26,518 nucleotides of DNA from a virus: IMG/VR virus record IMGVR_UViG_3300022221_000023, positions 1-26,518 of that record, one strand, 5' to 3'. Of this stretch, positions 1 to 26,518 are shown in pieces (the stretch's first letter is position 1; each line of letters opens with the position of its first letter). The notes under the pieces were generated by a model that saw only the letters and a program-made list of their open reading frames with translations, was not told where the DNA came from and ran no database searches. A program made the position numbers and the translations under genes.

Positions 1-540
1 GCCCAGTATGGGGGGATCGAGGTAGAACAGGGTTTCTGGTCGGTCGTATTTGGCGATGACTTTTTGCCATTTCAGGTTCTCTATATAGACACGGTCGAGC
101 CTGAACTTGGCCTCAGTGAGTGACTCTTCGATGCGGCGCAGGTTGAGCTTTGGGGGTGCGCTGGGGGCGGTACCGAAGGTCGGTGATGTCATCTTGGCTC
201 CGAATGCGGCCCTCAACAGGTAGTAAAACCGGGCGGCGCGCTGAATGTCGGTGAGAGTTTCTGGCTGGGCCATTTTCTCCCATTCGAACATCTGTCTGCT
301 GACTAGCGCCCATTCGAACTGCTTGAGGAATTCGACCAGGTGGTGTTTGACCACCCGATACAGGTTGACCAGCTCACCGTTGATGTCGTTGAGGACTTCG
401 ACCTTGCTTTCTTCTTTTTTAAAGAGCAATGCACCGGCACCGGCGAAGGCTTCGACATAACAGCGGTGCTGCGGGTACAAGGGCAGGATTTTATCTGCCA
501 GGCGGGATTTTCCACCCATCCAGGGTATAAACGGTTTCAC
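1..540 (-). CDS. D12-class DNA adenine N6-methyltransferase (Dam-like), 3' end beyond window
   Basis: Transfers a methyl group from SAM to adenine N6 in DNA. Reading from a GTG at 540, the N-terminus has FIPWMGGKSRL (SAM-binding motif), then EAFAGAGALLFKK and NDINGELVNLYR, the usual D12 order. The window ends at the catalytic motif, which reads FYLDPPILG rather than the expected DPPY(W/Y)G. Removing one base from the G6 tract at 10-15 would restore DPPYWG, so a frameshift mutation, sequence error or slippage site is possible. The GTG start has an excellent ribosome site (AAGGAGG at 548-554, 7-base spacing). As last gene after the tail fibre it occupies the place where Mu carries its DNA-modification gene mom. 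It probably protects phage DNA or tunes methylation-sensitive regulation (inference). The family is certain; activity of this copy is not. Confidence 0.85.
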   Translation of the reverse strand, partial: MKPFIPWMGGKSRLADKILPLYPQHRCYVEAFAGAGALLFKKEESKVEVLNDINGELVNLYRVVKHHLVEFLKQFEWALVSRQMFEWEKMAQPETLTDIQRAARFYYLLRAAFGAKMTSPTFGTAPSAPPKLNLRRIEESLTEAKFRLDRVYIENLKWQKVIAKYDRPETLFYLDPPILG

Positions 541-684
541 TAGTGAGCCTCCTTTATATATGTGATAGGCTGACCCTGCCGTCATGACGGTGGGAGGGCC
601 TTGCCTGGCTCGGTGCGTGTTCACCGTGGTGGGGGCCGGGTGGGTGTTACAGCACCTGTCCGGTCGCCCTTTCTTTCTTAATAG
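541..684. promoter_or_regulatory. Gap upstream of the methylase gene: palindrome and stem-loop, no gene seen
   Basis: This 144-base gap between the fibre stop and the methylase start contains no convincing ORF. It holds a perfect 12-base palindrome, CCGTCATGACGG, at 579-590, about 40 bases upstream of the methylase start. A nested stem-loop at 636-663 pairs CCGG with CCGG and GGTG with CACC. The stem-loop lacks a T-tract, so it is not a clean intrinsic terminator. The AT-rich run just before the ribosome site (555-562) could be a -10 region. The arrangement suggests separate control of the methylase gene, but no regulator is identified. Confidence 0.35.
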
Positions 685-1758
685 TTATCTTGCGATATAC
701 TTCTTTATTGCCGACGTGGCTGTCACCCACATATGTACACCGTCAAACACAATACCGGATTGATTGTTTGATAAATTGTACGTTGCGATAACCGTATCAC
801 TATGTATGTCAATTTTTCTAACCTTGGTTGTCGCTTTTGACCAGATATACCTACCATCAAAAGCAACACCTTTTAATTGTTCGCCCGCAAATACCAGAGT
901 GTTATCAATTACACCGGTCTCTACGTTTATTTTTATTAAGTTTTCAGAATTATCAGAACACCACATATGCGTCCCATCGAATGCTGGAAAAAAGGCTGTT
1001 GCCGCGATGGTTGTGGTTGAATTGTCTGATACATTAATTTTTGTGATCACCGTATCTAACCAATTGCAAACCCAAAGGTGCGTGCCGTCAAATGCAGAAT
1101 AATAAGGAGCATTGCCCACTGCTATCGTGGCAACAACCGTGTCGGTCGTGATGTCTATTTTTGAGACGGTGTCATCTAATGTATTGCAGACCCAAACATG
1201 CCCGGATGCATAAGTAACGCCCGCTTGTTGTGAGCCACACGTCACGGTTGCATCGATGGTATTGGTTTCAATGTTTATTTTCACCGCATCTTGTGCTGTG
1301 CCGCCTGTATATACGCTCATCCATACATGCGATCCGTCAAATGCAAAACCATTCGCTGATCCGATCGCGTAAGGAATTGTTGCGTCAACCTGATGTGTTA
1401 ATATATTGATTTTTTGAATATCCCCTCCGCCGGGTCTAAGCCAAATGTGCGTACCATCAAAACACATAGCGTCCGCACCAATAGCAATTAAGTCTTTTCG
1501 GCCAGGTCGATATGACAGCCCGAGCGTGTCAGCCAGAAGCGGTACATGTGCAGCTCGACCATAGATTTTTCCGCCCAATCCTTTTTGTATCTGGTCGTCA
1601 TCTGCCGTGCTTAACGTTAGTCCGCACCACTGCACAATCTTTACTAGCTCGCGCTGTATGGTGTTGGCCCAACCGGCACGCAGGTCTGTTGTGGTGGGGG
1701 TTTCTTTGAATTCACCATTGCCGTCGGCGGTGGGGGTGTCGTCTCCGATTTTATGCAT
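685..1758 (-). CDS. Tail fibre/tip protein with seven-repeat beta-propeller
   Basis: 357 aa. An N-terminal segment (about residues 25-50, with RAGWANTIQRELVKIVQWCGLTL-like character) resembles the short helical region found near the N-terminus of many phage tail-fibre proteins. Seven repeats of about 38-42 residues follow, each with a core like FDGTHxW and then a K-I-(D/N)-I strand. Seven copies fit a seven-bladed YVTN/NHL-type propeller, which usually binds a ligand such as a surface glycan or protein. I chose the ATG at 1758: it overlaps the upstream gp48 stop by 8 bases and has GAGG upstream. The same frame stays open far upstream through the repeats of the neighbouring gene, but that stretch is out-of-frame repeat DNA and not coding. 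The gene is AT-richer than the baseplate genes (about 40% GC in the parts I counted), suggesting separate acquisition. Receptor-binding role is inferred from position. Confidence 0.75.
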   Translation of the reverse strand: MHKIGDDTPTADGNGEFKETPTTTDLRAGWANTIQRELVKIVQWCGLTLSTADDDQIQKGLGGKIYGRAAHVPLLADTLGLSYRPGRKDLIAIGADAMCFDGTHIWLRPGGGDIQKINILTHQVDATIPYAIGSANGFAFDGSHVWMSVYTGGTAQDAVKINIETNTIDATVTCGSQQAGVTYASGHVWVCNTLDDTVSKIDITTDTVVATIAVGNAPYYSAFDGTHLWVCNWLDTVITKINVSDNSTTTIAATAFFPAFDGTHMWCSDNSENLIKINVETGVIDNTLVFAGEQLKGVAFDGRYIWSKATTKVRKIDIHSDTVIATYNLSNNQSGIVFDGVHMWVTATSAIKKYIAR

Positions 1759-3565
1759 TTGTTTGTACCTCGTAGTCGTAGGTAATTGAATAGGTTTCGT
1801 TGAGGGGGTTGTCGAAAATGTGGGCACTGCCCTGGTCGATGTTGGCCCCCACATCATCAGCATGCGCCCCGACAATGGCGGTATCGCCATCACTTGATAA
1901 CGCAACCGAGAATCCAAAGCGATCATTGGCGGCACCGTCACCGGCGGTGAGTTGTTGTTGTTGAGTCCATACGCCAGTCGTCCGCATGTAGACATAGGCG
2001 CTGCCCTGGTTGGCGTTGGCCCCCACATCATCAGTATACGCCCCGACAATGGCCGTATGACCATCATTTGATAACGTAACCGAGGATCCAAAGCGATCAT
2101 TGGTGGCACCGTCACCGGCGGTGAGTTGTTGTTGTTGAGTCCATACGCCAGCCGTCCGTGTGTAGACATAGGCGCTGCCCTGGTTGGCGTTGGCCCCCAC
2201 AGCATGAGCATACGCCCCGACAATGGCCGTATCGCCATCACTTGATAACGCAACCGAGGATCCAAAGCGATCATTGGCGGCACCGTCTCCGGCGGTGAGT
2301 TGTTGTTGTTGAGTCCATACGCCAGTCGTCCGTGTGTAGACATAGGCGCTGCCCTGGTCGGCGTTGGCACCCACATCATCAGAATTCGCCCCGACAATGG
2401 CCGTATCGCCATCACTTGATAACGCAACCGAGGATCCAAAGCGATCATTGGCGGCACCGTCACCGGCGGTGAGTTGTTGTTGTTGAGTCCATACGCCAAC
2501 CGTCCGTGTGTAGACATAGGCGCTGCCCTGGTCGGCGTTGGCCCCCACATGATCAGCATGCGCCCCGACAATGGCGGTATCGCCATCACTTGATAACGCA
2601 ACCGAGAATCCAAATTGATCATTGGCGGCACCGTCACCGGCGGTGAGTTGTTGTTGTTGAGTCCATACGCCATTTATGTCGCGAGTAAAAACATATGCGC
2701 TGCCCTGGTCGGCGTTGGCCCCCACATTATCAGCATGCGCCCCGACAATGGCGGTATCACCATCACTTGATAACCCAACCGAGCGCCCAAAGTAATCATC
2801 GGCGGCACCGTCACCGGCGGTGAGTTGTTGTTGTTGAGTCCATACGCCAGCCGTCCGTGTGTAGACATAGACACTGCCCTGGTTGGCGTTGGCCCCCACA
2901 GCATGAGCATACGCACCGACAATCGCCGTATCGCCATCACTTGATAACGCAACCGAGAATGCATAGTAATCGTTGGCGTCACCCTCTGGATCAAACAACA
3001 CCGTTTCATTAAACGCCTCGTAAGTAAACGTCGGCACCGCATGCGCCTGGTTGAGTCGCATCATCACGCATTCGAGGGCTTGTTCATCGCCATATGTGCG
3101 CAGTGCTGTGCCGACGGTGTGGCCAGCGCCCTCGCCGACGGATAGTCGAGTGATGGGGACGTCATGCACGTTGATCTCGTAATGGTGCGGCGTGACTTTG
3201 TCGATGATGTCGATTGTGTAGCCCATGCGACTGGCGACGCTGATAAGGTACGGGATGTTGTGACCGCCGATGCCAAGATATCGACCAACAACTGCTGCAC
3301 GACGCTCTTCAATCGTGGGGTTGATGGTGTTGCTGCAGGTGTCGGGCAGGTTAAGAACGCGCTCATAATCTGTCAGCAGCTCGGATGATGTGCGTGGGTC
3401 GGCCTCTTCCATGAGATCATCTTCGCGTTGGTCGAGTCTTGCGAATTCATCGGCAATCGCATGACATAGTTTTGCCATTGTGCTTGTGATGTTGCGTGCC
3501 CAAGCCCGGCCACGGGGAAAAAGATTTAATAATTGATCGCGATAGTCTTCCGCACTTATGCCCAT
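1751..3565 (-). CDS. Mu gp48-like baseplate protein fused to a seven-blade FG-GAP propeller
   Basis: 604 aa, roughly three times the usual length of gp48/YmfQ (DUF2313) proteins. Residues 1-184 are the ordinary family domain: start MGISAEDYRDQLLNLFPRGRAW, then EERRAAVVGRYLGIGGHNIPY and a C-terminal part rich in conserved turns. That domain sits at the baseplate periphery and connects to fibres. From about residue 191 to 590 come seven near-identical 58-residue repeats with cores such as FGxSVALSSDGDTAIVGA, then QGSAYVYTR and VWTQQQQLTAGDGA. These match FG-GAP/integrin-alpha-type blades, and the DGD loops are typical of calcium sites. Start ATG overlaps the end of gp47 by 10 bases; the stop overlaps the fibre start. 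The propeller fusion is unusual and is probably an adhesin at the tail tip (inference). Confidence 0.85.
   Translation of the reverse strand: MGISAEDYRDQLLNLFPRGRAWARNITSTMAKLCHAIADEFARLDQREDDLMEEADPRTSSELLTDYERVLNLPDTCSNTINPTIEERRAAVVGRYLGIGGHNIPYLISVASRMGYTIDIIDKVTPHHYEINVHDVPITRLSVGEGAGHTVGTALRTYGDEQALECVMMRLNQAHAVPTFTYEAFNETVLFDPEGDANDYYAFSVALSSDGDTAIVGAYAHAVGANANQGSVYVYTRTAGVWTQQQQLTAGDGAADDYFGRSVGLSSDGDTAIVGAHADNVGANADQGSAYVFTRDINGVWTQQQQLTAGDGAANDQFGFSVALSSDGDTAIVGAHADHVGANADQGSAYVYTRTVGVWTQQQQLTAGDGAANDRFGSSVALSSDGDTAIVGANSDDVGANADQGSAYVYTRTTGVWTQQQQLTAGDGAANDRFGSSVALSSDGDTAIVGAYAHAVGANANQGSAYVYTRTAGVWTQQQQLTAGDGATNDRFGSSVTLSNDGHTAIVGAYTDDVGANANQGSAYVYMRTTGVWTQQQQLTAGDGAANDRFGFSVALSSDGDTAIVGAHADDVGANIDQGSAHIFDNPLNETYSITYDYEVQTNA
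1812..2995 (-). repeat. Seven-copy 174-base in-frame tandem repeat
   Basis: Counting the shared linker motif that begins GGTGAGTTGTTG (plus strand), copies start at 1946, 2120, 2294, 2468, 2642 and 2819. The spacings are 174, 174, 174, 174 and 177 bases; the extra codon is the DINGVW variant blade. Seven protein blades result. Copies are nearly identical at DNA level, and each linker carries a short CAA-type microsatellite that encodes QQQQ. The high identity suggests recent amplification or gene conversion. Because the period is divisible by three, several frames stay open across the array. Confidence 0.9.
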
Positions 3566-4611
3566 GTGATGGTCCCCACGACTGCGATTTGCGATGGCAG
3601 TGTTGTGACGTCGGCGGCTGGTGCGGTGAGGGTATGATCCTCTTCGTCTTCGGCTATCGATATCGCTTCATTGATTTGTGACAAGTAGATACCGCCACCG
3701 GGTTCGGCACGTCGAACAAACAGGTCTTTGATCTCGGCTTCGACTTCGAGACGGATGGCTGGCGTATCGGGCGTGATGGACAAGGTGATGTCGATAGCCT
3801 TGGGCACCGGCGCTTGAACATTGGCATCGGCGGTGGCCGGGCGAACATTATCGATATAGTTTTGCACGGTGGTGACATCACCGGCTTGCGGTATGCCATC
3901 GCCATACGTGTCATCCATCATGAAGCGGACCACGACAGTGCCGTCACCGTTTTCGAGTGGATAAGACCAGGCGCGAGTGACACCGGCGACTTCTTTTGCC
4001 CAGGCGATGTAATCATTTTTGTTGCCGCCCTGGGTGGGCTTGCGCCAGCGCTCCAGAATGCGCTCTCTGTAGTCGGCCAGGGCTTCGATGTCGGTGCCGC
4101 CCGTGAGGCCAGAGGCATTGACGGTGGCAAGACTATCGATACCCGCGATAGGTGATGTGAGGTTGACATTAACTCCGGCAACAGTGGTGCCATTCGCCCC
4201 CGCCAGCACGGCGGTGACGGCAGCGGTGGCAACACCGGCCGCGATGGTGACCAGGGCATCAGTGGTGTAGGCGACACCATCGGCACGTTGTACTTCGGTA
4301 CCGACCGGGATGTTGGTGCCGTTGGTGCCGGTAAAGTCAACATTGCCGGTGGCCTTGGTGGCCGCCTTGCGCGGTATGTCTCGGATGTTGCCGTGGCGCA
4401 GCAACCACTCTTCGTCAGCCGTGTCGGGCAGGATCTGTTTGGCTTTCCATGCCTGGTAGCCATACATGAGATGTATTGCTCCGGCCAGCACCGTCGCCAG
4501 CACATTGAGGACCGTGCCTTTTAATTTTGACTCAACACCGGGCATGCGGGTGTTGATGTCGGACTGAATGCGGTCTTTTAATTCGGCGAGTGTTGGGCGT
4601 GTAAATGGCAT
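3556..4611 (-). CDS. Mu gp47-like baseplate J protein
   Basis: 351 aa, the usual size for the baseplate J/gp47 family (the wedge protein forming the baseplate ring of contractile tails). The N-terminus MPFTRPTLAELKDRIQSDI is characteristic. Family features follow: a hydrophobic LAGAIHLMYGYQAW stretch, PDTADEEWLLRHGNIR, a threonine/alanine-rich beta region, and GTDIEALADYRERILERWRKPTQGGNKNDYIAWAKEV-type segment in the second half. It lies between gp46 and gp48 as in Mu, but a small extra gene (4612-4836) separates it from gp46. Its stop overlaps the gp48 start by 10 bases, so the two are probably translationally coupled. Confidence 0.93.
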   Translation of the reverse strand: MPFTRPTLAELKDRIQSDINTRMPGVESKLKGTVLNVLATVLAGAIHLMYGYQAWKAKQILPDTADEEWLLRHGNIRDIPRKAATKATGNVDFTGTNGTNIPVGTEVQRADGVAYTTDALVTIAAGVATAAVTAVLAGANGTTVAGVNVNLTSPIAGIDSLATVNASGLTGGTDIEALADYRERILERWRKPTQGGNKNDYIAWAKEVAGVTRAWSYPLENGDGTVVVRFMMDDTYGDGIPQAGDVTTVQNYIDNVRPATADANVQAPVPKAIDITLSITPDTPAIRLEVEAEIKDLFVRRAEPGGGIYLSQINEAISIAEDEEDHTLTAPAADVTTLPSQIAVVGTITWA

Positions 4612-4836
4612 TTAAGACACCTCTATTCGGCTAATAACTACTGCATCCATGCATTTAGCATTTTCAAAAAATGCTTTGTCTAATTCTCTTGTGTGATGAT
4701 GTTTTCGAACGGCTTCTATAGCAGACTCCACATCATTAGCCACAGCACGAATAACATGAAAACGGGATCTGTATTTGAATGTCAGCTTGTATAGTTTTAT
4801 AACTTCTAATGCATCTTTGTTGAAATCATCATCCAT
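4612..4836 (-). CDS. Small AT-rich gene inserted between gp46 and gp47, unknown function
   Basis: 74 aa, not recognised. The sequence is charged and mostly helical in appearance (DALEVIKLYKLTFKYRSRFH, then VESAIEAVRKHHHTRELDKAFF), with one cysteine near the end and no signal peptide or membrane segment. The ATG at 4836 overlaps the gp46 stop by 8 bases and has GGAGGG upstream at good spacing, so it is expressed with the operon. Its base composition is much more AT-rich (about 37% GC in the line I counted) than gp46 and gp47 on either side. In Mu and its close relatives gp46 and gp47 are adjacent, so this looks like an inserted moron. Confidence 0.7.
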   Translation of the reverse strand: MDDDFNKDALEVIKLYKLTFKYRSRFHVIRAVANDVESAIEAVRKHHHTRELDKAFFENAKCMDAVVISRIEVS

Positions 4837-5239
4837 TTAACTGTCCCTCCCATAGATGGTTGTATTCAAAAGTGGCATCGCTGCCATCGGGCCGGGTGAT
4901 GATGATCGACAGGCCGAGGATGTCCTGGTGGGTGCCACCGTATTCGGCGGTGACTTCGACATCCTGCACCACGCCATCATCGATGAGGGGTTTCAGTGCG
5001 GCATAGGCATCGGCCTCGGCCTGGTTCAATGTTTGCTGCGTGGCCTTGGCGGCATCCAGCTTGTAAAGCTCAGAACCGAGTGGTCGATCAAAATACTTGT
5101 CACCCCACCATTCACCCACATCGGTGAACAGGTACATGGTTACCACTGTTTGCAGCCCCTCATCGGTGGCGATGTCTGGCGCATCGATGCCGAGATCAAA
5201 ACTGCCTGGGTCAACTTGTATGAGTGCGATATCAGTCAT
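4829..5239 (-). CDS. Mu gp46-like baseplate protein
   Basis: 136 aa, the typical length of the phage GP46 family, a baseplate wedge component equivalent to gpW/gp25-type proteins. Recognisable features: an early DIALIQVDPGSFDLGI strand pair, GLQTVVTMYLFTDVGEWWGD in the middle (the most conserved part of the family), and a C-terminal beta region ending FEYNHLWEGQLNG. It follows the gp45 spike gene with a 4-base gap and is followed by the inserted small gene with an 8-base overlap. Start ATG at 5239. Confidence 0.9.
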   Translation of the reverse strand: MTDIALIQVDPGSFDLGIDAPDIATDEGLQTVVTMYLFTDVGEWWGDKYFDRPLGSELYKLDAAKATQQTLNQAEADAYAALKPLIDDGVVQDVEVTAEYGGTHQDILGLSIIITRPDGSDATFEYNHLWEGQLNG

Positions 5240-5243
5240 GGCA

Positions 5244-5783
5244 TCAGGTCATCGGTGTTGTGGGTGGACTGGTTGGGTTGCCAGCGTTGCCGGTGTGGAC
5301 GTGGGCATTGTGACCATCCACGATATCTTGCATCGACCGTGTGCTGTCGCTGACGTCTCCGGTGGCGGTGATGGCTCCATCAACATTGAGGTCGCCGACA
5401 ACGTTGACACCACCACTGGCAGTGATGGTGATGGTGCCATCGTTGTTCATGATGATGGTTGAGCCGTTCGCGTCGTAGAGTGCCACCTGGCCTTCGGTCA
5501 AGGTGGTGAGACGGTAGCGGCGATCACCAACGTTGATCACAATAGTGTGGCTGCGACGGCCGCCCACTGAGAGCAGGACGGCTTCGGATTCTTTGAGTGG
5601 GTGTGCGGTCAGTCCATAAGGTTCGATGTGTTCAATTTTATCCAGCACTTCGTTTTGCAGGGCGACGACCTGCAGTTCCTGGACCTGCTCATCAGGGTAG
5701 ATCAATTTCACTATGGCCCGGCTGACGATCAATTTGATGCGTCGCTGCAGGGGGGCGAGAATTTTTGCAATGGCGCGGCTCAC
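5244..5783 (-). CDS. Mu gp45-like baseplate assembly/central spike protein
   Basis: 179 aa. Forms the trimeric membrane-piercing spike under the tail tube. Residues 1-55 are a basic helical start; about 56-115 look like the OB-fold domain (ESEAVLLSVGGRRSHTIVINVGDRRYR, GQVALYDANGSTI). A regular beta-strand region follows (IIMNNDGTITITASGGVNVVGDL), which matches the triple-stranded beta-helix of gpV-type spikes. The C-terminus has HNAHVHTG; in P2 gpV and Mu gp45 structures histidines at the apex bind an iron ion, so this HxH is the likely metal site. The start overlaps the gp44 stop by 4 bases (ATGA). Confidence 0.92.
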   Translation of the reverse strand: MSRAIAKILAPLQRRIKLIVSRAIVKLIYPDEQVQELQVVALQNEVLDKIEHIEPYGLTAHPLKESEAVLLSVGGRRSHTIVINVGDRRYRLTTLTEGQVALYDANGSTIIMNNDGTITITASGGVNVVGDLNVDGAITATGDVSDSTRSMQDIVDGHNAHVHTGNAGNPTSPPTTPMT

Positions 5784-6820
5784 CAGATCGACTCCTGATC
5801 TTCGGCAGGCAACGGGATCAAGTCCAGCCCCTCGGGCGGTACCAGGGTGAGCATGGTGCGCTGGCCTTTTTCATCCAGCACAAATTCAATGTCACGGATC
5901 ATCAGCCATTGATCCACAATGCCCATATAGCCATCGATCACTTTGACCAGACGGTTGGTGCGCCAGATGTCATCCTCATGCTGCCAGCCATTAACGGTAT
6001 AGGTCACCTGCCGACTACGGCCATAGTTGACATTGCGCTGCCACTCGGCATGCTGTTGAATTTTTGCTTTGCCGGTGACGTTATCAACATCCAACACGGT
6101 GGGACGATAGCGCATCGCCACATCCTCGGCTTGCCCGGCAATGTGCGCCGAGGCGGCACCATTGTTTTCTTCCCATCCTTGTTGCTGACCGATAGTGTGG
6201 TAATGGCTGAAGCGTTCCCGCATGCTAAAAGCACCCTCGGCACTGAGGATGTTTTCACCCAGGATCAAAGGTGTGGCGATGCGCTCTTTGCCTGCACGGG
6301 TTAAACGCAGATCCCCGTCTTCATCACACACCAGACGGACCGCATGCAGGCGGGCCTGCTCGACCAGGTACTCATAAACTGTTTGGCCAGGATCAAATCG
6401 CTGTACTCGGATGGCCTTATCAAAACCTGTGACATCGGTGGTGGCTTCCAAACCGAACGGCTTGACCATCGTCTGCGCAACATCCATAAAGGTTTTATTC
6501 TTAAATTCACTTTCGTTGTCACTTAGCGGCAGACTGCAGTCAACCAGGTCACCGGTTTTAGATCGCCCTGCCACGCTCACGCTACGGGCACTGGCATCAT
6601 AGGATGGAGTGGTGTCATCGATGTAACCGGTCAACATCAGCTCGCCATCAAACTCGATGCTGCAGGGGCTGCCTGCCTTGATGGGGCGAAAGTCATCATC
6701 ATATAAATCCGTGATGGCCAGTTCAAAGGTATCGGCCACGGCCTCCATCGATTTGACCAGGCTTACGGACTTCCAGCCTTTGTATTGTTGGCCGTTGATG
6801 ATGAGGGCAAGTTCAGTCAC
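5780..6820 (-). CDS. Mu gp44/P-like baseplate hub protein
   Basis: 346 aa, comparable to Mu P. It forms the baseplate hub on which the spike sits (late-control D / gp27-like fold). The N-terminus has the family's beta-rich start with LALIINGQQYKGWKSVSLVKSM and AVADTFELAITDLY, then GELMLTGYIDDTTPSYDA and AGRSKTGDLVDCS. The later region carries DPGQTVYEYLVEQARLHAVRL and the GDLRLTRAG strand pair. It overlaps gp43/N by 8 bases and gp45 by 4 bases, so hub, spike and circularisation-type protein are coupled. Confidence 0.92.
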   Translation of the reverse strand: MTELALIINGQQYKGWKSVSLVKSMEAVADTFELAITDLYDDDFRPIKAGSPCSIEFDGELMLTGYIDDTTPSYDASARSVSVAGRSKTGDLVDCSLPLSDNESEFKNKTFMDVAQTMVKPFGLEATTDVTGFDKAIRVQRFDPGQTVYEYLVEQARLHAVRLVCDEDGDLRLTRAGKERIATPLILGENILSAEGAFSMRERFSHYHTIGQQQGWEENNGAASAHIAGQAEDVAMRYRPTVLDVDNVTGKAKIQQHAEWQRNVNYGRSRQVTYTVNGWQHEDDIWRTNRLVKVIDGYMGIVDQWLMIRDIEFVLDEKGQRTMLTLVPPEGLDLIPLPAEDQESIW

Positions 6821-7979
6821 TCAACACCTCCAGCAATTCACCGGCAGGCACAAACAGAGGGTGGGGGATGTTGTTGCGGTCAATGATCTCACCGGCGCGA
6901 TCCGCATCACCATATAGGCGATGGGCCAGCACCAGGGCGGGCTCGACCACTTGCGGCGTGTGGTCCACCACTTGCGGCAGTTTGGCACCACGCACATTCA
7001 GGTCGTTGGTCACGGCCGCACGCAGCGCCACCAGGGATTGATACACATTGTCGTCGATAGACAGGCCAGAGACGGCGCTGACAAAATCAAGCTGCTCATC
7101 GATGGCGGTGTTGATATTGTCGCGCCACCTGAGCGCATCATCACTGCTGGTGAAGCTCACGGTGCTGGTGAGCCGGGCGGCCTCGGCGATGGCGGCACGC
7201 CGAGTCAGGTTGTGCATCTGTTCAATGTTTGCTGCCTGCTGTTGGCGGTTGCTCGTGGTGCTGGGTGTGCTGGGCGAATTTTTACCGGCATCAAACAGGG
7301 CTTTAAGGCCATTTAATGCCCGTTCAGGTTCTTCGATTGCCGTGCTGATCCGGCTCATCGATCCGGTAATGATGGCCGCCATGTCACCGGGGGTACGAAT
7401 GGCATCGGCAATGGGGCCGGTTACAGAACCGATTAAATTCTCAACTGCCGCAAAGGTGTTGGCTACTTCGTCGACCACGCCATCGACATAATCCGCCGCC
7501 TGGCCGAGCACTGAAAAATTATCGGCAAAGTCGTTGATGCTGTCTGCCAGGGTTTTGTCGGCGGCATCGTCCACCACGCCTGCCGTGTCGGCACTGGCGC
7601 TGGGGAAGGTGGCCTTGCCTGCATCGATAAAGGTCACATCAAAGCGGCACATGCCACCTTCACGGGTGGACTCGGTTTTGCGCACCTGATCCACCACCAC
7701 CTGCATCTTGCCGAAACGGGGATGGACAAGCGTGCCGGGGCCGGGGACTTCGAATGCTTCGATCAGCTTGTCGCGGTCCTTGTCATAATTATCACCCACC
7801 ACAAACAGGCTGAGAGAGTACTCGCGGGCCTTTTTGCCCAGGTCTTCGGCCCAGCCGATCTCGCGCTGGGGATATTCGTGGCTTTGAATGCGACGACCAA
7901 AACTCATGTCATCCGACGGGCAGACAAACTCGACTCCCCGGAAGCTGCCTTTGGCCTTGAAGCGGGTGCGCCAGCTCAT
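6813..7979 (-). CDS. Mu gp43/N-like tail protein (DNA circularisation N-domain)
   Basis: 388 aa. The first 100 or so residues are the DNA_circ_N domain of Mu N and related tail/baseplate proteins: MSWRTRFKAKGSFRGVEF, GRRIQSHEYPQREIGWAEDLG, DRDKLIEAFEVPGPGTLVHP and CRFDVTFIDAG. The remainder is alanine- and aspartate-rich and probably helical. Despite the name, in Mu this family is a virion tail component needed for tail completion. Its ATG at 7979 has GAGGG upstream. The late operon is interrupted here: between this gene and the tape measure gene lies a 357-base gene on the opposite strand. Confidence 0.9.
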   Translation of the reverse strand: MSWRTRFKAKGSFRGVEFVCPSDDMSFGRRIQSHEYPQREIGWAEDLGKKAREYSLSLFVVGDNYDKDRDKLIEAFEVPGPGTLVHPRFGKMQVVVDQVRKTESTREGGMCRFDVTFIDAGKATFPSASADTAGVVDDAADKTLADSINDFADNFSVLGQAADYVDGVVDEVANTFAAVENLIGSVTGPIADAIRTPGDMAAIITGSMSRISTAIEEPERALNGLKALFDAGKNSPSTPSTTSNRQQQAANIEQMHNLTRRAAIAEAARLTSTVSFTSSDDALRWRDNINTAIDEQLDFVSAVSGLSIDDNVYQSLVALRAAVTNDLNVRGAKLPQVVDHTPQVVEPALVLAHRLYGDADRAGEIIDRNNIPHPLFVPAGELLEVLSD

Positions 7980-8014
7980 TACACTGGCCCTCTATATATA
8001 TGGAGGAAGGAACC

Positions 8015-8371
8015 ATGCGCACCCTGATCATATTGCTGGCCCTGGCACCAATAAGTCTGCAGGCGGCCCAGACACCACGCGGCACGGTGTTTGCCTATGA
8101 ATGCAAACAGGTGAATAATATGAAAGTGGGCTTTACCTGCCACTTTAAGAAAAATGGCGAATTGCATTTGCAGTGGCATATCAAACCTTCGGCGCTTAGT
8201 GAAGCCGATCGAGAAAGGCCAGTATATGAATTTGAAAAAATAGCCCTTCGATATATTCAACTTGGCGGCAGAGATTTTGGCATTGGTTTTGACCATTGGC
8301 CAAAAGATAAAGTGCGCGGCTGTTTTCATAGCAAGAAAAACAATTATGACTATTACTGCAATAGCGATTAA
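8015..8371 (+). CDS. Small secreted four-cysteine protein, opposite strand to late genes
   Basis: 118 aa, not recognised. The ATG at 8015 has a very strong ribosome site (GGAGGAAGG at 8002-8010). A Sec signal peptide is clear: MRTLIILLALAPISLQA followed by AQTP. The mature part has four cysteines (YECKQ, FTCHF, RGCFH, YYCNS), enough for two disulfides, so it is probably periplasmic or extracellular. It is the only plus-strand gene within the late region. It sits between tape measure and gp43, ends 5 bases from the tape-measure stop, and needs its own promoter; the TATATATA run at 7993-8000 is a candidate -10. The overlapping minus-strand frame lacks these features. Candidate lysogeny-expressed moron such as a superinfection-exclusion factor, without proof. 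Confidence 0.75.
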   Translation: MRTLIILLALAPISLQAAQTPRGTVFAYECKQVNNMKVGFTCHFKKNGELHLQWHIKPSALSEADRERPVYEFEKIALRYIQLGGRDFGIGFDHWPKDKVRGCFHSKKNNYDYYCNSD

Positions 8372-8376
8372 CATCA

Positions 8377-9720
8377 TCACTGCCCAATCATCCTTTCATT
8401 GCCGCTGTCCACTTCCAGCTCCATGTTTTTGGACTCGATGCTTTTCACTTTCACGCGTGAACCGTCTTTCGACTGAAACTCGACCGTGACTTTGCCAACA
8501 GGCCCTGCCGCCGCACTTCCACCTTGCGGCATGTTTCTAAGCTTGTGCTGAACCAACGCCGACACCAACGACCCATGCACATTTAATTTATCGGATGATA
8601 ACGCGTCAAAGAAATCGGCTAAGAATTTAGACGGACCAGATACCGCTTTGTTGGTGCCCTGGCTAATCTTGTTTTTAATGGCCTGGATGGATGCCTTTGC
8701 TGTAGTGGCGTTGATCCGGGCGCTCTGGGTGAGCTGCTGACCACTGGCCTGCAGCTTGGAAAGCCTGGCCAGCTTGGCCTTGTTGCCTTCAAGTGAAAAG
8801 CCCTGAAAGACCCGCACGCCTGTTTCACCAAAGAGTTGCCCCAGAATACCGGCATCGCCCTTTGTGACTTTGTATATCTCACTTAACAAATCCTGAATGG
8901 GTCGCATCTTGCCTTTGTCCATCACCTTGACACCTTTGCTGCCCAACTTTTTTTGCACATCTTTTTTATTTAAAAATGACAACAATGACTTGGTGGCTTC
9001 GGTAGCCTCATCGGGGCTACCAACTGCATCGATGACAATCTGCGCCACGGCACCCATCTCCCGAAACGCGGCAGCACCTGTACGACCAGATGCAATATAA
9101 GGTGCGAATAATTTGTTGCCCACTTTGGCGATATCACGGAAGGCGACCGAACCTTCATAGGTTTGTTGCACCAGGGCATCCATTAACATGAGCACTTCTT
9201 TTGTATCTCGCACACCGCCTTTGAATAAATTAGAAAAGACGGCACCGACATCTTCCCCTGCAGAATTGGTCGCCCGAATGGTTATGCCGAGGTTTTTAAT
9301 ATTATCGATGGCAAACTTGAAGTCACCGGTGCGGGTGATGATCTCTTCAAACCCTGATAGTATTTTGTCGGGGTCGACCCGAATGTTTGGATCGTTAGCT
9401 ACCGCGAACAGTTCTTTTTTAAGTGCGGCGATTTGTTCTGCAGAGGCACGGCCATCGGTTTGTAGTTGGGTCAGGCGGGCATCGAGATCAACCACCTGCA
9501 TGGCCTTTCTGACAGCACCATAACCGGCCGCCAGGCCAAACATGCGACGACCGAGTTTTGAAACAGAGCTGCCTGTGCTGTCGACGTTACGTTTCAGCCG
9601 CTTCATGTCTCGCGAACTGGAGCGACTAAAACCACGCATCGACTTTGCATCACGGCCAGCACCACGCGCCAGACCGCTCTTGTAATCAACAATGACAGAC
9701 GTTTTTAAATCATTTCCCAT
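8377..9720 (-). CDS. Tail tape measure protein
   Basis: 447 aa, short for a tape measure, implying a fairly short tail. The basic, serine-rich N-terminus (SMRGFSRSSSRDMKRLKRNV) is followed by a TP901-like core: EIITRTGDFKFAIDNIKN, GEDVGAVFSNLFKGG, SVAFRDIAKVGNKLF and GETGVRVFQGF. A helical C-terminal part ends in a beta segment (GKVTVEFQSKDGSRVKVKSI). It controls tail length and is threaded inside the tube. It follows the gp41 gene and its frameshift extension; the extension stop overlaps this start by 11 bases. No obvious transmembrane helix apart from a weakly hydrophobic stretch near residues 60-75. Confidence 0.88.
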   Translation of the reverse strand: MGNDLKTSVIVDYKSGLARGAGRDAKSMRGFSRSSSRDMKRLKRNVDSTGSSVSKLGRRMFGLAAGYGAVRKAMQVVDLDARLTQLQTDGRASAEQIAALKKELFAVANDPNIRVDPDKILSGFEEIITRTGDFKFAIDNIKNLGITIRATNSAGEDVGAVFSNLFKGGVRDTKEVLMLMDALVQQTYEGSVAFRDIAKVGNKLFAPYIASGRTGAAAFREMGAVAQIVIDAVGSPDEATEATKSLLSFLNKKDVQKKLGSKGVKVMDKGKMRPIQDLLSEIYKVTKGDAGILGQLFGETGVRVFQGFSLEGNKAKLARLSKLQASGQQLTQSARINATTAKASIQAIKNKISQGTNKAVSGPSKFLADFFDALSSDKLNVHGSLVSALVQHKLRNMPQGGSAAAGPVGKVTVEFQSKDGSRVKVKSIESKNMELEVDSGNERMIGQ

Positions 9721-9850
9721 TTATCTGTTGTCCGTACCTTAACAATTTGCTTGGCGAGAGTTGATGCACATCATTCAGCGATAAGCCATACCAGGTTGCG
9801 ACAGCCAGAGAAAGTTCCTCAAGTACTGCCATCGCCACCTTCAGTTCGCC
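9710..9850 (-). CDS. Frameshift extension of gp41 (-2 slip), second half of tail assembly chaperone
   Basis: The minus strand reads C-GGGGG-C at 9854-9848 near the end of gp41. In the gp41 frame the codons are CGG GGG CGA. If the glycine tRNA on GGG slips back two bases it re-pairs perfectly with GGG in the same G5 run, and reading continues GGC GAA CTG. This gives 46 more residues, GELKVAMAVLEELSLAVATW and onward, ending at a TGA at 9712-9710. The fusion would be about 162 aa. A -1 slip hits a stop two codons later, whereas the -2 frame is open. Programmed frameshifts between tail tube and tape measure genes are conserved in tailed phages, and Mu is the known -2 case. The extension begins before any separate ribosome site, and includes a Trp-Tyr-Gly motif typical of this chaperone half. 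Confidence 0.75.
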   Translation of the reverse strand, partial: GELKVAMAVLEELSLAVATWYGLSLNDVHQLSPSKLLRYGQQINGK

Positions 9851-10196
9851 CCCGTTGCGTCACCGCCCTGGACGCGGGCTTGAACATGGCGGATTCCATT
9901 TGCTCGGCTTTTTCCTGTAGCAAGGCATAGTCAACCGGATCGAACTTTTTAAGCTCGACCAATGTGAACGGACCTTTGTGATCATCGACGCGCACGATTT
10001 GCCGAGCCAGCATCAGGTTGGCCATGAGCACATCGCTACCAACATACACCGGCCCATCCTCTGTTAGTTCCAGCTTCTCTGCCTGCTCTGCACATTCGAT
10101 TAAATCGGCAGTGCTGAAATCACGAAGATAGGCGGACTTCAAGACTGATTCGCCGAGCTTGAAACCTTTTATCAATGGGACTTTAATCTCAGCCAT
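9819..10196 (-). CDS. Mu gp41-like tail assembly chaperone
   Basis: 125 aa, equal to the gp41/gpE family. It is produced between tube and tape measure genes and chaperones the tape measure during tail assembly. N-terminus KVPLIKGFKLGESVLKSAYL, then DFSTADLIECAEQAEKLELT, then LMLARQIVRVDDHKGPFTL and LKKFDPVDYALLQEKAEQME are the family's helical core. The ATG directly follows the tube stop (TAAATG), with GGAG upstream. A G5 slippery run near the end allows a longer frameshifted form described separately. Confidence 0.88.
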   Translation of the reverse strand: MAEIKVPLIKGFKLGESVLKSAYLRDFSTADLIECAEQAEKLELTEDGPVYVGSDVLMANLMLARQIVRVDDHKGPFTLVELKKFDPVDYALLQEKAEQMESAMFKPASRAVTQRGRTEGGDGST

Positions 10197-10547
10197 TTAT
10201 AATTGCTCCACGGCCTGGCCAGACATTTTGATGGGTGACTTGCCATCGCCGCTGTGTGGTACTGGCTCAACCGTAAAGGCCTTGCGCAGCACCTGCGGCC
10301 CACTGCCATTGTCTGGGATGAACATGACGGTGGCATCCTTGATGCTGGACAGATAAATGTTGTCAACGTCTTTGGTGTGCAACACCACACCTTCAAGCAT
10401 GGGCGGTTCTTCCTGCTCACTGTAATAAACATTGCCGCCGTGTTTTTCCGGGTTGCGCGTGGCACCACCTGGGTTGAGGGTGGCACCGTTTTCCATCGGG
10501 ATGGCTTTACCATCGATCCGAATTTCTGCCTTGCCTGTAATTTGCAT
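10197..10547 (-). CDS. M: Tail tube protein (Mu M-like)
   Basis: 116 aa, the size of Mu M and related contractile tail tube proteins. It begins MQITGKAEIRIDGKAIPMEN, contains GATLNPGGATRNPEKHGGNV, and is otherwise predicted as beta-strand rich (VLHTKDVDNIYLSSIKDATVMF), as expected for the tube beta-barrel. It sits between the sheath gene (22-base gap) and the gp41 chaperone, the invariant order in myophages. Ribosome site AGGAG lies 10 bases upstream. Confidence 0.9.
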   Translation of the reverse strand: MQITGKAEIRIDGKAIPMENGATLNPGGATRNPEKHGGNVYYSEQEEPPMLEGVVLHTKDVDNIYLSSIKDATVMFIPDNGSGPQVLRKAFTVEPVPHSGDGKSPIKMSGQAVEQL

Positions 10548-10569
10548 GATCGTTTATCTCCTGTATTGA

Positions 10570-12024
10570 TTAACGACGGAATTGAATCTGCTGGGCATGT
10601 ACCCGCAGCGCACTGACCAACATCGGCGAGTCCTGAATGTCCAGGCGATTGGGATCGTCTGCATTGATCTCGACAATCAATGATGCCTTGTACCCATCGA
10701 AGTCCTGGCACCATCCCTTGGTTTCAAAACCGCGATACAGATCCAACAATTCAGCTCTGGCCACCTGGGGCTGCATGACCGCCTGACCAGGTGCAACACG
10801 TGCCGCATTATCGGCCAGCTTGTGGCGTGGGAACTTGAGCGCGAAGCGGGCGCGCTGGTCATAGCGAATCCGCTCCAGTGTTTCGGGTGTGTTGATGTCC
10901 AGATAAGAATCATCCGCAATGCTGTTGGCATTGGTTTGATACATGGTGATCTGCCGTTCGATGTGAACCGCACCGGATGCATCCACCTTGTGGGTGGCGA
11001 TGCCATCAAACAGGTGGGTGTTGCGTTCGCTATCCGTCCAGCGCACGGCCTTGCTGGCAGGCAACACACCGGTCAAGGTGAGGGTCTGCAGCGGGCGGGC
11101 TGGATCAATGGACAGGCTGGCTGCTGCGACGATGGCATTCACGCTGGCCCATATATAAGGTGGTGTTGGGCTGATGTTGGTGCCCATGCACGAGACGTGT
11201 GGACTGTTGCGACCGTTGCCGAATGTGGTGGTGTCTGCCAGGTTGCCACGGAAGGCCGTGAAGGCCCGGCAACCTTTTTGCACCAGTGGTCCCCAGCGTG
11301 TATCTAGTTCGGTTTCCAGTGCCGTGAGGCTGGTGGCATCGGTGTAGGGCATGACGATCCAGTTATACCACTCATCCCCCATCGCGGCGATGGCGGTGCT
11401 GATGTCTGGATTGGTGGCACCGGATACACCGTCGGCAACCGCAATGGCAACACCGGCGGGCAGTGTCTCACCATAATAACCCACACGCACATCGATATCG
11501 TTGGCCGCTTCACCTTTGTTCTTGGCGGTGAGCGTGACGGTGCCGGTGAGATTGGCAGCGGTGAACGGCAGTGTAGTGTCGGCCGTAATAGCGGCGACGA
11601 TGGTGTCGCCAATGATCGTGGGCGTGTCGGTGTCGGCAATGGTGGCACTGATTTTTTTGCCGCCTATATATATAGAGGCAGATCCTGCCGCAGTCGCCGG
11701 GCCAGTGACAGTGAGGATCTTGGTGGCCGCTGTTCCGGCCGCATCATCCAGCGCAATGGCATGGCACTCAAAAAAGCTGTTGGCCTTTTTGGCGGCCTTG
11801 ATCATCTCGGCCAGCATGGAGCCGCGACCGAAGAAGGCTTCGGCCTCATCCGCATTGTTAACCTGCACCGGGGTGTTCTCAGTCACGGTGCCGGTGGCCA
11901 GGCGTTGGCCAATGAATAACAGCTTGAAGTTGACCGCACTGTTACCGGCCAGCGCACTATTGAACTCGATGAAGCTGCCATTGATGCGCAGATCCGATGG
12001 GATGTTATCAAATGAGACAGGCAT
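10570..12024 (-). CDS. L: Tail sheath protein (Mu L-like)
   Basis: 484 aa, normal length for Mu L. N-terminal features are SFDNIPSDLRINGSFIEFNS and LLFIGQRLATGTV, followed by a variable insert (residues about 110-200, rich in T and A, protease-resistant-type domain). The conserved sheath core is then seen: GDEWYNWIVMPYTDATSLTALE, LDTRWGPLVQKGCRAFTAFRG, and a C-terminal half with LDINTPETLERIRYDQRAR. It is the contractile outer sheath. The ribosome site AAGGAG lies inside the last codons of the upstream gp38 gene, and stop and start overlap as TAATG. Confidence 0.95.
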   Translation of the reverse strand: MPVSFDNIPSDLRINGSFIEFNSALAGNSAVNFKLLFIGQRLATGTVTENTPVQVNNADEAEAFFGRGSMLAEMIKAAKKANSFFECHAIALDDAAGTAATKILTVTGPATAAGSASIYIGGKKISATIADTDTPTIIGDTIVAAITADTTLPFTAANLTGTVTLTAKNKGEAANDIDVRVGYYGETLPAGVAIAVADGVSGATNPDISTAIAAMGDEWYNWIVMPYTDATSLTALETELDTRWGPLVQKGCRAFTAFRGNLADTTTFGNGRNSPHVSCMGTNISPTPPYIWASVNAIVAAASLSIDPARPLQTLTLTGVLPASKAVRWTDSERNTHLFDGIATHKVDASGAVHIERQITMYQTNANSIADDSYLDINTPETLERIRYDQRARFALKFPRHKLADNAARVAPGQAVMQPQVARAELLDLYRGFETKGWCQDFDGYKASLIVEINADDPNRLDIQDSPMLVSALRVHAQQIQFRR

Positions 12025-12206
12025 TATTTATCTCCTTTTGTTTGTTTGGGAGGTGTGGTCACCACCACACTGCCGTCATTGATGCGGCGCTGCCAATAGC
12101 TGTTGCTTGGCACTCCGGCACCTTCGGCGGGTAAAGGTTGGCCGCCGCGCATCGGGTCACGAATAATCAGATTATCGCGGGCGGGTTTAACGAATAGCTT
12201 GCTCAT
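12024..12206 (-). CDS. Mu gp38-like small protein (DUF2635)
   Basis: 60 aa. Matches the small DUF2635/gp38 family located just before the sheath gene in Mu-like phages: start SKLFVKPARDNLIIRDPMRGG, then PLPAEGAGVPSNSYWQRRINDGSV. Function is unknown; it is probably a minor virion or assembly factor. AGGAG upstream with 8-base spacing, ATG at 12206. The last codons double as the ribosome site of the sheath gene. Confidence 0.9.
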   Translation of the reverse strand: MSKLFVKPARDNLIIRDPMRGGQPLPAEGAGVPSNSYWQRRINDGSVVVTTPPKQTKGDK

Positions 12207-12217
12207 GATTAAGGCTC

Positions 12218-12790
12218 CTATTGATCCAGTGTTAGGTCATCAACCGCAGCGGGTTCATCAGTGCCCGGTGCCATTGAGTGTTCTGCGTGGTAAGTGATAA
12301 ACCCATCCAGTGCACCGGCGGCAGGTTCAAATGACTGTTGCAATTCAAAGCTGGCGGCATAAACCTGCACACCGGTTTTGTCCATGTTCATCCTGAAGAG
12401 GTTTTGCAGTCTGCGAAACTTCATGGTGCCGACACCTGCGATGGTGTAGCCGTTGACTTCTGGCAATAGTGTGGCAGTCATTTCATACAGACCGATGGTG
12501 GTGGTGTCACCACGCAGCCTGGCCATGTAGTCGCCGGCATGTTGTACCACCATAAAGGCCACCCACACACCATTGAACGCCACGATGTCGGATGAATCAA
12601 CACCTGGCCGACCACCGAGAAAAGCCCAATACACGGAAGGTGCAACCTTGACCATTTCCTTGATCGTATCTGCATCATCTAGATCACCCGGTACCGCCTC
12701 GACGGCTTGATACACGGCTTGGCCAGCCGAGTTGGTCAGCTTTTCTTTGGTCAACGCAATCAAGGTATCTTCGACAATATCAAAACTCAT
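12218..12790 (-). CDS. Mu gp37-like tail completion protein (DUF1834)
   Basis: 190 aa. It belongs with the Mu gp37/DUF1834 family placed between the virion-morphogenesis gene and gp38. N-terminus SFDIVEDTLIALTKEKL; central WAFLGGRPGVDSSDIVAFNG, WVAFMVVQHAGDYMARLRGD, and YEMTATLLPEVNGYTIAGVG. Related proteins act at the tail terminator/completion stage. The start overlaps the stop of the preceding gene as ATGA. Confidence 0.85.
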   Translation of the reverse strand: MSFDIVEDTLIALTKEKLTNSAGQAVYQAVEAVPGDLDDADTIKEMVKVAPSVYWAFLGGRPGVDSSDIVAFNGVWVAFMVVQHAGDYMARLRGDTTTIGLYEMTATLLPEVNGYTIAGVGTMKFRRLQNLFRMNMDKTGVQVYAASFELQQSFEPAAGALDGFITYHAEHSMAPGTDEPAAVDDLTLDQ

Positions 12791-13230
12791 GAATGCAGCT
12801 CCCTTTGAATAAAGTCTTTAACAATGGCGCTGACATCATCTTCATCATCGGCGTTGATGCCAAGGATGGGATTCGGTTGTATCTCGGTTTTGTGGCCGCG
12901 CCCGGTCTGCCCACCAAAGTGATGGATGGCGGCATAGACCATATCCGATCCCCATTCCAAACCGTCACCGGATAAAAATACCTGATAGGTATAGCTGTCA
13001 CGCAGGTGACCTTTATCAATAAGCGGCTTGCCGCCTTCAAGAAATGAACGCTTGGTTAATAATGGATAGCCTTGCCAATCTTCACTGGCATCAAACCGGC
13101 GCTGAGTTTCACTATCCAGGTACCCACCGATCTCATCAAACATCTCACGCGCCTTGAAGTGGCCAAGGCGATGCAGCGCCTGCTGTACTTCGCGATCATC
13201 AATGGTGTGGGTGAGTTGAATGCCAGACAT
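12787..13230 (-). CDS. Virion morphogenesis protein (Mu gpG / P2 S-like)
   Basis: 147 aa. Features of the Phage_tail_S / gpG family: DREVQQALHRLGHFKAREMF at the N-terminus, the FDASEDWQGYPLLTKRSFLEGG substrate-like segment, and KGHLRDSYTYQVF then HHFGGQTGRGHKTEIQPNP near the end. The family acts in head-tail joining or tail completion. I chose the ATG at 13230 because GGGAGG lies 7 bases upstream and the start overlaps the upstream stop as TGATG; a TTG one codon earlier is less likely. In Mu gene G lies nearer the head genes, before the protease, so its place here, beside gp36, is a rearranged order. Confidence 0.87.
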   Translation of the reverse strand: MSGIQLTHTIDDREVQQALHRLGHFKAREMFDEIGGYLDSETQRRFDASEDWQGYPLLTKRSFLEGGKPLIDKGHLRDSYTYQVFLSGDGLEWGSDMVYAAIHHFGGQTGRGHKTEIQPNPILGINADDEDDVSAIVKDFIQRELHS

Positions 13231-13637
13231 CAATACGCCTCCCAGCCGATTTTGCTTTCACCCTGGGCGACCTTGACGCTGCCACCGACGTTGTCGGCGG
13301 TGGCTTCATCTATGCCGAGGGTGGCCTTGCCATTGGCCACACGTATCAGCCAGTCGATGGCTTCTTTGTTACGTTTTTCGATGGTCTCCGTCACCCGGTC
13401 TTCATAAAGTTTATATCGTGTGATATCACAGGCATAATTCACCAACACACCTGGCACCACAGACAAGGGCAATGTGTAGCGCGCCCCGATATAGCTATCA
13501 ATAACGGCGGACGCATCAGCAATGGCACGGGACAGCTTGTCGGCGTTGATGGCACCAACATTATTGGCATCCGTGATTTGAATCAGCTCCTTCTCATTAA
13601 ACCGATTCGTCATATCTTGTTGTGTGCAATAATCCAT
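13230..13637 (-). CDS. Mu gp36-like head-tail adaptor (DUF1320)
   Basis: 135 aa, the size of the gp36/DUF1320 family. It starts MDYCTQQDMTNRFNEKELI, followed by LSRAIADASAVIDSYIGARY and CDITRYKLYEDRVTETIEKR, the typical helical core with an AxAxxxIDSYI pattern. It ends VKVAQGESKIGWEAY. The family is a head-completion/adaptor protein in Mu-like and other phages. Starts as TAATG overlapping the upstream gene. Confidence 0.9.
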   Translation of the reverse strand: MDYCTQQDMTNRFNEKELIQITDANNVGAINADKLSRAIADASAVIDSYIGARYTLPLSVVPGVLVNYACDITRYKLYEDRVTETIEKRNKEAIDWLIRVANGKATLGIDEATADNVGGSVKVAQGESKIGWEAY

Positions 13638-13954
13638 TAAGTAACCTTTTTCAAATTCTGAATGATGTACTCTTTATCATCATAAAATTCTTTACCAACG
13701 CCATAGTTCGCATGGATGGTGACCCGTCTTTTTTCAAACGCCTTTGCCGTATCAATAATGGTGTTGTCTGCCGATGTCAGTAATATCTCGACCACCGATG
13801 CCGGACCTAATGGCGTATCCGGTAACACTTCTGTGTCTGTGTCCGGCTCATCAATACGATAAGTCAATGAGTTTGGCACTTCGGGCAGCTTTGCCTTATC
13901 AAACAAGCTGACGGTTAACCATGCCTCGCTCTTTTCTTTTACAACGTCGTTCAT
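13637..13954 (-). CDS. Hypothetical virion-module protein, 105 aa
   Basis: Not recognised. 105 aa, rich in beta-type residues: AWLTVSLFDKAKLPEVPNSL, RIDEPDTDTEVLPDTPLGPA, VVEILLTSADNTIID and RRVTIHANYGVGKEFYDDKE. The alternation resembles an Ig-like sandwich. No signal peptide. It overlaps the 14448 gene by 4 bases (ATGA) and its stop overlaps the gp36 start (TAATG), so it is tightly embedded in the operon. A small neck, decoration or adaptor role fits the position, but this is inference only. Confidence 0.75.
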   Translation of the reverse strand: MNDVVKEKSEAWLTVSLFDKAKLPEVPNSLTYRIDEPDTDTEVLPDTPLGPASVVEILLTSADNTIIDTAKAFEKRRVTIHANYGVGKEFYDDKEYIIQNLKKVT

Positions 13955-14448
13955 GACCAGGTGATCTGTAAATCCAATGTCCAGGTCTGGCCGAGTGTTT
14001 TTGTTCCTTGCGCCGAGACCTTGCGGTTCAGGTTGTCGGCGGCATCACTGTTACCATTGGCGACGGTGAATTCATTCCAGGCCCAATTTGCTTCAGTGCC
14101 GATAAACACGGCACGCCAGGTGGTGGTCTGCCCTGCGATTTGTGGATATGTCGCCTCCATTGCCTTGTACAATTTATTCACGGCCGCCTGCAGGCCGGTT
14201 TGTCCGGCAGCGGCGGCTGTGGCGTCATCGCCCACGCCGAGATACGCATTGGCATTGCTGAAGCTTGTTTCGGCATTGCCCACCAATAGATTCTGCAGGG
14301 CGGTGATGCCTTCATTCAGCAACAGGTTCGGGCCGAACTCGACGACATCATACGGATCGTTCGCTGCAAAGGCTTTATCATCCTCAAACTTATGAATGGT
14401 CCAAAGGGCGCGGGCGTGGGCGTGTTCAATAATGGGTTGCTGGTTCAT
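13951..14448 (-). CDS. Phage structural protein, beta-rich, unknown role
   Basis: 165 aa from the ATG at 14448 (GAGG 7 bases upstream). An ATG at 14460, overlapping the upstream stop as ATGA, is an alternative with four more residues. The pattern is one seen in many tailed phages: a start mentioning WTIHKFEDD, then LLLNEGITALQNLLVGN, NAYLGVGDDATAAAAGQTGL, WRAVFIGTEANWAWNEFTVANG and a C-terminal KTLGQTWTLDLQITWS. Such proteins are virion-associated, often at the neck or as fibre/decoration, but their role is not settled. The family resemblance is from memory, not a search. Confidence 0.72.
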   Translation of the reverse strand: MNQQPIIEHAHARALWTIHKFEDDKAFAANDPYDVVEFGPNLLLNEGITALQNLLVGNAETSFSNANAYLGVGDDATAAAAGQTGLQAAVNKLYKAMEATYPQIAGQTTTWRAVFIGTEANWAWNEFTVANGNSDAADNLNRKVSAQGTKTLGQTWTLDLQITWS

Positions 14449-14456
14449 GGTTGACC

Positions 14457-15851
14457 TCATTGCAATGTATATGTGGCGGTTCGTTGTTTTAGATCGAACT
14501 GCATCGACCGGGAAGCCAGGCCGAATGACATGGAACGGGTTGATAACGCAAAGGTGATCAACGCGACACCCTGGCCCTGGCCTGGCTGGGTCTTGATGAT
14601 GATGTCGGTGCCTTGTGCGTTATCGATGATGGATAACAGTGCCGCGATGTTGACTTGATCGTTACCGGTACCCAGATCCGTGATGGGTACGCTGACAGAT
14701 AACGTGACCGAATCAGCCCCGGTTGCGGAATCGGTGACGGTCTTTAATACGGCGGCTAAAATACTTAAGGTATCGGCACCGGTGCCTGCATCACTGATAG
14801 CCAGGGCGGCGGCAATGGCCAGGTCGTCAGAACCGGAGGCGGTATCGTTAACACTTAGCTGTACACCCTGGTTGGTGTTGTCGTTGCCGGTACCGGCATC
14901 GGTTATGGACAAGGCCACATCAGCGCCGGGATCGAGATCGTTTCCTGTGCCCACATCATTAACGGCCAGTCCGACAGCAATAGCCAGATCATCATTCCCA
15001 TTGCCGGTGTCGCTGACATTGATGTTTGTTACGGTTACCCCTTCGGGCACCCAGATACCGGCATTGGCGGGCATCAGCGTATCGTATAAATTACTAGCCA
15101 GCTCAAAATGCTCGCCATCATCACAAAATCGATCAGCAATAAACGCTACATTAGCGCGCCCTTTAATACCGGACACATCGTTTCCATATCTGTCTGAGCA
15201 ATTTACAACGACATCATTTTCAGTGTTCCACGCAATCACCCCCGCTGTTGACGGAGTAACAGACCCGATAAACTCGCCATTTCTGTAAAATCTAGCGGTT
15301 GCTGAGCCGGAGACAATAGACATGCTGGCGCTATAAATATACAGGCTGCCGTCGATTTTTAAGTACGATGATCCCGGCAATGTCGCCGTCGAGTTTGCTC
15401 CGCCGACTGAATAGTGTATTTTTACTTGCCCCGCAACATTGGTCGCTGACAAACCAAACGATAAGTACGGGCTCGACCACGACCCGGTTTGATAAGGCAC
15501 CGAGACAAGCCCCATAAAATTAACGTGTGCGTCAATTTCACCCGCCCACACCACCGTGATCTCGTTTGTTATCTGATACAGCTCAGGAGTGCCGGGGCAA
15601 TATGCCGCATTATCAATGCTATCTAATGTTTCTAACGCATCGCCGTGATCTGTTACACCATTAAAATCAGCATCCCCTCTTAGTGTCATCGGGGCATTTG
15701 ACACTAACTCGGTTGCGTTATCACCTAGTCGTGCATACCAAACAATATTATCGTGTAGCCAATGATCCCGGTTTAAAACCGTTTCATTTGATTTGCAATT
15801 CGGGGTTAATAACTCCGGCGCAAACAGCAGTTTGTCGAGTTCGTGACGCAT
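14457..15851 (-). CDS. LamG-like virion protein with D-x-G-T-G-x-D repeats
   Basis: 464 aa. Residues about 28-260 look like a LamG/concanavalin-type jelly roll (VWYARLGDNATELVSN, ITVVWAGEIDAHVNFMGLV, SLYIYSASMSIVSGSATARF, GEFIGSVTPSTAG), a fold that often binds sugars. Residues 278-416 hold eight repeats of about 18-20 residues with core (S/T/N)D-x-(G/A)-(T/S/N)-G-x-D, for example DVGTGND, DAGTGND and DLGTGND, followed by short beta strands. The C-terminus has three FxLxxRxxxF-type strands ending TATYTL. Start and stop both overlap neighbours (TAATG, ATGA). Located among head/neck genes, it may be a head fibre or decoration that binds surface glycans (inference). Confidence 0.72.
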   Translation of the reverse strand: MRHELDKLLFAPELLTPNCKSNETVLNRDHWLHDNIVWYARLGDNATELVSNAPMTLRGDADFNGVTDHGDALETLDSIDNAAYCPGTPELYQITNEITVVWAGEIDAHVNFMGLVSVPYQTGSWSSPYLSFGLSATNVAGQVKIHYSVGGANSTATLPGSSYLKIDGSLYIYSASMSIVSGSATARFYRNGEFIGSVTPSTAGVIAWNTENDVVVNCSDRYGNDVSGIKGRANVAFIADRFCDDGEHFELASNLYDTLMPANAGIWVPEGVTVTNINVSDTGNGNDDLAIAVGLAVNDVGTGNDLDPGADVALSITDAGTGNDNTNQGVQLSVNDTASGSDDLAIAAALAISDAGTGADTLSILAAVLKTVTDSATGADSVTLSVSVPITDLGTGNDQVNIAALLSIIDNAQGTDIIIKTQPGQGQGVALITFALSTRSMSFGLASRSMQFDLKQRTATYTLQ

Positions 15852-16279
15852 TAGTTACCATGCCCATAAGGGTTGATTTTCAGCGCCGAGTTAAGCGGGA
15901 TCGTCTGCCCTGTTGCATTGTTGTGCAGCACGAATGATGCCTTGGGTGGCAATTGAATGCCCCGGATCGAAAGATATTGTGCGCCGGTCACTGCATCGGG
16001 ATAAAAGCTGCCGATGTATTTTCGCTTGTAGGTGCTATTGGGTAACGGGCCATCATTTGTGCCGTCGATATCGATATCTTGCCGATACACATCGATGGCC
16101 TTACCCGCCGTTGGTGCCACTGTATAATTTGGCTCATAAATTAAATCGGCCAGCGGATACAGGTCGGTCGAGTTATCATACGGGCCGATGGCGGCTGAAA
16201 ATGCATTGTCCGTAATCGCGGCGATGGTTGCCGATATCGTTTGCAGACCCTTTTCAATGCGTTTGTTGTTCAGCGGCAT
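15851..16279 (-). CDS. Hypothetical virion-module protein, 142 aa
   Basis: Not recognised. 142 aa with a helical N-terminus (NNKRIEKGLQTISATIAAIT) and a beta-rich remainder including AYPLADLIYEPNYTV-like and YKRKYIGSFYPDAVTGAQYL segments and a final LHNNATGQTIPLNSALKINP. No signal peptide. It is coupled to both neighbours by TAATG overlaps. Its place before the LamG-like gene suggests a partner or anchor for that protein. Confidence 0.7.
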   Translation of the reverse strand: MPLNNKRIEKGLQTISATIAAITDNAFSAAIGPYDNSTDLYPLADLIYEPNYTVAPTAGKAIDVYRQDIDIDGTNDGPLPNSTYKRKYIGSFYPDAVTGAQYLSIRGIQLPPKASFVLHNNATGQTIPLNSALKINPYGHGN

Positions 16280-16695
16280 TATGCACCCACCTTAATAATC
16301 CAGGCGGCCAGGTCATCATCTGACAAGTCACCAAAACCGATTTGATCAGCAATGGATACTGATGCGGCGGTAATGGCGTCATCTTTTAACGTCGCCAGAG
16401 CTGGCAGCGTGTTAGCTGTGCCGGCAAAGGCTGCTACCAGTAAAGTGGCATCCGGGCCTTCAACAAACACGGCATCGGACTGCAACACAGCAAGCACGGC
16501 ATTTTGTTTTTGTGGTGTTAAAGCAATAAATTCATCGGCATTAAAAGCAGCACGAATCTGTTCACGCGTGACACTCACGGCCGTGCCGTCCGCTGGGGCA
16601 ATGTTTTTGTTTTTCAGCGCCGCGACTTTTTGGGCTGTGGTCATGCCGTCATAGGCGGGTTTTTGTAATTCTGCGATCAACACGTTTGGGTCCAC
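16279..16695 (-). CDS. Hypothetical virion-module protein, 138 aa
   Basis: Not recognised. 138 aa from a GTG at 16695 with AGGAG 6 bases upstream; no ATG fits better. Alanine-rich and mostly helical: LIAELQKPAYDGMTTAQKVA, TREQIRAAFNADEFIALTPQ, DATLLVAAFAGTANTLPALATL and DQIGFGDLSDDDLAAWIIKV. No signal peptide. It is the first gene of the sub-block that follows the strong stem-loop at 16742-16766, and its stop overlaps the next start as TAATG. Confidence 0.7.
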   Translation of the reverse strand: MDPNVLIAELQKPAYDGMTTAQKVAALKNKNIAPADGTAVSVTREQIRAAFNADEFIALTPQKQNAVLAVLQSDAVFVEGPDATLLVAAFAGTANTLPALATLKDDAITAASVSIADQIGFGDLSDDDLAAWIIKVGA

Positions 16696-16741
16696 ACTTA
16701 TCTCCTGGGTCTTTTAAAAACACGAATGTTTTTAGAAAACC

Positions 16742-16766
16742 CCACCGCAGCATACAACTGCGGTGG
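16742..16766 (-). terminator. Stem-loop between head genes, weak terminator or attenuator
   Basis: Perfect 9-base arms CCACCGCAG and CTGCGGTGG with a 7-base loop. On the minus strand, which is the transcribed direction, it is followed by GGTTTTCTAAAAA, an imperfect T-tract. It lies in the gap after the secreted-protein gene. It could partly terminate transcription or protect upstream message ends, reducing expression of the later genes. Confidence 0.6.
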
Positions 16767-16784
16767 CGTCTGTTGCTTTGTTGT

Positions 16785-17195
16785 CTAGATATAGTCGATG
16801 CGAGATTTCAAAAAATCCCAGGGCACCTTGGACAGCACGCCCTCGAAGTGCCGATCATGTTTCACAGTGAACACGGCTCGAAGCATGGCAGGACTGATGT
16901 CGTGATAACCGGCCTCATTGCCGGCTCGGGTTCGGGTTGCATCTGCATCGATATCAAGGTTGGCCTGGTTGTGATGGCATGCCTGGCTACAGTTGTGACT
17001 GTCCTCGCTGACAAAAAAGCCGGGCTGCAGGATGTCACTGTTAGCCAACACAGCGTCACTTGTCACATCCAGGGCGCTGACGATCATCGACGGTTCGGCT
17101 TGTGCCGTGCTGATGCTGGCGGCACCGGCAAACAGCATGATGCCAAAGCAGGCGACAAGGCCAATCAGAAGTTGTTTAAATGATGGAACTCGCAT
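16785..17195 (-). CDS. Exported small protein inside the head operon
   Basis: 136 aa. N-terminus RVPSFKQLLIGLVACFGIML with a following SISTAQA-EPS is a good Sec signal peptide with an AxA-type cleavage site near residue 33. The mature part has a cluster HNCSQACHHNQ (two Cys, three His), which could bind a metal, but no CxxCH haem motif is present. AAAGGAG with 8-base spacing precedes the ATG. It lies between the gp35-like gene and the 138-aa gene, where Mu has no exported protein, and a stem-loop follows its stop. Candidate moron; alternatives are a membrane-tethered lysis or exclusion factor. Confidence 0.75.
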   Translation of the reverse strand: MRVPSFKQLLIGLVACFGIMLFAGAASISTAQAEPSMIVSALDVTSDAVLANSDILQPGFFVSEDSHNCSQACHHNQANLDIDADATRTRAGNEAGYHDISPAMLRAVFTVKHDRHFEGVLSKVPWDFLKSRIDYI

Positions 17196-17219
17196 TGATA
17201 TTCTCCTTTGTGGTTTTGG

Positions 17220-17717
17220 TTATTTATCTGAATTTATATCCATCCAGATTTGGTTGCGCTCATCGGCCTTGACTTTCCAGCCGAGCAGTTCGGTCAGCAC
17301 ATTGGCGTCAGGTGCACCGTTGCCGATCCAGTGGGTCTTGTCATCCTTATCAAGCAGACCGATGGCCCCAACAATGGCGGCCTTGCGGACGGCAGGATCT
17401 TCGGGGGCGGACGATTTGGTATCACCCAAATTGGTGCTAACATTTAGGACTTCAAGTTCAGCCTGCAGGTCAGCCATCTGTTGTGCGATCTGTGCCTTGC
17501 GCGTTTCGGAATCGATGGATGGGGCTGGCTGCTCGGCTACACCTGCTGGCCCAGCGTTAACCTTGGCCGTACCGGGTTCTGCTATGCATTTCAGCTCTTT
17601 AAGGCGATCAATAATTTTTTGATCGCTTAACTTGATAGTGTTACCGATGCCATAGTCTTCATTATCAAACCTGACCGGATCGATGACATCGAATTCATGT
17701 TCTTGCGTGTTACTCAT
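17220..17717 (-). CDS. Mu gp35-like head protein
   Basis: 165 aa. The C-terminal part HWIGNGAPDANVLTELLGWK followed by ADERNQIWMDI matches the small HeH/LEM-like motif (a W-G-P-xx-L-G-xx-ER-xx-W pattern) seen at the end of Mu/FluMu gp35-type proteins. The middle (residues about 65-95) is a probable coiled coil, RKAQIAQQMADLQAELEVLN. It follows the capsid gene, where gp35 also sits in Mu. AGGAG precedes the ATG by 7 bases. Role in head completion is inferred from synteny. Confidence 0.72.
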   Translation of the reverse strand: MSNTQEHEFDVIDPVRFDNEDYGIGNTIKLSDQKIIDRLKELKCIAEPGTAKVNAGPAGVAEQPAPSIDSETRKAQIAQQMADLQAELEVLNVSTNLGDTKSSAPEDPAVRKAAIVGAIGLLDKDDKTHWIGNGAPDANVLTELLGWKVKADERNQIWMDINSDK

Positions 17718-17741
17718 GACGGTTCTCCTGTTGGGACTTAC

Positions 17742-17771
17742 GCGCCCGGCTTAACTAGCATCACCGGGCGC
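17742..17771. other. GC-rich stem-loop downstream of the capsid gene
   Basis: Perfect 8-base arms GCGCCCGG and CCGGGCGC around a 14-base loop, in the 73-base gap between the capsid stop and the gp35-like start. No T-tract follows on the minus strand, so it is better seen as an RNA-stability or attenuation element that would help keep capsid mRNA more abundant than that of the genes downstream. Confidence 0.5.
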
Positions 17772-17790
17772 TGCCTCTTCGCGGGTTGTA

Positions 17791-18726
17791 TTAAGGCGCT
17801 ACAGCATCCTGGATGAAGTAGCCGAGGTCAGGGGCAGTGAGCAGCTCCTTGACAGACTCACCGGCACGCACACGCTCACCACCGCGCAGACCGATATCGG
17901 GATCAGGATGTGAACCCGCCACACGGTTGCCAAACTGCGCTGTCATTGCAAATGACAGACCGTTGCGGGTATCCGCGTTCATGTCACGATTGATCAGGGC
18001 GATGTGGTTACCCCATACACGTGCCATGCTGACAGGCTGACCCTTGCGAGCGTTGTTGACAAAACTCGCACCGACCAGAATTTCTTCCAGCTCGAATAAC
18101 TCGGCAATGGCCTGGCGTTGTGCAATACCTTTGTCACCGCTGTTTCCATGCGTTGCTTTTACAATGTCAGGATGGCGCGACAGGATAGATAGTGGGCGAC
18201 GACCAATCGTCATCACATTGGCGCGCATGATCATGGCATCGAGCGCGTCCATGATCACCCCAATGGGATCAGAGCTGGCAAAGTCACTAAACTGTGTCAC
18301 ACCCGCCAGGGTTTGCTTGTAACCAACGGAATAGTTTGCCGCATTAAAGACCAGACCAGCCACCCGAATTTCACGATCAAGCTCAACCAAATTGCTGATG
18401 TACTCCACCGACTTGGCTTTTGGATCATAGTTGGCTGGTGCCTGGTCAATATCTTTTTGTGGGATAGGATCATCCAGACCGAAGTCTTCGGTTGAATCCG
18501 TCACCTCGGTCCCGCTGAAGCTGACTTCATTAGGCTTGGACTTGCGACCCACCTTGGTATCAGGCACGGTGAAGCCTTCTTCCATTGTGTGCTTCATATA
18601 TTTGAATTCTTCAGTGCCCACAGGAACTCGGGGTGCAACCCGGTCGGCGATCATATCCTTGTTTTTGTACGCAATCGCAACAGCCGTGAGTTCGGCTTGA
18701 ATGGGAAACGGTGCTTTGTTTGGCAT
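17791..18726 (-). CDS. Major capsid protein
   Basis: 311 aa, suited to an HK97-fold capsid. It follows protease, scaffold and decoration genes in the invariant head order. Notable segments: AVAIAYKNKDMIADRVAPRVPV, FKYMKHTMEEGFTVPDTKVGRKS (an extended E-loop-like region), SVEYISNLVELDREIRVAGLVF and VMTIGRRPLSILSRHPDIVKA, ending GERVRAGESVKELLTAPDLG. AAGGAG precedes the ATG. It does not closely recall Mu T by eye and looks more like the capsids found with DUF2190 decoration proteins, so the head module may have a different origin from the tail module. Confidence 0.88.
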   Translation of the reverse strand: MPNKAPFPIQAELTAVAIAYKNKDMIADRVAPRVPVGTEEFKYMKHTMEEGFTVPDTKVGRKSKPNEVSFSGTEVTDSTEDFGLDDPIPQKDIDQAPANYDPKAKSVEYISNLVELDREIRVAGLVFNAANYSVGYKQTLAGVTQFSDFASSDPIGVIMDALDAMIMRANVMTIGRRPLSILSRHPDIVKATHGNSGDKGIAQRQAIAELFELEEILVGASFVNNARKGQPVSMARVWGNHIALINRDMNADTRNGLSFAMTAQFGNRVAGSHPDPDIGLRGGERVRAGESVKELLTAPDLGYFIQDAVAP

Positions 18727-18745
18727 GGTATTAACTCCTTAGTTA

Positions 18746-19117
18746 TTAACCCTGGATCTGGCCAGGCGCAAGATCGATACCCACGATATCGCCAGCCACG
18801 CCACTGAGCAGCGCAATACCGACGATTCGGTTGTTAACACCGGCACCTGGTGCGGCGGCAACGGCTCGACCTGTGGCATCGGAAGTCAGGAAGTCGCCAC
18901 GCGTGACGGCACCGCCATATTCAACCTCGGGCAAACCAGCCACATGCACATCAATGCGTTCACCGATGGCGGCATCCAGTTCGGTCGCTACACCAAACAT
19001 GGTTGCAGTGACACCGTCACCCTGGATTACTTGCCCATCGGCCGTGCCGAGCTGGATGATACGGTGTTTGGTGATGGCCGCTTCCGCGACAAAATTCTTG
19101 GTTAAAGTCGGGTTCAT
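18746..19117 (-). CDS. Capsid decoration/cement protein (DUF2190)
   Basis: 123 aa. Matches DUF2190 proteins found next to capsid genes: start MNPTLTKNFVAEAAITKHRI, then GDGVTATMFGVATELDAAIGE, EVEYGGAVTRGDFLTSDATG and RIVGIALLSGVAGDIVGIDL. Beta-rich, probably a trimeric head decoration. AAAGGAG lies within the last codons of the protease/scaffold gene, and stop/start overlap as TAATG, so translation is coupled. Confidence 0.87.
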   Translation of the reverse strand: MNPTLTKNFVAEAAITKHRIIQLGTADGQVIQGDGVTATMFGVATELDAAIGERIDVHVAGLPEVEYGGAVTRGDFLTSDATGRAVAAAPGAGVNNRIVGIALLSGVAGDIVGIDLAPGQIQG

Positions 19118-19644
19118 TATTTCGCTCCTTTGGTTACGTGGGCCACGGCATCACTGGCGCTGATAGTCACACCCTTGACCGCCTCTGCAGCCATGTAGTC
19201 TGTGGCTGCCTTGGCAATAGCGTCAGCATCACCACCGAAGTCAGTCACGGTGTCATCACCTGCACCTGACTCACCAAGATCCACCTGTTTACCAATGGAC
19301 TTAGTGAAGCTGGCAAACCAGTCAACAGGCTTGAGCTTTTTGGTCTCGGCCTTGTCACCTTCACCGGCGCTGAATTCAAACTCGGTGGCTTCACCGGCGG
19401 CATCCAGAGACAGCATGAAGTCGACCATGCCTTCGGCCTGGGCCGGGGTGACTTTGCCTTCAGTAGTCAGTTCATCAACCTGCTTGGTAAAATCAGCGCG
19501 AAGACGTTTTGCACGCTCATCACTGATGGTGGATGTGAAGTCGGCTTCCTTCTTGGCGAATTCGGCTTCGGCTTTCTTTGTGGCCGCTTCGGCAGCATCT
19601 TTTTGGATCTGCTCGATCTCGGCCTCGCTATACTCGCGTGGCAT
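19117..19644 (-). CDS. Nested scaffold protein (Mu Z-like), internal in-frame start
   Basis: 175 aa, identical to the C-terminal part of the protease. An in-frame ATG at 19644 (MPREYSEAEIEQIQKDAAEA) has a strong ribosome site, AAAGGAG, about 8 bases upstream. The region is a probable coiled coil (KKAEAEFAKKEADFTSTI) followed by an acidic, flexible end. Mu gene Z is likewise an in-frame internal start inside gene I and encodes the scaffold. The strong site makes separate production likely. Confidence 0.72.
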   Translation of the reverse strand: MPREYSEAEIEQIQKDAAEAATKKAEAEFAKKEADFTSTISDERAKRLRADFTKQVDELTTEGKVTPAQAEGMVDFMLSLDAAGEATEFEFSAGEGDKAETKKLKPVDWFASFTKSIGKQVDLGESGAGDDTVTDFGGDADAIAKAATDYMAAEAVKGVTISASDAVAHVTKGAK

Positions 19645-20325
19645 AGTGACGTCTCCTTTCGGTTCGGGTTTGTTAAAAGATGAGAGGGATGTTTCGGGGT
19701 TGTTCTGTTCACGCAACCCATTGACATGGCCTGTCATGGATTCGATTTGATAATCAGGGATCACCTTGTCGGCGGTTTCAATATCAAACTTATCAATAAT
19801 GAAATCACGCACACCACGCATGAAGCGTGTTAGCACATTCGGGGTGTAGGTGTCGGCATCGGCATAGTCAAAGAACTCGCCTTCATCGGCGGCATAGACG
19901 GCATCCATACCTTCAATGGCTGGGGGAGCCGCACCGAGGAAGCCGACATGGCGCAGGTATAAACCGTCCTTGCCTTTACCAATGCGCACGGAGCGATTGG
20001 GCCAGAGGCCCTTTTCAACACCTTTGATAAATTCATCATGCAGGGTTTTCTCATCTGCCTTGGCCAGCAGAACATCACCCTCGCGCTTTACATCCAGTAA
20101 CCAACCAAAAGCAGGATCATTATTCTTTGGATGGCCCACCACCAGCGGTGCGCTGCTGAATAGATTCTTTTCAGCACGCGCCTTGGTGTTGGCAACAATC
20201 TCATCCAGCTCATCATTGGTCCAGGGTTTGGTGCGGCCCGCACTGTCGGTGTGAGTGCCAGAAGAAAAGACAGGGAAAAAATCCGTCAGCCCTTTGAAGT
20301 CGTGTTGAGTGTTTGGTTTTGTCAT
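19117..20325 (-). CDS. Head maturation protease with C-terminal scaffold (Mu I-like)
   Basis: 402 aa from the ATG at 20325. Residues 1-145 show the Mu gpI protease pattern: DFFPVFSSGTHTDSAGRTKPW, APLVVGHPKNNDPAFGWLLD, then FIKGVEKGLWPNRSVRIG and YLRHVGFLGAAPPAIEGM. The serine in NRSVRIG and the histidine in VVGHP are candidate catalytic residues. The last third is a helical, KAE-rich scaffold (residues about 230-300) produced also on its own from an internal start. An ATG at 20337 and a GTG at 20412 are alternative starts without good ribosome sites. The GTG lies upstream of the predicted transcription start and is therefore unlikely. It is the first gene of the leftward late operon. Confidence 0.85.
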   Translation of the reverse strand: MTKPNTQHDFKGLTDFFPVFSSGTHTDSAGRTKPWTNDELDEIVANTKARAEKNLFSSAPLVVGHPKNNDPAFGWLLDVKREGDVLLAKADEKTLHDEFIKGVEKGLWPNRSVRIGKGKDGLYLRHVGFLGAAPPAIEGMDAVYAADEGEFFDYADADTYTPNVLTRFMRGVRDFIIDKFDIETADKVIPDYQIESMTGHVNGLREQNNPETSLSSFNKPEPKGDVTMPREYSEAEIEQIQKDAAEAATKKAEAEFAKKEADFTSTISDERAKRLRADFTKQVDELTTEGKVTPAQAEGMVDFMLSLDAAGEATEFEFSAGEGDKAETKKLKPVDWFASFTKSIGKQVDLGESGAGDDTVTDFGGDADAIAKAATDYMAAEAVKGVTISASDAVAHVTKGAK

Positions 20326-20358
20326 GCTGCGAAGCATGGCGGAGGGTGGGAATAGATG

Positions 20359-20382
20359 CAGGGGGGAAATGTTTCCCCCCTG
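20359..20382. other. Perfect 11-base inverted repeat in late leader
   Basis: Arms CAGGGGGGAAA (20359-20369) and TTTCCCCCCTG (20372-20382) around two bases. In a late mRNA starting near 20392 this hairpin would cover most of the 5' leader, ending 33 bases upstream of the protease ATG. Its position suggests control of translation or message stability. Confidence 0.6.
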
Positions 20383-20398
20383 ATGGGATTGGTCTCTC

Positions 20399-20432
20399 GT
20401 TATAGATTGCACGTGATGACTGAGTCAGTCAA
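20399..20432 (-). promoter_or_regulatory. Candidate late promoter with palindromic activator site
   Basis: On the minus strand a -10-like TATAAC (20404-20399) has no good -35 hexamer at 16-18 bases. Instead a perfect 15-base palindrome, TGACTGAGTCAGTCA, lies at 20417-20431, centred around -32 from the predicted start near 20392. Mu middle and late promoters also have a -10 but no proper -35 and need Mor or C bound to a dyad upstream. This looks like the same logic, but the exact activator is outside the window. Confidence 0.5.
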
Positions 20433-20462
20433 GACCCAACTTTCAGACTATATACACCCCAC

Positions 20463-20494
20463 CGGAGGGCCATATCATGAACCGCCATTGGTAA
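20463..20494 (+). other. Five-codon ORF with strong ribosome site
   Basis: GGAGGG at 20464-20469 is followed at 7-base spacing by ATG (20477) and four more codons (M-N-R-H-W-stop). It is either chance, a leader peptide, or the remnant of a gene truncated during rearrangement. It lies 25 bases before a terminator hairpin. Confidence 0.25.
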
Positions 20495-20519
20495 AGCCAA
20501 TAAAACATCAAGACATATA

Positions 20520-20546
20520 AAAAAGGGCCACATTGCGGCCCTTTTT
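20520..20546. terminator. Bidirectional intrinsic terminator
   Basis: Arms AAAAAGGGCC and GGCCCTTTTT with a 7-base loop, perfect 10-base pairing, T-tract on both strands. On the minus strand it ends transcription coming from the DUF4062 gene and so insulates the late promoter from the cargo block. Confidence 0.88.
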
Positions 20547-20807
20547 CTATTTCAGTCAGATCATCAGGGTGCAACCCTTCCCAAAACCCTCCCAAAATCG
20601 TTTCTGAGGGCCGATCCCGTTAGGTTGGGTAAGGTTGTTGCGCTCTGAGCGACTTTGCGGCTGTGTGGGGCTGTGGTTGGGCGGAGGCAATTGGGCGAGG
20701 ATGGTTGCATTCAGATGAGGTGGAGAACGCTTGATCATGCATGTCTGCTAACGGCCAGGAGCGGACTTTCAACAGCTTGGGCAACAGATGCGACTATAGG
20801 ATCGGTA
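20547..20807. other. Gap between terminator and DUF4062 gene, no gene seen
   Basis: This 261-base stretch has open frames on both strands, none with codon use or a ribosome site that convinces me. It contains one copy of the imperfect palindrome family described below (20741-20769). The remainder looks like degraded or non-coding sequence. Confidence 0.4.
20741..20769. repeat. Imperfect palindrome copy A (after DUF4062 gene)
   Basis: ATGTCTGCT ... AGCGGACTT with a 10-base centre. GTCTGCT pairs with AGCGGAC with one G-T wobble at the fourth position. It lies 38 bases beyond the 3' end of the DUF4062 gene. Same motif and wobble as copy B. Confidence 0.7.
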
Positions 20808-21830
20808 TTATTTATCTGCTTTTTGGGCGCTACCCTGACTTTTTATTGAACGTGTCATAAGCATTTTCTTTCTTCCTAAATCTGTAAGTATCCAAAATAA
20901 AGCCACTGTATTAGCTTTTGTTGTCAATGGTTTTATATCTATCCATCCCAGAGCCAAGAGTTGAACTTTGATAGTCTGGAATATTTCATCATCAATTTTT
21001 TTGGTATAAAAGGAATTCGCATCAACCCCGATAGTATTCAATATAGACATAGCTAGTTGTGAATTAATAGTATCTTCATTTATATGCTGTAGTAAATGAG
21101 GACCTAAAAATGATATTATTTGGTTCCAGCTTACTTCTGACTCATGTTTAAAGGTCATACTTTCGTATTTTTCTTGATATATAATTTTTACAGGTATTCG
21201 CTCATCACCAGATGAAATATCCTGTGAGTCAATTACTACAGTAGAAGGAACCGATGCGAGTTCTAATTGTAATTCCTCATTTTTATTTCTTAATGCATTA
21301 ATTTGTTCAAGTAGGTCTGAGTTACTCACTGCGTTAGCACGTACCCAACCGATAGCTGGAAAAGCCTTTATTGCGCGCGTCAAGCTTAAAGCTACTAATC
21401 CAGGTAGCTCCTCCGCACTACTCCACTTTTTGACGAGGCGATCTCTACTGACTTTCTCTATAAATTCTTCTAATCTCTTTCGGGTATCAGGGTGCAATTC
21501 TGACTTCCCTGCAGGTATTGAGTTAGGATCCCCATGCACAAATGCTATGATGTGCAAACCTTGAGACACGGCATAATCAAACTCCAGCTCTGTGTAACTT
21601 ATCCCTTCATCTGTTGTAGTTCCATACCGGCCGCCTATTATCAGGATATAGTAATCACAGTCATCGATGATTTTTTTTATGAACTCAATCTGCTCTTGAT
21701 CAGCGGCAGGAAATAACTCCATACCTGTTGGAATACAGTCCATTTGAAGTAATGTTTGCAACACCCGCTGACGCTCTACAGTAAGGTCAGTATATGTTGA
21801 GCTAATAAATACTTGGTATCTCTTGTCCAT
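20808..21830 (-). CDS. DUF4062-domain protein, candidate defence cargo
   Basis: 340 aa. Residues 5-90 are a clear DUF4062 domain: [40 protein letters not shown] and [14 protein letters not shown]. This domain has an alpha/beta TIR-like arrangement and often starts larger immune or signalling proteins. A short coiled coil follows (about 171-193, [19 protein letters not shown]). The C-terminal part (about 225-330) ends ALGWIDI ... [12 protein letters not shown], typical of a winged-helix-like tail. No catalytic NADase residues can be assigned with confidence. GC content is far lower (roughly 38% by spot counts) than the neighbouring genes, and it has its own promoter and terminator. It is likely horizontally acquired cargo expressed in lysogeny; the anti-phage role is inference. 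Confidence 0.85.
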
Positions 21831-21858
21831 AGAAAACCTGAAAATTTACAAATGCCGT

Positions 21859-21885
21859 ACTATACCACTATTTGGTTTGAAAACC
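21859..21885 (-). promoter_or_regulatory. Promoter for DUF4062 gene with palindrome at -35
   Basis: Minus-strand -10-like TATAGT at 21864-21859, 28 bases before the ATG. A palindrome GGTTTGAAAACC lies at 21874-21885, covering the -35 region, so a regulator may bind there. The surrounding sequence is AT-rich. Confidence 0.45.
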
Positions 21886-21931
21886 TTATTAAAAAAACGT
21901 ACTTATTTGCCTGAAAAATCAAGGTTGGTGA

Positions 21932-21960
21932 ATGTCTGCAATGGGTAGTTTGCGGACTAA
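21932..21960. repeat. Imperfect palindrome copy B (after nuclease gene)
   Basis: ATGTCTGCA ... TGCGGACTA with GTCTGCA pairing to TGCGGAC, one G-T wobble in the same position as copy A. It ends 3 bases from the nuclease stop and shares GGGTAGTTTGC with copy C. Confidence 0.7.
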
Positions 21961-21962
21961 TA

Positions 21963-22367
21963 CTATTCACACCAAGGCAACCGCTTACCACCCGAATAGG
22001 CTCGAGCATGACCGCTATCGATCAAGGCTTGTCTGAGACTCTCACCATTCACAAGTAAATCGCCTAAAACCCGGCCCGCATATTTACCGTCTTTTATGCC
22101 TATTACAGTAATGGGTGGTTTTGCAAATTCCCTGGTGAAGGTTTTGGCCTTTTGCCCGAGTGCCTTCTCGCATAGGTTCTTCGTTCTTGTCTCGGGAGTG
22201 TCTACGCCGTCGATCCGTAGCCTGGTAGTTTTATCCAGCCCCGGCCATAGGTGAACCCTGACCTCTACGGTGTCCCCATCGATAACTCGCACAAGGTCGG
22301 CAGAATACGGCCCATAGGCGTATGTGACAGCGGGGATAAGTAACAGGGCTAAGAATAGGCTTTTCAT
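21963..22367 (-). CDS. Secreted thermonuclease-like protein (SNase domain)
   Basis: 134 aa. Signal peptide MKSLFLALLLIPAVTYA, then a staphylococcal-nuclease domain. Catalytic positions by family comparison are intact: VIDGDTVEV (Asp30), RIDGVDTPE (Arg51, Asp56, Glu59, spaced as Arg35-Asp40-Glu43 in the Staphylococcus enzyme) and YAGRVLGDL (Arg99). Two cysteines, one near each half, could form a disulfide. It should degrade DNA or RNA in the periplasm or outside the cell. There is no ribosome site, but a TATAAT lies 6 bases before the ATG, suggesting a leaderless transcript. It lies between two members of the same palindrome family. Confidence 0.9.
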   Translation of the reverse strand: MKSLFLALLLIPAVTYAYGPYSADLVRVIDGDTVEVRVHLWPGLDKTTRLRIDGVDTPETRTKNLCEKALGQKAKTFTREFAKPPITVIGIKDGKYAGRVLGDLLVNGESLRQALIDSGHARAYSGGKRLPWCE

Positions 22368-22373
22368 GTTCGA

Positions 22374-22379
22374 ATTATA
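22374..22379 (-). promoter_or_regulatory. -10 box for leaderless nuclease transcript
   Basis: Perfect TATAAT on the minus strand six bases upstream of the nuclease ATG; no ribosome site is present. The -35 position falls in palindrome copy C and does not match consensus. A start at or next to the A of ATG would give a leaderless mRNA. Confidence 0.45.
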
Positions 22380-22401
22380 CCCTTGAATAATAAGGATCGG
22401 T

Positions 22402-22431
22402 TAATAGCTGCTTAGGGTAGTTTGCTGACTT
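22402..22431. repeat. Imperfect palindrome copy C, degenerate (after 36-aa gene)
   Basis: TTAATAGCTGCTTAGGGTAG, then TTTGCTGACT. It shares GGGTAGTTTGC-GACT with copy B but pairing is poorer. It lies 26 bases beyond the 3' end of the 36-aa gene. Confidence 0.5.
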
Positions 22432-22457
22432 ACCCTGTATCAGTTTGTTACCACTTC

Positions 22458-22568
22458 TCAAGCACCGGCCTGGCTGGCCATCTGTCCAGCCAGTACGCGA
22501 CCCACCTCATCGGCGGCGACCGTGTTGGCTACCATCAGCGCCATCATCATGATGGCGCGCATGTTCAT
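22458..22568 (-). CDS. 36-aa exported or membrane-active peptide
   Basis: Sequence MNMRAIMMMALMVANTVAAD followed by EVGRVLAGQMASQAGA. The first 19 residues look like a Sec signal peptide with AVAA-type cleavage after VAA, leaving a 17-residue mature peptide; it could instead stay in the membrane. The ATG overlaps the upstream stop as TAATG, so it is coupled to the 93-aa membrane protein. Too short for family assignment; could be a lysogeny-expressed effector or chance, but the overlap and signal-like N-terminus favour a real gene. Confidence 0.5.
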   Translation of the reverse strand: MNMRAIMMMALMVANTVAADEVGRVLAGQMASQAGA

Positions 22569-22849
22569 TAGATGCTGCATCCTCTATTGTCTGCGTCCCG
22601 CAGTGCGGGCAGCGGCCGATATAAATCAAACCCCACCTCACGATAGGCATTGAAGCCGCTTTCATAGTGATTCACTTTTTTGATCAGCGTATGTTGCTGA
22701 CCGGACATATTCACGATGACAAAGAACTGCCCCAGCAACAGCATGGCCAGCAGACCCATGATCATGGTGGGGCGTTTACGGCTGGCTGTGCTGGCCGGTT
22801 TACTCAACAGGCTCTGGATGTCGTTTTCGATCTGATTCAATGATCGCAT
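22568..22849 (-). CDS. Single-span membrane protein downstream of repressor, 93 aa
   Basis: Not recognised. Residues 1-28 are polar (LNQIENDIQSLLSKPASTAS) with a basic RKR just before one transmembrane helix (about 29-49, MIMGLLAMLLLGQFFVIVNM). The remainder, about 45 residues, is probably periplasmic. AAGGAGG precedes the ATG. It overlaps the previous gene by 50 bases and couples to the 36-aa gene. Position in the repressor transcript suggests a superinfection-exclusion or membrane-sensing role, not demonstrated. Confidence 0.7.
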   Translation of the reverse strand: MRSLNQIENDIQSLLSKPASTASRKRPTMIMGLLAMLLLGQFFVIVNMSGQQHTLIKKVNHYESGFNAYREVGFDLYRPLPALRDADNRGCSI

Positions 22850-23003
22850 GTTCCCCCTCCTTAGTATGATGGTGATAATGAATCGTTACATTTTGATTGT
22901 TGTAAATCAGGAATTGCGGCAAATTGGCCAACGTTGGCGAATTTGACCGACTGGCGATAAGACCGACAATCTCGTCGCCCAACTCGTCCGGTGTTTTTGT
23001 CAT
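22800..23003 (-). CDS. Small hypothetical downstream of repressor, 67 aa
   Basis: Not recognised. Residues: TKTPDELGDEIVGLIASRSN, TLANLPQFLIYNNQNVTIHY and HHHTKEGEHAIIESDRKRHP. No membrane segment. I chose ATG 23003 because GGGGG lies 5 bases upstream; an ATG at 23015 would add four residues without a ribosome site. Follows the repressor by 18 bases. Confidence 0.6.
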   Translation of the reverse strand: MTKTPDELGDEIVGLIASRSNSPTLANLPQFLIYNNQNVTIHYHHHTKEGEHAIIESDRKRHPEPVE

Positions 23004-23021
23004 TGTATCCCCCACCCATTA

Positions 23022-23519
23022 TTACCGCCCCAGCACTTTGGCAAAGTGTATGACATTGTCAGCGTCAATTTTGGGTGGCGTTTCAGTATCCCCATACTTG
23101 GCCTTTGCCCATTCACACAGCAGCGGTATCAGCTTGGATTTTGTATCCGGATCAAGGTCCGGTCGGTTTATCTCGACGGCTTTAATCACCGTCTGTAATA
23201 ACCCTAGGTCATCTAGGGGGGAATGCAACCTGTCAGATTTGGTAGCTGTGTAGTTGGGGTTGGCGCTGTCTTTCACCATGAATTTGGGGGTGGCCACCTT
23301 GTCGCGGGTCAAGTAAGTCGCCTGCTTGCCAATCACTATATATAGGATGTCGGCCCCTTCATTGGCGATGGCGGCCAGGTAGCTGGCATCGGGATACCTT
23401 TCACCAGACTCATAGTATCCCTGGCTCTTTCTGCCAACACCCGCCAGCGAGGCAAAATCGGTCTGATTGTACCCAAGCCGCTTCCGTTCTTCTTCTAGTC
23501 TGTTTCCTATCGTGGACAT
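23022..23519 (-). CDS. XRE-family phage repressor (c-like)
   Basis: 165 aa. Residues 5-60 form an HTH of the XRE class: IGNRLEEERKRLGYNQTDFA, then GVGRKSQGYYESGERYPDAS and the phage-repressor-typical GADILYIVIG. The C-terminal part is helical and lacks a LexA/S24 self-cleavage domain, so induction is probably not by RecA-driven autocleavage. It is divergent from ner with a 123-base control region between the two, the Mu c/ner arrangement, although Mu c itself has a different fold. No ribosome site precedes the ATG; TATAAG lies 7 bases upstream, which would make the mRNA leaderless, as for lambda cI from PRM. Confidence 0.85.
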   Translation of the reverse strand: MSTIGNRLEEERKRLGYNQTDFASLAGVGRKSQGYYESGERYPDASYLAAIANEGADILYIVIGKQATYLTRDKVATPKFMVKDSANPNYTATKSDRLHSPLDDLGLLQTVIKAVEINRPDLDPDTKSKLIPLLCEWAKAKYGDTETPPKIDADNVIHFAKVLGR

Positions 23520-23526
23520 TATTTAT

Positions 23527-23532
23527 CTTATA
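23527..23532 (-). promoter_or_regulatory. Repressor promoter -10 box
   Basis: TATAAG on the minus strand, 7 bases before the repressor ATG; start expected at or next to the A. No clear -35. The -35 of the opposing early promoter begins 4 bases away, so the two promoters would compete. Confidence 0.45.
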
Positions 23533-23535
23533 GCC

Positions 23536-23564
23536 TTGACAATGCGCCGTTATGTTCCCATACT
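23536..23564 (+). promoter_or_regulatory. Early promoter
   Basis: TTGACA (23536-23541), 17-base spacer, CATACT (23559-23564). Perfect -35 and 4 of 6 in the -10. The repressor-like motif TGTTCCCATA at 23553-23562 overlaps the -10, so bound repressor would block it. It drives ner and the downstream early genes. Confidence 0.65.
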
Positions 23565-23603
23565 CAGCACATAGGCTCAGAAATGAGCCTTATTGTTCCC
23601 ATA
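23553..23603. promoter_or_regulatory. Operator region with paired direct repeat and central inverted repeat
   Basis: TGTTCCCATA occurs twice in the same orientation, 41 bases apart (23553-23562 and 23594-23603), about four helical turns. Between them lies AGGCTCA-GAAA-TGAGCCT at 23573-23590, a perfect 7-base inverted repeat. In Mu, Ner binds an inverted repeat between Pe and Pc, and the repressor binds multiple sites. Here the direct repeats fit repressor sites and the inverted repeat fits a Ner site. Confidence 0.6.
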
Positions 23604-23642
23604 AAAAGGGGTTGTGCCCCTCGTAATAAACAAGGACAGATT

Positions 23643-23897
23643 ATGCACCATGCCGATATTACTTGTCGCCTGACCAAGGCCGGTTTTTCGCACACAGACA
23701 TCGCCAATGAGGAAGGCGTTTCGGTGCGATTTGTAGGCCAGGTTATTTGCGGCGAACGCACCAGCAAAAAAGTGGCGAATGCCATCGCTAAAAAGATCGG
23801 CCTTACCATTGATAAAGTCTGGCCCGGTCGCTACAAACACGAGCCTCGCCCCTTGCGTCGACCGACCAAGCCCAAGTCCCGGTGCCGTGCCGCATGA
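23643..23897 (+). CDS. ner: Ner-like early regulator
   Basis: 84 aa from the ATG at 23643, close to Mu Ner (75 aa). The DNA-binding part is MHHADITCRLTKAGFSHTDI, ANEEGVSVRFVGQVICGE, VANAIAKKIGLTIDKVWPGR, matching the Ner/Nlp pattern ending in IWPxRY-like. The tail is basic and proline-rich. AAGGAC ribosome site upstream; an upstream ATG at 23583 has none. It turns down both early and repressor promoters after infection. Ends one base from the end of the convergent gene below. Confidence 0.87.
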   Translation: MHHADITCRLTKAGFSHTDIANEEGVSVRFVGQVICGERTSKKVANAIAKKIGLTIDKVWPGRYKHEPRPLRRPTKPKSRCRAA

Positions 23898-24365
23898 CTA
23901 ATCATCAAACACCATCCCCCAGCACACGCAAAGATGCACGGTCATGTTCCCCACAAGATCGGCTAAACGCCATCCACAAACAACGGGCACAAGTGCAACT
24001 ACGTCGCCTGGCGGAACATCGCGAGGATATTTGTCGGCAATCGCCTTTAGAAAATGTTCCATGCGCGCAGGGATGTTTGCCAGCCGGTAATGCAACAGTT
24101 GAACCTGCGTCTGGCCCAGCCCAAAGCGAAGCACCTCCGGTGATGCGTTCTGAGCATGATGAGGAAATGTATTGATGAGCCACGCAATCAATTTGTCACG
24201 CTCATCCTGCGTGGTGTTGGGTGGCGCGGTTGGAGCGACCTTATCACCAAAAAGCGAGATCATCAGGCCGGTGGTTTCTGTCGTGAGTTGCGCCACGCTC
24301 ATTGCCGCCAGCGCCATATCACCAAGAGTCCGTGCGGAAATATGTACCGCTTTGGTTGCTTTCAT
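23898..24365 (-). CDS. Probable antisense gene within early operon, 155 aa
   Basis: Not recognised. 155 aa with natural amino acid balance: KATKAVHISARTLGDMALAA, VAQLTTETTGLMISLFGDKV, LIAWLINTFPHHAQNASPEV and ANIPARMEHFLKAIADKYPR. AAGGGG lies 8 bases upstream of the ATG. It converges with ner with no gap. A plus-strand frame at 23894-24175 overlaps ner as ATGA and could instead be the real gene, but its composition (S/P/R/C rich) looks like a shadow. If real, this gene is opposed to early transcription, so would be expressed from its own promoter in the short gap before 24425. Confidence 0.5.
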   Translation of the reverse strand: MKATKAVHISARTLGDMALAAMSVAQLTTETTGLMISLFGDKVAPTAPPNTTQDERDKLIAWLINTFPHHAQNASPEVLRFGLGQTQVQLLHYRLANIPARMEHFLKAIADKYPRDVPPGDVVALVPVVCGWRLADLVGNMTVHLCVCWGMVFDD

Positions 24366-24395
24366 TTTTTCTGCCCCTTTTCAATTTTCTGAAAC

Positions 24396-24417
24396 CAGCT
24401 TATCGAAGCTGAGGAGG
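24396..24417 (+). promoter_or_regulatory. Stem-loop next to ribosome site of early gene
   Basis: CAGCTT-ATCG-AAGCTG at 24396-24411 directly abuts AGGAGG (24412-24417). The small perfect hairpin could modulate ribosome access, or be an operator. Confidence 0.4.
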
Positions 24418-24424
24418 AATGTCA

Positions 24425-24904
24425 GTGGTTAAAGAAACAGAAAAATTTACCAGTGATGAAGTCCAACCGGATCTGTTCCAGAAGTTTGGTGCCACACCGG
24501 ACTATCTATCAGCCAACGCCCCCGACCTGGACATCGAGCAGGAATTTCTGGGGTCCATCAACTATTGCCTGCGCACCGCCAAGAAGCACGGCATGAGTCG
24601 TGACCGCATTGTCGACCGAATGAATCACTGTTTGCCGGATGCCACCAAAATCACCACGCGACAACTGAATGGTTGGACAGCCACCTCGCAGGAGTATCGA
24701 CACTTTCCCGCCATCTACCTGCCTGCCTTTGTCTGGGCCTGCCTTGGCATTCTCATGCCGATTGAAGTGCTGACCAAGTCGCTCGGCCTGGCTGTGCTGG
24801 ATGAACAGGAACAACTGGCCATGCAGTTAGGCAGGGCCGTGCTGGACAAGTCACAGGCCAGCAAGATCGAACGTCAACTCAAACAACAACTGGGGCTTAA
24901 ATAA
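24425..24904 (+). CDS. Early hypothetical, 159 aa
   Basis: Not recognised. The start chosen is GTG at 24425, which has AGGAGG with 7-base spacing; the ATG at 24419 is only one base from that site and would be too close. Residues are helical and amphipathic: TSDEVQPDLFQKFGATPDYL, DIEQEFLGSINYCLRTAKKH, ITTRQLNGWTATSQEYRHFP and ASKIERQLKQQLGLK. The middle region is helix-turn-helix-like by eye (SRDRIVDRMNHCLPDATKIT). Stop overlaps next start (TAATG). Located in the early operon before the transposase. Confidence 0.75.
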   Translation: MVKETEKFTSDEVQPDLFQKFGATPDYLSANAPDLDIEQEFLGSINYCLRTAKKHGMSRDRIVDRMNHCLPDATKITTRQLNGWTATSQEYRHFPAIYLPAFVWACLGILMPIEVLTKSLGLAVLDEQEQLAMQLGRAVLDKSQASKIERQLKQQLGLK

Positions 24905-25143
24905 TGGCACAAGCACAACAACACGAAACCGAAGACCAAAAACGCTACCGGGAAATGCGGCCACTGTGGGACGCATTAAAGATCACCATTCATCTGGATT
25001 GTGAAAACGACCATCAGTTTGCATACGACGCCGACCCTGCCAGCCCCAGCAATGAGATCAACGCCACCCGCAGGGCATACGACTTTGGCTGGCGCGAAGT
25101 CGACGGCAAGATTTACTGCAAGAAGTGTATTGAAAAATTATAA
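24904..25143 (+). CDS. Small putative zinc-binding early protein
   Basis: 79 aa. Cys33-x3-His37 in the N-terminal part and Cys72-x2-Cys75 near the C-terminus form a plausible zinc-ribbon pair. The C-terminal DFGWREVDGKIYCKKC is a motif common in small phage and plasmid zinc proteins. GGGG ribosome site upstream and TAATG overlap with the preceding gene. Role unknown; early expression suggests regulation or host takeover. Confidence 0.65.
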   Translation: MAQAQQHETEDQKRYREMRPLWDALKITIHLDCENDHQFAYDADPASPSNEINATRRAYDFGWREVDGKIYCKKCIEKL

Positions 25144-25154
25144 GGAGAAACAGT

Positions 25155-26144
25155 GTGTCCAATAAATCATTAACACCACCCAAGCATGTTGCCGATTTTC
25201 TTGGCGGATTAAAACTGCAACCCATCAAGGACGTTATCAAACTCCCCGCTGAACAGAGACTGGATCAGGCTGTCATTGGTGACCGACTGGAACTGGCGGG
25301 TGTCCTTTATAAGGGGTTTTGCCTCACCAACCTGAAAGAAGAGCTTGGCCACGGCCAGTACCTGGCAGAGCTGGCTAAACGTGGCATCTCTTCCAGTTCG
25401 GCATCACGCTGTGTGAATCTGGCCAAGCTGGCCAGCAGGGTGAATGAGGCAAATTTCCCAACGTTGGTAAATTTGGCACCCTCCAAGCTGGACCTGATCA
25501 CCAAGTGGGATGATAAGGAGATTGCGGCCTTCTGTAACGGCAAAGAGGTGCGCGGTATCACCTTCGATGATGCCACCGAATCATCGGTGAGCGATCTTTC
25601 AAGCATGTTAAAAAAGGCCAATCTAAGCAACAACGAACTCCAACAGGAACTCGAAAAATCCCACAACGCCCTGACCAAGGCCAACGAACAGATCAAGCTG
25701 CTGAAAAAAGCCAGCAACACCCCTGAAGGTTTTAACTGGCCACCCACGGTGGAAAAGGTGCGCATGGAATCATCGGTGGCAGCCATGACGGCCACGGCCT
25801 GCATCGATGACATCGAACAATACATGATCGAGCTGAATGAAGCCTCCGGCGAACTGTCACGCAACAAGGACAAACGCCAGGCCGAATACGGTGCCGGTGC
25901 CACGGCCATCTATACCAACCTGCGCGCCATTCAAGCCAAGGCCACCTATTTGATGAACTGGTTCGCCGATGTGATTGGTGAAGATTACATGACAGACGAC
26001 CCCGAAGCCGTCACCCCCATGACCGAACAGGAGGCGCGCCGCATCCACGGCATGCACGAGTATCTGCTGGCCGAGAGCAAACTCAAAAAGCAAAGCCGAG
26101 ACGCTGACCGCAAGGCCAGCCGCCGAGGCCGGAAGGCACAATGA
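25155..26144 (+). CDS. DUF3102-like early protein, 329 aa
   Basis: GTG start at 25155 with AGGAG 7 bases upstream. The N-terminal third (about residues 35-95) resembles DUF3102: LAGVLYKGFCLTNLKEELGHG, YLAELAKRGISSSSASRCVN, LAKLASRVNE. The middle (about 155-195) is a coiled coil (LSNNELQQELEKSHNALTKA), and the C-terminal third is helical and ends in a highly basic tail (SRDADRKASRRGRKAQ). DUF3102 proteins occur in phages and plasmids and are related to ParB-like or HTH-type partners; function is not established. Located immediately before the transposase (ATGA overlap), it may help transposition or replication. Confidence 0.75.
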   Translation: MSNKSLTPPKHVADFLGGLKLQPIKDVIKLPAEQRLDQAVIGDRLELAGVLYKGFCLTNLKEELGHGQYLAELAKRGISSSSASRCVNLAKLASRVNEANFPTLVNLAPSKLDLITKWDDKEIAAFCNGKEVRGITFDDATESSVSDLSSMLKKANLSNNELQQELEKSHNALTKANEQIKLLKKASNTPEGFNWPPTVEKVRMESSVAAMTATACIDDIEQYMIELNEASGELSRNKDKRQAEYGAGATAIYTNLRAIQAKATYLMNWFADVIGEDYMTDDPEAVTPMTEQEARRIHGMHEYLLAESKLKKQSRDADRKASRRGRKAQ

Positions 26145-26518
26145 TCCGTGCACTGAATCAACGCAACATGGATCACTCGTCTGGCTCTCTCACTGTCCCG
26201 CATTCCGCATGGGACACGCTACCCGAGAGCAAGAAGAACGTGGCCAGTGATCGCGGCAGGCTGGTGCGTGAGGTGCTGCGCATCATGGAAAACGAAAACG
26301 AATCACAACGCAGCGCGGTTGAATTGTGTTTGTTGCGACTCAAAGCCGGGGACCATATCGATGAGAACTTGATCACCGTGGCCAAAACACTCGGCTGCAA
26401 AGGCAAGCTGCCCAGCTATTCCACGTTGACCCGCTGGGTGAAGTCATACAACAAAGCAGGGCTGGTGGGTCTGGCCCCGGATCACAAAGGCAGCGAGTGC
26501 AAAGCCTATGGCTGGGAG
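26141..26518 (+). CDS. MuA/TnsB-like transposase N-terminus, truncated at window edge
   Basis: 126 codons are present, no stop. Start ATG overlaps the previous stop (ATGA). N-terminal residues include GRLVREVLRIMENENESQRS, LLRLKAGDHIDENLITVAKT and, most telling, LPSYSTLTRWVKSYNKAGLV-GLAPDHKG. That last segment is the helix-turn-helix pattern (xPSxxTLxRWxxxYxxxGxxGL) of MuA/TnsB/IS3-like transposase binding domains. The DDE catalytic domain would follow beyond 26518. Position after Ner and small early genes fits Mu gene A. Confidence 0.82.
   Translation, partial: MIRALNQRNMDHSSGSLTVPHSAWDTLPESKKNVASDRGRLVREVLRIMENENESQRSAVELCLLRLKAGDHIDENLITVAKTLGCKGKLPSYSTLTRWVKSYNKAGLVGLAPDHKGSECKAYGWE

Follow-up and report, generated by a model that had tools for sequence, protein, structure and literature searches.

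A predicted seven-blade FG-GAP propeller within the gp48 baseplate gene of a Mu-type phage contig

An enlarged gp48 gene in a Mu-type baseplate operon

The window, which is the whole 26,518-nucleotide stretch of the 26.5-kb IMG/VR record, from an environmental sample, analysed here, carries on its minus strand one open reading frame at 1751-3565 that begins with ATG and encodes a protein of 604 amino acids (Table 1). The N-terminal part of this protein was matched by the Pfam profile Phage_Mu_Gp48 (PF10076) at residues 10-182, covering profile positions 1-149 of 150 (90.3 bits against a curated cut-off of 37.4, 1.4e-25), by PHROG 203, 'baseplate wedge subunit', at residues 1-187, and by Mu gp48 in PDB entry 9ki1 (3.8e-13), in agreement with a sequence-only reading of this DNA that had placed a gp48/YmfQ domain at residues 1-184. 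Profile searches with Pfam and PHROGs identified the gene order gp43-gp44-gp45-gp46-gp47-gp48-fibre and, because gp43 to gp47 lie upstream in order, the 604-aa gene was assigned to a Mu-type baseplate operon. The order from gp43 to gp48 and fibre is conserved in five relatives, to whose gp48 proteins the gp48 domain is 64-70% identical, and a methylase also follows in two of them (L187 and L191), whose contigs extend far enough.

Table 1. Coordinates of features at the gp48 locus of the window
Feature	Coordinates	Strand	Evidence
gp48 domain (baseplate wedge BW3, fibre-docking), residues 1-184	3014..3565	-	PF10076, PHROG 203, relatives, 9ki1
Predicted seven-blade FG-GAP_2 propeller insert, residues 185-588; strand 186-190 closes blade 7	1802..3013	-	PF14312 x7, AlphaFold2, DSSP register
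Retained gp48 C-terminal strand/tail NETYSITYDYEVQTNA, residues 589-604 + stop	1751..1801	-	YSITY(D/N)YEVQ of relatives directly after PTFTY hairpin
GAGGT Shine-Dalgarno-like site of fibre gene, within retained gp48 tail	1767..1771	-	Same place in L106, L186, L190, L038
Tail fibre gene, anchor domain residues 1-~62, then seven-blade YVTN/YncE-type propeller	685..1758	-	PHROG 17105/1858 N-terminus
gp47 baseplate J, upstream neighbour	3556..4611	-	PF04865, 251 bits; 61-70% identical in relatives

The remainder of the protein, about 404 residues more than an ordinary gp48, contains seven stretches matching FG-GAP_2 (PF14312; 351 bits against a curated cut-off of 23, 3.3e-107); the repeats matched this Pfam family only, with no match to PF01839 in the 604 residues. 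Blade anchors lie at residues 201, 259, 318, 376, 434, 492 and 550, with spacings of 58, 59, 58, 58, 58 and 58, and thus the seven blades of the sequence-only reading were recovered, five of their spacings at the claimed 58 residues and one at 59. At the DNA level blades 1-6 are 82-95% identical to one another and blade 7 is 70-76% identical to them. Only three repeat strands are present in blade 7, the fourth being the strand at residues 186-190, ahead of blade 1.

The adjoining fibre gene gave YNCE/YVTN matches, mostly just under the curated cut-offs, together with seven motifs of the DG-x-H-x-W type, and when searched with its family profile it matched the S-layer YVTN propeller 1l0q (5.9e-42). 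Behind the same fibre anchor, a YVTN-type propeller is found in four of the relatives (L106, L186, L190 and L191) and seven FG-GAP_2 blades in L038. In another frame a mechanical ORF of 662 aa (685-2673, minus strand) spans five of the blade repeats before entering the fibre gene and could mislead annotators into extending the fibre start, which by conservation is at 1758.

Site, rarity and closest matches of the insertion

Gp48 proteins of the five relatives are about 200 aa long and end in '..PTFTY-GAAAD-YSITYNYEVQ..'; the one found by gp48 scan (L106) has 201 aa, is 69% identical and ends ..LNQAHAVPTFTYGAAADYSITYDYEVQLNA, and the same short form is present in L038/L187, L186, L190 and L191. 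The window gp48 reads ..LNQAHAVPTFTYEAFNET-[propeller]-NETYSITYDYEVQTNA, and comparison with the empty hairpin of the relatives places the propeller within the last hairpin turn and shows that the final strand was retained. Judged from these alignments, the FG-GAP propeller is an in-frame insertion into the C-terminal hairpin turn of gp48 and no mere C-terminal fusion: the sequence-only reading had been right that both domains share one ORF, but had taken the blades simply to follow gp48. Both joins are in frame and disrupt neither half of the gp48 hairpin nor the start of the fibre gene. Between the gp48 stop and the fibre start there is an overlap of 8 nt (ATGCATAA), and as the tail both overlaps this start and carries the GAGGT, its retention may serve translation of the fibre, the structure of gp48 or both; since the insertion lies upstream of the ribosome site of the fibre gene, fibre translation would be preserved. 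A direct repeat (AAYGAAACN, encoding NET) flanks the insert at 3005-3013 and 1793-1801 on the minus strand, and may be a trace of insertion or may be due to chance.

FG-GAP repeats were absent from all 86 gp48 ORFs taken from phage and IMG/VR loci, 85 of which had C-terminal tails of 31 residues or fewer. The remaining ORF (L149, 4001-4918) has an additional C-terminal tail of 113 aa. A second FG-GAP insertion in gp48 was found neither among about 90 gp48 genes nor in 50,697 phage records, none of the phage records covered 80% of the 604-aa protein, no further gp48 with an FG-GAP propeller emerged when IMG/VR and genome contigs were scanned directly, and a DNA pattern scan for the C-terminal tail returned known relatives only. 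Within the collections and pattern scans used, one contig carries the insertion, in keeping with the earlier impression that the arrangement is unusual in Mu relatives. A literature search, which mostly excluded subscription papers, gave no paper pairing FG-GAP with a phage baseplate or with a tail fiber.

FG-GAP_2 propellers themselves are common in viruses and frequent in phage tail regions; a single pair of patterns matched 202 stretches in IMG/VR, and the majority of the examined ones had seven blades. Phage proteins of this repeat family (L021-L105, including Caudovirales CAB4202542.1, Vibrio nt-1 and cyanophage S-TIM5) mostly have seven blades and, as in the window, a strand ahead of blade 1 that closes the ring; unlike the window protein they are standalone or fibre-like, none is joined to gp48, and usually nothing follows blade 7. 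The closest sequence matches of the window propeller are large Planctomycetota proteins (66.6% identity for L008 and 63.6%) and phage tail-region proteins, among them a seven-blade FG-GAP_2 protein encoded among tail-fibre genes (L021, 60%). The L008 protein, which matches query residues 148-587, was considered as a second gp48 fusion and rejected, being a surface-protein-like Planctomycetota ORF of 1559 aa with eight FG-GAP units; PF10076 was absent from the five genomes with matches of this kind. A recent direct copy from the fibre of a sister phage was also rejected, as the fibre propeller of L038 is only 44% identical, below both L008 and L021.

Predicted fold of the insert

The structure of the 604-aa protein was predicted with AlphaFold2 from an alignment of 51 sequences taken solely from the window and fetched loci, in which close gp48 relatives were kept and distant gp48 sequences were excluded because MAFFT spread them across the repeats. 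The single-chain model (mean pLDDT 85, pTM 0.73) contains a closed ring of seven four-stranded blades in which residues 186-190 form the velcro strand of blade 7, with pLDDT 95-99 per ten-residue block over residues 190-588, lower in the last block. The integrin-type seven-blade propeller proposed from the sequence was thus reproduced in the prediction, with neither disorder nor fewer blades. The E-values, the DNA identity among blades 1-6 and this high-confidence closed model together rule out a chance resemblance. The gp48 half was modelled less well (block pLDDT 32-83), with pLDDT below 50 both in the loop 137-158 of the monomer, which corresponds approximately to the fibre-docking loop of Mu, and in the retained tail, where a short strand was placed at 592-595; the model therefore does not fix exactly how the propeller is oriented on gp48. 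In the closing blade of the predicted propeller the first strand is next to the last, which lets the propeller fit into a hairpin turn and would keep the gp48 strands adjacent.

The best PDB folds were integrin alpha propellers (E-values down to 1e-18; target-normalised TM scores as high as 0.68), which share with the insert the seven blades and the FG...GA framing of strands A-B, at 15-20% sequence identity; among predicted viral proteins, the nearest in structure came from giant viruses and phages and were of FG-GAP or related types. Calcium-binding propellers of the integrin/VCBS type are marked by DxDxDG in loop AB (PMC8023676). In contrast, a pattern scan found neither this type of loop (D.[DN].[DNG]G..[DE]) nor DxDG in any blade or elsewhere in the 604 residues, so that the calcium dependence earlier proposed for the disc is unsupported, although 'adhesin-like' can reasonably be inferred for the propeller.

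A putative second host contact on the baseplate

Gp48 of Mu is the baseplate wedge protein BW3, located at the baseplate periphery in one copy per wedge and six per baseplate, and its residues 133-155 dock the tail fibre (PMC11915804); six gp48 chains are present in 9ki1. These residues align to approximately 139-162 of the window protein, about 20 residues ahead of the insertion. The window gp48 resembles Mu gp48 and YmfQ in its domain (PF10076, DUF2313), in its gene position after gp47 and before the fibre gene and, by homology, in fibre docking; it differs in that Mu gp48 (180 aa) and YmfQ (194 aa) have no propeller in the C-terminal hairpin. Given the one copy per wedge in Mu, a trimer, which the sequence-only reading had entertained, is unsupported.

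We infer, at a probability of roughly 0.6, that the inserted propeller serves as an accessory module for binding the host surface, carried on the six wedges that dock the fibres. A seven-blade FG-GAP_2 propeller has been inserted in frame into the C-terminal beta-hairpin turn of gp48 (BW3), and if the copy number of Mu applies, each wedge would display one such disc, giving six at the rim of the baseplate close to the fibre anchors. Each would bind host-surface glycans (probably) or proteins as a second contact alongside the fibre, whose predicted tip is itself a propeller. The domains, the insertion site, the empty sites of relatives, the predicted closed fold and the exchangeable fibre propellers come directly from the present analysis, and the copy number, peripheral position and fibre docking of gp48 from the Mu literature. 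Propellers have been described before in phage receptor binders and at the baseplate periphery. PhiKZ gp131C (cited in PMC4901313) is a seven-blade propeller at the rim of a contractile-tail baseplate and a proposed receptor binder; it is not described as belonging to a wedge protein of the gp48 type. The receptor-binding protein Gp45 of phi11 has a baseplate propeller thought to hold cell-wall sugar (PMC4901313), but it is a trimeric, dedicated receptor-binding protein of a siphophage with five blades.

The propeller could instead decorate or scaffold the virion, stabilising the baseplate rim or touching the fibre propeller without binding a host receptor. Propellers can be structural in tails, as in the core of the SU10 nozzle protein with its fibre-dock loop (PMC9509320), and the insertion lies close to the fibre-docking loop. 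Differences among the blades, moreover, showed no significant clustering on the putative binding face (p=0.15, or p=0.19 for the densest run of five residues); a high pN/pS in selected loops had been considered as a signal of selection and was dropped, the choice of loops being circular. Yet the relatives, whose baseplate and fibre anchor are the same, manage without this propeller, and the closest sequence matches are the large Planctomycetota proteins, with the surface-protein-like L008, and phage tail-region proteins, which makes a purely structural role unlikely, at something like one chance in five.

Ig-like domains on phage heads have been proposed to act through weak, general adhesion, and the propeller might similarly keep virions near cells by binding matrix or capsular glycans with no recognition of a specific receptor. 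VCBS-like propellers are usually associated with recognition of carbohydrates (PMC9218822), and the adjoining fibre already ends in a propeller that may be the specific receptor binder. The location is, however, the baseplate rim and not the head, and the present evidence does not separate weak from specific binding; we regard this explanation as rather improbable.

An assembly artefact, in which gp48 and an unrelated FG-GAP gene were brought together in a chimeric contig or repeat collapse set the number of blades, appears improbable to a still greater degree. The insertion is known from a single contig, with no second phage carrying it, and near-identical repeats of 174 bp misassemble easily, so that short-read assembly could have changed the blade copy number. 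Against this, the joins are in frame at both ends with hairpin halves and fibre start intact, the GC content of the insert (56%) is close to that of gp48 (55%), the seven blades close a ring, and the insert has a diverged cap in blade 7 and a diverged stretch at the start of blade 1, like mature propellers and unlike a random join. That the insert is a neutral or decaying passenger, as its single occurrence might suggest, is hardly credible given a frame open across 1.2 kb of repeats, a pN of 0.093 below the pS of 0.128 between blades, and strands B and D with no amino-acid change between blades (p=0.001, strands picked post hoc).

Comparable arrangements were found in two other phage loci. 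After the same conserved strand, a gp48 of 42% identity (L197; IMGVR_UViG_3300032373_001149, 2545-3990) runs into six Asp-box-like motifs spaced 40-46 aa apart, with sub-threshold PSII_BNR/Ycf48 matches and a pLDDT of 34 in AlphaFold2 without alignment. From its motifs this is apparently an independent gp48-propeller fusion of the Asp-box (YCF48/BNR-like) type; it shares with the window a propeller-type repeat run at the same point, but the propeller family is unrelated, and the run is appended with no returning strand. In L036 (4128-6047) a seven-blade FG-GAP propeller lies within a phage tail Collar domain, a parallel in-loop insertion.

If displayed as proposed for the accessory host-binding module, the propeller would mean that a structural wedge protein, beyond the fibres, carries host-binding domains, with a clear before/after gene pair. 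The arrangement suggests that phages are able to fit new host-binding parts directly into the base of the tail, at a Mu-type baseplate site that tolerates about 400 inserted residues and retains the translation start of the fibre gene, and it would link fibre-tip and baseplate propellers as a single exchangeable pool. More tentatively, and with the odds somewhat against it, the gp48 C-terminus may be a plug-in port that Mu-type phages repeatedly load with propellers from unrelated families, such as FG-GAP in the window and Asp-box in L197, giving a second sixfold ring of host-binding discs independent of the fibres and exchangeable with those at the fibre tips.

Two further genes of the window, both on the minus strand, were noted. 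Between the head and tail genes, a 464-aa protein (14457-15851) with no Pfam or PHROG match has an N-terminus that appears lectin-like by eye, followed by repeats of about 20 aa (xDxGTGxD...), and adjoins a 169-aa protein of phrog_23653. Past the structural genes lies a DUF4062 protein of 340 aa (20808-21830), possibly of accessory or defence type.
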